Part shown: positions 1 to 64,000 of the stretch, piece by piece
Layout: every line of letters starts with the position of its first letter
Numbering within the stretch: position 1 is the stretch's first letter
NCBI RefSeq assembly: GCF_023008545.1
Contig: NZ_CP095397.1
Location: 2,108,001-2,172,000, forward strand
Direction of reading: 5' to 3'
DNA length: 64,000 bases
Source: Natribaculum luteum
Lineage (GTDB): Archaea > Halobacteriota > Halobacteria > Halobacteriales > Natrialbaceae
The notes under the pieces: generated by a model
What the model was told of the DNA's origin: nothing
Database searches by the model: none
What the model saw: only the letters and a program-made list of their open reading frames with translations
Position numbers and translations under genes: made by a program

Positions 1-155
1 TCCTCGGAGGACTCGATCACCTCGCTCACTTCCTGGTCTTCGGTGACCGTGTACTGATCGGCGTCTCCTTTCGGCTTCGTGAATCCACAGCTTCCACAGA
101 CCCACGTGCCGTCTTCGGCTTTCATCATCGAACCGCATTCGTCGCAGAACTCCAT
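1..155 (-). CDS. tfs: Transcription factor S (TFS), N-terminal part, runs off window start
   Basis: The first 51 residues are visible; the rest lies outside the window. They form an RPB9-type zinc ribbon with Cys4, Cys7, Cys20 and Cys23 (MEFCDECGSM, then WVCGSC). TFS stimulates RNA cleavage by archaeal RNA polymerase in backtracked complexes; the family has this N-terminal ribbon and a second TFIIS-like ribbon at the C terminus, which cannot be seen here. After the ribbon comes the acidic linker common in haloarchaeal TFS. It lies downstream of a DUF5789-type gene on the same strand, 64 bases away, possibly in one transcript. Confidence 0.85.
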   Translation of the reverse strand, partial: MEFCDECGSMMKAEDGTWVCGSCGFTKPKGDADQYTVTEDQEVSEVIESSE

Positions 156-219
156 CGTTGTCCAGGCTACGCAGTCGAGGAAACTTAAGGGACGCGTTTA
201 CCCCGCTCGACGGCGTCGA

Positions 220-477
220 CTAGCCTTCGCCTTCGGACTGGTACGGCTCGCCGACGGCCCGTCGTGGCAGGACGTTGTAGAGTTCGTCCTCGAGGTCGTC
301 TCTCGACTCGAACGAATCACCTTCGCTCCTGGCGATGGTCCCGCCGAGGTTGGCTTCACCGTCGGCGAGCAACAGCGTGACGTCGCCAAGTTCGTCCGCT
401 GCTGCCTCGCGGGAGATCGGGTACTCGAGTTCCTCGAGGACGCTGTCGACGCGACTAAGTTTGACGTCTCGACTCAT
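220..477 (-). CDS. Small conserved haloarchaeal protein (DUF5789 type)
   Basis: This 85-residue acidic protein begins MSRDVKLSRVDSVLEELEYP and ends with a conserved AVGEPYQSEGEG tail. It matches my memory of the haloarchaeal DUF5789 family, which has no established function. No cysteine pairs, membrane segment or known catalytic motif is visible. The helical N-terminal half (SRVDSVLEELEYPISREAAA) reads like a small regulatory or adaptor fold, but this is a guess. It is codirectional with the TFS gene downstream. Confidence 0.75.
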   Translation of the reverse strand: MSRDVKLSRVDSVLEELEYPISREAAADELGDVTLLLADGEANLGGTIARSEGDSFESRDDLEDELYNVLPRRAVGEPYQSEGEG

Positions 478-592
478 ACGCTACGGTTCGCGGTCAGATC
501 ACTTGTAATTCGCCGCTACTCGTCGTGACTGTTTCCGCCGAGTACATTTCGGTTCGAAATGATGATTGTGCTCTGTGACGCATACGGGCATA

Positions 593-1891
593 GTGAACCG
601 TGAGATCGTTCGACGGGTACTCGCGCCCTTTGCCGTCGATCGGCGAGTGCTCGCGCTCGCGTTCGCGCGGATGGCCGACGGCGTCGGCAACTCGTTTCTG
701 ATCGTCGTTATCCCGCTGTACGTGGCGAGTGGCGTGGTCGGTGGCGTCTCCTTTGGACTCGCGGAGTCGATGATCATCGGCGTCATCCTCTCGCTGTACG
801 GGTTCCTGAACAGCGTCTTCCAGCCGTTTACGGGGCGGTTTTCCGACAGGACGGGCAAGCGAAAGGCGTTCATCCTCGTCGGTCTCGGCGGGCTCGCCGT
901 GACGAACCTGGCTTACGTCTTTGCCGAGGCGTACCTCGAGCTCGTCGTCATCCGCGGGTTACAGGGCGTCAGCGTCGCGTTCATCGTCCCGACGTCGATC
1001 GCGCTCGTGAACGAACTCGCGACCACGACCGACCGCGGCGGGAACATGGGCGTCTACAACACGTTTCGACTGGTCGGCTTCGGTGCCGGTCCGGTCGCTG
1101 CTGGCGCGGTGGTCAACGCCGGCCCCTACGTGCTCCCGGTCGTCGACGGCGTGACGGTCAGCGGCTTCGACGCCGCGTTCTACGTCGCAGCGACGACGGC
1201 CGTGATCAGCTACGCCATGGTCACGGTTTTGATCACCGACCCGGAGGCGACGCAAGCCAGTGCGGGTGACGACCTCGCGATCGCCGTCCGCGACCGGACG
1301 GGATCGAACCTGCTCGATCCGGTGTTCACCCTCGGCGTCGCCACGCTGTTTATGGCGACCGCGATCGCGCTGTTCGCGACGATCCAGCCCCAGATCAACG
1401 CCAGACTCGAGCAGGGGGCGACGTGGTTCGGGTTGCAGTTCGCGGCGTTCGTCATCGCCCAGGTGCTCTTGCAGACGCCGATCGGGCGAGCGAGCGACCG
1501 GTACGGACGACGGCCGTTCATCGTCGTCGGCATGGTCCTCCTGATTCCGACGACGCTCGCACAGGGGTTCGTCACGACCTCCGCGGCGATGTTCGCCGCG
1601 CGCCTGGCACAGGGAGTGGCGGGAGCGATGGTGTTCGCGCCGTCGCTCGCGCTGGCAGGCGACCTTGCGGGCGAGGGCGAGTCGGGAACGAAACTGTCGG
1701 TTCTCACGATGGCCTTCGGGTTCGGCATCGCGTTCGGGCCGCTCACCTCGGGGGCGCTCGTCGGCTACGGCTTCGCGGTCCCGTTCGCGTTCGGTGCCGT
1801 TCTCGCCGTCCTCGGCTCCGTACTCGTCTACACACAGGTCGAAGAGACCCTCGACGTGGCTTCGAGCGCGCCGTCCCCCGGCGACGACTGA
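593..1891 (+). CDS. MFS transporter
   Basis: This 432-residue integral membrane protein has about twelve hydrophobic segments in two six-helix halves, the arrangement of the major facilitator superfamily. The loop after the second helix of each half carries the MFS signature: GRFSDRTGKRKAF in the N-terminal half and GRASDRYGRRPFI in the C-terminal half. It probably exports or imports a small molecule by proton or sodium coupling; the substrate cannot be inferred. I chose the GTG at 593 (NREIVRRVLAPF); a TTG at 566 in the same frame is possible but adds an atypical leader. The stop codon TGA is also the first three bases of a palindromic repeat. Confidence 0.85.
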   Translation: MNREIVRRVLAPFAVDRRVLALAFARMADGVGNSFLIVVIPLYVASGVVGGVSFGLAESMIIGVILSLYGFLNSVFQPFTGRFSDRTGKRKAFILVGLGGLAVTNLAYVFAEAYLELVVIRGLQGVSVAFIVPTSIALVNELATTTDRGGNMGVYNTFRLVGFGAGPVAAGAVVNAGPYVLPVVDGVTVSGFDAAFYVAATTAVISYAMVTVLITDPEATQASAGDDLAIAVRDRTGSNLLDPVFTLGVATLFMATAIALFATIQPQINARLEQGATWFGLQFAAFVIAQVLLQTPIGRASDRYGRRPFIVVGMVLLIPTTLAQGFVTTSAAMFAARLAQGVAGAMVFAPSLALAGDLAGEGESGTKLSVLTMAFGFGIAFGPLTSGALVGYGFAVPFAFGAVLAVLGSVLVYTQVEETLDVASSAPSPGDD

Positions 1892-1972
1892 TACGAACCG
1901 CTGTCCGTCCGTCCCGCAGCGACCACGTCCCGTCGGGCGGTCGCTGCGGAAAAGCGGGACAGCAGACCGTAT
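1889..1972 (-). repeat. 84-bp stop-codon-linked palindromic repeat, copy A
   Basis: One member of the dispersed double-stem repeat family. Read on the minus strand it starts ATACGGTCTGCTGTCCC, has an inner stem of CCGCAGCGACC paired with GGTCGCTGCGG, and ends at GTATCA, whose complement TGA is the stop codon of the MFS gene. Relative to its host gene this copy is inverted compared with the others, yet still touches the stop codon. Confidence 0.85.
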
Positions 1973-2039
1973 GGTACCAGGCGGCCGCGAGCGTGCCGTG
2001 ACGCAACGCAAAAATAGCGGATTCACGTACGGTTCGACG

Positions 2040-2540
2040 ATGACGCTCTCCGACGAGGCCAAAGAGCGACTGGCGGACGTCGTAGAACTGCAACCGACGA
2101 AAAACGCCGAACTCCAGGAACGGTGGGACATGGAAAGCGGCAGCGAGGTCCACCAGTACCTCGAGAACGAACTCGGAGAGTACTACTTTCGCGACGACAA
2201 CAGCCTGATCCGCGCGACGGCGGAGGCCGCAGACCTCGTCGACGTCGAACCCGGCGTCGAGACCGTCGACGACGAGGGCCCGCCGTCTCGCGTTCGCGTC
2301 CCGAAACTTCACGCCCAGATCGTCGACGTGCTCGCCGCCCCCGACGAGGAAAGCGAGAGCGTCGTCTCCGTCCTCCACAAGTTGCGCGACGCGTTCGACG
2401 TCGATCCGTCGACCGACGAGGTCCGTTCGGGACTCCAGAGTCTCCGCCGAAAGGGCGTCGTCGAGGTGGAGTACCGGACCGTCCCGACGTTCCGCCTCGC
2501 CGTCTCCCGCGACGACCTCGAGGTCTCTGTCTCCGAGTGA
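2040..2540 (+). CDS. Conserved haloarchaeal protein (DUF5797 type), probable winged helix
   Basis: This acidic protein of 166 residues opens MTLSDEAKERLADVVELQPT and is followed by a helical region (ELQERWDMESGSEVHQYL) and a C-terminal part with a plausible winged-helix shape (VVSVLHKLRDAFDVDPSTDE, then LQSLRRKGVVEVEYRTVPTF). I recall the family as DUF5797 of unknown function. The ATG at 2040 was chosen because the conserved N terminus begins there; the frame is open further upstream but only through the repeat. The C-terminal fold suggests DNA binding, an inference only. Confidence 0.75.
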   Translation: MTLSDEAKERLADVVELQPTKNAELQERWDMESGSEVHQYLENELGEYYFRDDNSLIRATAEAADLVDVEPGVETVDDEGPPSRVRVPKLHAQIVDVLAAPDEESESVVSVLHKLRDAFDVDPSTDEVRSGLQSLRRKGVVEVEYRTVPTFRLAVSRDDLEVSVSE

Positions 2541-2554
2541 CTCGCTAATTCGGG

Positions 2555-3589
2555 CTACAACTCGGGCCGTCGTCGCCGTCGCCGCTCCGCGAGCAGCGTC
2601 CGACACCGTTTTCCCGGCCCGCCCTCGATCGGCCAGCCACGCTGTCGCCAGGCCGGCGGCTCGGGTTCGAACGACGGACACGACCCCGAACACTCCGCGG
2701 CCGTCTGACACCGCCCCGTGGCCGCACAGAACGGGAGGAACTGGTCCCGACTGCGGAGTTCGAACCATCGACAGTCCGGGCGCATCGTGTCGACGAACGA
2801 CCGAAAGCCGCGTTCGTAGGCCCGTTCTGCGATCTCGAGTCGCGTCGTCGCCTTCCCGTCGGGGTCGACGTACTCGAAGCGGGCGGCCGAGTCGTCGCGT
2901 TCGCCACCGGACGGCCGCTCGAGGATTCGCGTTCCCGGTTTCTCGACCGCGAGCGCCCGGGGATACCACGCCACGTCGGCCTCGAGCGTCTCCGGGTCGA
3001 GCGCCACGATGCCGACCTCGACCGGGAGGTCTTCGAACAGCGCCGGTTCGACGCGCTCGCCGGTCGCGCGCGTCGCGACCCAGGCCTCGTCTGCCAGCCC
3101 CATCGCGACGTCGTACTCGAGCTGGTCGCCGAGGACGCGGGCGGCGCTGGCGTCGAGGTCGGGCTTGTTCTCGATGGCGACGATTCGACGAAGCCAGTCG
3201 GGGTAGGCCCACTTCCGGCGGATCTCGATGCGGTTGCCGTTCCGGCGCGTCTCGAGGATGCCCCGCTCGTCGGCCTCGTGGATCGACTCGCGGACGTATC
3301 GCCACGGGTAGCCGGGATCTGGGAGGACGTCGCGGTAGTAGCCCCACTCCTCGGGTGCGTGGCGGATCACGTCGAGGAGGTCGCCGTCGAGACGCTTCCG
3401 GCCGAATCGTGCCCGGTTCCGGAGGCCGTCGGGATCGCACTCGAGGACGATCGTGTCCCAGCGTCGCCGCTTCGTGCCGAGCTGGCGGGCGACGAGGATC
3501 GTCTCGTCGGTCGTCGCCTCCGGTGGCCACGTCCGTTCTGCCCACCTGCAGGTTCGGAGTTCGAAGACGAACTCGGCGTCGAACGTCAC
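2555..3589 (-). CDS. DUF5787-type protein, probable PD-(D/E)XK nuclease with a cysteine cluster
   Basis: This is a 344-residue soluble protein of a haloarchaeal family I recall as DUF5787, without described function. Residues 136-175 read IVAIENKPDL then QLEYDVAMGLADEAWVAT: Glu140-x-Lys142 in a predicted core strand followed by Gln156-x-x-Tyr159 fits motifs III and IV of RecB/Cas4-type PD-(D/E)XK nucleases. Asp144 or an upstream acid could complete the metal site. The C-terminal part carries Cys273, Cys288, Cys294, Cys300 and Cys304, with Cys14 and Cys51 near the N terminus, so an iron-sulfur or zinc site is plausible. The middle (RYVRESIHEADERGILETRR) resembles a winged helix. It converges on the upstream DUF5797-type gene with 14 bases between stops. 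Confidence 0.7.
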   Translation of the reverse strand: MTFDAEFVFELRTCRWAERTWPPEATTDETILVARQLGTKRRRWDTIVLECDPDGLRNRARFGRKRLDGDLLDVIRHAPEEWGYYRDVLPDPGYPWRYVRESIHEADERGILETRRNGNRIEIRRKWAYPDWLRRIVAIENKPDLDASAARVLGDQLEYDVAMGLADEAWVATRATGERVEPALFEDLPVEVGIVALDPETLEADVAWYPRALAVEKPGTRILERPSGGERDDSAARFEYVDPDGKATTRLEIAERAYERGFRSFVDTMRPDCRWFELRSRDQFLPFCAATGRCQTAAECSGSCPSFEPEPPAWRQRGWPIEGGPGKRCRTLLAERRRRRRPEL

Positions 3590-3634
3590 TGGGACGGCTC
3601 GAGGGCGTCCACGGAGAAAACGTTGGCTCTTTCC

Positions 3635-3718
3635 ATACGGACTACTGTCCGTTCTTCCCGCACCGACCGCGTCCCGTCGGGCGGTCGCTACGGAAAATAG
3701 GGACAGCAGACCGTATCA
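3635..3718 (-). repeat. 84-bp stop-codon-linked palindromic repeat, copy B
   Basis: On the minus strand it reads TGATACGGTCTGCTGTCCC, then an inner stem with arms GCGACCGC and GCGGTCGG, and ends GTAGTCCGTATGG. The leading TGA is the stop codon of the DUF4013 gene. The opposite end lies 45 bases beyond the start codon of the DUF5787-type gene. Confidence 0.85.
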
Positions 3719-4405
3719 GACCGACGGCGCGGCGGGGCCGGTCCCGGTCGACTCGCTTCCCTGGACCTCGGCGAATGCGAGCCCGAACATCCGGAAGATC
3801 GCGACCTGCGCGTAGAACTGGACGAACGGCACGACCAGGGCACCGACGATCGTGGCAAAGAGGATGCCGACGACGATCCAGACGACGAACGCGACGACCA
3901 GCGGCAGGAGCACCGCGATCAGGTAGTCGACGCTCAGGACGACGGGCTTGATCGCATCGACGTCGAATCCGGCACCGAGTGTCCCGCGACGGGCGTAGTT
4001 CGCGAGCGCTGCCGGAACGATGTAGTAGATAAGCAACAGCAGCGGGAGAAACGCCAGCATCGACAGAAATCCGAGGCCGGCCAGCAACCCGCCGCCGTCG
4101 CCGCCGATCGCGCCCCCGGCACCGATCAGGCCGAAGACGACGACCGAGTAGACGACGACCGGGACGATCGAGTACGCGAACGTGATCACGAACGCGACGA
4201 GTCCCGTGACGAACAACTCGCCCCAGTCGTCGAACGCTGGCGGTTCGTCCGCACCCTCGATCGACGTCTCGAGGACGCGGACGAAGTACCCCAGCAGGAA
4301 AAACAGGGGAACGAAGAGAAACGAGAAGAACCCGAGTACGCCACCGATGAGTATCCGACCGATCCAATCACCGCGAGCTGGGTACGACAATCCATCCTCT
4401 AGCAT
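3716..4405 (-). CDS. DUF4013 membrane protein
   Basis: A 229-residue protein with about five to six hydrophobic segments (for example GVLGFFSFLFVPLFFLLGYF, and LIAVLLPLVVAFVVWIVVGI). The N terminus MLEDGLSYPARGDDW-like region and the segment PPAFDDWGELFVTGL match the DUF4013 family, which occurs in archaea and some bacteria and has no known activity. I chose the ATG at 4405 because a TATA box lies 26-35 bases upstream, giving a leaderless transcript; an in-frame start seven codons earlier would lie inside that promoter spacing. Its stop TGA begins repeat copy B. Confidence 0.8.
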   Translation of the reverse strand: MLEDGLSYPARGDWIGRILIGGVLGFFSFLFVPLFFLLGYFVRVLETSIEGADEPPAFDDWGELFVTGLVAFVITFAYSIVPVVVYSVVVFGLIGAGGAIGGDGGGLLAGLGFLSMLAFLPLLLLIYYIVPAALANYARRGTLGAGFDVDAIKPVVLSVDYLIAVLLPLVVAFVVWIVVGILFATIVGALVVPFVQFYAQVAIFRMFGLAFAEVQGSESTGTGPAAPSV

Positions 4406-4430
4406 ATGACGGTGACGACACGTCACGGTA

Positions 4431-4440
4431 TTATAAAATC
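4431..4440 (-). promoter_or_regulatory. TATA box for the DUF4013 gene
   Basis: On the minus strand the sequence GATTTTATAA is centred about 30 bases before the ATG at 4405. This spacing is typical of haloarchaeal leaderless promoters and supports that start codon. Confidence 0.6.
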
Positions 4441-4515
4441 ACCTACAACGGGTCGGAGAGTGCAACCGCTCTCGCCGCAGCCGCTTTCTCCGACGACCGA
4501 CCGCTGGAGGGCGAT

Positions 4516-4953
4516 CTAGAGGTCGTCGTCCTCCTCGAGGTCGTCGAGGAACTCGTGGGCGTCCTCTAGGATCTCGCGGGGGCCGTCCTGGGTGACGGTG
4601 TTTATCGCCTGTTCGTAGTCGCGCCACTGTAGGTCGCGATGTTCGTTCGAAAGTTCCGCACTCGCCTCGTAGGATTTCGCGATAAAGAGGTGAACGGTCT
4701 TGTGGATGGTCTTGCCGTTCGCCTCGAAGACGTAGTCGTAGTCCTTGCGAAAGCCGTCGATGAGTCGAAACTGCTCGATACCTGCCTCTTCCTTTACTTC
4801 GCGGATCGCCGTCTGTTGTAGCTCTTCGTCTCCTTCGACACCGCCCTTCGGAAACTCCCAGTCGCCCGGGCGGCTCTTGAGTAGAAGATACTCGCGCCGG
4901 CCCCGCGTGTCGCGGAAGAGGATCGCGCCTGCGCTCGTAGCTTCGACTGCCAT
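4516..4953 (-). CDS. Nudix hydrolase, Ap4A hydrolase-like
   Basis: A 145-residue protein with a perfect Nudix box at residues 37-59: Gly37, Glu43, Arg51-Glu52, Glu55-Glu56 and Gly58 all in place. These residues bind the divalent metals that cleave a pyrophosphate bond. The preceding segment DWEFPKGGVE and the short length match the bis(5'-nucleosyl)-tetraphosphatase (asymmetrical) group, which removes signalling or toxic dinucleoside polyphosphates. An acidic tail (FLDDLEEDDDL) is a halophilic trait. It sits alone between the DUF4013 promoter region and the divergent uS10-like gene. The exact substrate cannot be read from sequence. Confidence 0.85.
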   Translation of the reverse strand: MAVEATSAGAILFRDTRGRREYLLLKSRPGDWEFPKGGVEGDEELQQTAIREVKEEAGIEQFRLIDGFRKDYDYVFEANGKTIHKTVHLFIAKSYEASAELSNEHRDLQWRDYEQAINTVTQDGPREILEDAHEFLDDLEEDDDL

Positions 4954-5063
4954 TACCCAAGATAACGTATGAGTAGTTAAGAGAATATCGGACCGCCGAT
5001 TCGTCGTGGGCGCGTCTCAGCAAGTTTTTACGGCGCGACCGTGGACGAGTGTACAAGCGAACC

Positions 5064-5399
5064 ATGACCTTCGTCACCCGTCTCACGCTTCAAAGCGGCG
5101 ACAGAGCCGCACTCGAGGGGATCGTCGAGGACATCAAATCGACCGCCGAGCGCAAGGGCGCGGAACTGAAAGGCCCCCACTCCAATCCACCCCAGAAACT
5201 CAGCGCACCCCAGCACCGACGGCTCCACGCCGACGACGAACGGATGTTCCCCTCGTGGAACTACACCGTCTTTACGCGAGAACTCGAGATCCACGGCCAC
5301 GACGAGTTCGCGCGCAACGCCGCCGCGCGGGAGTTTCCCGACTCGATACACGTCGAGGTCGAGATCGAACAGATCCACGGAATGGGGCGACGAAACTAA
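5064..5399 (+). CDS. uS10-like protein (uS10/mL48 family paralogue)
   Basis: This 111-residue protein has the ribosomal protein S10 fold signature: an alternating beta-alpha-beta start (FVTRLTLQSGDRAALEGIVE), the KGAELKGPHSNPPQKL loop and a C-terminal strand (SIHVEVEIEQI). It is not the genuine uS10, which in archaea sits beside the EF-1A gene and lacks the WNYTVFTRELEIHG segment. NCBI-style annotation calls such proteins uS10/mL48 family. Function unknown; it might bind RNA or the ribosome. The ATG at 5064 was preferred to one five codons upstream because the conserved sequence starts MTFVTR. It ends seven bases before repeat copy C. Confidence 0.75.
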   Translation: MTFVTRLTLQSGDRAALEGIVEDIKSTAERKGAELKGPHSNPPQKLSAPQHRRLHADDERMFPSWNYTVFTRELEIHGHDEFARNAAAREFPDSIHVEVEIEQIHGMGRRN

Positions 5400-5405
5400 G
5401 CTGTT

Positions 5406-5488
5406 TTATAACGTCTGCTGTACGTCATTTCACGAAAACCGCGAGCAGTCCGGCGGTTTTCGGAAAACAGGTACAGCAGACAGTATCA
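5406..5488 (-). repeat. 83-bp stop-codon-linked palindromic repeat, copy C
   Basis: On the minus strand it starts TGATACTGTCTGCTGTACC and carries a perfect ten-base inner stem, CGAAAACCGC with GCGGTTTTCG. The TGA is the stop codon of the TRAM protein gene. The other end lies seven bases after the stop of the uS10-like gene, so the element fills the whole gap between two convergent genes. Confidence 0.85.
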
Positions 5489-5761
5489 GGTCGTGTAGGA
5501 ACTCTCGCCGACGACCTCGCGGAACTCGCCGCGGCCGACGCCCTCCTGTGGATCGTACTCGGTCACGTGTACGAGGACGCGTTTTTCGAGGTGCTCTGCC
5601 TCGACACCTTCGACGTACAGCGTCGTGTCGCCGATCTGTGCGACGCCGGTTCCGTCGCTGTTCCGTTCGGTGACGAACACCGCGACCTCTTCGTTCACTG
5701 GGAGGTCGGGCTGGTCACTGCGGAACCGCCATCCCTTCAGGTACTTCCCGAGGAGGCTCAT
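5486..5761 (-). CDS. Small TRAM-domain-like protein coupled to NhaC
   Basis: A 91-residue protein whose central part (PVNEEVAVFVTERNSDGTGV, then AQIGDTTLYVEGV and KRVLVHVTEYD) has the spacing of a TRAM or OB-like beta barrel: an initial strand, a Gly-x-Gly turn with an alanine-aspartate pair, and a closing strand. TRAM domains bind RNA. The start codon overlaps the stop of nhaC (ATGA), so the two are translated together. What an RNA-binding-like protein does next to an antiporter is unknown. The stop codon TGA is the first triplet of repeat copy C. Confidence 0.7.
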   Translation of the reverse strand: MSLLGKYLKGWRFRSDQPDLPVNEEVAVFVTERNSDGTGVAQIGDTTLYVEGVEAEHLEKRVLVHVTEYDPQEGVGRGEFREVVGESSYTT

Positions 5762-7320
5762 ACGCGCGCCACCTCCTCGGACTGGCGGTCGATGACGTAC
5801 TCGCGACCGAAGCCGGTCAGCGCCGCGAGGAGGAACACGGCCACGAGCAGCCAGCCGTGGAAGACGTACGGGAAGACGTCTGCCGGGTTGACGACCATCG
5901 CCTCCGTGAACCACTCGTACTCGTCCGGGAGGTCGCTCATCGCGGAAAAGCCCACGAGAACGCCCCCGGACCAGGGGAAAATGTAACCGAGTGCGGACGT
6001 GTTGGCGTCCAGGATGTTCGCGCGTCGGTAGCCGTTGATGTTGAACCGCTCGCCCACTTTGGCGATGTAGGGCGCGATGGCGACCTCCGCGGCGGTGTTG
6101 ATCGTGATCGCGGCGTTGATGAGGATCGACGACCCGACCATCGTCAACTCGGCGTTGCGAACGTTCGTCGCGACGTTCTCGAGCGACCAGTCGAGTGCCG
6201 CCTGGAACGCCCCGCCGCGGATCATGATCTGGGCGGCGGCGATGATGAACAGCACGAGGATGCTCAGCGCGAAAAAGCCTTGCGCGCCGGAGTAGATGCT
6301 ACCGCCGACGCCGACGCTGAGGTCACTCGTTTCCGTGACGATTTCGATGATTGGCAGACCGGCGAGGGCGTCGGCGAGCGGTGCGTCCGCGGGGGCGCGG
6401 AAGACGACCATACTCGAGATCGGCGCGAGGCCGAGGGCGACGTTGAGCACGAACGCGACGACGATTCCCCAGGAGATCGCCTCGATGATGTGTCGCCCCG
6501 CCACTGCCGTTCCGATGACGACGGCCATCGAGAGGAGGTGAACGAGGCCGATTGGGTTGCTCTCCTCGACGAGGATCTCGGCCTGATCGCCAGTGACGTC
6601 GAGGCCGGGCATCGACGCGCTCGCGACGACGTAGGCGACCAGCGCGAGTACCGCGGCGACGACGGCGTACTTGAACCGCGAGGCGACGACACCGCCGATG
6701 TCCGAGTCTTGCGTGACCGCGCTCACGATCGTCGTGTCGCTGACGGGCGCGAGGTTGTCACCGAAGATCGCACCGGAGAGGATCGCGCCGAACAGCAAGA
6801 CGGGATTCGCGCCGAGCAGTATCCCGGCCGGGAAAAACAGGATGACGAACGCGACCGTCGTCCCGTAGCCGGTGCCGATACCGGTCGCGAGCAGTCCCGC
6901 AAGCAGGAACGTCGCGGCGGGAAACAGGGTCGCGCCGATTCCGAGCACGTCTGCGAGCCACACCAGGCCGCTGACGAAGCCTCCCGCCTGGAGGGTCGTA
7001 GAGAACATCCCCGCCCAGATCCAGGCGACGATCGCCGTCACGGCGACCGGCTGGGTCATCCCCTCGAAGATCGTACTCGCGTAGGTCGTCCAGCTCCCTT
7101 TCACGAAGAACATTCCCACGATCAATCCGATCAGCATGCCGGCGACGAGGCCGGGTTCGTCGGCGATGCGCAACAGCGCCGTCTGGAAGATCGCCCACGC
7201 GATGAAGATCAGGATCGGGAGCGCACTCATCCCACGTCCACCGTAGAACTCGATCCGTGGCTCCTCCGAACCGGTCACCTGCGTGAATTCGTCGCCGGGT
7301 CTATCGTTAGCGTTGCTCAT
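5758..7320 (-). CDS. nhaC: Na+/H+ antiporter NhaC family
   Basis: This 520-residue protein has about twelve membrane segments. Features of the NhaC/ion transporter superfamily are visible: GTGYGTTVAFVILFFPAG, the SGAIFGDNLAPVSDTT motif with the conserved Gly-Asp-Asn, and a mirrored NAAITINTAAEVAIAP segment in the second half. It probably exchanges sodium for protons (or acts on another small ion or amine) at the cytoplasmic membrane. A TATA-like AGTTATAGG on the minus strand at 7346-7354 is about 30 bases before the ATG, supporting this start. It overlaps the TRAM-like gene by four bases. Confidence 0.88.
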   Translation of the reverse strand: MSNANDRPGDEFTQVTGSEEPRIEFYGGRGMSALPILIFIAWAIFQTALLRIADEPGLVAGMLIGLIVGMFFVKGSWTTYASTIFEGMTQPVAVTAIVAWIWAGMFSTTLQAGGFVSGLVWLADVLGIGATLFPAATFLLAGLLATGIGTGYGTTVAFVILFFPAGILLGANPVLLFGAILSGAIFGDNLAPVSDTTIVSAVTQDSDIGGVVASRFKYAVVAAVLALVAYVVASASMPGLDVTGDQAEILVEESNPIGLVHLLSMAVVIGTAVAGRHIIEAISWGIVVAFVLNVALGLAPISSMVVFRAPADAPLADALAGLPIIEIVTETSDLSVGVGGSIYSGAQGFFALSILVLFIIAAAQIMIRGGAFQAALDWSLENVATNVRNAELTMVGSSILINAAITINTAAEVAIAPYIAKVGERFNINGYRRANILDANTSALGYIFPWSGGVLVGFSAMSDLPDEYEWFTEAMVVNPADVFPYVFHGWLLVAVFLLAALTGFGREYVIDRQSEEVARV

Positions 7321-7443
7321 CGTCCCTGCTACGACAATGTTCGAACCTATAACTGTATTCCCGATCCCGCCGCTTGGCCGACGTCGGGCGTCTCCAGTGC
7401 CGAAAGACGATCATTTTAGTGGTGAACGCCCCACTATGCGGGC

Positions 7444-8733
7444 ATGAGTCAGCAGGCCACGGACGACCGACTGATCGACCTTCGACGCGAACTCCACCGG
7501 AAACCGGAGCCCGCCTGGCGGGAGTTCTACACCACCGCGCGAATCGTCGCGGCCCTCGAGGACCTCGATTTCGACCTCGACGAACTGTACGTCGGCCGCG
7601 AGGCCATCGCGGGCGACCATCGCATGGGCGTTCCGGACGAGGCAGAACTCGAGGAGTGGTACGAACGCGCCCGCGATGCGGGTGCAGACGAGGCCGTCCT
7701 CGAGAAACTCGAGGGCGGATACACGGGTGCCGTCGCGGTCCTCGACCGCGGCGAGGGACCGACCGTCGGCCTCCGTGTCGACGTCGACGCCCTGCCGCTC
7801 GAGGAGTCGGCGGATTCCGAACACCGCCCCGCCGCCGAAGGCTTTCGCTCGGAACACGAGGGCGCGATGCACGCCTGCGGTCACGACGCCCACGCGACGA
7901 TCGGGATCGGCGTCCTCGAGGCCGTCCAGGAGAGCGACTTCTCGGGTACGCTGAAGGTCTTCTTCCAGCCCGCAGAGGAGATCGTCGGCGGCGGCAAGTC
8001 GATGGCGAAAAGCGAGCACATCGAGGACGTCGACTACCTGCTCGCGACCCACGTCGGCCTCGATCACCCCACGGGTGAGATCGTCGCCGGCATCGACGGC
8101 TTCCTCGCGGTGAGCCACCTCGAGGCGACGTTCACGGGCGAATCCTCTCACGCCGGCGCGCGCCCGGAGGAGGGACGAAACGCGATCCAGGCGCTCGCGA
8201 CGGCCGTCCAGAACCTCTATGCGATCCCCCGGCACGCGGACGGCGCGACCCGGGTCAATGCGGGCGTCGTCGAGGGTGGTACCGCGGCCAACATCGTCGC
8301 CGAGGAGGCACGCGTCGTCGCCGAAGTGCGCGGCGAGACGACCGAACTGATGGAGTACACGAACGAGCACGCCCGCAGGATCCTCCGGTCGGCGGCGGAG
8401 ATGCACGACTGCGAGGTCGAGATCGAGACCGGCGCGGAAGCGCCGAGCGCGCGCAGCGACGACGCGCTCGTCTCGATCGTCGGCGACGTCGCCCGCGAGG
8501 TCGACGGCGTCGACCGGATCCTCGAGCGCGACGACCTCGGCGGGAGCGAGGACGCTACGTACCTCATGCAGACGGTCCAGGAACACGGTGGCCTCGCCTG
8601 CTACGTCGGCGTCGGCACTGACCACCCCGGCGGCCACCACACCTCGACGTTCGACGTCGACGAGGAGAGCATCCGACACGGCGTCGAGACGCTCGCTGAG
8701 ACGATCGAACGGATCGGTCACGAGCATCCCTGA
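7444..8733 (+). CDS. M20 family amidohydrolase (AbgA-like)
   Basis: A 429-residue cytoplasmic metallohydrolase. The zinc site motif MHACGHDAHATI and the general base pair PAEEIVGGG are present, as is the second-domain histidine cluster TDHPGGHHTSTFDVDE. Overall it resembles the A subunit of p-aminobenzoyl-glutamate hydrolase and related N-acyl-amino-acid amidohydrolases of peptidase family M20. It could release amino acids from acylated or folate-derived conjugates; the substrate is not certain. An ATTTTAGT box at 7413-7420 lies about 28 bases before the ATG. The stop codon is shared with repeat copy D. Confidence 0.85.
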   Translation: MSQQATDDRLIDLRRELHRKPEPAWREFYTTARIVAALEDLDFDLDELYVGREAIAGDHRMGVPDEAELEEWYERARDAGADEAVLEKLEGGYTGAVAVLDRGEGPTVGLRVDVDALPLEESADSEHRPAAEGFRSEHEGAMHACGHDAHATIGIGVLEAVQESDFSGTLKVFFQPAEEIVGGGKSMAKSEHIEDVDYLLATHVGLDHPTGEIVAGIDGFLAVSHLEATFTGESSHAGARPEEGRNAIQALATAVQNLYAIPRHADGATRVNAGVVEGGTAANIVAEEARVVAEVRGETTELMEYTNEHARRILRSAAEMHDCEVEIETGAEAPSARSDDALVSIVGDVAREVDGVDRILERDDLGGSEDATYLMQTVQEHGGLACYVGVGTDHPGGHHTSTFDVDEESIRHGVETLAETIERIGHEHP

Positions 8734-8813
8734 TAGGATCTGCTGTACCGATTTTCCGGTGCACCCGCAGGCCGGCCGCAGTTGCACTGGAAGTGATCGA
8801 CAGTCGTCCGTAC
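8731..8813 (+). repeat. 83-bp stop-codon-linked palindromic repeat, copy D
   Basis: Starts TGATAGGATCTGCTGTACC at the stop codon of the amidohydrolase gene and ends GTCGTCCGTAC. The inner stem is CCGGTGCA with TGCACTGG, unlike the sequence in other copies but in the same place. It is a more diverged copy. Confidence 0.75.
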
Positions 8814-8947
8814 GAGACGATGAGATTCGTTCTGTAGGCAACCAGAGTGACCTATTTGACGCTCGAACTCGATCGTTCGACCAACGTGCGTCCCCAACAG
8901 TGTCCCTCCATCCGATCCAGTCCGTGCCCGCACGAGGTGGCTCCGCC

Positions 8948-10687
8948 GTGACGTCGGTCCGTACCCGCGCCAGCCTCCTCGTCCGGACGGTCGTCGCCGC
9001 CGCCTGCTGTCTCGTGCTCTCGAGTGCCGTCATCGGCGCGGCCCTCCTGCTCGTCGCCGTCCCCGTCTACGCGGGCATTCACTACGGCGTGGCGGCACTT
9101 TCGTCACCAGAGTATCTCCCCGATGCCGTCTCCGGACTCGCCGGCGAAGCGCTCGCCGTCACGCTCGTCGTCGCCGTTGCCGTTCCCTGTCTGGCGATCG
9201 TCGAACTGTCGCTTCGGACCGTCCGGACGGCTCGCGAACGCTCGGCACCGGCGGGTGCGCTCGCCCAGGGCACCGTGGAACTCGCCTCGTACGTACTGTT
9301 GCTCTCGTCGCTGCTGATCGCGCTGGCCACGTTACCGTTCTTGCGCTCGGCACTTCCCGAGACGGTGTTTGCACTCCTCGTCTTGCTCGCGTTTTTCTAC
9401 CTGCTGACGGCCGGCTACGTCTGGTCCGCTCACGAGTGGCTCCGCTCGAGAGACGACGTCGACGACGAGCGCACGGCCGGCGGCAACTGGCTCGTCGTGG
9501 GCGTCTTCGCCGTCGGCTACCTCAGCGTCGCCTACTGGCCCGGGTTCGCCCTCCTCGTCGTGGCCGCGCTCTGCTGGCTCGTCGTTGGTTCGATCCTCGC
9601 TCCCGACCACGTCGATCGAATGCGAGACGCCGTCGAGCACCGCGCCGCCGAAAGCGCCGAGGAGGTGCCCGTCGATCCCGACGACGTCTACGGCATCACG
9701 GATGAGGTCCGGCGTGTTCGCGCCCGGCTCGAGCGGACCGTGGGCCGTCATCCAGCCATCCCGGCGACCGTCGCCGTACTCGTTGCGGCTGGATGCAGCT
9801 ACTGGGCAGCGACCCTCGCATCCGCCGAGACGATCGCCGTCTCGCTTGCCGCCGTAAGTGCCGTCGCGTTCGTGGGCATCCACGTCGGCGGTGCGATTCG
9901 CGCGGAGTTCGCTGCCGACACCGCCATCCTCCGGAACCTCGAGGGACAGTTCGACCTCGAGACCCTCGCGCACGGCGAATCGACGAGACAGGTCGTCGGA
10001 GTCGCAGGCTCGAGTTCCGACCGCTCGGCCGTCGACGACGCCTCGGCTCACGCCTCTCTCCAGTCGATCGTCACTCGTATCGCTGGACAGGCCGACCTCC
10101 CGGCACCCGAGATAAGAGTGCTCGAGCACGAGACTCCCGTCGCACTGACGGTGGGCTATCGCCCCGCTGGATCGACGCTCGTCTGCTCTCGAGGACTGGT
10201 CGAGACGCTCTCCGAGCGCGAACTCGAGGCCGTGGCCGCACACGAACTTGCCCACGTCGCCAACCGGGATGCCGCGGTGCTGACGGCGCTGTCTGCGCCC
10301 GGTGCCGTCGCGAAACTCGCCCGCAGCCGGTACGGCTACAACCCCGTCGTCGAGCCCCTCTCGATGCTGGTCCGAGCCGCGAGCCAGTGGTACGTCTTCC
10401 TCGTCTCGCGGGGCCGGGAGTACGCTGCCGACGACGGGGCCGTCGCGATCACCGGCGACCCCGCAGCGCTGGCGAGCGCCCTCGAGACGCTCGATCGCGA
10501 CCTCGAGGCTCGCCCGACGACGGACCTGCGCGACCGTGGGACCGCGGCTGCGTTCTCGATCGTGCCGCCGCCGTGGGAGGAACACCGCTTTTTCGATCGC
10601 ACGCGTCGGTTCGTCGCACGCACGGTTTTCGGGACACATCCACCGACCGAGAAGCGCGTCGAACGGCTCCGGTCGTACGTCGGGTGA
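8948..10687 (+). CDS. Membrane-bound M48 family metalloprotease
   Basis: This protein of about 579 residues has an HtpX/Ste24-like zinc protease domain: HELAH at residues 432-436 and the third ligand Glu491 in REYAADD. Unlike bacterial HtpX (about 290 residues) it carries a long N-terminal region with roughly eight hydrophobic segments. It probably degrades misfolded membrane proteins. The GTG at 8948 was chosen because similar proteins start with TSVRTRASLLVRT; a GTG at 8924 is also possible. A CTATTTGA box lies at 8852-8859. The gene stands alone after repeat copy D. Confidence 0.8.
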   Translation: MTSVRTRASLLVRTVVAAACCLVLSSAVIGAALLLVAVPVYAGIHYGVAALSSPEYLPDAVSGLAGEALAVTLVVAVAVPCLAIVELSLRTVRTARERSAPAGALAQGTVELASYVLLLSSLLIALATLPFLRSALPETVFALLVLLAFFYLLTAGYVWSAHEWLRSRDDVDDERTAGGNWLVVGVFAVGYLSVAYWPGFALLVVAALCWLVVGSILAPDHVDRMRDAVEHRAAESAEEVPVDPDDVYGITDEVRRVRARLERTVGRHPAIPATVAVLVAAGCSYWAATLASAETIAVSLAAVSAVAFVGIHVGGAIRAEFAADTAILRNLEGQFDLETLAHGESTRQVVGVAGSSSDRSAVDDASAHASLQSIVTRIAGQADLPAPEIRVLEHETPVALTVGYRPAGSTLVCSRGLVETLSERELEAVAAHELAHVANRDAAVLTALSAPGAVAKLARSRYGYNPVVEPLSMLVRAASQWYVFLVSRGREYAADDGAVAITGDPAALASALETLDRDLEARPTTDLRDRGTAAAFSIVPPPWEEHRFFDRTRRFVARTVFGTHPPTEKRVERLRSYVG

Positions 10688-10992
10688 TCGACGACCATCC
10701 CGACCGCCGGCCGGGAGCGGGCTTCGAACCCCGTGAGAAGCCCGCGACCCGGGGGAGGGCAGGCGGCCCACCGTCACCCACCGCGAGCGAACGGAGTGAG
10801 CGAGCGGGACGACGACTGACAATGTCTGCCGTTCCTGTTTTCCGAAAACCGCCAGACAGCTCGTGGTTGCTCCGGTGATGACTACAGCAAGCGTTATGGC
10901 TCGAAGTGAGCAATGCGAGCGGAGAGAAAGGAGGGGGCGTTTGCTCGAGCTTTTGCCGAGGGCGGCACGGCCCGCAGAGCAAAAGGTCGGTG
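10688..10992. other. Intergenic region of 305 bases holding repeat copy E
   Basis: No gene is visible. It contains a degenerate GC-rich stretch with the tract CGAGCGAACGGAGTGAGCGA near 10785, a motif common in haloarchaeal spacers, and the palindromic repeat copy at 10817. The remainder shows no promoter or structure that I trust. Confidence 0.6.
10817..10897 (+). repeat. 81-bp palindromic repeat, copy E (degenerate, not at a stop codon)
   Basis: It starts TGACAATGTCTGCCGTTCC and ends CTACAGCAAGCGTTAT. The left inner arm (CCGAAAACCGCC) is like copy C, while the right arm (GTGGTTGCTCCGG) is like copy F, so the inner stem pairs poorly. It is the only copy not starting at a gene's stop codon; the nearest stop is 130 bases upstream. 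Confidence 0.65.
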
Positions 10993-12396
10993 CTAATACT
11001 TGGGATCGGCCCCCGTCGTCTCGTAGACCCCTTCCATCAGATCGTCGCGCTCGCGTTGCCAGTCGGCGAGCCCGTCCGGACTCGAGGGGTAGCGCTCGTA
11101 GTGGGCGAGGATCTCGTCGGCGCGGCGCTTCGTCTGGTAGAGGTTCCAGATCGTTCCCCAGTGGCCGCGGCTCTTGAGCAGGGCCTCGAGTTTGAGCTTC
11201 CAGCCGATGTTCGTGCTGCCGGAGTAGAGCGCCTCGGCGAGTTTGTCGCCGGGCATCGCCGCGAGCAGCCCCATCAGGTCGTCGACGTCGACGGCCGTCG
11301 AGAGGATGTTGTAGACGTCCAGCGCGGCGTAGCGTGCGCCGTAGTGGTCCATCACGCGCTCGTTGTACCGCCAGAGGGTCTCCTCGCTGACGTCGCCGGA
11401 CTCGAGGGCCTCGATCACCTGGTCGGCTGCGTACTTGCCGGCGTACGCCGCGCCCGCGATGCCGCCGCCGGTGGTCGGGTTGACGTGTCCTGCCGCGTCG
11501 CCGACGGCCACGAACCCGGGGTGGACGGCGGAGTCGTACGGCCGGCGGGTGGGGAGGGCCGCGCCGAGTTTGTCCTCCACGCGCGCGCCAGAAAACTCCT
11601 CGCGGTCGCGGAGGTCGCGTTTCAGGTCTTCGACGAGTTTCATCGGCTCCTCGGTCATCTGGAAGCCGAGGCCGGCGTTTATCTCGGTGTCGGTACGCGG
11701 GAAGTACCAGAGGTAGCCCGCCGCGCGTTCGGTCGGCTTGAACACCAGTGCGTCGGACCACTCGACCGGCTCCTCGACGTGGACGATCTCCCGGTAGGCC
11801 GAACAGAACTGCGAGTAGTTGACGTTCGTGTCGAACGTCGACGAGGAGAAGTCGACCTTGTCCTGCAACAGCGAGAGCGAGCCCGCCCCGTCGATCACGA
11901 CGTCGGCCTCGTAAGTTCGGGGCTGGCCGTTCCGGGTCGCCGTCACGCCCGTCACTCGACCGTCGCCGTCCTGGAGGACGTCCTGGACGACGGTGTCGTA
12001 GTGAAACTCTGCGCCCGCTTCGCTCGCACCCTCGATGATCAGTCGTCCGTACTTCCAGCGGTCGATGACCGCGAGTTCTCCCGGAATCGGGATCTCGAGG
12101 ACGGTGTCCTCCTGTGGAATCTCGAAGCGGCCGTGGTCGACGCCGGTGTTCGTAAACGCGGGCTCGAGTTTCTCCTTGGGGATCGCCTCGGGGAAGGCGT
12201 CGGCCCCCTTCAGGGCGTCGCCACAGGCGATGTGTCCCGCTTCCTCCTCCGTCTTTCGCTCGAGGACGATGACGTCGTAGCCGGCTCGAGCGATCGTCGC
12301 CGCGGCGTAACAGCCGGCGGTCCCCGCGCCGACGACGACCGCATCCGGCGACTGGGTCGCCCTCGCGGCGTCGGCGGACTGTTCCTGGGTACTCAT
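10993..12396 (-). CDS. Geranylgeranyl reductase family FAD enzyme
   Basis: A 467-residue flavoprotein. The N-terminal dinucleotide motif GAGTAG (residues 23-28) ends with the acidic ERKT segment; a second FAD contact is GDAAGHVNPTTGGGI; the palm region contains the PxxYxWYFP-like sequence AAGYLWYFPRTDTE. These are hallmarks of archaeal geranylgeranyl reductases, which saturate the isoprenoid chains of membrane lipids or menaquinone. Starting at the ATG at 12396 gives a short polar N terminus (MSTQEQSADAAR). A [2Fe-2S] protein gene is divergently placed 110 bases away and could supply electrons. Confidence 0.87.
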   Translation of the reverse strand: MSTQEQSADAARATQSPDAVVVGAGTAGCYAAATIARAGYDVIVLERKTEEEAGHIACGDALKGADAFPEAIPKEKLEPAFTNTGVDHGRFEIPQEDTVLEIPIPGELAVIDRWKYGRLIIEGASEAGAEFHYDTVVQDVLQDGDGRVTGVTATRNGQPRTYEADVVIDGAGSLSLLQDKVDFSSSTFDTNVNYSQFCSAYREIVHVEEPVEWSDALVFKPTERAAGYLWYFPRTDTEINAGLGFQMTEEPMKLVEDLKRDLRDREEFSGARVEDKLGAALPTRRPYDSAVHPGFVAVGDAAGHVNPTTGGGIAGAAYAGKYAADQVIEALESGDVSEETLWRYNERVMDHYGARYAALDVYNILSTAVDVDDLMGLLAAMPGDKLAEALYSGSTNIGWKLKLEALLKSRGHWGTIWNLYQTKRRADEILAHYERYPSSPDGLADWQRERDDLMEGVYETTGADPKY

Positions 12397-12506
12397 AACC
12401 CGTGTGTGTAGTCCGGAACGAGAAAACGTTTTTCTTGCAATCTGTCGCTTTCCAGGGGCCAAAACGTCCATAAAAAGTAAAGTCCGGGCTACCCGTATCC
12501 GGGGCC

Positions 12507-12842
12507 ATGACAGAGTACACCGTCGAGTTCGTCGGCACGGGCGAAACCATCACGTGTTCGGACACGGAGACGATTCTCAGCCGCTGTCTCGAGGAGGGGA
12601 TCGCCCAGGAGTACTCCTGTCGCGTCGGGATGTGTCTGGCGTGTTCGGCGGAGATCCTCGAGGGCGAGGTCACCCAGCCCGCCGCCCGCGGGCTCACCGA
12701 GGCGGAGGCCGAACAGTACGCGCTGACCTGCATGGCCCGCCCGCAGTCGGATCTAAAACTCGAGCGCGGGAAGTACCCGCAGAGCATCGAGGACGACGTC
12801 GACGCGCGGTCCTCGAGCGAAGCGGCGACGGCGGACGACTGA
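12507..12842 (+). CDS. [2Fe-2S] ferredoxin-like protein
   Basis: This 111-residue protein has a plant-type ferredoxin cluster site: Cys38, Cys43, Cys46 and Cys75 (C-x4-C-x2-C-x28-C). It is shorter than the main haloarchaeal ferredoxin (about 129 residues) and lacks that protein's N-terminal acidic domain. It should act as a one-electron carrier in the cytoplasm. The divergent neighbour is a geranylgeranyl reductase; in Methanosarcina acetivorans a ferredoxin encoded beside the reductase is needed for complete lipid saturation, so a dedicated partnership is likely here. The acidic tail is typical for high salt. Confidence 0.85.
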   Translation: MTEYTVEFVGTGETITCSDTETILSRCLEEGIAQEYSCRVGMCLACSAEILEGEVTQPAARGLTEAEAEQYALTCMARPQSDLKLERGKYPQSIEDDVDARSSSEAATADD

Positions 12843-13125
12843 GCGACCCGGCGTTTCGATCGCCGACAGACGTCTCTCTCGCTTTTATACTACGCAGTCA
12901 GTGCACGTTCGATCGCGTCTCACGGCCCGTCGCCGCTGGCGATGGCCGTTCGAGTGCGATCGATGTGTGAATCGTGTTGTCCAGTAGTATCAGTTATGGA
13001 CTCGAGAATACGGACTGCGCCGGATCGGCGCGGATGGACTCGTGGGCCGTACGACTCGCCGCGACGGTCACGGCCGGCGTGAAAACGGCGTCTCCGAACG
13101 GACGAGGAGAACGCGCTCGAGGCCG

Positions 13126-14256
13126 TCAGTCGACGAAGTCGATGTCGTCGTCGCCGGGCTGGACGGCCTCGCTCTCGGGACGGCCGTAGATCTGCGGGGA
13201 CTCGACGCCGGTGACGACGATCATCGTTCGCATCGACCCCTCGAGAGATTCGTCGATCGAGGTGCCCCAGATGATGCGCGCGTCGGGGTCGATGCGGTCG
13301 TAGATTTCCTCGACGACGCCCTCGGCTTCCTCGATGGACATGTCGTTGCCACCGGTGACGTTGACGAGCGCGGAGTTCGCCCCGGAGATGTCGACGTCGA
13401 GCAAGGGCGATCGCAGTGCCGTCTTCACGGAGTCTTCGGCTTTCGCCTCCGAGTCGGCCTCGCCGAGGCCGATCATGGCGACGCCGCCCCGTTCCATGAC
13501 GGTTCGCACGTCGGCGAAGTCCAGGTTGACGAGACCGGGCTTCGTGATGAGTTCGGTGATCCCTTTCACCGAGCGCATCAACACCTCGTCGCTCACCTTG
13601 AACGCCTGTTTGACGGGGAGTTTGCCGACCGAGTCGAGCAGGCGGTCGTTCGGGACGACGATGACCGTATCGGAGACGTCACGCAGGCGCTCGAGGCCGG
13701 CTTCGGCGTTGGTCCGCCGGACCTCACCTTCCGCGGTAAAGGGCGTCGTGACGATCGAGATAGTCAACGCGCCGGCCTCGCGGGCCGCCTTCGCGACGAC
13801 CGGGGCCGAGCCAGTGCCGGTGCCGCCGCCGAGTCCGGCGGTGACAAACACCATGTCCGAGCCCTCGATGGCGTCGTAGATGTCCTGCTGGCTCTCGAGG
13901 GCGGCCTCCTCGCCGACCTGCGGGAGCGAGCCGGCACCGCGACCGCCGGTCTTCTGCTCGCCCATCAGGATCTTTGTGTCGGCCTCGATCTCCACGAGGT
14001 GCTGGACGTCGGTGTTGGCGGCGACGAGTTTCGCACCGTGGATCCCCTCCTGTTGCATGCGGTCGACGGTGTTACCGCCGGCACCGCCACAGCCGACGAC
14101 CGTGATGTCCGTCTGGAGGTCCTCGAGTACGTCGGCCAGTTCGTCGTCGGTCATCGTCCCCGACGCGTTCTCCGCATTCGAATCGACCTCCCCGGAGAAC
14201 TCCGCTTGCCCCCCGTCTTCGGCCTCGTCGATAGCGTCTTCGACAATCGAGTCCAT
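13126..14256 (-). CDS. ftsZ1: Cell division protein FtsZ1
   Basis: The product is a 376-residue tubulin-superfamily GTPase. The G-box [10 protein letters not shown] and the FtsZ1-type [13 protein letters not shown] segment are intact, as are the NTDVQHL and [19 protein letters not shown] (T7 loop) regions. Haloarchaea have two FtsZ proteins; the double glycine in GAGGNT and the opening [14 protein letters not shown] identify FtsZ1, which in Haloferax scaffolds the division ring and recruits FtsZ2. The C-terminal tail is short and acidic. The gene starts near an AT-rich stretch (about 14265-14300) that probably holds its promoter. Confidence 0.95.
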
Positions 14257-14413
14257 TCTTGGCCCGGTATAGTATATGGAGTGTAATTACCTTTCCCCTA
14301 CACGTCAGACATCCGTCTGACAACGAAATTTCGTTTTACTTGTCCAGATCCGTACGCCGGCTACCCCGGTCGAGGCTGCGACTAAAAGTTATTACCGTCG
14401 TCTTTACTACCGG

Positions 14414-15733
14414 TCAGATCGAGAACCTGTGCGTTTCGTCGACGCGAACTGCCTCGGGACTGACCAGTTCGCCGTCGACTTCCACCGCTTCGCCCGCCGC
14501 GAGCTGGCCGAACTTCGGTCCCTCCGGGACGCCCAGTTCGCTGGCGCGGTTCGGATCGAACGCACGCTCCTCGACGACGACGGCGTCGCGTTCGATCCGA
14601 ACCGAATCGTACTTCTTCTCGAGGACGGCTGCGAGCGCCTCGACGATCGCCTCACGGACGTCCTCGTCGTCGATTGCAGCCCGTTCGCCGACGCGACTCG
14701 CGCCGTTCGTGGTCTCGAACGCGACCGTTCGCTCCTCGACGGCCTCCCAGACCCGGTCGGGGTCGATCCCCTCGGCCGCCTCGATCACCTCGACGGGGAG
14801 GTCGACGACGGTAAACGAGCCCGTCCGTCGCGTCCCGAATCGGACGCCGTCGTCGATGGCCCCGAGTTCGCGCTCGATCGACTCGACTGTCTCGAGCGGG
14901 CGGTCGTCGACCTCGCGGAGCCAGGTCTCGCTCACGACGCGGTAGCCGAGGTCCTCGAGGACGGCCTCGAGGTCCGGTCTCGCGTCTTCGACGACGGCGA
15001 GGTCGGCCTCGCTACAGTCGAACGCTGCCTCGAGGACGTCACGGTGTTCGTCGGGGTCGCCCATGTCCTCGAGGGCCCACTCCGAACCGACGTGGCCGAC
15101 GGCCCACGAGGTCTCGCGGACGATACGTTCGAACCGGGGGACGTAGTGGGTGCCGCCGAAGCCGACGAGCTGCCTGTCCCGGTGGGGTGAGACGTCGCGG
15201 AGCGCGAGGATCGCCCGGGCGACGGCCTCGGCCCCGTCGGGGTCGTCCCACTGCTCGTCGTCGCTTCCCAGTTCCGCGAACAGCGAGGGGACCCCGACGT
15301 CGGTCGGCCCGTGGTGGGTACACTCCATGCCCACGTCGTAGCCCTCGGGTGCGTACTCGTCGAACGCCTCGAGCAGGCGAACGAGCGCGTTGGGACAGGC
15401 CGCCGCGAGTGCGTGGTCGTCTCCGCCGTACTCCGCCGGCCCGAAGTTGCCAGTGAAGTGGCCAGTCAGCAGCGGGCCGGTGTCGCCGGAGTGGCGCGAC
15501 GCGAAGACGAGCAGGTCGGGGTCACAGTCGAACGCCTCGACGGGCCCCTCGAGGTCGAGGTGGAAATCGGCGAACGATCGGAGTTCGGCACCCTCGGTTC
15601 GATACCAGCGGCCACCGCCCTCGGCGTCGGGACGGGTGTCGTCCTCGAGTCGTTCCCAGTCGGCGAGCTCCCGGAGAAACGTACAGACGTGCTCGGAGGC
15701 GCGGTCGGCACGGCTTTCGACGATCGCGATCAC
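14414..15733 (-). CDS. dtdA: D-aminoacyl-tRNA deacylase, archaeal type (DTD2)
   Basis: This 439-residue protein carries both DTD2 signature blocks: HSGDTGPLLTGHFTGN near residue 80 and VGFGGTHYVPRF near residue 190. DTD2 hydrolyses D-amino acids (and aldehyde adducts) from tRNA and occurs in archaea and plants. The N-terminal half is the catalytic domain; the C-terminal extension of about 150 residues, including VEEDERAFDPNR-like acidic segments, is usual for haloarchaea. It lies alone, convergent with nothing close; its upstream region is a 297-base spacer. Confidence 0.9.
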   Translation of the reverse strand: MIAIVESRADRASEHVCTFLRELADWERLEDDTRPDAEGGGRWYRTEGAELRSFADFHLDLEGPVEAFDCDPDLLVFASRHSGDTGPLLTGHFTGNFGPAEYGGDDHALAAACPNALVRLLEAFDEYAPEGYDVGMECTHHGPTDVGVPSLFAELGSDDEQWDDPDGAEAVARAILALRDVSPHRDRQLVGFGGTHYVPRFERIVRETSWAVGHVGSEWALEDMGDPDEHRDVLEAAFDCSEADLAVVEDARPDLEAVLEDLGYRVVSETWLREVDDRPLETVESIERELGAIDDGVRFGTRRTGSFTVVDLPVEVIEAAEGIDPDRVWEAVEERTVAFETTNGASRVGERAAIDDEDVREAIVEALAAVLEKKYDSVRIERDAVVVEERAFDPNRASELGVPEGPKFGQLAAGEAVEVDGELVSPEAVRVDETHRFSI

Positions 15734-16030
15734 ACGAGTCTCTCGACGGCGCGACCCTGAATACGCTCCGCTTCGATCGCGGCCGTCGACCCGACGCCGT
15801 CCGTTCTCGCGAGACGTCGTGTCGGTGAGGGCCGGTGTCCGTCCCGCGCTGCACTCGCACTCCCGGATTGATCATGTAGATAGACATCACCCACCACGAG
15901 TATATGTGACGTGCTACCAAAAACCAACTAGGAACTGGTCTGATTCAACCGAAATCCCCACCGTAATCTGATATTTACTGGATTTAGGAGGGGTATACCA
16001 ATACCAGACCTCCGCCCTTCGTGACGGTAC
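15734..16030. other. Spacer of 297 bases with promoter region of the small regulator
   Basis: No gene is visible. The right half (15895-16005) is AT-richer than its surroundings and contains GGTATACC at 15992-15999 followed by ATACC, an inverted pair GGTAT-4 bases-ATACC. It could be the TATA region and an autoregulatory operator of the HTH gene that starts at 16031. Confidence 0.4.
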
Positions 16031-16249
16031 ATGCAACTCGATGAACGAAGTCGTACATCGGTACCGAACGCAATCGCGTCGCCGCGGGCGAAACTCGTGT
16101 ACCTCTGTTTGCTGGTCACGGATGGGGCCACCGTAACCGAACTGCAGGAACTGCTCTCTCTCAAGAAGATCACGATTCTGAGCGTGCTCGACTCGCTCAC
16201 GGAGTTGGAACTCGTCGCACAGCGTGATCACGTCTACGCCTGCGTGTGA
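16031..16249 (+). CDS. Small winged-helix transcriptional regulator
   Basis: A 72-residue protein consisting almost entirely of a winged helix-turn-helix: AKLVYLCLLVTDGATVTELQ, then LLSLKKITILSVLDSLTELE and a wing ending LVAQRDHVYACV. This is the minimal MarR/TrmB-like DNA-binding unit common in haloarchaea. No effector domain is present. It is followed after six bases by the gene at 16256, so the two probably form an operon. Confidence 0.75.
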   Translation: MQLDERSRTSVPNAIASPRAKLVYLCLLVTDGATVTELQELLSLKKITILSVLDSLTELELVAQRDHVYACV

Positions 16250-16255
16250 TCTCTC

Positions 16256-16789
16256 ATGACCGAAGCGAACGCCACCCCTTCACGGTCGAGACGCGTCGAA
16301 CTCCGGGTTCGCGAGCGTATCCCTGCCTCCGTGGCCGACGTCGTCGACGACGTCGTCGACAGGCTGGGACGGCTCGAGGCCGATGGCGAGATAGCCGAAC
16401 TCCAGGTCTCGACCTGGAGTCGACGCTGCGGAACCGACGCCGTCGCGAGCGTCGACACGTCTGTCGCTGCGGCGGTCGCGGAGTTTCGATCCTGGGCCGA
16501 CCGCAACGGCTACACGCTCCGTCCGGCGTTCGACCGTCGCGACGTCTCGTCGATGGTCGCCCGGACGTCCCGCTCGGAACTCGTGGTGCCGATGATCTGT
16601 CTGGCCGTCTACGAGGACGACGACCTCCAGTGTGTCGCTCCCTGCTCGGACGGCGACGACGTGTTCACCGCCGCCGACTGCCTCGCTGCGCTCGAGTCGG
16701 ACGCGTCGGATCCGATCGAAGTGCCGTTCGAAAATGACGGTGCAGCCGACGACGTAGACGCCGCCGAACGGGAGCGCGCGTCGGCCTGA
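16256..16789 (+). CDS. Conserved haloarchaeal HTH-associated protein
   Basis: A 177-residue acidic protein belonging to a family widespread in haloarchaea and often labelled HTH domain-containing. Visible landmarks are VELRVRERIPASVADVVDDV near the N terminus, the FRSWADRNGYTLRPAFDRRD block and the conserved LVVPMICLAVYEDDDLQCVA segment with two cysteines. I cannot assign a biochemical role. Its place right after a winged-helix gene suggests a regulatory pair. Confidence 0.7.
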   Translation: MTEANATPSRSRRVELRVRERIPASVADVVDDVVDRLGRLEADGEIAELQVSTWSRRCGTDAVASVDTSVAAAVAEFRSWADRNGYTLRPAFDRRDVSSMVARTSRSELVVPMICLAVYEDDDLQCVAPCSDGDDVFTAADCLAALESDASDPIEVPFENDGAADDVDAAERERASA

Positions 16790-16853
16790 CGGCCGGTTTC
16801 GCCGCCGCAATCGTCGTTTTTCGCGATCGCCGGTCAGGTAGCGTCGACTGCGC

Positions 16854-17801
16854 TCACGGGAACAACAGGTAGACGAACGCGCCGTACCCCACGACGAGGA
16901 TCGCGCCGTCGATGCGCGTCAATCGGTCGCCGGTGGCCATCATCGCGACCAGTCCGAGAGTGAACGCGACCATCGCGGGAAGTTCGAATCGAAGCGTGCT
17001 CGTGGAGATGGAGATGGGAGCGATCAGCGCGACGACGCCCAGTACCGCCAGAACGTTGTAGATGTTCGAGCCGACGACGTTGCCGACCGAAAACTCGGCG
17101 TGACCCCGAATCGCGCCGACGACCGACGCCGCGAGTTCCGGCAGCGAGGTGCCGAGTGCGAGGACGGTCAGCCCGATGAACAGGTCCGAAAAGCCCATCG
17201 CGGAGAGAACGCCGCGACCGCCGCTGATGAGCCAGCGCGACCCGAGCACGAGCGTGAGCAGTCCACCGATCACGAACACGACGTCGCGGGCAGCGATCCC
17301 CGCTCCAGCGTCGGGGTCGTCCACCGCTGGTGCGGGATCGGAACCGAGATAGTACAGCAAGTAGGCCGTAAACCCGGCGAGGACGAGCAGGAAGAGCAGT
17401 CCCTCGAGTCGGCCGATCCGGCCGTCCAGCCCGAGGATCGGCAACAACACCGCAGCGAGCACCATGAAGGGGACGTGTCTGCGCATCGTGGTGCCGCTGA
17501 TCGTCAGCGGACTGATCAGGGCCGACACGCCCAGGACGAGTCCGATGTTCGCGACGTTCGAGCCCACGATCGCGCCCAGTCCGATGTCCGTGGAGACCTC
17601 GAGTGCGCCGATGATCGAGACGAACAGTTCGGGTGCGGTCGTCGCGAGGGCGACGATCGTCACGCCGACGGTCGCCGCCCGGAGGCCGAGGCCGAGTGCG
17701 AGTCGTCTCGCACCGGCGACGAGCAACTCGGCACCGGCGTACAGCGCGACGACGCCGCCAACCAGCAGTAACAGATAGAGGGCGACTCCCTCGAGGAGCA
17801 T
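16854..17801 (-). CDS. Calcium/sodium exchanger (CaCA family)
   Basis: This 315-residue membrane protein has ten predicted helices in two inverted halves. Both alpha repeats are clear: ATTAPELFVSIIGALE with GAIVGSNVANIGLVLG in the first half, and ALGTSLPELAASVVGAIR with GNVVGSNIYNVLAVLG in the second. The paired Pro-Glu residues bind calcium and sodium in this family (structure known from a Methanocaldococcus homologue). It probably exports calcium in exchange for sodium. It is divergent from aroE with about 117 bases between start codons. Confidence 0.9.
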   Translation of the reverse strand: MLLEGVALYLLLLVGGVVALYAGAELLVAGARRLALGLGLRAATVGVTIVALATTAPELFVSIIGALEVSTDIGLGAIVGSNVANIGLVLGVSALISPLTISGTTMRRHVPFMVLAAVLLPILGLDGRIGRLEGLLFLLVLAGFTAYLLYYLGSDPAPAVDDPDAGAGIAARDVVFVIGGLLTLVLGSRWLISGGRGVLSAMGFSDLFIGLTVLALGTSLPELAASVVGAIRGHAEFSVGNVVGSNIYNVLAVLGVVALIAPISISTSTLRFELPAMVAFTLGLVAMMATGDRLTRIDGAILVVGYGAFVYLLFP

Positions 17802-17917
17802 GCGCGGGAGTACTCTCGAGGGTCGTATAAGCGGTGCGAAACGCGATCCGCCGCGTCCGCCGCTCGAAACGCTGCCGGAGTCGGACCGATTATGCCCCCG
17901 CCGACTCGAGTGCGAGT

Positions 17918-18721
17918 ATGCACGTCTTCGGTCTACTCGGCAATCCGGTAGGTCACTCGCTGTCGCCGCCGATGCACGAGGCGGCGTACGACGAACTCGG
18001 CCTCGACGCGCGGTACGTCACCTTCGAACCCGCCCCGGACGACCTCGAGTCGGCGATACGCGGTGCCAACGCGCTCGGAATTCGGGGGCTGAACGTGACG
18101 ATTCCGTTCAAGCAAGATACCCTCGCGTACGTCGAACCCGACGACCTGGCCTCACGGATCGGCGCGGTCAACACGATCGACTTCTCGGGTGAGGGGCCAC
18201 CGACGGGCCACAACACCGACGCTGCCGGCGCGGTTCGGGCGCTCGAGCGCGGCGACGCCGACCTCGAGGGAGCGACGGCCGTCGTCGTCGGCGCGGGCGG
18301 TGCGGGTCGCGCGATCGCCTTCGGTCTCGCCGACGTGGGTGCGACCGTCGCGATCGTAAACCGGACCAAATCGCGCGCATACGACCTCGCGACGGCGGTT
18401 CCGGACGCGTCGGGCCACGGTCTCGAGTCGCTCCCGGACCTGCTTTCCGACGCCGACGTCCTCGTGAACGCGACCAGCGTCGGGATGGAAGAGGACGTCT
18501 CGCCGGTCCCGGCCGAGGCGTTACACGCCGACCTGACGGTGCTCGACGCGGTCTACAGCCCGCTCGAGACGCGTTTGCTTCGCGAGGCGAGCGAGCGAGG
18601 GGCGACGACGGTCGACGGCGCGTGGATGCTCCTCTACCAGGGCGTCGAGGCGTTCGAGCGGTGGACGGGCGAATCCGCGCCCATCGAGGTGATGAACGGC
18701 GCGTTGCGGTCGAGACTGTAG
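17918..18721 (+). CDS. aroE: Shikimate dehydrogenase
   Basis: This 267-residue enzyme reduces 3-dehydroshikimate with NADPH in aromatic amino acid and folate precursor synthesis. The N-terminal substrate motif [17 protein letters not shown] with the Ser-x-Ser pair, the catalytic lysine in NVTIPFK, the Asn-Thr-Asp motif GHNTDAAGA and the nucleotide loop [14 protein letters not shown] followed by NRTKSRA are all intact. The ATG at 17918 gives the conserved start [10 protein letters not shown]. The pab operon for another chorismate branch lies less than 1 kb downstream. Confidence 0.95.
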
Positions 18722-18796
18722 CCCGATAGACTGTTCGAGTAGCGTTACTGCCACGATCAAACGACTTTAAGTGTGACAACCCTCTACGTCGAGGTA

Positions 18797-19513
18797 ATGG
18801 CGATCCTCCAAAAACTGAAGTCGCTGCTGGGGCTCGGCGACTCGCAGTCGGACCATCGGCGAGAGCGGGACGTGGGCGTGACCGTCGAACACGAGAGCGG
18901 CCAATCTGACGAGACGGTCGACTCGAGTCGACCCGTCTCGTCGCCGTCCGACGAGAACGCCGTCGACTTCTCGACCACGAGTACTCCCGAGTCGGAATCT
19001 GAACCGGCCGAGAGTCAGGTGGAAGAAGCAGAGTCGACCGAACCCGACGTGGAACCGGAGTCCGAGCCCGAGTCGGAACCCGAACCAGAACCGGAATCCG
19101 AATCCGAGCCCGAACCGGAGCCCGAACTGGAATCGGAGTCGGAACCGGAACCCGAACCGAAATCCGAGTCCGAGTCGGAGCCAGAACCCGAACCCGAACT
19201 GGAATCGGAGTCGGAACCGGAACCAGAATCGGAACCCGAACTGAAATCCGAGTCCGAGTCGGAGCCAGAACCCGAATCCGAACTCGAATCCGAGCCGGAA
19301 CCCGAATCCGGGTCCGAACCGGAGTCCGAACTGAATCCGGAACCGGTCGACGAGATCAAGGGCATCGGTCCGGCCTACGCCGACCGCCTCGCCGGTGCCG
19401 GCGTCGAAACCGTCGGCGAACTCGCGGCTGCAGACGCGGCCGAACTCGCCGAACAGACCGACATCTCGGAGACGCGTATCCAGGGCTGGATCGATCGAGC
19501 GGAAGTCCGCTAG
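18797..19513 (+). CDS. Helix-hairpin-helix protein with long acidic Ser/Pro-Glu repeat
   Basis: A 238-residue protein in three parts: a short amphipathic start ([16 protein letters not shown]), a low-complexity stretch of about 110 residues made of SE, PE and LE dipeptides, and a C-terminal helix-hairpin-helix domain ([20 protein letters not shown] then [20 protein letters not shown]). The C-terminal domain resembles the HHH_5 type that binds DNA or mediates contacts. The repeat shows long imperfect DNA repeats of 72-84 bases, suggesting copy-number change. Function unknown. Confidence 0.8.
18980..19340 (+). repeat. Imperfect tandem Ser/Pro-Glu coding repeat
   Basis: The stretch is built from six-base units GAATCG, GAACCG and similar. 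Blocks recur at longer spacing: GAACTGGAATCGGAGTCGGA occurs at 19124 and 19196 (offset 72), and AAATCCGAGTCCGAGTCGGA at 19160 and 19244 (offset 84). The frame stays open throughout, so changes in number would alter only protein length. Confidence 0.8.
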
Positions 19514-19609
19514 CGGGGGCAGACTCGAGTCGGCAGTACAGACGCTCGTTTTCCCGGTGAGATCGAACGAACCGCAAGACGGTTACGCGACCCCCGCCAG
19601 GTTCTCGGC

Positions 19610-21283
19610 ATGACCGAGCCGTACGTCGTCACGACGGCCGACTCGTTCCGCTCGGCCGTCGCCGACGCTCCCGGTGGTTACGAACCGGGAGATGGAACCC
19701 GAGCCCCGCCCGAGCGGGGCGTCGAAACCGTCCGCGTCCCCGTCGAAGTTCGCGTCCGGGTCGACGACCCCTTTCTCGCCTACCGTCGCGCCCGGGGCGG
19801 AGCCGACGCCGACGGCGCCTTCCTCGAGACGACCGGCGGACAGCCTGGCTGGGGCTACTTCGGCGTCGATCCCGTCGACCGACTCACCGTCGGCCCGGAC
19901 GCCGTCGCTCGAGCGAGCGACGACCGCTCCCCGACGCTTGCAGCACTCGAAGGACTGCTCGAGGGCGACGCGCTCTCCCGTGGCGACTGTTCGATACCCT
20001 ACCCCTGTGGTGCGATCGGCTGGCTCTCCTACGACGTCGCCCGCGAACTCGAGGAGCTACCCGAGTCGGCCGTCGACGACCGCCGGTTGCCGCGACTCGA
20101 GGTCGCCGTCTACGATCGGCTCGCGGCGTGGGAGGAACCGACCGACACGATCAATCAGAACTCGAGAAGTTCCGAAGACGGCGAGACGACGCTGCGAATC
20201 GCGGCCTGTCCGCGCGTCGGTGACGACCCGGACGCGGCGTACGAACGGGGTCGCGAGCGGGCGCTCGATCTCGCCCGCCGCACCCTCGACGGGGAGCCGT
20301 CGATAGACGACCCGCCCGTTTCAGCGCCGGCGGTCACGTTCGAGAGCGACTGCGGTCGCGAGGCGTTCGCCGACCGCGTCCGCCGGGTCAAGGCGTACGT
20401 CCGCGACGGGGACACCTTCCAGGCGAACGTCTCCCAGAGACTCGTCGCGCCGGCGGCCGTCAACCCGGTCGCCGCCTACGACGCGCTTCGCCGGGTGAAC
20501 CCCGCGCCCTACTCCTGTCTGCTCGAGTTTCGCGCCGCGGAACTCGTGAGCGCGAGCCCCGAACTCCTGCTCGAGCGCGCGCCGCCACGCCCCTCGAAAG
20601 ACTCGAGCGGGCGGCGTCAGCGAGAGCACGACGGCGACTTCATCCGGACCGAACCGATCGCCGGCACCCGGCCACGCGGGGAGACTGCAGCCGAGGACGA
20701 CCGCCTCGAGGCCGACCTGCTTGGTGACGAGAAGGAACGAGCCGAGCACGCGATGCTGGTCGATCTCGAGCGAAACGACCTCGGGAAGGTGTGTGCCTAC
20801 GGCAGCGTCGCAGTCGACGAGTACCGACGGGTCGACCGCTACGCCGAAGTCATGCATCTGGTCTCGAACGTGACCGGTCGGCTTCGCGAGGGTGCGACGC
20901 TCGCCGACGCCATCGCCGCCGTCTTCCCTGGCGGGACGATCACCGGCGCACCGAAGCCCCGGACGATGGTGATTATCGACGAACTCGAGGCCACGCGGCG
21001 AGGGCCGTACACCGGCAGCGTAGGGATCTTCGGGTTCGACGGTCGGGCGACCCTGAACATCGTGATCCGGACGCTCGTCCGCTACGGCAACGAGTACCAC
21101 CTGCGGGTCGGTGCGGGGATCGTCCACGACTCCGATCCGTACCGCGAGTACGACGAGACGCTCGACAAGGCGCGGGCGCTGATTACGGCGGTCGACGACG
21201 CCCTCGGCGACCGGGCGGAGATGGCACTCGAGGCCGACGGCAGGCCGGCAGCCGGTAGACGTGGTGGTGATACCGATGGCTGA
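19610..21283 (+). CDS. pabB: Aminodeoxychorismate synthase, component I
   Basis: The protein, 557 residues, is a chorismate-binding enzyme. The C-terminal catalytic block is complete: [13 protein letters not shown], the PELLLER region, the IAGTRPRG loop, [11 protein letters not shown], and [14 protein letters not shown]. It joins ammonia to chorismate. Anthranilate synthase (TrpE) is closely related, but the overlapping partner genes, in particular the class IV lyase at 21977, point to p-aminobenzoate for folate rather than tryptophan. The N-terminal 120 residues contain an extended acidic loop. It overlaps pabA by eight bases. Confidence 0.85.
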
Positions 21284-21980
21284 CCCTCGCATCCTCGTGA
21301 TCGACAACTACGACTCGTTCGTCTACAACCTCGTCCAGTACGTGGCCGAAGCCATCGCTTCGGCAGGCCCTGCGTCGTCGCGGAACGTGGGTGAGGTAAC
21401 CGACGAGGTGGTGGTCCGTCGCAACGACGAGATCGACCTCGAGGAAGTACACGACCTCGATCCGACGGGAATCGTCGTCTCGCCCGGCCCCGGAACGCCG
21501 GCGGACGCCGGCGTCTCGATCCCACTGTTCGCCGAGACCGACTACCCCATCTTAGGTGTCTGTCTCGGCCACCAGGCGCTGTGTGCCGCCCACGGCGCGC
21601 CCGTCGTCCACGCACCCGAGGTCGTCCACGGCAAGCCCTCCGTCGTCACCCACGACGGCGACGGAATCTTCACTGGACTGCCCGACAGGTTCCATGTCGG
21701 ACGCTACCACTCGCTGGCCGTCGAACGGGCGGATCTGCCCGACTGCCTGCTCGAGACGGCCCAGACCGCAGACGAGAGCGAGGTGCTGATGGCGGTCCGC
21801 CACCGCGAGAAACCCCACGTCGGAGTTCAGTTCCACCCCGAGAGCATCCTCACGCGCGAGGTCGACGCCGGTACGGCCGACGACGTGAGGAGCGGCGAGT
21901 CGATCACGCTCGAGGTCGGCAAGCGGCTGGTCGAAAACTTCTGTGCACTCGCAGCCGAACGCGCCGGTGAGCGTCGATGA
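21276..21980 (+). CDS. pabA: Aminodeoxychorismate synthase, glutamine amidotransferase component
   Basis: A 234-residue class I glutamine amidotransferase. The nucleophile elbow GVCLGHQAL carries the catalytic cysteine, and the His-Glu pair is in [10 protein letters not shown]. It releases ammonia from glutamine and passes it to PabB. There is a small insertion near residues 25-40 relative to bacterial PabA. The ATG at 21276 is inside the end of pabB, and the stop overlaps the pabC start (ATGA), which indicates translational coupling of all three genes. Confidence 0.87.
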
Positions 21981-22843
21981 GCGACGAGCACATCTATCAC
22001 GTAAACGGTGACCTCGTCCCGGCTAGCGAGGCGACGGTGTCCGTCGCCGACCGCGGCTTCCGGTACGGCGACGGCGCGTTCGAGACCGTACGCGTCTACG
22101 GCGGGACGGTGTTCGAGTGGGACGCACACGCCGACCGCCTCGAGCGCACCTGCGAGGCGCTCTCCCTCGAGCATGGCCTCTCGCGGGCGGATCTCCGAGC
22201 GCGAATCGACGAGACGCTCGCGGCGAACGACCTCGAGGACGCCTCGGCGCGGCTCTCGATTACGCGTGGCGTCCAGCCAGGGAAGCTTACCCCCCGTCCC
22301 GAGGTCGACCCGACGGTCGTCGTCTCCGTCGACCCGCTCCCGCGTGGCGGCCTCGAGGGCGACCCCGTCTGGGATGGGCCGGCAACGCTCCAGACGGTTC
22401 GGACACGCCGTGTCCCCGACGAGGCAATCCCGTCGACGGCGAAGACGCACAACTATCTCAACGGGATTCTCGCCCGTCAGGAGCTGTACGACGCCGACGA
22501 GGCGCTGATCCGCGACCTCGAGGGCTACGTCGCGGAAGGGGCGACGAGCAACGTCTTTTTCGTCGCCGACGACGGACTCCACACACCGACGACCGACGGC
22601 CCCGTGCTCCCGGGAGTTACCAGACGCGTCGTCCTCGAGCTGGCGGCAGAGGCCGGGATTCCGACCCACGAGAAGTGGTACGAGCCGGCCGAGGTTCGCG
22701 AGGCCGAGGAGGTATTTCTCACGAACTCCTCGTGGGAGATTCGCCCCGTCGAGTCGGTCGACGGCATCGACGTCGGCGACGGACCGGTGACGGACCTCCT
22801 CGCCCGACTGTTCGACAAACGCGTCGAGAACGAGCACTACTAG
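21977..22843 (+). CDS. pabC: 4-amino-4-deoxychorismate lyase
   Basis: A 288-residue fold-type IV pyridoxal-phosphate enzyme. The PLP lysine is in PSTAKTHNYLNGILAR, preceded by the ADRGFRYGDGAFET start typical of the family, and EGATSNVFFV forms the cofactor-binding loop. Branched-chain and D-amino-acid aminotransferases share the fold; the operon with pabB and pabA favours lyase activity giving p-aminobenzoate and pyruvate. Its stop overlaps that of the convergent saccharopine-dehydrogenase-like gene. Confidence 0.85.
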   Translation: MSDEHIYHVNGDLVPASEATVSVADRGFRYGDGAFETVRVYGGTVFEWDAHADRLERTCEALSLEHGLSRADLRARIDETLAANDLEDASARLSITRGVQPGKLTPRPEVDPTVVVSVDPLPRGGLEGDPVWDGPATLQTVRTRRVPDEAIPSTAKTHNYLNGILARQELYDADEALIRDLEGYVAEGATSNVFFVADDGLHTPTTDGPVLPGVTRRVVLELAAEAGIPTHEKWYEPAEVREAEEVFLTNSSWEIRPVESVDGIDVGDGPVTDLLARLFDKRVENEHY

Positions 22844-23898
22844 ACCTGCGTCGGCGACGGGAGCAGTTCGCGCTCGACCCCCTCGAGGTCGAGGACGAAC
22901 TCGTGACCGAAGGCGGTCGACGGCGTCTGATAGCCGTCGGGGGCGTCCCCCTCGAGCACGCGCTTGGCCGAACTGACGGCGGCGTCGGCCGTCAGCGCGT
23001 ACGTGTTCGGTGTCCACAGGCGTGCGCGCTCGGTTCGGTCGCCGTCGGTCACCTCGACCTGGACGACCGCCTCGCCGCGTTCCCGTTCGGCCGCGTCGGG
23101 ACCGTCGACGGCGGTTTCGACGACCCGCTCGAGACCCTGTCTGATCGGCCAGCTACCCAGCAGCGACTCGAGAGACCGTCCGGCCTTCATCGCGCGGATC
23201 ACGGGATTCGGCAGGTCGACGTAGACGGCGACGTGCTCGACGCCGGTGCTGTGGGCGGCCGTCACGACGTCGCCGAGCGGGACCGTGACGGTCGTCGTCG
23301 GCCCGCGTCCGAAGTCGAACGTTCGAGTGTCGTAGGCCGTCGGCACGCGGATGAGTCGTCCGTTTCGGCGGACGACGCCACCGCTTCCGAGGTTTCTGAC
23401 GGTCGTCACCAGCGTTCCACGTGAGAGCGATCCCCAGTTCGCGATCCCGACCGCGAGGTCGTCCGCCGACGGGAGCCGTTCGTGGAGGTACGTCGCCAGG
23501 CAGTCCGAGGGGACGACGTCGAACCCGACGCCTGGAAGGAGCGTCACGTCCGCTCGTTCAGCCCGTCCACCCAGTCTGGCGAGTCGCTCGAACACCGCTA
23601 CCTCGCCCGTGACGTCGAGGTAGTCCGTCCCGGTCTCGAGACACGCCTCGACCAGCGGATCGCAGGTGTCGACGAACGGCCCGGCGCAGTTGCAGACGGC
23701 CGCGAAGCCGTCGAGGTGTGCGGTGACGTCCGACTCGAGGTCGAAGGCCCGTCCCTCGACGCCGAGGTCATCGGCCAGGGCTGCGACCCGCTCTGCGTCG
23801 CGGCCGGCGACGACGGGAGCCCCTCCCCGTGAGACGGCTTCGCGAGCGATCAACCGACCCGTGTACCCGTACGAACCGTAGATGAGGAGGTCGTCCAT
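22840..23898 (-). CDS. Saccharopine dehydrogenase-like NAD(P)-binding protein
   Basis: This protein of 352 residues begins MDDLLIYGSYGYTGRLIARE, a Rossmann motif with the variant G-S-Y-G-Y-T-G found in the saccharopine dehydrogenase/trans-acting enoyl reductase group. The segments CNCAGPFVDTCDPLVEACLE and TDYLDVTGEVAVFE are also typical. Members in mycobacteria act in lipid synthesis; haloarchaeal ones may reduce an isoprenoid or other lipid, but this is an inference. The start at 23898 is the only ATG in front of the Rossmann strand. It converges with pabC, overlapping by four bases. Confidence 0.8.
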   Translation of the reverse strand: MDDLLIYGSYGYTGRLIAREAVSRGGAPVVAGRDAERVAALADDLGVEGRAFDLESDVTAHLDGFAAVCNCAGPFVDTCDPLVEACLETGTDYLDVTGEVAVFERLARLGGRAERADVTLLPGVGFDVVPSDCLATYLHERLPSADDLAVGIANWGSLSRGTLVTTVRNLGSGGVVRRNGRLIRVPTAYDTRTFDFGRGPTTTVTVPLGDVVTAAHSTGVEHVAVYVDLPNPVIRAMKAGRSLESLLGSWPIRQGLERVVETAVDGPDAAERERGEAVVQVEVTDGDRTERARLWTPNTYALTADAAVSSAKRVLEGDAPDGYQTPSTAFGHEFVLDLEGVERELLPSPTQV

Positions 23899-23994
23899 GC
23901 CGGGCGTTCCGCGGGCGAGACGGTAAAGCCCTCGCCAGCCTGGTACGAACCGATATCCGACGGTATAAGTTCGATCGGCCGATATCCGCCGACG

Positions 23995-24411
23995 ATGGAC
24001 GACGATCGGATCACCGACCTCGAGGCGGTCCCCGACGACACCACGCACCTCTTTAGAGTTCGAGACGACGAGACCGACGAGGTGAGAGAAGCGATTCTCG
24101 TGCGACAGAACGGCGACGTCGCTGGGTGGCTCAACTACTGCCAGCACTTCACCCACATCCACCTCGACAAGGGGTCCGGCGCACCGATGCGCAACGGCGA
24201 GATCGTCTGCGAGAACCACGGCGCGTACTTCGAATCCGACACGGGACTGTGTACCTACGGCCCCTGCGAGGGCGCGTACCTGCCCGACGTCGAGGTGACA
24301 GTCGACGACGGCGAGGTGTATCTGACCGACGACGACTACGAGTTCGTCGGTCCTGGACCCATCGAGAAAGACGACCTCGACCGGGTGTCGAAGTCGAACG
24401 TCGAATTCTAG
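23995..24411 (+). CDS. Rieske [2Fe-2S] protein
   Basis: A 138-residue soluble protein with a Rieske cluster site: Cys49-x-His51 and Cys72-x2-His75, followed by the expected GLCTYGPCEGAYLPDVEVTV closing region. There is no signal peptide or membrane anchor, so it is an electron carrier or a small subunit of an oxygenase or nitrite-reductase-like enzyme in the cytoplasm. No oxygenase alpha subunit lies nearby. Its end overlaps the convergent DUF7344-type gene by four bases. Confidence 0.88.
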   Translation: MDDDRITDLEAVPDDTTHLFRVRDDETDEVREAILVRQNGDVAGWLNYCQHFTHIHLDKGSGAPMRNGEIVCENHGAYFESDTGLCTYGPCEGAYLPDVEVTVDDGEVYLTDDDYEFVGPGPIEKDDLDRVSKSNVEF

Positions 24412-24764
24412 TAACCGGGAGCGACCAGGTCTCGCTCCTGTTCGTACTCGAGCAGGCCGGCGTCGACCAGTCGTGGCAGGTGGTCGTGATAGAGCGAGAT
24501 GTACACTTCCTTGACCTGCTCCGGCGAGAGGTCGACGATCGATCGACCGGTCTCTCGCTGTGCGACTTCCTCTGCGACGTCTGGCAGCGTGAGCGCCTCG
24601 TCGTGGGCCCTGACGACCTCGATCAACAGTCGGCGACGACGATCCGCGAGGAGCCGAAACGCTGCGTCGACTGCTTCAGGGGGGAGGTCTTCGCACTCGA
24701 GGCGATCGAGTACCGTCAGCGCGACGTCGGCACAGTCGCCATCTCGGTCGGAGGTGTCCGTCAT
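24408..24764 (-). CDS. DUF7344-type winged-helix regulator
   Basis: This protein of 118 residues has a helical N-terminal segment, then AAFRLLADRRRRLLIEVVRA and YISLYHDHLPRLVDAGLLEYE, the haloarchaeal ArsR-like winged helix I recall as DUF7344. Such proteins are probably transcription regulators; none has a known ligand that I can state. Its promoter would be in the 222-base spacer to the next gene on the same strand. Confidence 0.8.
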   Translation of the reverse strand: MTDTSDRDGDCADVALTVLDRLECEDLPPEAVDAAFRLLADRRRRLLIEVVRAHDEALTLPDVAEEVAQRETGRSIVDLSPEQVKEVYISLYHDHLPRLVDAGLLEYEQERDLVAPGY

Positions 24765-24986
24765 TCGTTTACCAGCAGTCTCGAACGTACAGACGGAGGC
24801 GGAAAGCGACTGCGATCGATCGCCAGCGGATCGAGAGCGGCCGCGGGTCCGTCTGTACGCCCGATGATTCCTACGCAGTACTAGCCGACCCCGTAAATAG
24901 GCGTGTCGAAACGCGACCTACTGCCCTGCGGTGGATCGTCGGTTCGGCGGTCGAGCGCGGTCGGTTCGGCGATCGAACGACGCCCG

Positions 24987-25277
24987 CTACTCGATCGTGA
25001 ACGTCGGTTCGTCGACCGACTCGCTCTTGCACTCCGGGCAGCGAGACGGCCGGTTGAGCAGATCGTCGAAATCGTCGAATCCACACTCCCGACACGACGG
25101 CGGCGCGACGAGCAACTGCTCTCCGTTCCCCTCGACGGAGTGGGCGACGTGCTCGACGTGTCTCATCGCGGCCTCGGGCGTAAGGTCGAACGTCGCCGCC
25201 AGCGCGCTCGGCGTCGCGGGTTCGTCGGAGAGAAACTCGCGTATTCGGCGCCGCGTCGTTCGGTCTGCCTCGCGCAT
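24987..25277 (-). CDS. Predicted transcriptional regulator with HTH and zinc ribbon
   Basis: The 96-residue protein begins with a helix-turn-helix (RRIREFLSDEPATPSALAAT) and ends with a zinc ribbon using Cys62, Cys65, Cys80 and Cys83. This matches the archaeal COG3357 group. The ATG at 25277 starts the conserved MREADRTTRRRIREF. It is divergent from the sugar nucleotidyltransferase gene at 25481, with an inverted-repeat operator between them. Confidence 0.8.
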   Translation of the reverse strand: MREADRTTRRRIREFLSDEPATPSALAATFDLTPEAAMRHVEHVAHSVEGNGEQLLVAPPSCRECGFDDFDDLLNRPSRCPECKSESVDEPTFTIE

Positions 25278-25425
25278 ACCCGGAGGTGACGGGCCGTGCC
25301 GACATACGTCTTCTCCCCGACGCCCGATGCGGTTACGGGTCGCCGGCGACTCGAGTCGTCCATGGCCGCCACCGCGGACGAATTTCCGGGGAAGGCCACC
25401 GCACTCGGGGCGACTCTGCACCCTA

Positions 25426-25441
25426 TTTAGGACGCCCTAAA
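25426..25441. promoter_or_regulatory. Perfect 16-bp inverted repeat, DtxR/MntR-type operator candidate
   Basis: The sequence TTTAGGACGCCCTAAA is a perfect six-base inverted repeat with a four-base spacer. It has the same geometry as the repeat at 34005 ahead of the metal ABC transporter. It partly overlaps a CTATTTAG TATA-like box about 52 bases before the nucleotidyltransferase start, so it could act as a repressor site. Confidence 0.5.
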
Positions 25442-25480
25442 ACCGTAACTACTTACCCCGTGACGGTGAATCCATCCGTC

Positions 25481-26452
25481 ATGAAAGCCGTCGTTCTTGC
25501 TGGCGGGTACGCGACTCGGATGTGGCCGATCACGAAACATCGGCCGAAGATGTTCCTCCCGATCGGCGAGTCGACCGTCGTCGATCGCATCTTCGCCGAA
25601 CTCGAGGCCGACGACCGGATCGAGGAGGTCTACGTCAGCACCAACGAGCGGTTCGCCGCGGACTTCGAGGCCCACCTCGCAGACAGCGAGTTCGAAAAAC
25701 CACAGCTCTCGATCGAGGAGACGACCGAAGAAGACGAGAAGTTCGGCGTCGTCGGCGCACTCGCCCAGCTGGTCGACCGCGAGGGCGTCGACGACGACCT
25801 GCTGGTCATCGCGGGTGACAACCTGATCAGTTTCGACGTCGCTGACTTTCTCGACTACTTCGGGCAAAAAGACGCGCCGACGCTCGCCGCCTACGACGTC
25901 GGCTCTCGCGAGAAGGCCAAGTCCTACGGCCTGGTCGAACTCGAGGACGACCGCGTCGTCGACTTCCAGGAGAAACCCGAGGATCCAAAGAGCACCCTCG
26001 TCTCCATCGCCTGCTATGCTTTCCCCCGCGAGTCGCTCTCGCTGCTCTCGACGTACCTCGAAGAGGACAACAACCCCGACGAGCCCGGCTGGTTCGTCCA
26101 GTGGCTCCAGGAACGCGAGCCGACCTACGCGTTCTGTTTCGAGGGGGCGTGGTTCGACATCGGCACCCCCGAAAGCTACCTCGACGCCGTCGGCTGGCAC
26201 CTCGATGGCGACTCACTCGTCGCCGAGAGCGCGACCCTCGAGAACGCGACCGTTGGCGAGAACGTCCACGTGATGGACGGCGCGACGCTCGAGGACACCC
26301 ACGTCGACTACTCAATCATCTTCCCCGACGCGACGGTCAAAAGTGCCGACATCCGCCGGTCGATCATCGACGAGAACACCCACCTCGAGGACCTCGACCT
26401 GGCTGGGGCGCTCATCGGGGCTCACACCACGATCAACGGCTCGTCGGACTGA
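25481..26452 (+). CDS. Sugar nucleotidyltransferase (glucose-1-phosphate thymidylyltransferase-like)
   Basis: A 323-residue enzyme with the nucleotide-binding signature AVVLAGGYATRMWPITKHRPK, the metal site VIAGDNLISFD and the catalytic-loop sequence FQEKPEDPKST. The C terminus holds left-handed beta-helix-like hexapeptides (SATLENATVGENVHVMDGA). It activates a sugar 1-phosphate to a nucleotide sugar for surface glycans; dTDP-glucose, UDP-glucose and UDP-GlcNAc are all possible products. The start at 25481 fits the conserved MKAVVLAGG. Its stop TGA opens repeat copy F. Confidence 0.87.
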   Translation: MKAVVLAGGYATRMWPITKHRPKMFLPIGESTVVDRIFAELEADDRIEEVYVSTNERFAADFEAHLADSEFEKPQLSIEETTEEDEKFGVVGALAQLVDREGVDDDLLVIAGDNLISFDVADFLDYFGQKDAPTLAAYDVGSREKAKSYGLVELEDDRVVDFQEKPEDPKSTLVSIACYAFPRESLSLLSTYLEEDNNPDEPGWFVQWLQEREPTYAFCFEGAWFDIGTPESYLDAVGWHLDGDSLVAESATLENATVGENVHVMDGATLEDTHVDYSIIFPDATVKSADIRRSIIDENTHLEDLDLAGALIGAHTTINGSSD

Positions 26453-26533
26453 TACGGTCTGCTGTAACTGTGTACCGGAGCAACCGCAAGACGGTTCGCG
26501 GTTGCCCCGGTAACGACTTACAGCGGTCCGTAT
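26450..26533 (+). repeat. 84-bp stop-codon-linked palindromic repeat, copy F
   Basis: Starts TGATACGGTCTGCTGTAAC at the stop of the nucleotidyltransferase gene and ends CAGCGGTCCGTAT. The inner stem TACCGGAGCAACCGC pairs with GCGGTTGCCCCGGTA at 14 of 15 positions, using different bases from copies A, B and H. Confidence 0.85.
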
Positions 26534-26601
26534 GAGTTGACGTGGCGGTCGTCCCGCTTTCCCGTCGACTGTCGTCGACACACCTATGGGTATTGCCTGT
26601 G

Positions 26602-27306
26602 ATGATTGCCGACGTGAACGCCGTCCAGACCGTCCTCGATCGGTACGCAGCCGGGACGTCGTACGATCGGCTGGCAGCTGAATTCCTCGCCCGCGAGCGC
26701 TGGACCGGCGACGACCCGGTCTCGCTGCTCGCCGAGGCTGCAGCGTCGACGACCGGCCAGGGCTACTTCACTGGCGTTCGTCCGACCGTCGAGCGGTTTC
26801 GCGAGACGTTCGTCGAGCCCGGACGCGTCACGTCCTTCGAGGACCTCGCCGCGCTCGACCTCGAGGACGACGACCTCGTCGCCACCTTCGGTGCCCAGCG
26901 AAAACGCCACGTCTTGCTCGAGGCCGCCTGCGTCCTCGACGGCCACGCTGGCTCCGACCTCGAGGCACTCACGTCGTGGGCGGCCGCGGCCGACGTCTAC
27001 CGGTACGAGGACGACCCGATCGGTTCGATTTCGGGCGTCGGCCCGGCGACCTTCCAGTATCTGCGGATGCTGGCCGGCGTCGACGCGGCGAAACCGGACC
27101 CGGAGACGGCCGAACTGGTCGAGACGGTCGCGACCGAGGTCGACTCCCTCGAGATCGACGCCGGAACGAGCCTTCGCACGATCGCCTCCTGCGAGTGGCT
27201 GGCGATCGTCACGTCGTACCGGCGGATCGAGATCGACCAGCTCGCCTGGCTCACGTTCGCCGACGAGGGCGAACTCGAGGCGGCCGCCGACTGCGGTATC
27301 CTCTGA
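26602..27306 (+). CDS. HhH-GPD-like protein, possible DNA glycosylase relative
   Basis: A 234-residue protein, mostly helical. The segment SISGVGPATFQYLRMLAG is a helix-hairpin-helix, followed after five residues by AKPDPETAELV, where Asp could match the catalytic aspartate of the endonuclease III/HhH-GPD superfamily. The lysine of bifunctional glycosylases and the FeS cysteines are absent. It may be a structural relative rather than an active enzyme. I chose the ATG at 26602, which has a CCTATGGG box 20 bases upstream. It lies just after repeat copy F. Confidence 0.65.
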   Translation: MIADVNAVQTVLDRYAAGTSYDRLAAEFLARERWTGDDPVSLLAEAAASTTGQGYFTGVRPTVERFRETFVEPGRVTSFEDLAALDLEDDDLVATFGAQRKRHVLLEAACVLDGHAGSDLEALTSWAAAADVYRYEDDPIGSISGVGPATFQYLRMLAGVDAAKPDPETAELVETVATEVDSLEIDAGTSLRTIASCEWLAIVTSYRRIEIDQLAWLTFADEGELEAAADCGIL

Positions 27307-27320
27307 TCCGCCGGTTCTAT

Positions 27321-27430
27321 TCGAGTCGCGCTTCTGTCACCTGAATCCGTCCTCTGGTCCCGTCCCACTCGGTCTCGTACTCGAGGGCGATCCGCCGGTC
27401 CATGTGCGGGCCGTCGACCACTATCGTCTC
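27321..27430 (-). pseudogene. Duplicated 3' end of the diphthine-ammonia ligase-like gene
   Basis: These 110 bases are identical to 27541-27650, the last 110 bases coding for the DUF71/ATP-binding protein. The copy keeps the reading frame and still ends with Glu then a stop (TAG instead of TGA), but it has no start and encodes only about 36 residues. The two copies are separated by exactly 110 bases of unrelated sequence. Confidence 0.85.
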
Positions 27431-27536
27431 AGGAACCACCTTTTTCCGCCTCGGGATCGCTCTTCGAGCGACCGCTCGGCGCAAAAATCTGGACCAAAAA
27501 GTCCCGCTCGCTCGCCGTACTCGCTCGCGGTGTAAC

Positions 27537-28262
27537 TCACTCGAGTCGCGCTTCTGTCACCTGAATCCGTCCTCTGGTCCCGTCCCACTCGGTCTCGTAC
27601 TCGAGGGCGATCCGCCGGTCCATGTGCGGGCCGTCGACCACTATCGTCTCGAATTCGCCACCCTCACCCAGAACGTGGACGCCGTACTCCTCGTTGAGTT
27701 CCTCGAGTTCCGCCAGGGCGTCCTCGTCGAGCGTCCGTCCGAGCCACGACTCGTCGAGGCCGTGGGCTGCGACCTGGACGATCACGATCTCGAAGCCCGC
27801 CTCGAGCATCGCGTCGGCGAGTTCCCGCGGGTCTTCCCGCCAGAGCGGCGCGAAGAGGTCACATTCGAGCCGCTCGCACATCTCCTCGATGCGGCTCGTC
27901 TGGTACTCGCTCTCGACGGCACCCGCGGTGACGCCCGCAATGTCGCTCTCGAGATCCGACTCGAGGTCGCACAGGGCTGCCTCGAGCGGCTCGAGTTCGG
28001 CGTCGCCCTGCGCGCTCGAGTCTGTCGCGGATTCGGCCGCGAAGTCCTCGGGTTCGACGTCCACGAGAGGAATGCCGATGCTCTCGGCTGCCAGCGCGGT
28101 CAGGTCGGTAGCCGGAACGTGGTACATATACGAGTCGCCTGCGGGGTGGACGGTGACGAGGTGCGTCACGTCGAGTCCCCGCTCGAGAGCCTGGTAGAGC
28201 GCCCACGCGGAATCTTTGCCGCCGGAAAAGAGACTGACCCACCCGCCGTCTGTGCGGTCCAT
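27537..28262 (-). CDS. Diphthine--ammonia ligase-like ATP pyrophosphatase (DUF71)
   Basis: The 241-residue protein has the PP-loop SGGKDS at residues 13-18, which binds ATP, and the C-terminal motifs LGEGGEFETIVVDGP and RIQVTEARLE of the Dph6/DUF71 family. Dph6 makes the last step of diphthamide on elongation factor 2 by adding ammonia to diphthine. An acidic insertion (about residues 78-100) is halophile-specific. The final 110 bases are duplicated downstream. The assignment is to the family; a B12-related paralogue in archaea shares the fold. Confidence 0.83.
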   Translation of the reverse strand: MDRTDGGWVSLFSGGKDSAWALYQALERGLDVTHLVTVHPAGDSYMYHVPATDLTALAAESIGIPLVDVEPEDFAAESATDSSAQGDAELEPLEAALCDLESDLESDIAGVTAGAVESEYQTSRIEEMCERLECDLFAPLWREDPRELADAMLEAGFEIVIVQVAAHGLDESWLGRTLDEDALAELEELNEEYGVHVLGEGGEFETIVVDGPHMDRRIALEYETEWDGTRGRIQVTEARLE

Positions 28263-28326
28263 GGTTGAAGCTACGGATACGCAAGTAAAGGCGTGACGAG
28301 TCCACTCGCGCCGAGCGGGGCGACTC

Positions 28327-29553
28327 TCAGCGCGAGGAGTCCGAGTGCTCGTCGACGTCGGCTTTCGAGCCGCCGTCGGTGAGTTCGGAGTCCGGTTTCG
28401 ACGTTCGCCGCCCGTCTCCGGGGTCAGACTCCTCGAGCGTCGTTCCGCTGAACGTCGACGCGACGCGGACGCCGAGGAGGCTCAGGAGGAACGCCGCGGC
28501 GACGAACATCGCGAGGCGTTCGCCGGCCGTGACCGCGAAGCTGTCGATCGAGAGCGCGCCGACGTCGATCGCCGGCACCACGAACGGCTCGACGAACCCT
28601 CCCTGCTCGAGGAAGTACGCGGAGAACCCGCGGACGACGAGTCCAACCGAGACGACGACGAACGGGAGGTTGAGATAGGAGCTGCGAAGCGGTTCCTCGC
28701 CGATAATCTCGTCGAGCAGCCGGCCGGCACTCGCCGTCAGCGCGGCCGCTGCCAGCCACGGGACGCTATCGAAGGCGAACCGCATCGCGGGAACGAACAC
28801 GCCCTGTGGATCCTCGAGACTCGAGACGCCGAGCCCGCCGGCGAACAGCCCGACGAGGGTGAGTCCGGTGGCGACGACGTAGGTGACGACCGACACCTGG
28901 CCGGTGTACAGCGACTCGCGGGCCCGCCGTGCGAGTCCGGTCAGGATCTCGTCGACGCTGAAGCCCTTGTACAGCAAGAAGAGCCCGATGAAGGTCGTGA
29001 TCGCGGCTGCCCCTTCGGCCGGGCCGACGACCGTCGCGAGCATCGGGAAGACGAGCAGCGTCAACCCGATCGGAACGAGGACCGTCTGGCGAAGCTCTTC
29101 GTCGGCGAGAAACTGCTTGAGCAGGTAGTACGTAGACTCGATGTCCCGGGCCTGCCTGACGACGACGCGGTCGACCGAGTCGACCCGGACGCGGCTCTCG
29201 ACGATCGGAACCAGCCGCTCGTCCTCCGCACTGTCGATGACGACGACCGCCGAGTCTGGATCGTGCGTCGCGATGAGTTCGTCCAGCTGGCGTGCGACGG
29301 CCCGGTCGGCGCTCACCATCGACTCGCGGTCGCCCGACACCACGGCGACGACGGGTTCTTCGTCGTCGTCGCGCAGGCTCTGGGCGACGCGCAACGTCTC
29401 GAGTAGCGAGTTGACACCCGAGTCTTCGGGATCTGCGAGACCGACGTCGGTCACGAGCGCGCGAACCCCCTCCCAGCCGACGATGGGGGTCCGGAGACCC
29501 GTCTTTCGACCCACGTCGTCGGTCCGGTCGAGGCAGACGACCAGCGTTGTCAC
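28327..29553 (-). CDS. DUF373 family membrane protein
   Basis: This 408-residue archaeal protein has a soluble N-terminal domain beginning TTLVVCLDRTDDVGRKTGL with the conserved LADPEDSGVNSLLETLRVAQ block, then about six to seven membrane helices (for example TVLVPIGLTLLVFPMLATVV). DUF373 is restricted to archaea and its activity is unknown. The start is a GTG at 29553 that places the family's conserved first residues at the N terminus. A charged tail (SDPGDGRRTSKPDSELTDGG) ends the protein. Confidence 0.85.
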   Translation of the reverse strand: MTTLVVCLDRTDDVGRKTGLRTPIVGWEGVRALVTDVGLADPEDSGVNSLLETLRVAQSLRDDDEEPVVAVVSGDRESMVSADRAVARQLDELIATHDPDSAVVVIDSAEDERLVPIVESRVRVDSVDRVVVRQARDIESTYYLLKQFLADEELRQTVLVPIGLTLLVFPMLATVVGPAEGAAAITTFIGLFLLYKGFSVDEILTGLARRARESLYTGQVSVVTYVVATGLTLVGLFAGGLGVSSLEDPQGVFVPAMRFAFDSVPWLAAAALTASAGRLLDEIIGEEPLRSSYLNLPFVVVSVGLVVRGFSAYFLEQGGFVEPFVVPAIDVGALSIDSFAVTAGERLAMFVAAAFLLSLLGVRVASTFSGTTLEESDPGDGRRTSKPDSELTDGGSKADVDEHSDSSR

Positions 29554-29626
29554 GGTGTCGGATGCATTCCGCGCGACGATAAAACCACTTACTCGTTCAG
29601 CCGATCCCGGAGGCGATCGCCTCCGT

Positions 29627-29710
29627 TCATACCGTCTGTTGTACGTCAGTCTCGGAGCAACGGCGATCCACCCGGCGGTTTTCGGAAAACAGGGACAGCA
29701 GGCAGTATCA
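29627..29710 (-). repeat. 84-bp stop-codon-linked palindromic repeat, copy G
   Basis: On the minus strand it starts TGATACTGCCTGCTGTCCC at the stop of the sppA-like gene. The left inner arm CCGAAAACCGCCG is of the copy C type; the right arm GCCGTTGCTCCGAG resembles copy F, so the inner stem is poorly paired. It ends about 75 bases before the DUF373 start. Confidence 0.8.
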
Positions 29711-30712
29711 GGTTCGCAGTCGGAACTCGCCGTCGCCCGCGATGCCCGCGAGTCCCGATCCGAAGGCGTACGCGACGCGCTGGGCTCCCGCACCGAGACG
29801 TCGCATCAGCGGCCGCGTCGGTTCGAACTCCTCGACGGTCACCTCGTCGACCTCGAGTCGCGCTGCGATGGCGTCCTCGACGTCCTCGCGAGTCCCGAGT
29901 TCGTCGACCAGTCCGATCTCGTGGGCCTGCTCTCCCAGGTAGACTCGCGCCTCGGTGTCGCGGACGAACGACGGCTCGAGGTCGCGCCCGTCGCTGACTC
30001 GCTCGACGAAGTGGTCGTAGTAGTCGTCGACCAGTCCCTGGAGGTACTCGCGCTCGTCGTCGGTCATCTCCTTCAGGGCGGTGCCGGCGTCTTTGTACTC
30101 GCCGGCGGTGAACCCCTCGTAGGAGAGGCCGATCTTCTCGGCGAGTTCGTTCGCGTTCACGCGCGCGCCGATGACACCGATCGAGCCGACGACGCTCGCG
30201 TCCCGCGCCCAGAGTTCGTCACAGCCACTTGCGATCCAGTAGCCGCCACTCGCACAGACGTCGGTGGCGTACGCGGCCGTGGGGCCGTCGAATCGTTCGG
30301 CCGCGAGTTTGATGTCGTCGCTCGGCACGACCTCGCCGCCGGGCGTGTTCAGCTTCAACAACAGCGCGTCGACGTTCTCGTCGTCGTTCGCCCGGTCGAT
30401 CTGTTCGACGATGTCGTCTGCAGGCGTCGAGCGCGGACTCGACGGCAGGGGACCGCCGCCGCCGTCGCGGCTGATCGGCCCCTCGACGGCGACCTCGGCG
30501 ACGTCGTACGCCGGCAGCAGCGAACCTGCGACGTTGCCCGCGAATCTGATCCCGAGAACGACGGTGACGAGCGCGAAGAGGACGCCGAACAGGTCCGCTA
30601 GCGTCTCGGGGGCGACGACGAACAGGCCGACGCCGACGGCGGCGAACAGCGCCGCACCGAGCAGGACGATCGCCAGTCGGCCGATACCACGGCTACTGAC
30701 CACTGGAGACAC
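29708..30712 (-). CDS. sppA: Signal peptide peptidase SppA (S49 family)
   Basis: This 334-residue membrane serine protease has two N-terminal hydrophobic segments (residues 12-34 and 40-58) and an S49 protease domain. Ser155 in ATDVCASGGYW is the nucleophile and Lys207 in GFTAGEYKDAG the likely general base. The motif LLLKLNTPGGEVVPSDDI is typical of the fold. It probably cleaves leftover signal peptides in the membrane. The start is a GTG at 30712; no in-frame ATG lies near. Confidence 0.87.
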   Translation of the reverse strand: MSPVVSSRGIGRLAIVLLGAALFAAVGVGLFVVAPETLADLFGVLFALVTVVLGIRFAGNVAGSLLPAYDVAEVAVEGPISRDGGGGPLPSSPRSTPADDIVEQIDRANDDENVDALLLKLNTPGGEVVPSDDIKLAAERFDGPTAAYATDVCASGGYWIASGCDELWARDASVVGSIGVIGARVNANELAEKIGLSYEGFTAGEYKDAGTALKEMTDDEREYLQGLVDDYYDHFVERVSDGRDLEPSFVRDTEARVYLGEQAHEIGLVDELGTREDVEDAIAARLEVDEVTVEEFEPTRPLMRRLGAGAQRVAYAFGSGLAGIAGDGEFRLRT

Positions 30713-30824
30713 CTCGATCCATGCCCGGTTCTCGGTGTGCCGGCGTGTTAAGCGTTGACGTCGAAGACAGAATGCGGCGGCTCACGACTGTCGAAAACGG
30801 AGAGAGACAGAGTGGACGACTCGA

Positions 30825-31706
30825 TTAGAGTAGGCCGGTCTTCTGGAGCTTCATCAGGTCCTCGGTGTCGAGGGTCTCGCCTTCCTTGAACTTCTGGTAG
30901 ATCTCCTCGGCCTCGGCCTTGGCCTCCTCTTTTTTCTTGTCGCGGGCGGACTTGCGCTGTTTCTCCTCTTTCTTGTCCAGCTCGCGCAGGCGCTTCTGGA
31001 CGCGGACGAAGTCCTCGTGGTGCTGGTCGGCCGCCTCCTGGGCATCGACGAACTTCTCGTGCATCTCGTCGGCCTCGTCACGGATGTCGTCGGCCTCGCG
31101 ATAGGCCTCGATCATCTGGTTGTGGTGTTCCTGGGCCTTGTCGGCGAGTTCCGTGACCTTCTGGTGGTGCTGGGAGGCCTCCGATCGGACCTCTTCGGCT
31201 TCCTCGACGAGCTCTTCGAGGTCCTCGTTCTGGTCGAGTTTCTCCTTGCGGTCTGCGTACTCCTCGCGTTTGGCCTCGATCTTCTCGATGAGCTCGCGCT
31301 CCTCTTCGGTCGAGAGGACCTCGGTCTGCTGTTTGAACTCGAGTTGCTCGATCTCTTCTTCGAGTTCTTCTAAGTCCTTGCCCTCGTCGAGCTCCATGTC
31401 CGACTTGAGCTTCTCGACCTTGTCGAACAGCTCGTTGGCCTCGGCGTTGAGCTCGTTGCGCTTTTCTTTGTGCTCCTGGACCTTCTCGTTGAGCTCGTCG
31501 CGCTTCTCGCGGTGCTCCTGAGCCTCGTCGACTTTCTCGCGCGTCTTCGCGTTGAGTTCGTCGCGCTTCGACGCGCGTTCAGAAGCCATCTGGTTCAGCT
31601 CGTTTCGTCGGTCTCGGAGTTGCCCGGCCTTTTTGATGAGCTGTCCTTTGGATTTGTTCTCGAGGTCGTCCTCTGTAAGTTCGATGTTTTTCGCTTCGTC
31701 TACCAT
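30825..31706 (-). CDS. Archaeal coiled-coil protein (COG1340 / DUF7121 type)
   Basis: The protein has 293 residues, nearly all predicted coiled coil, with heptads rich in Glu, Lys, Leu and Arg (for example EHKEKRNELNAEANELFDKV). It has no membrane segment. The C-terminal end EEIYQKFKEGETLDTEDLMK is conserved in the archaeal COG1340 family, whose molecular role is not established. The lysine content is unusual for a halophile and is required by the charged heptads. The spacer upstream (31707-31950 region) holds nothing I can identify apart from the next gene's end. Confidence 0.85.
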   Translation of the reverse strand: MVDEAKNIELTEDDLENKSKGQLIKKAGQLRDRRNELNQMASERASKRDELNAKTREKVDEAQEHREKRDELNEKVQEHKEKRNELNAEANELFDKVEKLKSDMELDEGKDLEELEEEIEQLEFKQQTEVLSTEEERELIEKIEAKREEYADRKEKLDQNEDLEELVEEAEEVRSEASQHHQKVTELADKAQEHHNQMIEAYREADDIRDEADEMHEKFVDAQEAADQHHEDFVRVQKRLRELDKKEEKQRKSARDKKKEEAKAEAEEIYQKFKEGETLDTEDLMKLQKTGLL

Positions 31707-31950
31707 GTGTTAGTCAAACCTCTGTGCCATACCCGCACCGGCTGTAGCGTCCGCTCACGACCTGCGAAACCTCGGTGAATAAGATTCCCTGTCATCGATC
31801 GTCGAGCGATACACGCCGAGCCGGTGGCGTTCTGGTACCGGTAACTACTGTCGCCCTCAATTTAAATGTACCGGTCCAGCAGGCCGTGGAAACCGTTAGC
31901 AGGGAGCCCGACGGGGGCGTGTAAACCACTCACACTGCTCCGCGAGTTGC

Positions 31951-33810
31951 TTATAAGCCGTATAGGTTGTAGACTGTTCGACCGCCGACCGACAGTTCGA
32001 GGCGGACCTCGCTTGCGTCGGCGGGAATCTCGAGTCTACCGGCGTCGGCAACCTCGAGTGGGTCGGCGTCTACCTGTTGTTCGCCGTCGTTCTCGCCGGC
32101 CCACCACCGGACGGTCGTCTCCACGCGCTCGCGCGTGTCGTTGACGAGCGAGAAACCGACGGTGCCGGGTGCAGGCGGCGACTCGAGGACAGCCTGGACC
32201 GGCTCGTAGGCGGTGGCCATCGCCTGGTACGCCGGCTTCTCCGCGCCGTCGTTCGTGAGGACGCCCGGTCCACCACCTGGCGCGGCGTCTCGCAACGGCG
32301 AGGCGACGACGATCCCACAGCCGCGCCTCCGGAGGGCTTCGGCGATCGTCTTCGTCGCTCTCGCCTGGTACGTTCGCGACTGTGCGGCCGTCTCCACCCA
32401 TCGCTCGAGGAGTTCCCCGTCGACGCCCGGAACCCGATCCGGATCGACGCGCTCGCTCGACAGCGAGGCGGGACCGAAGCCGCTGACTGCGGACGACAGC
32501 GAGGGGTACCGGTCGAGCAGCCAGTCGACATCGCTAGCCTCGAGGTACTGCCAGCCCAGGCCGAGAATCGCGGCGTCCGGATCGACACCGAGCGGCCCGG
32601 TGATGGGGACGACCGGGACGTCCTCGGGCAGTGCCGCCGCGATGGTCTCGGCATCGCTCCCGTCGAAGTCGGTTCGCCACGCCCGCCACCGTACGGCCAG
32701 TTTCGCGAGACGGCCGCTGCCGAGTGGCTCCTCGAACGGGTCGACCGTGGCGGTCTGGACGCCGTACATCGCCAGACTCGGATGGGTGCCGTACTCCTCG
32801 ACCAGAGTCGTTGCGAGGTCGATCCCGCGGTCGACGTCGAGGTCGGGGCCACTCGCCGGCAGGTCCTGCCAGACGAGCAGTCCAGCCTCGTCACACGCGG
32901 CGTAGAAGTCGCGAGAGGGAACGTGCGCCTGCGGGCGGACGATCGTCGCGTTCGCGTCGACGGCACGCCGGACGTCCTCGCGTTCGTCGCCGCCGGGCAG
33001 TCGGGTGAAACCGCGCGCACGCACCCGGCGGCCGTTGACGAGGAGACCGTCCTCGTCGCGCTCGATCGTTCGAAGACTGACCGTTCGCTCTGCCACGTCG
33101 TCCCCGAGTTTCGCCCGGATCGTGTACCGGGCCTGGGGACCGAGTTCGCGGGGCCACCACAGCGACGGGTTTCGGATCTCGAGCGTCTTCGAGACGCGCG
33201 CGCGCTCGCCGGCGTCGGCCGCAACTCGAGTGCGTTCCATCGATCCGGCACCGCGGACCCCTTCGGGTCGCAGCGAGAGCGTCACCGCGTCGTCGATCGC
33301 TTCACCCGCGTCCACCTCGAGGTCGACGTCGACGGATGCGCCGTCGTCGGAAAGCCGTGGCGTGGCCACTACCTCCCGGAGGAACGTCGGCGGTCTGGCC
33401 TCGATGGAGACGTCCCACCAGATGCCAGGAACGGCGAGTTCGTCCGGAACGGCCGCGGTGTCGTAGATTCCGTCGACCGACGCCGGCGGTTCGCAGACGA
33501 CGAGCAGTTCGTTCGTCTGGCGAGGTTCGAACTCGAACCGGGTTGGTACGAAGTACGGTCCGGCAATGTCTCGCCGAGTGCCGTTCACCCAGACTCGAGC
33601 CTGCCCGTAGACGCCGCGTAACTCGAGGATCGCTCGCTCGTCGCCGTCGGTTCGCGGATCGTCGAACCTGGTCCGGTAGGCGATCGAACCGTCGGCGTCC
33701 GCGAGTCCCGACGGTCGTCCTGGAACGGGGACGGTCCTCCACTCGTCGACGATCGGCGGATCGTCACCATTTCCCGATTCGACCACGCCACCTGTCCACT
33801 TCCCGGCCAT
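31951..33810 (-). CDS. GH2-fold protein resembling beta-mannosidase but lacking both catalytic glutamates
   Basis: This is a 619-residue protein with the GH2 domain order: N-terminal sugar-binding-like domain, immunoglobulin-like domain, barrel with the characteristic DFYAACDEAGLLVWQDLPAS block (residues 301-320), and a C-terminal beta domain. Active GH2 enzymes have an Asn-Glu acid/base after HPS-LA-x-W; here residues 343-356 read HPSLAMYGVQTATV with no Glu. The nucleophile site, normally Ser-Glu-Phe-Gly, is SGFG at 443-446. It is probably a non-catalytic carbohydrate-binding protein or regulator. A CCTATTTT box on the minus strand at 33833-33840 supports the start. Confidence 0.75.
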   Translation of the reverse strand: MAGKWTGGVVESGNGDDPPIVDEWRTVPVPGRPSGLADADGSIAYRTRFDDPRTDGDERAILELRGVYGQARVWVNGTRRDIAGPYFVPTRFEFEPRQTNELLVVCEPPASVDGIYDTAAVPDELAVPGIWWDVSIEARPPTFLREVVATPRLSDDGASVDVDLEVDAGEAIDDAVTLSLRPEGVRGAGSMERTRVAADAGERARVSKTLEIRNPSLWWPRELGPQARYTIRAKLGDDVAERTVSLRTIERDEDGLLVNGRRVRARGFTRLPGGDEREDVRRAVDANATIVRPQAHVPSRDFYAACDEAGLLVWQDLPASGPDLDVDRGIDLATTLVEEYGTHPSLAMYGVQTATVDPFEEPLGSGRLAKLAVRWRAWRTDFDGSDAETIAAALPEDVPVVPITGPLGVDPDAAILGLGWQYLEASDVDWLLDRYPSLSSAVSGFGPASLSSERVDPDRVPGVDGELLERWVETAAQSRTYQARATKTIAEALRRRGCGIVVASPLRDAAPGGGPGVLTNDGAEKPAYQAMATAYEPVQAVLESPPAPGTVGFSLVNDTRERVETTVRWWAGENDGEQQVDADPLEVADAGRLEIPADASEVRLELSVGGRTVYNLYGL

Positions 33811-34004
33811 CGTCTCGGTGAGCGAACCCCGGCAAAATAGGTGTTTCGAAGCTTGTAGTAATCAAAATAAATATTATCTAATATGAAATGAAGGAGCGCG
33901 TCGTGATCCGGTCCGTCGTCGCGGGCCGCGCGCTGCCGTCGATCACGCGGGGCGTCGCCACGATGGCCGGCCGACTCCTGGTACCTCGTATCGACGCATG
34001 GTGG

Positions 34005-34020
34005 TTTAGACAAGTCTAAA
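34005..34020. promoter_or_regulatory. Perfect 16-bp inverted repeat, metal-regulator operator candidate
   Basis: TTTAGACAAGTCTAAA is a perfect six-base inverted repeat with a four-base spacer, lying just before the promoter of the metal ABC transporter operon. DtxR/MntR/SirR-type regulators of haloarchaea bind sites of this kind and repress metal uptake when metal is sufficient. Confidence 0.7.
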
Positions 34021-34041
34021 CATTACCTTAGATACAAAGAA

Positions 34042-34048
34042 TTATATT
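34042..34048 (+). promoter_or_regulatory. TATA box of the metal ABC transporter operon
   Basis: The TTATATT box is 26-32 bases before the ATG at 34074 and only 22 bases after the inverted repeat, so a bound repressor would overlap the transcription factor B region. Confidence 0.6.
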
Positions 34049-34073
34049 CTTCGCCATGTACTCCCGAGATGAG

Positions 34074-35129
34074 ATGAACAATCGAGCGACGAGTAGTGAG
34101 AGATCGCCTCGAGGAACGAACAGCGCGGATCGTCGACGGTGGTCCCGCCGTCGATTCGTTGCGACCGCCGGTGGATTCGCGACCGCCGGGCTCGCGGGGT
34201 GTCTCGGCGGTGCCAGCGACGAGGATGGGGCGGACGTCGTCGCCTCGTTTTTCACGTTCTACGACTTCGCACGGCAGGTCGTCGACGGGACGCCTGTGAC
34301 GGTCGACAACCTCGTCCCGACCGGGCTGCACGGACACGGCTGGGAGCCGGACTTCGGGATCACGAGCGACATCGTCGAGGCGGACGGGTTTCTCCACGTC
34401 GGCCCCGACTTCCAGCCGTGGGCCGATCGGGCGATCGAGACCGTCCAAGATGACGACGCCGATACGCACCTGATCGACGCCCGAGAAGGGATCGAACTGA
34501 TGGATCTCCCGGACACCGTCGACGAGGACGAACAGGTCGGCGAGGGGAAAGATCCGCACTTCTGGCTCGATCCGGGCCTCGCCAAGGCGTCGGTCGACAA
34601 CATCGTCGACGGGCTCGTCGAAATCGCGCCCGACCACGAGGACGCCTTCGTCGCCAACGCCGCCGACGTCAAAGCCGAACTCGACGAGATCGACGCCGAG
34701 TGGGAGGGGATCTTCGACGCCGCCGAACGCAAGACGGTCTTTCTGGCGGCACACAACGCCTTCGGCTACGTCGGCGAGCGATACGGCGCGACGATCCAGC
34801 CGCTGGTGACCAACCTCGCGGCGACCGACGACGTCCGACCGGCGGACATGCGGCGTGCCCGCGAGACGATCGACGACAACGATATCCAGTACATCGGCGC
34901 GGCGATCTTCGAACCTCGTCGTCCTGCCCAACAGTTGCGCGAGAGCACGGACGTCGAGGCCTACTATCCGGTCACGCCGTACGCCGGCACGAAAGAGGAG
35001 TGGGTCGACCGCGGCTGGGGATACTTCGAGATCGCCCGGAACATCAACATGCCGACGTTCCGGATCGTGCTGGAGGCGATGGACCCCGACGGTACCGAAT
35101 TCGACGACGAGTGGCAGAACTTCGAATGA
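34074..35129 (+). CDS. Metal ABC transporter substrate-binding lipoprotein (ZnuA/MntA-like)
   Basis: This 351-residue secreted lipoprotein has a twin-arginine signal (SRRRFVATAGGFATAGLAGC) with a lipobox cysteine. The mature part has the cluster A-I metal-binding pattern: His in GLHGHGWEPD, His in DPHFWLDPGLA, His in FLAAHNAFGYVGERYG and a final acid near AAIFEPRRPAQ. It captures zinc or manganese outside the membrane. The ATG at 34074 matches the TATA spacing; an ATG at 34056 is also in frame. The adjacent ATPase and permease genes complete the transporter. Confidence 0.85.
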   Translation: MNNRATSSERSPRGTNSADRRRWSRRRFVATAGGFATAGLAGCLGGASDEDGADVVASFFTFYDFARQVVDGTPVTVDNLVPTGLHGHGWEPDFGITSDIVEADGFLHVGPDFQPWADRAIETVQDDDADTHLIDAREGIELMDLPDTVDEDEQVGEGKDPHFWLDPGLAKASVDNIVDGLVEIAPDHEDAFVANAADVKAELDEIDAEWEGIFDAAERKTVFLAAHNAFGYVGERYGATIQPLVTNLAATDDVRPADMRRARETIDDNDIQYIGAAIFEPRRPAQQLRESTDVEAYYPVTPYAGTKEEWVDRGWGYFEIARNINMPTFRIVLEAMDPDGTEFDDEWQNFE

Positions 35130-35135
35130 CCAGAC

Positions 35136-35906
35136 ATGAGACACGACACAGACAACCGAACGACGGCACACGTGACGGTCGACGACCTCTCGTTTGGCTA
35201 CACGGCCAGTCCGGTCGTTAGAGACGTCTCCCTTACCGTCGAGGAAGGCGAGTACGTCGGAATTATCGGGCCTAACGGCTCCGGCAAGAGTACGCTTCTC
35301 CAGCTGGTACTTGGCCTGCACGAACCCGACCGTGGCGACGTCCGGCTGTTTGGCCACCCCTCGAGGGCGTTCGTCGAGCGCGAGCGAGTCGGCTACGTCG
35401 CCCAGGACGTCACCGAGAACACCAAGGAGATGCCGATCACCGTCGCGGAGGTCGTGCTGATGGGACGGTTCCCACACGCCGGCTTCGGCCGCATCAAGAC
35501 GACAGATCGCGAACGCACACGCGAGGCACTCCGGACGGTGGGGATCGAGCACCTGGCCGACCGGCGCATCACGAAACTCTCTGGCGGACAGCGCCAGCGG
35601 GCGTACATCGCCCGCGCGCTCGCCAGCGAAGCCGAACTGCTCGTCCTCGACGAGCCGACCGTCGGCGTCGACGCCGAGTCCGTCGCAGCCTTCTTCGACC
35701 TGCTCGACGACCTCAACGACGACGGGATGACGATCCTGCTGGTCGAACACGACATCGGGGCCGTCCTCGAGCACACCGATCGCGTGATCTGTCTCAACCG
35801 GGAGGTGTACTTCGACGGGCCGCCGGACGAGTTCGTCGAAACCGACGCACTCGAGCGCGCCTACGGAACCGACCTCCGCCGCCGATCAGAGGCGAGCGCG
35901 CTATGA
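35136..35906 (+). CDS. Metal ABC transporter ATP-binding protein
   Basis: A 256-residue ABC ATPase. Walker A is GPNGSGKS at residues 45-52, the signature is KLSGGQRQRAYIARA, Walker B is LLVLDEPTVGVD and the switch histidine is in LVEHDIGAV. It powers uptake of zinc or manganese with the permease that starts four bases before its stop. The closest functional relatives are ZnuC and MntB. Confidence 0.92.
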   Translation: MRHDTDNRTTAHVTVDDLSFGYTASPVVRDVSLTVEEGEYVGIIGPNGSGKSTLLQLVLGLHEPDRGDVRLFGHPSRAFVERERVGYVAQDVTENTKEMPITVAEVVLMGRFPHAGFGRIKTTDRERTREALRTVGIEHLADRRITKLSGGQRQRAYIARALASEAELLVLDEPTVGVDAESVAAFFDLLDDLNDDGMTILLVEHDIGAVLEHTDRVICLNREVYFDGPPDEFVETDALERAYGTDLRRRSEASAL

Positions 35907-36916
35907 CTGCGATCACGGCACACACGTTCGCAACCGCCGGCTCTGCCCTCGTCGGTCAACTCGGCGCCCCGACCGACGCGCTGGGCTGGCTGCTCGACCG
36001 CTGGAGCGACGGGCTGTCGGCTGTCGGCGAGGCGTTCGGGATCGAGATGCTCCGGTACGGATTCATGCATCGGGCGTTTCTCGTCGGTGCCCTCATCGCC
36101 GTGATGGCACCGCTGATCGGTACGTTCCTCGTCCACCGACAGCTCGCGCTGATCGGCGACGCACTCGCCCACACCGCCTTCGCCGGCGTCGCGGTCGGCC
36201 TGTTCGTCAACGCCGTCCTCGGCGTCGGCGTCTCGCCGTACCTCACCGCAGTCGTCGTGGCGATGATCGCCGCGCTCGCGATCGAGCTGATATCTGAGGT
36301 CACGGACGCCTACAACGACGTCTCGATGGCGATCGTGCTCTCGACTGGGTTCGCGCTCGGTGCCGTCCTGATCAGTATCAACGCGGGTGGGCTCGCCGTC
36401 GGCGTCAATCAGTACCTCTTCGGCAACCTCGCGACGGTCTCGCGGGAGAATGCGATGATCCTGATCGGCCTCTTTCTCGCGATCGTCCTCGTCGTCGGCC
36501 TCACCTACAAGCAACTGCTGTACGTGACCTTCGACGAGACCGCCGCCAGAGTTGCCGGCGTCAACGTCCGCTGGTACAATCGAATTATGACGATGCTGAC
36601 CGCGATGGTCGTCGTCGGCGCGATGCAAATTATGGGCGTCATCCTGGTCGCGGCGATGCTCGTCGTTCCAGTCGCCGGCGCAGCCCAGCTGGCCCGGAGC
36701 TTCAGGGAGGCGCTGCTCGCGTCGGTCGTTCTCGCCGAACTGGCGGTGCTCGCGGGCATCACGCTCGCCTACCAGTACGAGGCGACGGCCGGCGGCACGA
36801 TCGTCCTCGTCGCCGTCGCGATCTACGTCATAGCCGTCCTGGTCGGGAAAGCGAAGGCGAGCCGGGAACCCGCCGCAGAGACGCGCTCGATCGCCGACGG
36901 ACAAACTTCGGACTGA
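35903..36916 (+). CDS. Metal ABC transporter permease
   Basis: A 337-residue membrane protein with about eight helices of the ABC-3 family (ZnuB/MntC type), including LVHRQLALIGDALAHTAFAG and the AVGVNQYLFGNLATVS region. It forms the channel for zinc or manganese. Its start overlaps the ATPase stop (ATGA), showing coupling. The C-terminal tail is hydrophilic and not conserved. Confidence 0.9.
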   Translation: MTAITAHTFATAGSALVGQLGAPTDALGWLLDRWSDGLSAVGEAFGIEMLRYGFMHRAFLVGALIAVMAPLIGTFLVHRQLALIGDALAHTAFAGVAVGLFVNAVLGVGVSPYLTAVVVAMIAALAIELISEVTDAYNDVSMAIVLSTGFALGAVLISINAGGLAVGVNQYLFGNLATVSRENAMILIGLFLAIVLVVGLTYKQLLYVTFDETAARVAGVNVRWYNRIMTMLTAMVVVGAMQIMGVILVAAMLVVPVAGAAQLARSFREALLASVVLAELAVLAGITLAYQYEATAGGTIVLVAVAIYVIAVLVGKAKASREPAAETRSIADGQTSD

Positions 36917-37248
36917 ACGCAGCCGAGGCCAACACCGCTGAACCGGTCGAAATTCTACTGTGAAGGTACACCGTCGAACCGAACGTCCTGGCCTCGCTCG
37001 AGACGAACTAATTAGGATAGTCTAAAAATATAATTTCCATCATCAAACTATAAGTATTGCCTTCACGTATAGCTAACTGCGCTCCAGGACGACTGGAGCG
37101 CTGAATCGGCACGTGTTCTCGCACCGCTGGAACACTGCATCGAAACCAGGTGAGCTCCTGCAACACGGGAGAAAGTCGTGGTGACCGTCGAACCCCGTGT
37201 TTTGGATCGGCGTGTGCCACCTCGGAGAAGAGTCGCCGACGACTCGCA
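36917..37248. other. Noncoding stretch of 332 bases with operator, TATA-like box and hairpin
   Basis: No convincing gene is present. It holds an imperfect copy of the metal operator (ATTAGGATAGTCTAAA at 37011-37026), an adjacent AT-rich box (AAATATAATTT at 37026-37036), and a perfect nine-base hairpin, GCGCTCCAG with CTGGAGCGC, at 37079-37101. Together they suggest a metal-regulated transcription start that does not lead to an obvious protein; a small RNA is possible. Confidence 0.45.
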
Positions 37249-38337
37249 CTAGAACAGGTTCTCGAGCCGATCGTCTACGAGCTGTTCGGCCGGATCCGCT
37301 CGTTTGTCCTCCTGACTCTCGGCTTTCTGTGCCTGCCGCGCTCGGTCCATGAACGCCTCGATTCGATCGGAGCGTTCGGCTCCACCGAGTAACACGAGCG
37401 CGGCGAGGCGGTCGCTCTCGAGCGGGAAGTCCCCGCCGCGCACCTGCAGGCTCTCGGTCTCGTCCTCGAGCCAGCGGCGCGACTTCTCGACGCCCTTGCG
37501 GGGAATCCGGTCGGGATCACCGATTACGGCCAGCAAGGCGGCGTCGGCCGTCGTCGCGTCGGGCAAACTCGTGCCGGTCAGCAGTGCCTGCCGTGCGACG
37601 GTCATCACCGTGTTGATGTTTTCGGCGCTGTCCTCGGCGGCAACCGCACTCGCGTACCCGAGTGCCGAGACGCCGCCCTCCCGGAGCGTGTTGATGACCT
37701 CGCTCGAGTCGACCACACTTTCGCCGACGCCCTCGACGGCCTCGCCCGAGGCAAAGAGCAGGCCGACGCGCTGGGCGATCCGCTGGTTGATCGTCTCGAA
37801 CGCGCCCTCGACGCTCTCACCCTGTTCGTGCCAGGCGTCGTTGTCGATCAGGAGCGTCGAGTCGGCCTCGCGGACGAGCGTCTTCAGCGACCGGCCCGCG
37901 TTGGCCTGGTAGAGCGCTCCTTCGTTTCGTCCCGGGAGGATCCCGAGTCCGTAAATCGGCCGATCGTAGACCCGCTGTAGGTTGTGGACGAGCGCTGGTG
38001 CGCCCCCGCTGCCGGTGCCACCGCCGAGTCCGGCGACGACCCAGATGGCCTCGGCTCTCGACGTGACGTGTCCGTCGAGCGCGTCGAGCACCTCGTCGAC
38101 GTCCGACTGCATGATCTCGGCGCCGAGTTCGTTGTCGCCGCCGACGCCGTGGCCGTTCACTCGAGCCTGACCGATCAGTCGCGTGTCGACGACCTCGAGC
38201 GACTGCAGATCCGCCTTCGCGGAGTTTATCGCCAGGGCGCCCTGCACTGCGTCGAATCCCATCTCCGCGTCGAAGCGCGCGAGGCGTTCGGTCACCTTTC
38301 CGCCGGCCTGTCCCACCCCGATGAGGGCAACTTTCAT
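37249..38337 (-). CDS. cetZ: CetZ-type tubulin-like protein
   Basis: This 362-residue protein begins MKVALIGVGQAGGKVTERLA and contains the GTP-binding GLGGGTGSGGAPALVHNLQ loop of the tubulin superfamily. Residues such as NADSTLLIDNDAWHEQGE-type segments match haloarchaeal CetZ proteins, which control cell shape and motility rather than division. FtsZ1 elsewhere in the window is clearly different. A long polar C-terminal tail (SQEDKRADPAEQLVDDRLE) may bind partners. It is divergent from the pilus-like cluster, with about 76 bases between starts. Confidence 0.9.
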   Translation of the reverse strand: MKVALIGVGQAGGKVTERLARFDAEMGFDAVQGALAINSAKADLQSLEVVDTRLIGQARVNGHGVGGDNELGAEIMQSDVDEVLDALDGHVTSRAEAIWVVAGLGGGTGSGGAPALVHNLQRVYDRPIYGLGILPGRNEGALYQANAGRSLKTLVREADSTLLIDNDAWHEQGESVEGAFETINQRIAQRVGLLFASGEAVEGVGESVVDSSEVINTLREGGVSALGYASAVAAEDSAENINTVMTVARQALLTGTSLPDATTADAALLAVIGDPDRIPRKGVEKSRRWLEDETESLQVRGGDFPLESDRLAALVLLGGAERSDRIEAFMDRARQAQKAESQEDKRADPAEQLVDDRLENLF

Positions 38338-38413
38338 ACGTACCACGTCACAGAGCGCCTAATTGAACGTTGCGACTGTCAGGTTTAAGTACAATTACGG
38401 CACCAGAGCGTCC

Positions 38414-38929
38414 ATGACCGATTCCGACGCGCTCGAGCGACGACTGGCTGCCGTCGAACGGGCCCTCGTCGACGGCGACCACGCGCTCACCGACCTCCCT
38501 GACGCGGCCGCCGTTGCCGACGAGCTGGCCCGTCTCGACGAGCGACTCGACGACCTCGACGCTCGCGTCGCAGAACTCGAGGGGTCGACGCGGGCGCTTC
38601 GTGGCTACGTCGGCAACGTCAGATCGGCAGACGAGGACGTCGAGCGGCGTGCCGACGCGGCGATCGCGACCGTCGATCGCCTCGAGCGTCGCGTCGCCGC
38701 ACTCGAATGTGCGACGAGGTCGTCCGACGGACCCGGCGGCGACCTCGTCTCGCCGTCGTGCACGCGAGCGGCCGATGGCAGTTTCGAGGGTGCCGAAACG
38801 CTCGAGACACTCGAGGACGTCGACCCGACGCGGATCGGCACGACGCCCGACGAGGACGCAGGCGAGTCCGTCGAAGAAGGCGAGAACGAGGGAGGTGTTC
38901 TCGCGTCGGTTCGCCGCCTCCTGCCGTGA
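38414..38929 (+). CDS. Coiled-coil protein at the head of the pilus-like cluster (DUF7310 type)
   Basis: This protein of 171 residues has a coiled-coil N-terminal half (LERRLAAVERALVDGDHALT and LARLDERLDDLDARVAELEG) and an acidic disordered C-terminal half ending LASVRRLLP. I recall the family as DUF7310, found only in haloarchaea and next to secretion ATPase genes. It has no membrane segment. It may be a cytoplasmic adaptor for the machine. The next gene starts inside its stop codon (GTGA). Confidence 0.75.
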   Translation: MTDSDALERRLAAVERALVDGDHALTDLPDAAAVADELARLDERLDDLDARVAELEGSTRALRGYVGNVRSADEDVERRADAAIATVDRLERRVAALECATRSSDGPGGDLVSPSCTRAADGSFEGAETLETLEDVDPTRIGTTPDEDAGESVEEGENEGGVLASVRRLLP

Positions 38930-39390
38930 TCCGACTCGTCCTCGCCGTCGTCCTCACGCTCGCGCTGGTCGGCCTCTCCATGCCGGCGGTCGACCGCGCC
39001 GGAACGGTTCGGACGGACGAACGAGTCGGATCGGACGTCGCCGCTCTCGACCGGGCGGCCACCGCGTTGCTCGAGCACGAGGAACTCCCGCCGCCCGGGA
39101 CGGCGGGACCGCGGCGGATCGTGACACTCTCGCTACCGTCTCCGTCGCTCGCCCGGGCGCCGGTCGACTACGTCGTCGTCGGCGACGCGTTCGACTCCAG
39201 GACCGACGAGGACCGCATCGTCGCCTACCGTGTCGGTAGGGGCGCAGAACGACTCGTCCACGTCGACGCCCCGATCCGGACGGCAGGCAGCGATCCACTC
39301 GTCCTCCGAGGTTCAGGCGAGTACGACCTCGTCCTCACCCTCGAGCGCGACGCCAGCGACGATCCGGTCGTCGTCGTTTCCCTGCCGTGA
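38926..39390 (+). CDS. Membrane-anchored protein with one N-terminal helix (DUF7311 type)
   Basis: The 154-residue protein starts with a hydrophobic helix (IRLVLAVVLTLALVGLSMPA) followed by a polar, mostly beta domain (TLSLPSPSLARAPVDYVVVG). The arrangement is that of a pseudopilin or of a minor subunit anchored in the membrane. I recall it as DUF7311. Its start is a GTG overlapping the previous stop by four bases, so the two are co-translated. Confidence 0.75.
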   Translation: MIRLVLAVVLTLALVGLSMPAVDRAGTVRTDERVGSDVAALDRAATALLEHEELPPPGTAGPRRIVTLSLPSPSLARAPVDYVVVGDAFDSRTDEDRIVAYRVGRGAERLVHVDAPIRTAGSDPLVLRGSGEYDLVLTLERDASDDPVVVVSLP

Positions 39391-39391
39391 G

Positions 39392-39397
39392 TTTATA
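39392..39397 (+). promoter_or_regulatory. TATA box for the secretion ATPase gene
   Basis: TTTATA lies 25-30 bases before the ATG at 39422, a normal leaderless spacing. It means the ATPase can be transcribed separately from the two genes before it. Confidence 0.6.
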
Positions 39398-39421
39398 CCG
39401 GAAGGCGCGGCCAGCACCCCC

Positions 39422-41302
39422 ATGCGATCACTCATCGATCGGTTCGCCGCGAGCGAACCCGAGACGACGGGCTGTGCGACGACGTTCGAGGACGGAACGC
39501 TCGTCGTCGACGCCGCGGGGCGTGACGGCGCGCTCGCGTCGTCGCCGGCGTGGCGGGCGGCAGTCGTCCGCGCGCTCGCGGACCGCGACGCCGCTGACGT
39601 CGTCGTCCGCCGTCGTGGCCTCGAGTACCGCTACGACGATTGCGGCGTGGCGTTGCTCACCGCTGCGGGTCGCTTCGTCGACCTCGTCGCCGACCGGGAC
39701 GAACGGCTCGCCGACCTCGCAGCACGCGATCCGCTCGAGGCCACACGCGAGGCGACCGCTCGCGCCGGTCCGGCGGCCGCCATCGCCGCGGAGTCCGGTC
39801 TCGCGGTCGTCGCCGACCGCGTCGCCGACTACGAGGACGCGCTGACTCCCTCGGTCGGACTCTCGATCGCTCACTCCTTCGTCGATCGAACCGCCGTCGA
39901 CGACGCGCAACTCCGGGGCGTTCGCACGCTCGAGACGGGAAGCGAGGCCCGAATCTACGCTCGACCCGACAGCGTCCCGCTGTACGCACTCGAGGTGGTC
40001 GACCTCGAGCTAGCCGCCGACGAGCGTGAGTTGCTCCTCGAGGCGTATGCAGCAGTCGCCGACGGGGTCGTCGAGGGCGACCGCGTCGCCTCGCGGGCAG
40101 TCGAACGCGTCGCCGACGGTCCGACGGATCCGCTGTTGACCGCCGTCCTCGCGAAACACACCCGCGGCTACGGCGTCCTCGAGGATCTCTTCGCTGACCC
40201 GCGGGTGAGCGACGTCTACGTCACCTCGCCGGTCGCCGACAACCCGCTTCGCGTCGTCGTCGACGGCGAGTCGATGGCGACGAACATCCACCTGACGCCC
40301 GACGGGGCGGGTGCGCTGGCTTCTCGCGTTCGGCGAACGAGCGGTCGGTCGTTCTCGCGGGCGAGTCCGACCGTCGACGCGACGGCCGAACTCGAGAACG
40401 GAACCGGCGTTCGCGTCGCTGGCGTGACCGGTCCCGTCGCGGACGGCGTCGCCTTCGCCTTTCGCGAGCGGGCCGACGACCGGTTTACCCTGCCGGCGCT
40501 CGTCGCGAACGACACGATGACGGCCGAGGCAGCGGCGTTTCTCTCCGTCGCCGTCGAACGGAACGCCGCCATCCTCGTCGCCGGCACCCGCGGCGCGGGG
40601 AAGACGACACTGCTCGGAACGTTGCTGTACGAACTGTCGCCGGGCACGCGGACGGTCGTCATCGAGGACACGCCCGAACTGCCGGTCGGGCCGCTCCAGT
40701 CGGTCGACCGGGACGTCCAGTCCTTGCGGACCGGAACCGGCGACGGCCCCGAAATTTCGGCTTCAGACGCGCTCAGGACTGCACTCCGGCTCGGAGACGG
40801 TGCGCTCGTCGTCGGCGAGATCCGTGGTGAGGAAGCTCCGGTCCTCTACGAGGCCATGCGCGTCGGTGCCAACGCGAACGCCGTCCTCGGAACCATCCAC
40901 GGCGACGGCGGCGATGCGGTCTACGAGCGCGTGGTATCCGACCTCGAGGTCCCGCCGTCGTCGTTCGGGGCGACCGACCTCGTCGTGACGGTCCAGGCCT
41001 ACCGCATGCCAGCCGGGCGAAAACGACGACTCGCGGCGATCGAAGAGGTCGTCGTCGGCGAAGAGGGCGTCCGGTTCGAATCGCTGTACGAACTCGAGGG
41101 CGACCGGCCGACCTCGACGGCCAGAATCGACCGCGGGGAGAGCCGCCTCGTCGATCGACTCGCCGGTCCGACCGAGACGTACGCTGACGTTCGTGCAGCG
41201 ATCGACGACCGACGCTCGTCGCTCGCTGATCTCGCAGCAGACGGCCGAACAGCTCCCGCAGAGGTCGCAGCGGTCTACGCGGATCGCGGGCGAGGCGAAT
41301 GA
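39422..41302 (+). CDS. Type II/IV secretion or pilus ATPase (T2SSE family)
   Basis: A 626-residue ATPase. The C-terminal half has the motor motifs in order: Walker A GTRGAGKTTL (residues 388-397), Asp box VIEDTPEL, Walker B LVVGEIRGEEAPVL and His box GTIHGDGGDAVYERV. The N-terminal 250 residues are specific to haloarchaeal members and are rich in acidic residues. Such hexamers drive assembly of archaeal type IV pili or archaella. It is neither FlaI nor the common PilB by length and N terminus. The membrane platform gene overlaps its stop (ATGA). Confidence 0.88.
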   Translation: MRSLIDRFAASEPETTGCATTFEDGTLVVDAAGRDGALASSPAWRAAVVRALADRDAADVVVRRRGLEYRYDDCGVALLTAAGRFVDLVADRDERLADLAARDPLEATREATARAGPAAAIAAESGLAVVADRVADYEDALTPSVGLSIAHSFVDRTAVDDAQLRGVRTLETGSEARIYARPDSVPLYALEVVDLELAADERELLLEAYAAVADGVVEGDRVASRAVERVADGPTDPLLTAVLAKHTRGYGVLEDLFADPRVSDVYVTSPVADNPLRVVVDGESMATNIHLTPDGAGALASRVRRTSGRSFSRASPTVDATAELENGTGVRVAGVTGPVADGVAFAFRERADDRFTLPALVANDTMTAEAAAFLSVAVERNAAILVAGTRGAGKTTLLGTLLYELSPGTRTVVIEDTPELPVGPLQSVDRDVQSLRTGTGDGPEISASDALRTALRLGDGALVVGEIRGEEAPVLYEAMRVGANANAVLGTIHGDGGDAVYERVVSDLEVPPSSFGATDLVVTVQAYRMPAGRKRRLAAIEEVVVGEEGVRFESLYELEGDRPTSTARIDRGESRLVDRLAGPTETYADVRAAIDDRRSSLADLAADGRTAPAEVAAVYADRGRGE

Positions 41303-42993
41303 CCCACCTCCGTCGTCTCGCTGCACTCTACCCCTGGTCGGTCGAGCCGAGCGAAGAGTTGGCCGAGGCCGTGGCGTTCGTCGAGTCGGCCCACGACGCC
41401 GAGACGATCGTCAGAGCCGGGTACGTCGCGGGCGCGCTCGCGGCTCTCCTTTCGACGCCACTACTTCTCGCGCCGCTGCCGCTGTGGAGTTCGCTCGTCG
41501 CGATCCTCGCAGCCAGTCTCGGCGTCGTTCACGCGATCCACTCTGGACCACACCTCCTCGCGGCTGTCCGACGGACGCGCGCGCTGGGCGATACCCCTGC
41601 ACTGATCGGCCGCATCGTCCTCCGAATGCAGATTCAGCCTGCGACCGAATCTGCCGTTCGTTTCGCCGCCGAGACCGGACAGGGCCCGCTCGCCTCGAGT
41701 CTCGGCGCTCACGTCGACCGTGCCGCGGGCACGCCACGATCTGGTTTGCTCGCGTTCGCGACCGAGTGGGCAGACCGGTTTCCGGCACTTCGCCGATCGG
41801 CACACCTGCTCGCGGCAGCCGAGAACGCACCGGACGGCGAACGGTCCCGGACGCTCGATCGGGCGTTCGCAGCAGTTCTCGACGGAACTCGAGACGGGAT
41901 GGCCGAGTTCACTGCGAGCATTCGCGGTCCGGCGACCGGACTGTACGCCTTCGGCGTCATGCTGCCGCTCGCGCTCGTCGCACTCGTCCCCGCCGCGACG
42001 ATCGCAGGGTATCCGGTCTCGATCTGGTTTTTCGTCGTCGTCTACAACGTGGTCCTCCCGACGCTACTCGTAGTCGCGGGTGCCTGGCTCCTCGTTCGCC
42101 GGCCGGTCGCGTTTCCACCGCCGACGGTCACGCGAGCCCATCCCGACGTTCCCGATCGGCTGTGGAAACCGCTCGTCTTCGGACTCGTGGTCGGCGTCGG
42201 TGCGTATCTCGTGACGCCGGCCCTCGGTCCCGCAGCTCTCGCTCCGATCGCCGCCACCGGCCTCGCACTCGGAATCGCACTCACCGGCGTCTACTACCCC
42301 GTCGCGGCCGTTCGCCAGCACGTTCGCGACGTCGAAGCACACCTCGTCGACGCGCTCTACCTCGTCGGCCGACAGGTAGCCGAGGGCGAAGCAGTCGAAT
42401 CCGCGATCGCCCTTGCCGGCGACCGCGTTCCCGCCGAAACCGGCGACGTCTTCGCCGACGCCGCCGGCCTCCAGCGCCGCCTCCACCTCGGCGTCCGCGA
42501 CGCCTTCCTGGGTCGGTACGGCTCGCTCGCAGACGTTCCGAGCCCTCGAGCACACAGCACGGCCTCGCTTCTCGCGATCGCCGCGGACGAAGGGCAGCCG
42601 GCCGGCCGCGCGGTCGTCTCGATGGCCGACCACCTGGAAGAACTCCAGGAGGTCGAACGCGAGACCCGTCGCGAGCTCGCGACCGTGACGGGGACGCTCG
42701 ACAACACGGCTTCGTTTTTCGGGCCGATGGTCGCTGGCGCGACCGTCGCACTCGCCGGCGGCATAGTCGGAAGCGGTGCCGAGGCGGCCGACGCAACGAC
42801 CCTTCCCACCGACGCGCTCGGACTCGTCGTCGGCGTCTACGTGCTGACGCTCGCCGTCGTGCTGACGACGATCTCGATCGGGCTCCGACACGGGCTCGAC
42901 CGCTCGCTCGTGGGCTATCGGGTGGGCCGTGCCCTGTCGGTCGCCACGCCGATCTACGTCTGTTCGGTGATCGTCGCCAGCACGTTCGTCTGA
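41299..42993 (+). CDS. Type II secretion/pilus membrane platform protein (double T2SSF)
   Basis: This protein of 564 residues has two T2SSF-like halves, each with a soluble helical bundle followed by two or three membrane helices. Hydrophobic segments include LLLAPLPLWSSLVAILAASL and PLALVALVPAATIAGYPVSI, and near the C terminus GLVVGVYVLTLAVVLTTISI. It is the inner-membrane partner of the preceding ATPase (PilC/GspF role). The ATGA overlap indicates coupled translation. Confidence 0.87.
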   Translation: MTHLRRLAALYPWSVEPSEELAEAVAFVESAHDAETIVRAGYVAGALAALLSTPLLLAPLPLWSSLVAILAASLGVVHAIHSGPHLLAAVRRTRALGDTPALIGRIVLRMQIQPATESAVRFAAETGQGPLASSLGAHVDRAAGTPRSGLLAFATEWADRFPALRRSAHLLAAAENAPDGERSRTLDRAFAAVLDGTRDGMAEFTASIRGPATGLYAFGVMLPLALVALVPAATIAGYPVSIWFFVVVYNVVLPTLLVVAGAWLLVRRPVAFPPPTVTRAHPDVPDRLWKPLVFGLVVGVGAYLVTPALGPAALAPIAATGLALGIALTGVYYPVAAVRQHVRDVEAHLVDALYLVGRQVAEGEAVESAIALAGDRVPAETGDVFADAAGLQRRLHLGVRDAFLGRYGSLADVPSPRAHSTASLLAIAADEGQPAGRAVVSMADHLEELQEVERETRRELATVTGTLDNTASFFGPMVAGATVALAGGIVGSGAEAADATTLPTDALGLVVGVYVLTLAVVLTTISIGLRHGLDRSLVGYRVGRALSVATPIYVCSVIVASTFV

Positions 42994-43026
42994 GAGTTTA
43001 AGTAGGAATCCGCGGCCATCCCCGCC

Positions 43027-43623
43027 ATGTTCGAAGCACCTGCAGACGCGTGGTTCGTCTGGGCCGGTGTCGCGCTCGTCAGCGTCGCCGTCGCCGGCGT
43101 CGCACTCGAGTTACCGTCGACGCCGCCACCCGACGCGAACGCGGCTGCAAACGCCATCGACAGGGCGGCTGGCAATCCGTACGATGCGACCGTCACCTAC
43201 GAACACGACGCCGAGGAGGTCCGACTCGACGCGAAACGCATCTCGCTGCGCGACGACGGCGACACGGCACACGCGAGCGTCGCGTACGGCAGCGTGGTTC
43301 CCGTGACGGGACACGACCGACTCGAGAACGTCACGGACGGGACGCCACTGCGAACGGAGTTCGACGGACCGTTCGCCGTCGTCGACTTCGTGAACGCGCT
43401 CGAGGACGCCCACGAGGACAACGCCGGTGAGTGGCACCCCTCGACCGGCCGGTTGACGGTCAGGACGATCAGCTGGGACGCTGGCTGGCAGTGGCGAGCG
43501 CTGCGCCTGTTCTTCGGCTGGGTGGACGGCGACAGCAGCCGGGATGCCCTCTCGAACAGGTACAGCTGGATCGAGTACGACCGCACCACGGAGCAGTACC
43601 ATGTCACGCTCGTCGTCGCGTAG
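43027..43623 (+). CDS. Membrane-anchored cluster protein (DUF7283 type)
   Basis: This 198-residue protein has an N-terminal hydrophobic helix (WFVWAGVALVSVAVAGVALE) and a polar exterior domain (residues about 45-198). A TTTAAG box at 42997-43002, about 28 bases before the ATG, gives it its own promoter. I recall the family as DUF7283. It could be a minor pilin or a docking subunit. The next gene starts 23 bases before its end in another frame. Confidence 0.75.
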   Translation: MFEAPADAWFVWAGVALVSVAVAGVALELPSTPPPDANAAANAIDRAAGNPYDATVTYEHDAEEVRLDAKRISLRDDGDTAHASVAYGSVVPVTGHDRLENVTDGTPLRTEFDGPFAVVDFVNALEDAHEDNAGEWHPSTGRLTVRTISWDAGWQWRALRLFFGWVDGDSSRDALSNRYSWIEYDRTTEQYHVTLVVA

Positions 43624-44059
43624 AGGGCAGACCGAACCGCTCGGTGCACTCGCCGCCGTCTTCGCGGTCGGCGTCGGGCTGACGATCTACGCCGGATTCG
43701 TCGCGGACGTCTCGCCCGGCGTAAGCGATCGCGCCGTCGAAGAAACTGTCCTCGAGCGTGCGTGGACGGACGCCGGAGCGGACGGCATCTTCGACGAGTC
43801 CACCGACGACCTCTCGGTTCCACCCGGACGGCTGCCAGATGGGTACAACGTCTACCTCGAGGTGACGACGACCGCGGACGATGGCGATTGCGAAACGGTC
43901 GCGTCGTTCTTCGTCGATGCCGCCGGGACACCGCGAGCCAGCGTCACACCACCGGCCGAGACGCGATCGGCGAGTCGGCCGATCGGGGTCCAACTCGAGG
44001 ACGTACCCGCCGGTGACGTTCGCGGTGGTCGTCTTCGCGTGGAGGTCTGGTCGCGATGA
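43601..44059 (+). CDS. Pseudopilin-like protein (DUF7285 type)
   Basis: A 152-residue protein whose N terminus SSRRGQTEPLGALAAVFAVG places an Arg-Arg-Gly before a hydrophobic helix, close to what prepilin peptidases cut. The rest is a polar domain of about 110 residues with Cys in a DDGDCETVASFF segment. I recall it as DUF7285. It overlaps the end of the previous gene by 23 bases and its own stop overlaps the next start (ATGA). Confidence 0.72.
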   Translation: MSRSSSRRGQTEPLGALAAVFAVGVGLTIYAGFVADVSPGVSDRAVEETVLERAWTDAGADGIFDESTDDLSVPPGRLPDGYNVYLEVTTTADDGDCETVASFFVDAAGTPRASVTPPAETRSASRPIGVQLEDVPAGDVRGGRLRVEVWSR

Positions 44060-45042
44060 CGCGCTTCGCTCGCGACCGCGCCATCAGCACCGTCGTCGAC
44101 GTCGCGCTCTTCTTGCTGCTGGTCAGTGCAGCGGTGACGACGCTGGCGCTCTTTCTCGAGGACGGTGACCGGGCACCCACCCACGCCGAAGCGGACCGAA
44201 CCGCGGAGACGCTCGCGTCGACGACGACGTCGGTCGAGTACTCCCTCCGACCGGTCGCGCGAACCGACGACACTGGCACGTTCGACGACACCGATTTCGA
44301 CGACGAGGCGTACGCCCGCGTCGCCCACGGACCGACGGCGGCGCTGCTCGCCGACGCCGCCGTCACGAACGTCCGGTTCGACGATCGGCGACTCACCGCC
44401 GCCGGCGAGGAGTTCGAGGACGCCGTCGATCGAACCGCGATGGGCGTCCTGCAGGGTGCGACCGACGACGTCCACGTCGTCGCCGTCTGGACCCCACACG
44501 ACGGCTCGTCGATCGAGGGCCGGGCGACCGCGGGGCGGAAGCCGCCGTCGGACGCAGACGTCAGTACTGCCACGATGACCGTCGCGAGCGGGGTCCCTCC
44601 CGTCGACGACGATCGGATCACGGCCGCCTACGAACGCGGTGGCTTCGAAGCCGCCGCGCGACCGATCGCGACGGCGATCGTCGACGGCTACCTGCCGCCG
44701 TCAGAGAGCCGACTCGCACTCGAGCGCCAGAGCGTCGATCGTGCGCTCGTCGTCTATCGATATCAACGGCTGGCCGACATTCTCGGCGTTGACCTCGATC
44801 CCGAGGACGGTGTCGTGAGCCGACCCAACGCCAACGTGACGGCCGCAAACGAGAAACTCACCGACGAACTCGCGGTGCTGATCGCGGCCGACCTCGAGGC
44901 GGAACTCGCGTCCGACGTCGAGGACATCCAGCGGCGATATCCCGTCGACGAGCACGACGGCGAGATCGGCGAGGCGATCGCCGAAACCGTCTCGACGGGC
45001 GACGTGACGATAACCGTGCGAACCTGGGGGCGAGAGCCGTGA
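44056..45042 (+). CDS. Pseudopilin-like protein (DUF7284 type)
   Basis: The 328-residue protein begins MTRFARDRAISTVVDVALFL, with a charged start and a hydrophobic helix that looks like the H-domain of archaeal pilins, then a long acidic external domain. Its last strand (GDVTITVRTWGREP) is conserved in the cluster. The family is, as I recall, DUF7284, with unknown function. It overlaps both neighbours by four bases. Confidence 0.72.
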   Translation: MTRFARDRAISTVVDVALFLLLVSAAVTTLALFLEDGDRAPTHAEADRTAETLASTTTSVEYSLRPVARTDDTGTFDDTDFDDEAYARVAHGPTAALLADAAVTNVRFDDRRLTAAGEEFEDAVDRTAMGVLQGATDDVHVVAVWTPHDGSSIEGRATAGRKPPSDADVSTATMTVASGVPPVDDDRITAAYERGGFEAAARPIATAIVDGYLPPSESRLALERQSVDRALVVYRYQRLADILGVDLDPEDGVVSRPNANVTAANEKLTDELAVLIAADLEAELASDVEDIQRRYPVDEHDGEIGEAIAETVSTGDVTITVRTWGREP

Positions 45043-48000
45043 CCGGCGATCGATGGCCGACGGTTCCGATCGCAGACGACGACCGCGCCCGCATCCCGTT
45101 CGCGCTGATCGGCGTCCTGTTGCTGGTCAGCAGCGTGACGATGGTCGGCGTACTCGAGTCCAGACCCGACCCACGGCCGGACGTCGACCCGTCGCTCGCG
45201 ATGGACCGCACGGCAGCGGCGACGCAGACGACGCTTCGAAACGCCGTCGTCAGTGCTGCAAACGACGCTGCCAGCGATCCCGTCACCGACGCAAACGCCG
45301 CGGATCCGTGGGGTCGAGCGATCGACGGCCCGACTGCCGACGTGGTCTTCGAGCGGTCCCTGCGACTGCGGATCTACCGCGAACTCGAGGCAGGGCTCGC
45401 ACACGCCGGCCAGACGATTCGAGACGACACCGTGACGCAAGTCTCCGTTCCCTCACTCGAGAACGGCCAGCAGTCGGCGGCTGACGCGATCGACAGAGTG
45501 GGGATCGAACGTGGGGGCGACGGCTCTCTCGAGCCCGGTCTCCTCGAGGTGACCGTCGAAGACGTCACCATTGCAGTCGAGCGCGACGGCGAACGGGTCG
45601 CCGAACGAACGCAGGACGTCACGGTCACGGTCGCGACGACGCTGTTCGAACTCCGGCAGAAGACCCAGGAGTACGAACGGCAACTGAATACGGGCTTCTT
45701 CGAGGCGGATGGGTACGACGGATTCGGTCGGTACTTCGCCGCACGAACGTACCCACTGAGCTGGGCGCGTGGCTACGCCCAGTACGGGGGTGCACCCGTC
45801 ACGGAGGTGATCGCCAACCGCCACGTCGAGGTGCTGGCGAACGACGCCGTCTTCACCACACAGCGGGCGGTGTTCGGAACCACCGATCCGTACGAACAAC
45901 GGACGATGATGAACGCGTGGGGCTGTCTGGCGGCGAAAGACGCCGAAGAAGTCTACGAGGGAACGTACGACGAGGAGCCGGCAGTCGTCAACGCCGAGGA
46001 GATCTGTACCGGTCTGGACTACGTCTACGGCGACGTCGAAGGCGAACTACCGCCACCGCCGGACACGTCGGATCTCCTGGCTGCCACACCCGGCATGGAT
46101 GCGACGGAGACGATCTCTGTCAACGAGGTCGCCGACGTCGCGTTCGCCGAGGTGCTCGCGGAGGGCGAGATCGACGACGTGATCGACGATATCCACGAGA
46201 TCGAGGCCAGTACGGACGTCTCGCACGTCGTCGACGACCACGACGAACCGGACGTTACGCCACCGCCCGAGACGTCCACCGATCCTGACAACTGGAGCGA
46301 CCCGTCTCTGATCGAGGACACCACGACGACGTCGACCGCGAGCGTCGACCACGTCGCACACGATCCAGACACGTCACGTCTCGAGACCGACTACCACACC
46401 TTCCACGTCACCGTCGTCAACGAACACTACGAGCGACTGGAGTGGCGCTACGAGGGCAACCGATCGAAGACCGGGCTGCCGGCGGCTGTCACGGCGAACG
46501 ACACGTCGACCTCGGAGTTCGAGATCGAGATCACGCTCTCGGGCGAGCACCCGGACGCCGACGTCGACTACAACGGCATCGAGACTGACTACGATCCCGG
46601 CGGGTGGCCAGCCCCGCTTTCGGACAACTACGACGGCGTTCCGGACGCCACCCTCGAGCGCCTGCTCGGACTCGATCCCGACCGCTCGCTCGAGTCACAA
46701 CTCGAGGCACAACTCACCGATACCGAGGCGATCGAGAGCGCAGCAGCCCTCGAACGCGAGTTCCGAATCACCGACAGCGCGACGATCGACGCCGATCCAT
46801 CGACGGAGCTGCTCACGGTCGAGATCGCACACGATCTGGCGCGGCTCCGCGACGAGGTTGCGGGCGTCAGCCACGAGTTCGAACGCCACGAGATCATCCA
46901 GGGCGAGCCGTTCGAGAAGTTGAAAACGAAAGTCGACGACGAACGACGGTACGTCTACGAGGGTGATCCGAACGGTGCCTACGACAGCGTCGCGGACAAG
47001 GCTCGCGTCGAAGTCCGACAAATCTACCTCGAGACGCTCCTCGCCCACATCGACGACGTCGCCGACACCCACGCGGATACCCAGGACGCACTCGAGGAGG
47101 AACTCGACGACGAGGTCGACGCGACCGACGACGCACTCGCTGACGTGACGACCTTCGCCCAGGACGCCCTCGCGGGCAACGTCACCGAACACGAGGGCGA
47201 ACTCGAGGGATCGCCGCTTCTCGAGAACGTCACGTTCACGCCTGCCGGGTCGCCGACGTATCTGTCACTCGAGACGGTCGAGCGCGAGCAGGTGCCGGCG
47301 GTGGGCGACGGCGAGCACGCGCCGATGGCGGCGAAGAACTACAACTGGTTTGCGGTGCCGTACAACGAGAAATCGGCGGACTGGTTGGTTGAAGTGCTGG
47401 ATTACTTCGACGATAGCGACGAGACGGAGGAGGTTATCACACTACGAACTGCAGGGGAGATGCTTCAGGCTGCCGAGTTGGCTGCAGAAATCAAGGAAGA
47501 TGATGATTTCTTATCTTTCAGACGAGCGCAACTAAAATCAGAAATAGAAAATGAGCTTAATGCGATTGCCGGAAAAACAGCGGAAAGGGCCGCTAATACC
47601 GATCACCTTAGTGGTAAAGAAGACCACATCGAAAAAACTCTTAAAAACGAGGTGTTTCCATCTCTTGGAAATGTTGGACAACAGGCGATTAAACTCGGTG
47701 GTCAAGAAGGTGCAAAGCAAGTTCGCAGCATAGTGAAACAAGAACTAGAAATACCGGATGACACACCCTATGATAATACAGAGATTTGGAGAGAACACGC
47801 ATCATCTGTGATAGTGTACGAATTGAGTAATTCTTTAGATGAAGGTGTGATCGATTCTGTTGATCGTGACGATCTAAATCAGATTAATGAACGAGTTCGA
47901 GATGAACTTGATCAAGTTACCAGAGACGTGATCGAATATCGGGTCCAAAACGACTCGGTCAACGCCACAAAACTTGAAGAAGAATGGCTGACTAACAAGG

Positions 48001-48398
48001 ACAACGAAACCCGTAACCTGTCGCCGAGTCGGATCCCGGCGGGCATGCCAATCATGCCGATCCCGGGGTCGTGGTACGTGACTGCCAACGTCTGGGACAT
48101 CGAAGTTGAGGGCGAGTACGCCCGCTTCGAACTACAGGCGAGTTCGGGAACGCCTGTGACAGTCGGAGGTACGACATACATCCGCGACGGAGAACCCGTT
48201 CAACTTAAGGGAGACGATACCACCCACACTATCGGTCACGCTGAGCCGATTTCTTTCTCGAGTCGAACGATGGTCCTAATCGTGGTTCCCCCTGGTAGAA
48301 TCGGTGTCGGCGATCGAACAGGGGAGCGGACGGAGTGTTCGGCAACGTGGCCGAATGCCGGTGATGTTAACCAAGATTCACAAGAGGCAGATTGTTAG
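45039..48398 (+). CDS. Large membrane-anchored cluster protein (DUF7286 type), AT-rich 3' third
   Basis: This 1119-residue protein has one N-terminal hydrophobic helix (RIPFALIGVLLLVSSVTMVG) and a large exterior part with long helices and coiled-coil-like stretches. Near the C terminus SRIPAGMPIMPIPGSWYVTA is followed by a beta-rich ending. I recall it as DUF7286. It is probably the main external component of the machine. From about 47,395 to the end the DNA is AT-rich with codons such as AAA, ATA and AGA that are rare before, yet the frame continues. This suggests that the 3' third was exchanged by recombination. Confidence 0.75.
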   Translation: MTGDRWPTVPIADDDRARIPFALIGVLLLVSSVTMVGVLESRPDPRPDVDPSLAMDRTAAATQTTLRNAVVSAANDAASDPVTDANAADPWGRAIDGPTADVVFERSLRLRIYRELEAGLAHAGQTIRDDTVTQVSVPSLENGQQSAADAIDRVGIERGGDGSLEPGLLEVTVEDVTIAVERDGERVAERTQDVTVTVATTLFELRQKTQEYERQLNTGFFEADGYDGFGRYFAARTYPLSWARGYAQYGGAPVTEVIANRHVEVLANDAVFTTQRAVFGTTDPYEQRTMMNAWGCLAAKDAEEVYEGTYDEEPAVVNAEEICTGLDYVYGDVEGELPPPPDTSDLLAATPGMDATETISVNEVADVAFAEVLAEGEIDDVIDDIHEIEASTDVSHVVDDHDEPDVTPPPETSTDPDNWSDPSLIEDTTTTSTASVDHVAHDPDTSRLETDYHTFHVTVVNEHYERLEWRYEGNRSKTGLPAAVTANDTSTSEFEIEITLSGEHPDADVDYNGIETDYDPGGWPAPLSDNYDGVPDATLERLLGLDPDRSLESQLEAQLTDTEAIESAAALEREFRITDSATIDADPSTELLTVEIAHDLARLRDEVAGVSHEFERHEIIQGEPFEKLKTKVDDERRYVYEGDPNGAYDSVADKARVEVRQIYLETLLAHIDDVADTHADTQDALEEELDDEVDATDDALADVTTFAQDALAGNVTEHEGELEGSPLLENVTFTPAGSPTYLSLETVEREQVPAVGDGEHAPMAAKNYNWFAVPYNEKSADWLVEVLDYFDDSDETEEVITLRTAGEMLQAAELAAEIKEDDDFLSFRRAQLKSEIENELNAIAGKTAERAANTDHLSGKEDHIEKTLKNEVFPSLGNVGQQAIKLGGQEGAKQVRSIVKQELEIPDDTPYDNTEIWREHASSVIVYELSNSLDEGVIDSVDRDDLNQINERVRDELDQVTRDVIEYRVQNDSVNATKLEEEWLTNKDNETRNLSPSRIPAGMPIMPIPGSWYVTANVWDIEVEGEYARFELQASSGTPVTVGGTTYIRDGEPVQLKGDDTTHTIGHAEPISFSSRTMVLIVVPPGRIGVGDRTGERTECSATWPNAGDVNQDSQEADC

Positions 48399-48870
48399 TC
48401 AAACATATATAATCCCATATGACTTATTCATAAGGTTATAATTAAGTCAAACTTCTTCAAGAGCGTAGATATTGCCATCGTTCGAGGTCACGTAAACGGA
48501 TTTATTAAGAACGACCGGTCCTGACCATACGATTCCCTCGGTTTTGAATGTCCAAATTTGATTCCCCGTTTCTTGATCCAGTGCGTATATGGATCCATCC
48601 CCCGAACCAATATATAGAGTATCATCAACAATCGCTGGTTTTGCTCTGATCCCAAGACCAGTTTCATATTCCCACTGTTTTTCACCGGTGTTGGCGTCAA
48701 CTGAATAAATATAGTTGTCACTACTGCCAATGTAGACGCTACCACCGGTGACTGAGGGGCTTGAATAGATCGTATCACTAGATTCTTCGAAGCGCCATTT
48801 TTCGTCACCAGTGTCGGCATCGATCGCGTAGAGATTGTGATCGCTACTGCCGACGTAGACGGTCCCATCG
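47395..48870. other. AT-rich patch across the 3' ends of two convergent genes
   Basis: The GC content visibly drops at about 47,390 inside the DUF7286-type gene and recovers at about 48,800-48,870 inside the beta-propeller gene. Runs such as AAAATCAGAAATAGAAAATG and TATGATAATACAGAG are unlike any other coding DNA in the window. One part (48015-48110), encoding a conserved motif, is GC-richer. The patch has no transposase, tRNA or obvious end repeat. Confidence 0.8.
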
Positions 48871-49649
48871 ACGACGGCCGGGTCGCTGACAGTCATCCGC
48901 TCTTCGTCTTCATTCTTGAATCGCCACTCTTCCTCACCGGTCTCGAGGTCGATCGCTCGGAGTTGGTCCCACGTCCCGACAAAAGCGAGACCGTCAGCTA
49001 CAGCAGGTGCTGCAGACGCACCATCGTGGAGTCCTGCTACCTGGTTTTGGTCGCCGGTTTCCCCACCGAGCGAAATAAGAGAGTAGCCGTCAGTGACGTA
49101 GACATCTGAGCCGACCGGGACAGCGTGACCCCACCGTCCCCGCTCGAGTTGTTCGTGCCAGAGTTCGTCCCCGCTGTCGGCCTCGAGTGCGTACATGTCG
49201 GTATGGGCACCGTTGTAGACGGTACCGTCGACGACGGCAGGATTGTAGCGGACGAGCGTTCCGAGGTCGGCTCGCCACTCTGTCTCACCTGTCTCGACGT
49301 CGATCGCGTAGAGGTAGTTGTCGTGCGAACCCGCGTAGAGCGTCCCGTCGACGACGGCCGGACTCGTCTCGAACGAGTCGTCGGCTTCGACGGTCCAGCG
49401 GACGGTGACGTCGTCTTTCGGGCCGGTCGTATCGGGGTGGTGGCCGGTGTTTCGAGCGTCGACGCCGTACATCGGCCAGGAGTCCGGCGTGACCAGCGTG
49501 TCGTCGCCGCCGATTCCGAGGAGGCCGGAACCGCTGGTGTCGCCACTCGAGTCGCGGTCGTCGTCGCTTCCGAGACAGCCGGCGAGGCCGGCAGCGGCGG
49601 TGCTGGCACAGGCGGCGAGCCAGTGCCGGCGGGAGGTCGTCCGTTCCAT
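48447..49649 (-). CDS. PQQ-like beta-propeller lipoprotein
   Basis: This 400-residue exported protein has a twin-arginine-like signal with a lipobox cysteine (TSRRHWLAACASTAAAGLAGC-like, Cys at LAGC). The mature part has about seven PQQ/BamB-type blades with repeated ETGEEEWRFK and VVDGTVYVGS motifs. It probably stays attached to the outer face of the membrane and may bind a partner or cofactor. The last three blades are encoded by the AT-rich patch. The start ATG at 49649 was chosen to give the normal signal peptide. It converges with the DUF7286-type gene, separated by 48 bases. Confidence 0.85.
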   Translation of the reverse strand: MERTTSRRHWLAACASTAAAGLAGCLGSDDDRDSSGDTSGSGLLGIGGDDTLVTPDSWPMYGVDARNTGHHPDTTGPKDDVTVRWTVEADDSFETSPAVVDGTLYAGSHDNYLYAIDVETGETEWRADLGTLVRYNPAVVDGTVYNGAHTDMYALEADSGDELWHEQLERGRWGHAVPVGSDVYVTDGYSLISLGGETGDQNQVAGLHDGASAAPAVADGLAFVGTWDQLRAIDLETGEEEWRFKNEDEERMTVSDPAVVDGTVYVGSSDHNLYAIDADTGDEKWRFEESSDTIYSSPSVTGGSVYIGSSDNYIYSVDANTGEKQWEYETGLGIRAKPAIVDDTLYIGSGDGSIYALDQETGNQIWTFKTEGIVWSGPVVLNKSVYVTSNDGNIYALEEV

Positions 49650-49802
49650 CGACACTCGAGATATATTGGTTCGAATAATAAAACTTAGCAATTATAGGTG
49701 AATGAGTGTGAACATAACTCCTGGCGGTACCTTCTCGACCACCTCGAGACACGGCGGTCGGCGATGGCAATTCCTATCAGGTCGACGGTCCTCGGGTCGG
49801 AT

Positions 49803-50228
49803 ATGTTCTACGAGCAGCGGATGACGGTGCCGGACTCGCCGGCAGAGCTGCGCGCGGAGTACGAAGACGACCTGGCCGAAATCGTCGATCGAGTGGGACT
49901 CGAGACGGCCGCCGACGCCACCGACGTCGACCGGGAGGCGCTCGAGGCGCTGGTCGACGGCGATTCGCCTGCGCTCTCGCTCGAGGACGCGGCACAGGTT
50001 CAGGCGCTCTCCGACGGCGAGCCGGACGCGGAGACGATCGTCGAGATGGCGGGTGAGCACCTCCTGCTGGGGATGTCGACGGCGGTGCTCGACGTGGAGA
50101 CGGTCGCGAGCGAACTCGAGCTCGAGCTCGATCCAAAGGAGATCCAGCAGAAGATCGAGCGGCGAGCGCCCATGTCGTTCGAGGAGTACGTCCACGTCCA
50201 GTACGTGATCGCTGACGGGGCACCCTGA
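49803..50228 (+). CDS. Small conserved haloarchaeal protein (DUF5791 type)
   Basis: A 141-residue acidic, mostly helical protein starting MFYEQRMTVPDSPAELRAEY and containing HLLLGMSTAVLDVETVASEL and KIERRAPMSFEEYVHVQYV. I recall it as DUF5791, conserved and single-copy in haloarchaea, function unknown. The first part (VGLETAADATDVDREALEAL) resembles a helix-turn-helix. It is 70 bases before the SDR gene, which has its own promoter. Confidence 0.75.
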   Translation: MFYEQRMTVPDSPAELRAEYEDDLAEIVDRVGLETAADATDVDREALEALVDGDSPALSLEDAAQVQALSDGEPDAETIVEMAGEHLLLGMSTAVLDVETVASELELELDPKEIQQKIERRAPMSFEEYVHVQYVIADGAP

Positions 50229-50297
50229 ACGGTAATCCGCTGACAGCGACGGTTCGACGAGCGGTGTGATTATAGGCCGTGACTCCCGAGTTCGAGT

Positions 50298-51194
50298 ATG
50301 CGCGTTGCCATTCTGGGCTGTGGATACGTCGGCCTCGAACTCGGTCGACAGCTTCTCGAGGCGGGACACGAACCGATCGGCGTCCGTCGGTCCGGGGCGG
50401 GCGTGGCGGCGATCGAAGAGAACGGGTTCGAGGGCGTTCGAGCCGACGTCACCGACCAGTCGTCGCTCGAGGCGGTGCCGGACGTCGACGCGCTCGTGTT
50501 CGCGGCGAGCAGCGGCGGCCGTGGTGCCGAGGCGGCCCGCGAGGTGTACGTCGACGGCCTCGAGACGGCCATCGAGGCATTCGGCACGCGGGACGAGCCG
50601 CCAGAGCGGCTGGTGTACACCTCCTCGACCGGCGTCTTCGGCGACCACGGCGGCGACTGGGTCGACGAGGAGACGCCAATCGAGCCGACGACGCCAAAGA
50701 CGGAGGTGCTGGCCGAGGCCGAGCGGGTCGCACTCGAGACGCCGGCAGCGTTCGGGTACGACGGGGCAGTCGCCCGATTCGCCGGGCTGTACGGTCCCGA
50801 TCGGTATCGACTCGAGCGCTACCTCGGGGGGCCGGTGACGGAAGGATATCTGAACATGGTTCATCGTGACGACGCCGCGGGTGCGGTCCGGTTCCTGCTC
50901 GAGGACGATCTCGCGCGCGGCGATGTCGTCCAGGTGGTCGACGACGAGCCGGTATCGAAGTGGTCGTTCGCCGACTGGTTGGCCGACGAGTGTGGCGTCG
51001 AGCGGCCGCCAAAGCGGACGAAAGAACAGCGACTGGCAGACGACGATCTGTCGGAGGCGGCCCGGCGGCGAATTCTGACCAGCAAACGGTGCTCGAACGC
51101 GTTGCTCCACGAACTGGGATACGAGTTCGTGTATCCGACGTTTCGTGAGGGGTATCGCGACGCGCTCGAGGCGTTCCGACGCGACTGTCAGTGA
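50298..51194 (+). CDS. NAD(P)-dependent epimerase/dehydratase-like (SDR)
   Basis: This 298-residue Rossmann protein begins MRVAILGCGYVGLELGRQLL with a GxGxxG loop. It resembles the YeeZ-like atypical extended SDR group: the usual Tyr-x3-Lys active site is not clearly placed (YTSSTGVFGDHGGDW follows the substrate strand). It may act on nucleotide sugars or simply bind NAD(P). An ATTATAGG box at 50268-50275 lies 23-30 bases before the ATG. Confidence 0.8.
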   Translation: MRVAILGCGYVGLELGRQLLEAGHEPIGVRRSGAGVAAIEENGFEGVRADVTDQSSLEAVPDVDALVFAASSGGRGAEAAREVYVDGLETAIEAFGTRDEPPERLVYTSSTGVFGDHGGDWVDEETPIEPTTPKTEVLAEAERVALETPAAFGYDGAVARFAGLYGPDRYRLERYLGGPVTEGYLNMVHRDDAAGAVRFLLEDDLARGDVVQVVDDEPVSKWSFADWLADECGVERPPKRTKEQRLADDDLSEAARRRILTSKRCSNALLHELGYEFVYPTFREGYRDALEAFRRDCQ

Positions 51195-51253
51195 CGCTGG
51201 ACAGTCGACGAACGAGGGAGAAAGTTCTTGGTCGTTCACTTTGAGTGTGGGGT

Positions 51254-52453
51254 ATGAGCTACCAGATCGCCCGGACGACCGGCGTGGTGCCGGGCGTCGA
51301 CGACGTGCTGGTCGTCGACAGGGCGGTCGACGTGCTGGGAGACGTCGACCCGCTGGTACTTTCGCTGCTGGTGCTCGGTGTCATCACGTTGCTCGTCAGC
51401 GGGTGGTGGGCCGTCCGCTGGCTCCGGCGGCCGCCGGGGGTCCGTCTCAGACGCGTCCTCGGGAAGCACGACGAGGTGACGGTGTTGATGCACCCGAACC
51501 CGGACCCTGACGCGATGTCGACTGCGATGGGTATCGCGCGGATCGCCGAGTCCGCCGACACGGATGCGACGCTCAAGTACGCTGGTGAGATCCGCCACCA
51601 GGAGAACCGGGCATTCCGGACGGTCCTCGAACTCGACCTGGATCACGTCGAGACGAAAGCGGACCTCGCGTCCGAGACGGTGGTTCTCGCCGACCACAAC
51701 GTCCCCCGTGGGTTTCCCGGTGCGCAAATGATCGAACCGGTGGCGGTCGTCGATCATCACCCCGGAAACGGCGCGGGGACGTCGTTTACCGACATCCGGA
51801 CGGATTACGGTGCGGCGTCGACGGTCGTCGTCGAGTACCTCGAGGAACTCGGCGCGACGATGGATGACGACGAGACGGAGTCTGCGGACGGACTCACCGT
51901 CTCGTCCGAACTCGCGACCGGGCTCCTGTACGGTATTCTGTCCGATACGAATCACCTGACCAAGGGTTGTTCTGCGGCGGAGTTCGACGCGGCGGCGTTT
52001 CTCTTTTCGGGGATCGACGAGGATCTGCTCGATCGAATCGCCAACCCCCAGGTGGCAGACGAGGTCCTGCAGATCAAAGCCGACGCGATCAAGAAGAAAC
52101 GCGTCGAGGGGTCGTTCGCGATCTGTGACGTCGGCGAGATCGGTAACGTCGACGCGATTCCACAGGCTGCAGACGAACTCATGCAACTCGAGGGGGTGAC
52201 GGCGGTGGTCGTCTACGGCGAGAACGACGGGACGGTCCACCTCTCCGGTCGATCGCGCGACGACCGGGTGCACATGGGCGAGACGCTCCGGAACGCAGTA
52301 AGCGACATTCCGATGGCGAACGCGGGCGGTCACGCGCGGATGGGCGGCGGTCAGCTATCGGTCGACCACATGCACGGGATCGGTCCCTCGGACGGGATCA
52401 GCAGAGACGAGTTCGAGGACCGACTGTTCGCTGCGCTGTCCGGCGAGCGGTAA
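51254..52453 (+). CDS. DHH/DHHA1 family phosphoesterase with N-terminal membrane segment
   Basis: A 399-residue protein. A hydrophobic helix (SLLVLGVITLLVSGWWAVRW) anchors it, followed by a DHH domain with MHPNPDPDAMSTAMGIA, VLADHN and VDHHPGN (metal-binding Asp and His residues), and a DHHA1 domain ending NAGGHARMGGGQLSVDHM. The family splits nanoRNA or cyclic dinucleotides; the membrane-anchored layout recalls GdpP, but no sensor domain is present. The exact substrate is unknown. The ATG at 51254 is preferred to one three codons earlier. Confidence 0.85.
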   Translation: MSYQIARTTGVVPGVDDVLVVDRAVDVLGDVDPLVLSLLVLGVITLLVSGWWAVRWLRRPPGVRLRRVLGKHDEVTVLMHPNPDPDAMSTAMGIARIAESADTDATLKYAGEIRHQENRAFRTVLELDLDHVETKADLASETVVLADHNVPRGFPGAQMIEPVAVVDHHPGNGAGTSFTDIRTDYGAASTVVVEYLEELGATMDDDETESADGLTVSSELATGLLYGILSDTNHLTKGCSAAEFDAAAFLFSGIDEDLLDRIANPQVADEVLQIKADAIKKKRVEGSFAICDVGEIGNVDAIPQAADELMQLEGVTAVVVYGENDGTVHLSGRSRDDRVHMGETLRNAVSDIPMANAGGHARMGGGQLSVDHMHGIGPSDGISRDEFEDRLFAALSGER

Positions 52454-52529
52454 CCCAGAAGCGACTCGAGCGTAGCCACGTCGGCGGTCAGTAGCCGCGT
52501 TTTTATTTCGGACGACCCTACGTCGGCCC

Positions 52530-53624
52530 ATGGCAACCGGATCTGCGACGTGGGACTATCGCGACGCCCACCACGAGGAGTTCGGGCGGACGTACTTCCG
52601 GCGATTCGACGACGGCCTCGTCTCGAGTATCGGGCTTGGCACATACCTCGGAGAGCCGACCGACGAGGTCGACGACCGCTACGAGGCATCGATCCGCACC
52701 GCCCTCGAGCGCGGCTGTAACGTCCTCGACACGGCGATCAACTATCGCTGTCAGCGCAGCGAGCGAGTGATCGGGCGGGTCCTCGAGGAGGCGGACGTCG
52801 ACCGGGACGCGGTACTCGTCGCGACGAAAGGCGGGTTCGTCCCGTTCGACGGCGAACGCCCGGAGAATCCGGGGCAGTACGTCAAATCGGAGTATGTCGA
52901 CACGGGTCTCGTCGACCGCGAGGACCTCGTGGCGGGGAGTCACTGTATCGCGCCCGACTACATCGACGACCAGCTCGATCGCTCGCTCGAGAACCTCGGC
53001 GTCGACACCATCGACCTCTACTACGTCCACAACCCGGAGACGCAACTGCGCGAGCGCTCCCGCGAGGAGGTCTACGACCAGCTCGAGGAGACGTTCGTGC
53101 GACTCGAGGAGCGGGTGGCCGACGGCGACATCGCCCACTACGGCGTCGCGACGTGGGAGGCCTTTCGGGTTCCGGAAGATCACCCGTCGTATCTCTCGCT
53201 GCCGGCGGTCGTCGAGCGTGCGAGGGCGGCGGCCCGCGAGGCCGACACGGACGCCAGCGGGACGCACTTCCGGGCGATCCAGCTCCCGTTCAACGTGGTC
53301 ATGGCGGACGCGTTTACGGTCGAAGCCCACGAGACGCCCGACGGGCGGAAGTCGGCGCTCTGGTTCGCCGCCGACGCGGGCCTCGACGTCTTCACGAGCG
53401 CGAGCATCGCACAGGGAGATCTCGCCCAGGAGATTCCGACCGACGTCGCCGCCCAGCTCGAGGGCGAGACGACAGCCCAGCGGTCGATCAACTTCGCACG
53501 GTCGGCACCGGGCGTGACGTCGTCGCTCGTCGGGATGAGCCGCGTAGAACACGTCGAAGAGAACGTCGCTGCGGGGACGTTCGACCCGCTCGGTGCCGAC
53601 GCGTTCGACGCCGTCTTCGAGTGA
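52530..53624 (+). CDS. Aldo/keto reductase
   Basis: This 364-residue enzyme has the AKR catalytic tetrad: Asp67, Tyr72, Lys100 and His167 (in LDTAINYRC, VATKGGF and YYVHNPE). The end (SLVGMSRVEHVEENVAAGTF) binds NADPH. It reduces an aldehyde or ketone, unknown which. A TTTTATT box at 52500-52506 is 24-30 bases before the ATG. The stop TGA begins a 15-bp tandem repeat. Confidence 0.87.
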   Translation: MATGSATWDYRDAHHEEFGRTYFRRFDDGLVSSIGLGTYLGEPTDEVDDRYEASIRTALERGCNVLDTAINYRCQRSERVIGRVLEEADVDRDAVLVATKGGFVPFDGERPENPGQYVKSEYVDTGLVDREDLVAGSHCIAPDYIDDQLDRSLENLGVDTIDLYYVHNPETQLRERSREEVYDQLEETFVRLEERVADGDIAHYGVATWEAFRVPEDHPSYLSLPAVVERARAAAREADTDASGTHFRAIQLPFNVVMADAFTVEAHETPDGRKSALWFAADAGLDVFTSASIAQGDLAQEIPTDVAAQLEGETTAQRSINFARSAPGVTSSLVGMSRVEHVEENVAAGTFDPLGADAFDAVFE

Positions 53625-53681
53625 TACTGTCGGTTGTGATACTGTCGGTTGTGATACTGTCGGTTGTGATACTGTCGGTTG
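53622..53681 (+). repeat. Tandem array, four perfect 15-bp units
   Basis: TGATACTGTCGGTTG is repeated four times, beginning with the stop codon of the aldo/keto reductase gene, then continues TAACTGTTTTCACGG. The unit and continuation match the left half of the 84-bp palindromic family (TGATACGGTCTGCTGTAAC); no right half follows. It is a truncated copy whose first 15 bases were amplified. Confidence 0.85.
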
Positions 53682-53709
53682 TAACTGTTTTCACGGCCGG
53701 AAGTGCGAG

Positions 53710-53880
53710 CTAGCGAAGCTCTTTCCACTCGCTCCCGCAGTCGGGACACCGCCGGATCGTCGTGATCGTGTCCGGATCGTTCTCCGTCTTCAGTGGCTTG
53801 CCACACTCCGCACAGGTGACTCGCTCGTAGGTGTCCTTGACGAGTTCGCCGTCTCGAAGTGCCTTCCGGATCGATTTCAT
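53710..53880 (-). CDS. Small zinc-finger protein (HVO_0758 type)
   Basis: A 56-residue protein with two CPxCG-like knuckles, Cys23-x2-Cys26 and Cys45-x2-Cys48, starting MKSIRKALRDGELVKDTYER and ending SEWKELR. It matches the haloarchaeal micro-protein family named after HVO_0758 of Haloferax volcanii, which binds one zinc. The role is not established; effects on biofilm or swarming have been described for such proteins. It sits between the tandem repeat and the divergent MFS gene. Confidence 0.85.
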   Translation of the reverse strand: MKSIRKALRDGELVKDTYERVTCAECGKPLKTENDPDTITTIRRCPDCGSEWKELR

Positions 53881-53997
53881 GTTCGTCCCATTCGGAGGTA
53901 GGGGAGAAAAAGACCGGGGCTTCTGTGACTGTTATCCCACCTGATAGTTCCGTGTCGACTCGGAACTGTTGAAGTGTTAGACGGTCAGATTCCATCC

Positions 53998-55212
53998 ATG
54001 AGCGACGCGTCGAACGGACGATTCGGCGGGCGACGCTCCGTCTTCGCGTCGCTGTGTGCGATGGTCTTTCTCGTCAACCTCGGTCGGGTGATCTACGCGC
54101 CGCTGCTCGAGCCGTTCCGGGCGACGTTCGGCGCGAGCGCGGGGGAGGTCGGCCTGCTGGCGACGCTCGCCTGGATCGGCAGCGCGTCGCTTCGAGTTCC
54201 GACCGGCTACCTGCTGACGAAGTTTCCGCGACACCGACTCGTGCTCGCTTCCGGGCTCGTCCTCGCCGGCTCCTCGGCCTTTGCCGCGACGGCGACTTCG
54301 CTCGAGGTGCTGTACGCGGGTGCGTTGCTCATGGGCGTCGCCAGCGGGGTCTACTTCGTCTCGGCGAACCCGCTCGTCAGTGAGCTGTTTCCGACGCGCG
54401 TCGGGCGGGCGATCGGGATCCACGGCACCTCGAGCCAGGTCGCGGCGGTGGTCGCACCGCTGATGGTCGGGGCGTACTTCGCCGTGACGTGGCCGATCGC
54501 CGCCTGGCGCGTGGTCTTCCTGACGATTTCGATCGCCGCCGTCGTCTCGACGGTCGCGCTCTCTGTCACCGCCAGGCGGACAACGCTCCCGACGGCTGGC
54601 ACCGAGGACCGCCGTCTGCGCGTCGCACTCGAGCGCCAGTGGCCGATCATCGCGACGGGAGTGTTCGTCATCGGCTTCGCGGGGCTGGTCTGGAACGGCC
54701 TGTTCAACTTCTATGTGACCTATCTCGTCGAGGTCAAGGAGTTCTCCGAGCCCCGAGCGCGGACGTTCCTGACGATTCTCTTTGCGGCTGGCGTTCCGGC
54801 CTTCGCCGTCACTGGCTACGTCGCTGACCGCGTCCGGTTCGTCCCGCTGTTGCTCTCGATCCTGGTCGGGTTCGGCGCGTCGCTGGTCGCGCTGACCGTC
54901 GTCGAGAGCGTGCTCGCGATTCTCGTCGTCACCGCCGTCACCGGCTACGTCGCCCACAGCTTCTTTCCGGCCGTCGACACCTACCTGCTCGCCTCGTTTC
55001 CCGACGAGAACCGCGCCAGTGCGTACGCGCTGTACAGCGGGACGATGATGCCGATCCAGGCGACCGGAAGCGTCGTTCTGGGAACGCTCGTGGACCTCGG
55101 GGTGGGGTACGACGACCTCCTCCAGGCGTCCGCCGTCGGAATCGCCGGAATCATCCTCGTGCTGGCCGCGCTGAACGCCGTCGGACGGGTGCCCACCGGC
55201 GTGAACGGGTAA
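53998..55212 (+). CDS. MFS transporter (nitrate/cyanate carrier-like group)
   Basis: This 404-residue membrane protein has twelve predicted helices. Features include RVPTGYLLTKFPRHRLVLAS in the loop between helices 2 and 3 and VTGYVADRVRFVPLLLS in the second half. The opening GRRSVFASLCAMVFLVNLGR is like haloarchaeal MFS members with unknown substrate. The start at 53998 gives a short acidic N terminus. It is followed 57 bases later by the glycosyltransferase-like gene. Confidence 0.82.
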   Translation: MSDASNGRFGGRRSVFASLCAMVFLVNLGRVIYAPLLEPFRATFGASAGEVGLLATLAWIGSASLRVPTGYLLTKFPRHRLVLASGLVLAGSSAFAATATSLEVLYAGALLMGVASGVYFVSANPLVSELFPTRVGRAIGIHGTSSQVAAVVAPLMVGAYFAVTWPIAAWRVVFLTISIAAVVSTVALSVTARRTTLPTAGTEDRRLRVALERQWPIIATGVFVIGFAGLVWNGLFNFYVTYLVEVKEFSEPRARTFLTILFAAGVPAFAVTGYVADRVRFVPLLLSILVGFGASLVALTVVESVLAILVVTAVTGYVAHSFFPAVDTYLLASFPDENRASAYALYSGTMMPIQATGSVVLGTLVDLGVGYDDLLQASAVGIAGIILVLAALNAVGRVPTGVNG

Positions 55213-55269
55213 CGCGAACGGTTCGCCGGAGTCGTGGTCGTTTTCACCGTCCGCCCGAAGGGGCGACTG

Positions 55270-56370
55270 ATGGAGTACGTACAGGAGCGAATCGCGACGC
55301 TCCACGACCTGCCCGGGGAGTCGCCCGCCGGTGCCCGCGAGCGGCGGGCGACCGACGCCGCCGTCGTCGTCCCGATGACCGACCGGGAACACGCGAGCCT
55401 CGCCGCAGAACGGGTCCTGACCGAACTCGAGCGGGTCGACCCCGCCGCCGTCTTCGTTCCCGTCCGCGCGGCCCCCGAGCGGATCGAGTCGTTTCGCGAG
55501 TGGCTCGAGTCCTTCGACCTCGCGATCCGCGTCCTCTGGTGTAACGCGCCGGCGGTCGAGGAGTTGTTGACCGACGCGGGACTGGCGAACGGCTTCGGCA
55601 AGGGCAGGGACGTCTGGCTGGCTCTCGGCCCAGCGGCGGCGACCTGCGAACACGTCGTCGTCCACGACGCGGACGCGAGCAGCTACGAGGCCGGCCACGT
55701 CGCCCGACTGCTCGCTCCGCTCGAGATGGGGTTTGTGTTCTCGAAGGGGTACTACGCCCGCGTGGAAAACGGTCGCCTCTACGGGCGACTCTGTCGGCTC
55801 TTCTACGAACCGCTCCTCCGGACGCTCGAGGCAGAACACGACGCGCCGATCGTCGACTATCTGGGCGCGTTCCGGTACGCGCTCGCGGGCGAGTTCGCCG
55901 CGACGGCCGACCTCGTCCGGCGATTGCGACCCCCACGCGCCTGGGGCCTCGAGGTCGCTACACTGGGGGACGCCTTCGAGCACGCCGGCTTCTCGGGGAC
56001 GGCGCAGGTCGACCTCGGCCGGCACGAACACGACCACCGCTCGGTCGCCGGCGACACCGGCCTCGAGGGGATGAGCCGCGAGGTCGCCGACGCGCTGTTG
56101 TCCGTCCTCGAGGACCACGGCGTCGACCCCGACTACGAGGCACTTCCCGACCGGTACCGGGAGACGGGCCGGCGACTGATCGACCAGTACCGCGCCGACG
56201 CCGCGTTCAACGGCCTCGAGTACGACGCTGCCGCCGAACGCGAACAGCTCGACCGCTACGCCGAGGCGATCCGGCCGCCGGATTCCGACCGACGCCTGCC
56301 GCCGTGGACCGACGCTCCGTTCGCGCCCGAGGCGGTCGTCGCCGCGGCGACGCCGTGGCTGGAGGGATAG
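55270..56370 (+). CDS. Glycosyltransferase, glucosyl-3-phosphoglycerate synthase-like (GT81)
   Basis: The 366-residue protein has the GT-A fold elements of GpgS-type enzymes: a nucleotide-sugar strand AAVVVPMTDREHASL, the GFGKGRDVWLALG loop (residues 108-120) and the metal motif Asp133-Ala-Asp135 in VVHDADASSYE. GT81 makes glucosyl-3-phosphoglycerate, a precursor of the osmolyte glucosylglycerate. No phosphatase partner is adjacent. It has no membrane segments. Mannosyl transfer is an alternative. Confidence 0.75.
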   Translation: MEYVQERIATLHDLPGESPAGARERRATDAAVVVPMTDREHASLAAERVLTELERVDPAAVFVPVRAAPERIESFREWLESFDLAIRVLWCNAPAVEELLTDAGLANGFGKGRDVWLALGPAAATCEHVVVHDADASSYEAGHVARLLAPLEMGFVFSKGYYARVENGRLYGRLCRLFYEPLLRTLEAEHDAPIVDYLGAFRYALAGEFAATADLVRRLRPPRAWGLEVATLGDAFEHAGFSGTAQVDLGRHEHDHRSVAGDTGLEGMSREVADALLSVLEDHGVDPDYEALPDRYRETGRRLIDQYRADAAFNGLEYDAAAEREQLDRYAEAIRPPDSDRRLPPWTDAPFAPEAVVAAATPWLEG

Positions 56371-56469
56371 GTCCGCCGGTCCGGACGGTTCCAGGATCGG
56401 ACGTTCCCGCTACTGGCGTGTGATTTCAGGCGCACAAGACTAATCTGACCACTCCTCGTTGTCTCCCGC

Positions 56470-56973
56470 ATGGACGCGACCGCCGATGAACTCGCCGGCG
56501 TGGTCGACCTCTTCGGCGGGTTGACCCGTGACGAACTCGAGCGTGCGCTCTCGGAACTCGCGTTTCGAACCGACGGGCAGTCGGTCGACGGCGCGACGGT
56601 CGACGACGCCATCGAGGACGCTATCGAGCGATTCGCACTCGTCCGCTACGAGCGGATCGCACCGCCGGCGGAACGCTCGACCGCCGCCTCCCTCGACGAG
56701 CCACTGCTGGTCGCCGGACCGACAGCGTTTCCCTCGCCGCCCGAACACGCCGACGACCTCCCGCACATCCTCGAGATCGAGCCCCGATCGCCCGACCGCG
56801 GGGCGCTCGGCGAGCAGGTCTTCGAGCGCTTCGCACGGGCAGCGATCGACGCGCTCGAGGAGGACGACGACGAACGCGTTCGGGAGCTACTGGACGTAAG
56901 TTACGACATCGAAACGTGGGCACCGATCGACCTCGCGGACGAACGCGCTCGCCTCGACGATGAACTCGACTGA
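56470..56973 (+). CDS. Conserved haloarchaeal protein (DUF7109 type)
   Basis: This very acidic protein of 167 residues starts MDATADELAGVVDLFGGLTR, a helix-turn-helix-like opening (LTRDELERALSELAFRTDGQ), with later LLVAGPTAFPSPPEHADDLP and VSYDIETWAPIDLADER. I recall it as DUF7109. It may be a regulator or accessory of the Nudix enzyme whose gene follows at once. Confidence 0.7.
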   Translation: MDATADELAGVVDLFGGLTRDELERALSELAFRTDGQSVDGATVDDAIEDAIERFALVRYERIAPPAERSTAASLDEPLLVAGPTAFPSPPEHADDLPHILEIEPRSPDRGALGEQVFERFARAAIDALEEDDDERVRELLDVSYDIETWAPIDLADERARLDDELD

Positions 56974-56977
56974 CGAG

Positions 56978-57565
56978 ATGGTACGAATGAACCTCGAGCC
57001 GGTCGCCGGCCACGAACCGGTCGAAATCGACGATCAGGAGTACGACGCAGCCGTAATCGCGCCCGTCGTCGACCGCGACGGCGAACACCACCTGCTGTTC
57101 ACCAAGCGCGCCGATCATCTCGGCGAACATCCCGGCCAGATGAGCTTCCCGGGCGGTGGTGCAGAGCGACAGGATCGGACGATCCTCGACACCGCCCTCC
57201 GGGAAGCCTACGAGGAGATCGGACTCGAGGAGACGGAGGCGGAGGTCGTCGGCCAGCTCGACGACATCCGGACGGTGACCGAGTACGCCGTCACGCCGTT
57301 TGTCGCCCGCGTTCCCGACCGGGAGTACGTGCCGGACGAACACGAGGTCGCCGAGATCGCGGTCCTCTCGCTGTCGGAACTGCTCGATCCCGACAACTAC
57401 GAGTACGATCGCCGGTCACACCCCTACTACGGCGACGTCGTCATCCACTACTTCCACGTCGACGGCTACACCGTCTGGGGGGCGACGGGGCGGATCCTCG
57501 TCCAACTGCTCGAGTTGGCGACCGAGTTCGAAGCGCCGGAACGCGTCGACCGGTCGTCGACGTGA
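56978..57565 (+). CDS. Nudix hydrolase, CoA pyrophosphatase-like
   Basis: A 195-residue Nudix protein. The box FPGGGAERQDRTILDTALRE continues AYEEIGL; the longer spacer before the helix and the flanking HLGEHPGQMSFPGG are as in CoA pyrophosphatases (CoAse, NudL). It probably hydrolyses CoA or similar dinucleotides. The ATG at 56978 follows the DUF7109-type stop by four bases; an ATG at 56960 would overlap that gene. The two appear to be in one operon. Confidence 0.85.
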   Translation: MVRMNLEPVAGHEPVEIDDQEYDAAVIAPVVDRDGEHHLLFTKRADHLGEHPGQMSFPGGGAERQDRTILDTALREAYEEIGLEETEAEVVGQLDDIRTVTEYAVTPFVARVPDREYVPDEHEVAEIAVLSLSELLDPDNYEYDRRSHPYYGDVVIHYFHVDGYTVWGATGRILVQLLELATEFEAPERVDRSST

Positions 57566-58129
57566 GCGGTTCCGACGACGTCGACCGATCGTCACTCTCA
57601 TCGCATCGTCTGGTTGGATGGGTTGGGGGTGGGGGTGGCCGACGACCGCTCGAGTGACACCACGAGCGGTCCGGCCGAAAGTTGAGGATGGACAACATGT
57701 GACGCGATCGACCGGGATCGCGCGCCGACGTGCGAGGTATGGATCACGAGCGCACGTCGCGGCGATTCCGTCTCGCGTCGGTGCCTGATCCGGGCTGTCG
57801 TTCGGCAATTCGAGCCATGGACTCCGCCGATCCCGCGTTACCGGGACGGCTGTCGGCTCGGCGTTCCGACGAGGCCGGAACGCGACTGCATTGACGACTT
57901 GTCGAGCGACAAACGTTGTCCTGTCCCTTCAAAATACAGGCGTAGATGTGCCCCCGATCGGATCGAGTCGGACGGGCGCGTCGCCAGACCGGTAGTAGGC
58001 CACCTGTCGGGGCGTTACCTTTTTGCCCGCGTGTCGCGGATCTCGCCGTACATGGTCGCACAGACGATGGATCGAGTTCCGCATCCGTACCGTTCGTAGA
58101 CTCTTCTCCGTCGCGCGAGGTGGTCGTCG
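57566..58129. other. Spacer of about 560 bases without a clear gene
   Basis: I see no conserved gene or RNA. Weak candidates are a 51-codon frame at 57739-57894 and a 15-codon frame at 58051-58098. The part from 58010 to 58030 (GTTACCTTTTTGCC) may be a promoter-like region for the gene at 58130. Confidence 0.4.
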
Positions 58130-58912
58130 ATGTTGACGGACGCCAGCGTGTTCTCCCGCGCTGGCCTGGACGCCATCGCCGTCAAACCCGCCGAGTGCGA
58201 CGTCTCGAGGGCCACGTCCGTCCCGGTCGACACCGTCGCGATCGACTACGAGGGACGCGAGTACCTTCCCGACCGCGAGACGCTCGAGTCGCTCGCCGCC
58301 GACGGGGACGCCCTGTTGACGACGCCGGTTCGCGCCGACGGGTTCGACCCGCTGGGCGACGACTCGCTGCTCTCGACGATTCCCGAGGGTGTCGGGCGCG
58401 TCCTCGTGGCCGGCCACCCGGCGTACCTCTCCGCCGAGGAGCAACGACGCGCCGTCGCACCGCGTCTCGGCACAGCGCTCGAGACCGCCCCCGACGCGTG
58501 GGTCGGCACCGAAAGCGTCGAACGGATCGCGATGGCGACGGGCGCGACGCAGTACGACCTGCTCTCGCGGACGACCGAGCGCGAACTCCGCGGCCTCCGT
58601 GCCGCCGGGTTCGACGGCGACGTGGCCGTCTACGCCCCGACCGTCCTCACCGACGACGACGACGCCGTGCTCGACGCCGTCGGGGGCTACGTCGCCCGCC
58701 GCCGCCCGGTCACACGGGCGCTGCCCGACGATTCGACGACGGACGCGACGGCGACGGGACGCACTCGAGACGTCTTACTCGCCGCCGCGGACGACTACGC
58801 GCTCGTCGGCACCGCCGGCGAGGTCTGCGAGCAGGCCGACGCCCTTCGGGAGGCGGGCGCGACGACGATCGTCGGCTACCCCGCGCTGGGTCTCGAGTCG
58901 CTGCTCGAGTGA
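58130..58912 (+). CDS. Conserved haloarchaeal protein (DUF7388 type), luciferase-like fold fragment
   Basis: This 260-residue protein starts MLTDASVFSRAGLDAIAVKP. The C-terminal piece YALVGTAGEVCEQADALREA then GATTIVGYPALGLESLL resembles the end of F420-dependent luciferase-like oxidoreductases, where that region closes the barrel. The N-terminal half does not match the active site. I recall it as DUF7388, without known function. It may be a degenerate flavin/F420 protein. Confidence 0.7.
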   Translation: MLTDASVFSRAGLDAIAVKPAECDVSRATSVPVDTVAIDYEGREYLPDRETLESLAADGDALLTTPVRADGFDPLGDDSLLSTIPEGVGRVLVAGHPAYLSAEEQRRAVAPRLGTALETAPDAWVGTESVERIAMATGATQYDLLSRTTERELRGLRAAGFDGDVAVYAPTVLTDDDDAVLDAVGGYVARRRPVTRALPDDSTTDATATGRTRDVLLAAADDYALVGTAGEVCEQADALREAGATTIVGYPALGLESLLE

Positions 58913-58990
58913 TCGATTCGCCCCGTTTTCGAGCGCCTGCTGCGAGTCGAATCACCCACAGGTAAGTGGGTGCCACTCCCAGCCACCTGC

Positions 58991-59065
58991 ATGACGCTGT
59001 TGGTCGAACGAACGACGACGGCCGCGGATCGACGCGACGCGGACTGGCCGGGTGATCGACGGTGA
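58991..59065 (+). CDS. Possible 24-codon leader peptide upstream of the FAD oxidoreductase
   Basis: A short frame starts at an ATG at 58991 (MTLLVERTTTAADRRDADWP) and ends at a TGA that overlaps the GTG start of the next gene (GTGA). The overlap type is the same as for coupled genes in this genome. There is no other evidence that it is translated; it could equally be the true upstream coding start of nothing. Confidence 0.3.
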   Translation: MTLLVERTTTAADRRDADWPGDRR

Positions 59066-60258
59066 ACGGAGAGTCGAGCGGTGGCGATCCCGGCCCCGAC
59101 CTCGCCGTCGGGGCCGACGCCTTCGTCGACCGGGGCGCGGGACTCGAGGTCGCCGTCGTCGGTGCCGGTGCCGTCGGCGCGACGGCTGCCTACGATCTCG
59201 CACGCGAGGGTGCCGACGTGACGCTGTACGATCGAGGGACCGTCGCCTCCGGCTCGAGCGGTCGCGCCGCCGGGATCTGTTACGACGCCTTCGCCGACGG
59301 ACTCGACGCCGAGATCGCCGGCGACGCGATCGAACGCTTCCGTGCGCTGTCGGGCGACGATACGTTCCCGTTCCGGGAGTGTCCGTACGTCTGGCTGGCC
59401 CGGGAGGACGACCAGGAGCGCGCCGCGACGATCCGCGAGCAGGTCTCGCGGATGCAAGACCACGGCGTCGTCGCCCTCGAGATGGACGCCGACGCGCTCG
59501 CCGATCGGTTCCCCGCGCTCCGGGTCGACGACGTCGCGGTGGCTGGCATCGCCGGCGCGGCCGGCTACACCGATCCAGCGCGGTACACGGCCTGTCTCGC
59601 CGCGGCGGCGACCGGTGCCGGGGCGACCCTCGAGACGCACGCGCCGGTCGATGTGCGGATCGATCCGCCGCGAGTCGCGCTCGAGGACGGCGAAGAGCGC
59701 GAGGTCGACGCCGTCCTCGTCGCCGCGGGCGCACATACGAAGCGGGTGCTCGCGGCCGCCGACGTTCCGATCGCGATGAAACCCTACCGGGTGCAGGCGC
59801 TCGTCGCCGACGCCGACCTCGAGGAGCCGATGTGCTACGACGCGACCGGCGACTTCTACGTCCGCCCCCATCCCGACGGACTGCTGGCGGGCGACGGCAC
59901 CGAACCGGTCGAGGCGGACCCGGACGACTACGACCGAACCGCAGACTCCGACTTCGTCGACGACACCGTCGCACGGATCGGGAAGCGATTCCCCGACGTC
60001 GACCTCGAGGTGAGCGACGCCTGGGCCGGACTCTGTACGGCGACGCCAGACGGGGACCCGCTGGTGGGCGAGCTCCGCGACGGCGTCTACGTCGCGACCG
60101 GATTCCAGGGACACGGCTTCATGCGTGCGCCAGCGATCGGGAAACGGATCGCCGGACAGATACTTGGCGACGACGGCGTCGACGCGTTCGATCCGACGCG
60201 GTTTCCCGGCGAGGAGGAGTTCGAAATCGTGGAGGGAATGCGGATCGACGGCGGGTGA
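59062..60258 (+). CDS. FAD-dependent oxidoreductase (DAO family)
   Basis: A 398-residue flavoenzyme with the FAD motif VAVVGAGAVGATAAYDLA (Gly34, Gly36, Gly39) and a C-terminal return motif VYVATGFQGHGFMRAPAIGK. The order matches D-amino acid oxidase/sarcosine oxidase-type (DAO) enzymes that oxidise amines or amino acids. The substrate is not evident. Its start is a GTG at 59062; the first 25 residues are a polar extension. Confidence 0.83.
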   Translation: MNGESSGGDPGPDLAVGADAFVDRGAGLEVAVVGAGAVGATAAYDLAREGADVTLYDRGTVASGSSGRAAGICYDAFADGLDAEIAGDAIERFRALSGDDTFPFRECPYVWLAREDDQERAATIREQVSRMQDHGVVALEMDADALADRFPALRVDDVAVAGIAGAAGYTDPARYTACLAAAATGAGATLETHAPVDVRIDPPRVALEDGEEREVDAVLVAAGAHTKRVLAAADVPIAMKPYRVQALVADADLEEPMCYDATGDFYVRPHPDGLLAGDGTEPVEADPDDYDRTADSDFVDDTVARIGKRFPDVDLEVSDAWAGLCTATPDGDPLVGELRDGVYVATGFQGHGFMRAPAIGKRIAGQILGDDGVDAFDPTRFPGEEEFEIVEGMRIDGG

Positions 60259-60261
60259 GCG

Positions 60262-60687
60262 CTATTCGTCGATCTCGATCCGCTCTGTGTCGTCTTCCGG
60301 TTCTTCGGACGACGTTTCCTTTGGAATCTCGATGTTCAGCGTTCCGTGCTCGGTCAGGCGGGCCGTTCCGGCGTCGGGGTCGACCACCGCGTCGTCGGGC
60401 AGTTCGGCCTCGCCGTCGAGCGCCATCCCCCTCCCGGGAAAGCGCATGTCGAAGCCTTCGTAGAACTCGCGGAACCGATCGATCCGGATCTTCACCGTGG
60501 CGTCGAGATACCGGACCTGGACGTCCTCTTTCTCGGCTCCGGGGGCGTCGAAGACGACGAGGTACGCGTCGTCGTTCTCGAGGACGTCGACGGGGAGCGA
60601 TCTGTGTTCTTGCACGTGGCTGCTCGCGCGTCCGATCTGGCGATAGAGTTTGCTGCCGACGGACCGACTGACGTCTCTGAAACTCAC
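60262..60687 (-). CDS. Small heat shock protein, Hsp20/alpha-crystallin family
   Basis: The 141-residue protein has a central alpha-crystallin domain (LPVDVLENDDAYLVVFDAPG, VQVRYLDATVKIRI, then ARLTEHGTLNIEIPK with the G-x-L-x-I signature) and an acidic C-terminal tail. It acts as an ATP-independent holdase. Most members assemble into large oligomers through an I-x-I motif, seen here as IEIDE near the end. It converges with the FAD oxidoreductase gene, three bases apart. Confidence 0.9.
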   Translation of the reverse strand: MSFRDVSRSVGSKLYRQIGRASSHVQEHRSLPVDVLENDDAYLVVFDAPGAEKEDVQVRYLDATVKIRIDRFREFYEGFDMRFPGRGMALDGEAELPDDAVVDPDAGTARLTEHGTLNIEIPKETSSEEPEDDTERIEIDE

Positions 60688-60848
60688 GGGGCGTCACCTC
60701 CGACAGGGACCGGAAGCGGGTCGCGGCGAAAAGTGGAGTACTCCATGTCGGTACGATAGCCTACGCCACCCGCATTCTTATTGATTTTGGTACAAATTAA
60801 ATAAACGTCAGACGATTTTCGGTGGTGGGGATCGACGCTGACCGACCG

Positions 60849-61007
60849 TCAGAGTTCGATCTCCTCGAGACAACTCGTCCCGCCGCAGTACGGACACGAG
60901 AAGTCGTCGACGGTCGTGTCGTCGGGCATGTCGTAGGTGTAGTGCAGTTCGAACATGTCGAGCGTGCAGTCGTCGTCCGTACAGACGACCTCGAGTGTCG
61001 CGGGCAT
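60849..61007 (-). CDS. Small zinc-ribbon protein (DUF7559 type)
   Basis: A 52-residue protein starting MPATLEVVCTDDDCTLDMFE. The cysteines Cys9, Cys14, Cys38, Cys41 and Cys46 form a zinc ribbon with CPYCGGTSC. I recall it as DUF7559, a conserved haloarchaeal micro-protein of unknown role. The ATG at 61007 fits the conserved start. It lies between the Hsp20 promoter region and the divergent radical SAM gene. Confidence 0.8.
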   Translation of the reverse strand: MPATLEVVCTDDDCTLDMFELHYTYDMPDDTTVDDFSCPYCGGTSCLEEIEL

Positions 61008-61112
61008 AGACGGCCCTACTGGCGGGACGACCATCAACGCACGGGTCCCGGTTCCGGACGCCGGGACCGTCGTGTAGTCACCGTTTTAGGCCTCGAGTGG
61101 CTACGTCGGGTC

Positions 61113-62882
61113 ATGTCCGACCCCGATCCCGACTCGCTCACAGTCACGCTCGTCGACGGCTACGTCGACGAGCCGGCGCACTTCGGGGTCCCGCCGTACG
61201 TCTCGACGTACCCCCGGTACACGGCCGGCGCGCTCGTCGACGCCGGCGTCGCTCCCGACCGGATAACCTACCACACGATCGACGCCCTGCGGGACGACCC
61301 CGACCGGTGGCGGGACGTCGACGAGGCCGACCTGCTGATCTACCTCGGCGGGATGACCGTCCCCGGCAAGTACGTCGGTGGGACGCCCGCCGAACCCGAC
61401 GAAGTCCGCAAACTGGCCTGGACCGCGAGCGGCACGAGTCTCATGGGCGGTCCGGTCAAGTTCGGCGTCGGCGACGAGAACGCGGGCGCGATCGAGACCG
61501 AACGCCAGGACCTGGACTTCGACTTCGTCGCGAAAGGCGACGTCGAGGCTGCCGCCTACGACCTGGTCGAGAACGGCCTCGAGGGGTTCAACGATCGGAT
61601 GCGCGACGTCCCCGAGGTCACGCAGTGGGCCAGGAAAGGCGCGTTCGTCGTCGAACAGCACCCGAACCACCCCGACTACCTCATCTGCGAACTCGAGACC
61701 TCCCGCGGTTGTGCCTACCGGTGTTCGTTCTGTACCGAACCGCTGTACGGCAACCCGAGTTTCCGGCCGCCCGAGACGGTCGTCGACGAGGTCGACGCCC
61801 TCTCGGACCACGGGATCAAGCACTTCCGGCTCGGCCGGCAGGCCGACATCCTGGCCTACGGCGGCGACGGCGAAGCGCCGAACCCCGACGCCCTTCGCGA
61901 CCTCTACGGCGGCATCCGCGAGGTCGCCCCCGACCTCGAGACGTTGCATCTCGACAACATGAACCCGATCACGATCGCGAAGTGGCCCGAGGCCTCGCGG
62001 GAGGGTATCCGGATCATCGCCGAGCACAACACGCCCGGCGACACGGCGGCGTTCGGCCTCGAATCGGCCGACCCCGTCGTCCAGGAGGAGAACAATCTCG
62101 CGGTCTCGACGGAGGAGTGTCTCGAGGCGGTCCGGATCGTCAACGAGGAGGGGGGCTGGCGGCCGGGAGAGGAGGGCGAGGCGCACAGCGCCTCGGGAAG
62201 CCGAGCGGCGAAGCCGCGAGGCCCCTCGACCGGCGAGAACGCCCCGAATCGCCTCCCCAAACTCCTCCCGGGGATCAACCTCGTCCACGGGCTCAAAGGC
62301 GAGCGCGAGGAGACCTACGAGCACAACCTCGAGTTCCTCCGTCGAATCTACGACGAGGGGCTGATGCTCCGGCGGGTGAACGTCCGCCAGGTGATGGCGT
62401 TCGCCGGCACCGAGATGTCCGATACCGGCGCGGAGATCGCCCGCGAGCACAAAAAGCAGTTCAAACCCTACAAGCGCCAGGTGCGCGAGGAGATCGACAA
62501 CCCGATGCTCGAACGGGTCGCGCCGCCCGGAACCGTCCTCCCGGACGTCCACCTCGAGTACCACCAGGACGGCCGGACCTTCGGCCGCCAGCTGGGCACC
62601 TACCCGCTACTGGTCGCGATTCCCGGCGAGCGCCCCATCGGCGAGACGATCGACGTCGCGGTCGTCGACCACGGCTACCGGTCGGTCACGGGGGTCCCGT
62701 ACCCGCTGAATCTCAACGCGGCATCGATGGACGAACTCACCACAGTTCCGGGCGTCGGGAAACGGCGGGCCGGCGACATCGTGGTCAACCGGCCCTACGA
62801 GTCGGTCGCCGACGCCGGGGTCGACGCCGAGGTCGACCTCTCGCGGTTCGCGACCGCCCGCTCGAGCGAGCAGGCCGACTGA
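61113..62882 (+). CDS. Radical SAM protein with C-terminal helix-hairpin-helix
   Basis: The protein, 589 residues, has an N-terminal B12-binding-like or accessory domain, the radical SAM cluster Cys200-x3-Cys204-x2-Cys207 (GCAYRCSFCTEP), a TIM-barrel core with NMNPITIAKWP and FGLESADP, and a C-terminal helix-hairpin-helix (LNAASMDELTTVPGVGKRRA). It is a member of the UPF0313-like group of archaeal radical SAM proteins; the reaction is unknown. A GC-rich in-frame insert occurs near residue 358. Its stop TGA opens repeat copy H. Confidence 0.85.
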   Translation: MSDPDPDSLTVTLVDGYVDEPAHFGVPPYVSTYPRYTAGALVDAGVAPDRITYHTIDALRDDPDRWRDVDEADLLIYLGGMTVPGKYVGGTPAEPDEVRKLAWTASGTSLMGGPVKFGVGDENAGAIETERQDLDFDFVAKGDVEAAAYDLVENGLEGFNDRMRDVPEVTQWARKGAFVVEQHPNHPDYLICELETSRGCAYRCSFCTEPLYGNPSFRPPETVVDEVDALSDHGIKHFRLGRQADILAYGGDGEAPNPDALRDLYGGIREVAPDLETLHLDNMNPITIAKWPEASREGIRIIAEHNTPGDTAAFGLESADPVVQEENNLAVSTEECLEAVRIVNEEGGWRPGEEGEAHSASGSRAAKPRGPSTGENAPNRLPKLLPGINLVHGLKGEREETYEHNLEFLRRIYDEGLMLRRVNVRQVMAFAGTEMSDTGAEIAREHKKQFKPYKRQVREEIDNPMLERVAPPGTVLPDVHLEYHQDGRTFGRQLGTYPLLVAIPGERPIGETIDVAVVDHGYRSVTGVPYPLNLNAASMDELTTVPGVGKRRAGDIVVNRPYESVADAGVDAEVDLSRFATARSSEQAD

Positions 62883-62963
62883 TACGGTCTGCTGTAACTA
62901 TTTTCCGCGGCGACCGCCCGACGGGACGCGGTCGCTGCGGTAAGGACTTACAGTGGTCCGTAC
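62880..62963 (+). repeat. 84-bp stop-codon-linked palindromic repeat, copy H
   Basis: It starts TGATACGGTCTGCTGTAAC at the stop of the radical SAM gene. The outer stem pairs TACGGTCTGCTGTAA with TTACAGTGGTCCGTA; the inner stem pairs CCGCGGCGACCGC with GCGGTCGCTGCGG at 12 of 13 positions around a ten-base loop. This is the best-preserved copy. Confidence 0.9.
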
Positions 62964-62992
62964 GAGCGGTCGTGCGGCGCGTCGGCGGAGAC

Positions 62993-63457
62993 TCAGACTT
63001 CCCGAACGCCGATGACGCGATCCTGGAGGTACGGGAGGTGCATCGCGTTGTAGACGATCTTGACCTCGTCGGTCGTCGGGACCGCCTGACACGTCAGGAT
63101 GATGTTCTTCTCCTCGACTTCCTCCTCGGTGAGGATGAGGTCCATGTCCATCGACACCTCGCCTTCGCGCAGGATAGCGGCGCAGTTCGCACACGACGCG
63201 GCGCGACACTCGAAGGGCCAGTCGTAGCCGTTGTCTTCAGCTGCGTCGAGGATGTACCGGTTTTTCGCCACCTCGAAGCGCCCGTAATCCGTCGGATCGA
63301 GGTCCGCCACCGCAGCCTTCTCGAAGAGGTCGTCGTCGTCCAGTCGCCAGCCACGTTCGTCCAGTACCTCGTAGTTGAGATACTCGAGCGTGCGCGTGTC
63401 CCCGTCGTCCCCCTCAGCGTCACGGCCGACGCGAATGTTGGGCAAGTCCGTTGACAT
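62993..63457 (-). CDS. Halophilic [2Fe-2S] ferredoxin
   Basis: A 154-residue ferredoxin with cluster ligands Cys84, Cys89, Cys92 and Cys123 (CRAASCANC...LTC). The N-terminal insertion of acidic residues and the C-terminal [13 protein letters not shown] segment are those of the main haloarchaeal ferredoxin, which carries electrons from 2-oxoacid oxidoreductases. Its N terminus is about 25 residues longer than usual and Ala-Ala-Ser replaces the usual Ala-Gly-Ala in the loop, so this is a paralogue. It converges on the radical SAM gene. Confidence 0.88.
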
Positions 63458-63564
63458 GCGTTCTCATTTGCCGTGTGGACACATAACAGTCGCGGACGTT
63501 CTCGATTCGCCGACGCCACGAGCGGGGCCGTCGGTGCCGATCGATCGGCTCCGATCGTTCACGT

Positions 63565-64000
63565 TCATCGGGACGCGGTGGACGTCGCACGCTCGCCGAC
63601 GTCGCCGAGTTCGGCCCACTCCTCGAGGTTCGAGTCTGGCACCGCGATTTCGGCGACGACGGCCTCGCAGTCTGCACACTCGGTCCAGACGTACGTCCGT
63701 GCCTTCTGACAGCAGGGATCGACGCGTTCGTGGTCCCGGTCGACGTCGCCGCCACACGCTGGACAGTGATCGAGCAGGAGCCGCAGTCGAAGGAGGACGT
63801 CGAGTCGCGCGTCGCGGTCGACCTCGTCCCAGTCGGCGAACCAGTCGTCGAGCACCCGCGCGGCGGCGACGTCCGCGACCAGCGCCGCTTTGGAGTCCCA
63901 CTCGAGCAAGCGAGCGCCGTCGACCGAAAACGCCAGCGTGTCGCGTTCCGTGATCTCGTCGGCGTCGACGACCGCGGCGACCTCCTCGAGCGACGGCGGG
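63565..64000 (-). CDS. Zinc-ribbon protein, N-terminal part outside the window
   Basis: At least 145 residues are visible; the frame is open to the window edge, so the start is missing. The visible part has an N-terminal region of alternating polar and hydrophobic residues, LEWDSKAALVADVAAARVLD, and the cysteine pairs HCPACGG, PCCQ and ECADC, a probable zinc ribbon. I do not recognise the family. The C terminus is polar. A spacer of about 107 bases separates it from the ferredoxin gene. Confidence 0.65.
   Translation of the reverse strand, partial: PPSLEEVAAVVDADEITERDTLAFSVDGARLLEWDSKAALVADVAAARVLDDWFADWDEVDRDARLDVLLRLRLLLDHCPACGGDVDRDHERVDPCCQKARTYVWTECADCEAVVAEIAVPDSNLEEWAELGDVGERATSTASR

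Follow-up and report, generated by a model that had tools for sequence, protein, structure and literature searches.

A haloarchaeal GH2-fold protein that has lost both catalytic residues, probably a pseudoenzyme under selection

The gene and its locus

The window, the whole 64,000-nucleotide stretch of Natribaculum luteum DNA that we analysed, carries on its minus strand an intact ORF (31951..33810) that starts with ATG and encodes 619 residues. We annotate it as a GH2-fold pseudoenzyme gene from the ORF, its Pfam domain, its AlphaFold (AF2) model and its matches to GH2 structures in the PDB. All the sequence blocks quoted in a sequence-only reading of this DNA were found in the 619-residue product, including CDEAGLLVWQDLPAS, HPSLAMYGVQTATV and SGFG, and the ORF is real. 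The GH2 sandwich domain PF00703 was the only Pfam domain above the cut-off (E 7e-9). The GH2 catalytic domain PF02836 gave no match above the cut-off; it was also silent in two nucleophile-bearing orthologues tested, so this profile generally misses the GH2-like clade. By the same profile, the window's own genome has zero canonical GH2 catalytic domains. NCBIfam gave weak partial matches to beta-galactosidases and beta-glucuronidases, and the top PDB sequences were GH2 beta-mannosidases. No secretion signal was evident by eye at the N-terminus, and the protein is probably cytoplasmic.

The close relative Natribaculum breve has a copy that is 94% identical. Two TATA-like words, TTTATTTT at -61 and TATTTT at -29 from the ATG (33834..33871, minus strand), are kept in N. 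breve, and the region upstream of the gene is conserved in Natribaculum. The earlier suggestion that the gene has its own TATA box thus stands for the words themselves, with a putative promoter role.

Downstream, on the same strand and after a gap of ~240 bp, lies a gene for a DUF7121 coiled-coil protein (30825..31706, minus strand), a group that we take to be named COG1340. DUF7121 follows the GH2-like gene in 89 of 92 loci and occurs in 292/292 class genomes, nearly always as a single match, and it was the slowest-evolving of eight genes measured (dN/dS 0.05). A sequence search gave no DUF7121 relative of known structure. Natrialbaceae that lack the GH2-like gene have cetZ ~280-520 bp before DUF7121, and no remnant is seen; the GH2-like gene therefore occupies a stable locus in some genomes and not in others. 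Gene order makes DUF7121 a candidate partner of the GH2-like protein. However, because DUF7121 is universal, the adjacency may simply reflect that stable locus, and with the ~240 bp gap and the TATA-like words before the GH2-like gene, the neighbourhood is no proof of partnership.

A znuA-znuC-znuB-like metal uptake operon (34056-36916, plus strand) separates the GH2-like gene from cetZ. We discarded a zinc link through this operon, as among the scanned loci znuA occurs there in the two Natribaculum species alone. Immediately upstream of the GH2-like gene, 18 loci from four families have a short ORF on the same strand (for example L049:5437-5877, minus strand); it has no Pfam match and could be either a small gene or a shadow ORF. 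Across the conserved neighbourhood we saw no sugar genes.

The family is confined to haloarchaea (92 loci studied). Searching 292 class genomes, we found matches at E 0.001 in 120, the weakest being ordinary GH2 enzymes, and long orthologues in about one third. In a profile search of 247 phylum genomes, strong matches were confined to the window's order. Presence is patchy, and the gene is missing cleanly from relatives, with no remnant. All loci but one have an open frame. At L098:3174-5123 (genome G176, family f6) the gene is in two frames, split near residue 340, through either a frameshift or an assembly error.

Fold and catalytic positions

The AlphaFold model of the window protein is confident (pLDDT 93.4, pTM 0.93) and has eight barrel strands. 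It keeps the beta-sandwich, Ig-like, (beta/alpha)8-barrel and C-terminal all-beta regions. The model, matches by Foldseek and VIA across residues 1-619 and a profile-profile alignment (hhalign E 3.8e-63) all place the protein in the GH2 multidomain fold. The closest PDB structures were GH2 beta-mannosidases and CapGH2b (Z 28-33). The beta-mannosidases (PDB 6byc/6byi, 2je8) share the domain order, the fold over the full length (VIA Z 28.6, 586 aligned; Foldseek E 1e-34) and the WQD, HPS and C-terminal motifs. They differ in length (~860 residues, against 619), are ~20% identical, and have the nucleophile, acid/base, loop-2 Trp/His and loop-6 aromatic that the window protein lacks. The top VIA match was CapGH2b, a redox-regulated GH2 glycoside hydrolase (PDB 9npf, 9nfe; Z 33.5, 554 aligned, rmsd 3.5). 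We took the Glu residues mutated in its E465A and E553Q entries as its catalytic pair; unlike in CapGH2b, both positions are non-acidic in the window protein.

According to a 2025 survey of the GH2 subfamilies, the nucleophile is an invariant Glu, the strand 2 Arg is conserved, and the acid/base, the loop-2 His and the loop 6 and loop 8 aromatics vary; the loop-2 His and loop-6 aromatic border the -1 subsite (PMC12243196). Altered acid/base sites are known, namely Ser-Asp in GH2_16 and a different Glu in GH2_21, and there are GH2_19 members with TV, NA or NQ, their activity untested (PMC12243196).

Three mappings located these positions in the window protein. When the protein was aligned to eight genuine GH2 enzymes from bacteria, T353-A354 (codons 32749..32754, minus strand) fell on the Asn-Glu acid/base pair and G444 (codon 32479..32481, minus strand) on the nucleophile Glu. 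The profile-profile alignment, which set 90 orthologues against 13 GH2 sequences taken from the fetched loci, gave the same two columns (576 columns). The AlphaFold model places T353-A354 at the end of barrel strand 4 (346-353) and G444 at the end of strand 7 (441-444), where GH2 enzymes carry their catalytic residues; the structure prediction proposed as a check thus agreed with the alignments. The sequence-only reading was therefore right that the Asn-Glu pair and the nucleophile Glu are both gone. The window protein has neither Asn-Glu nor a known substitute at strand 4, and no Glu at the end of strand 7. N. breve has the same TA and the same G, so sequencing error is not the cause. The double catalytic loss is real, shared and predates the species.

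Pocket residues across the family

Comparison with orthologues showed that the loss, though common to N. breve, is not family-wide. The acid/base pair reads DD in 44 of the 90 orthologues, DE in 15, NE in 5 and another pair in 26; the nucleophile column holds Glu in 35, Gly in 18, Ala in 18 and other residues in 19. Canonical NE and a nucleophile Glu occur together in 0/90. Five orthologues (L026-L029, L043) have canonical Asn-Glu as acid/base but Ala as nucleophile.

E444 is retained in 33 orthologues outside the window's clade, about one third of the family. Their pocket is near-invariant: R292, H294, H296, D316, G321, H352-D353-D/E354-P355, Y417, W420 and D508. With the nucleophile Glu and this His/Asp-Asp/Tyr pocket kept, these proteins may be active enzymes that use Asp as acid/base. 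GH2_16 exo-beta-glucosaminidases, with Ser-Asp for Asn-Glu, show that Asp can take the acid/base place in GH2 (PMC12243196), a precedent for the orthologues that carry DD; GH2_16 retains its nucleophile Glu, whereas the window protein has lost both residues.

In the window's clade (n=32), columns 294, 319, 320, 352, 354, 417, 444 and 515 are variable or changed. R292, W314-Q315, R374, R376, G405, G408, W420, Y422 and D508 are retained, and D316 and D508 are acidic in at least 94% of the clade. R292 (codon 32935..32937, minus strand), the conserved GH2 strand 2 Arg (PMC12243196), is present in the window protein and invariant in 90/90 orthologues. Position 294, Gln in the window protein (codon 32929..32931, minus strand), is His in 33/33 nucleophile-bearing orthologues outside the clade and has lost His in 51/55 without the Glu. 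The loop-6 aromatic position, G417 (codon 32560..32562, minus strand), is Tyr in the same 33/33. Hence, of five GH2 pocket features in register (Arg, His, Asn-Glu, loop-6 aromatic and nucleophile), the window protein retains the Arg alone, if residue 294 is the loop-2 His. A second His, H296, is retained two residues further on; the register of the loop-8 aromatic is uncertain. A column comparison found no new conserved acid in the clade. The idea of an active site preserved apart from its two catalytic positions did not hold up: with most of the pocket lost in the window's clade, a two-site lesion is too narrow a picture. Two window-clade sequences with Glu at column 444, L023 (VTVEMG) and L062 (VGEVEV), have neither the EFG context nor H294; misalignment or coincidence probably explains their Glu.

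We compared column entropy in the clade (n=32) with the E set, defined by column 444, which was itself left out; the catalytic face was defined from strand ends, not model coordinates. Fisher tests asking whether lost invariant columns are enriched on this face gave no significant result (p 0.20 and 0.29). A graded test, run after them and to be read accordingly, showed the catalytic face of the clade to be more relaxed than the other barrel columns, with mean entropy changes of +0.19 and -0.14 respectively (Mann-Whitney p 0.0022, or p 0.0003 when limited to columns that the E set conserves); these p-values are a guide, since columns share ancestry and are not independent. His at 294 accompanies the Glu in 33/35 rows and occurs in 4/55 without it; with relatedness allowed for, 3/6 independent pairs agree and 0 are opposite (p 0.25), so that a coupling of H294 with E444 is suggestive.

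Repeated losses under purifying selection

On a quick tree (LG+G4), we count at least nine changes in the nucleophile column and five in the acid/base column, numbers that are approximate because long branches meet (f8 with f10). If Glu is taken as ancestral, as in GH2 generally, these changes are mostly losses. Between the window and N. breve, dN/dS was 0.18 for the GH2-like gene, 0.05 for DUF7121 and 0.28 for znuA; other close pairs of the window's clade gave 0.17-0.31. Across the family, close pairs without the nucleophile had values of 0.14-0.32 and those with it 0.14-0.20. Low dN/dS in nucleophile-less pairs indicates that the dead forms are not simple pseudogenes. The window protein thus combines lost catalytic residues with purifying selection, as a pseudoenzyme does.

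In one genus (f8 g43; L099-L106, eight sequences, 552-561 aa), the strand 6-7 region has no aligned counterpart, and here too the gene is under purifying selection (dN/dS 0.18-0.25). A model of one member had pLDDT 85 overall, with block means of 42-88 over residues 350 to 470, where strands partly replace helices. As modelled, the barrel half that bore the nucleophile is remodelled in this genus.

Discussion

We consider the window protein, with a probability of about 0.62, to be a GH2-derived pseudoenzyme under selection that probably binds a ligand or a partner. Its ancestor would have been a haloarchaeal GH2 enzyme with a nucleophile Glu and an Asp or Glu acid/base. Catalysis would have been lost in the common ancestor of the window's clade and on several further occasions. 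The remaining fold would serve for binding: the remnant pocket (R292, H296, D316, W420, Y422, D508) would take a ligand, or the protein would have a protein partner, for which gene order makes DUF7121 the first candidate. The retained non-catalytic role proposed earlier fits a GH2 fold without both catalytic residues, a dN/dS of 0.18 and homologues in many haloarchaea; it does not extend to the whole family, as about one third of orthologues may be active. Against a selected binding role, the gene is dispensable, with a clear orthologue in about one third of class genomes.

That patchiness, the lack of any remnant between cetZ and DUF7121 in relatives, the one frameshifted copy (L098) and the drifting catalytic columns would also suit a gene losing its function, decaying slowly after catalytic loss and deleted lineage by lineage. 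We regard this as improbable, because dN/dS without the nucleophile is not far above that with it, frames are open in all loci but one, and conservation in Natribaculum extends upstream of the gene. A lectin-like glycan sensor, a role suggested in the sequence-only reading and a specific version of the binding reading in which sugars are bound by the remnant pocket, is possible, and the six conserved pocket residues and the binding of one sugar unit by GH2 pockets speak for it. The loop-2 His and loop-6 aromatic that border the -1 subsite are lost (PMC12243196), however, the conserved neighbourhood shows no sugar genes, and nothing points to glycans over a protein partner or another ligand, which makes this version slightly more doubtful still than decay.

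The account that seems least probable to us is that the protein is still an active enzyme but works by a different mechanism, with other acids (D316 and D508, for example) or a bound cofactor. In its favour, both residues are still acidic in nearly all of the clade, and altered acid/base sites have precedents in GH2_16 and GH2_21 (PMC12243196). But the GH2 nucleophile is described as invariant (PMC12243196), the clade has gained no new conserved acid, and the loop-2 His and loop-6 aromatic went along with the nucleophile. A broader proposal, unlikely as a whole though less so than any of these, is that the family spans a range from a likely active His-Asp-Asp enzyme to a partly remodelled barrel, with several independent nucleophile losses at one fixed locus and dead forms that have acquired a conserved role with DUF7121.

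Our literature search found no papers on GH2 pseudoenzymes or on DUF7121. Heparanase-2 and beetle pseudo-polygalacturonases are likewise reported as members of glycosidase families that no longer catalyse (PMC12406646, PMC6549527); they are animal proteins of other families, neither GH2 nor archaeal. Dead glycosidase relatives are usually met one at a time. The GH2-like gene, at a single locus, instead presents active sites that look intact, are partly lost or are wholly lost in related genomes, which makes the step from enzyme to binding protein testable by comparing neighbours. For surveys of haloarchaeal genomes, the family is a caution that its genes should not be counted as beta-galactosidases or mannosidases. 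The universal, unstudied DUF7121 protein gains a testable candidate partner.
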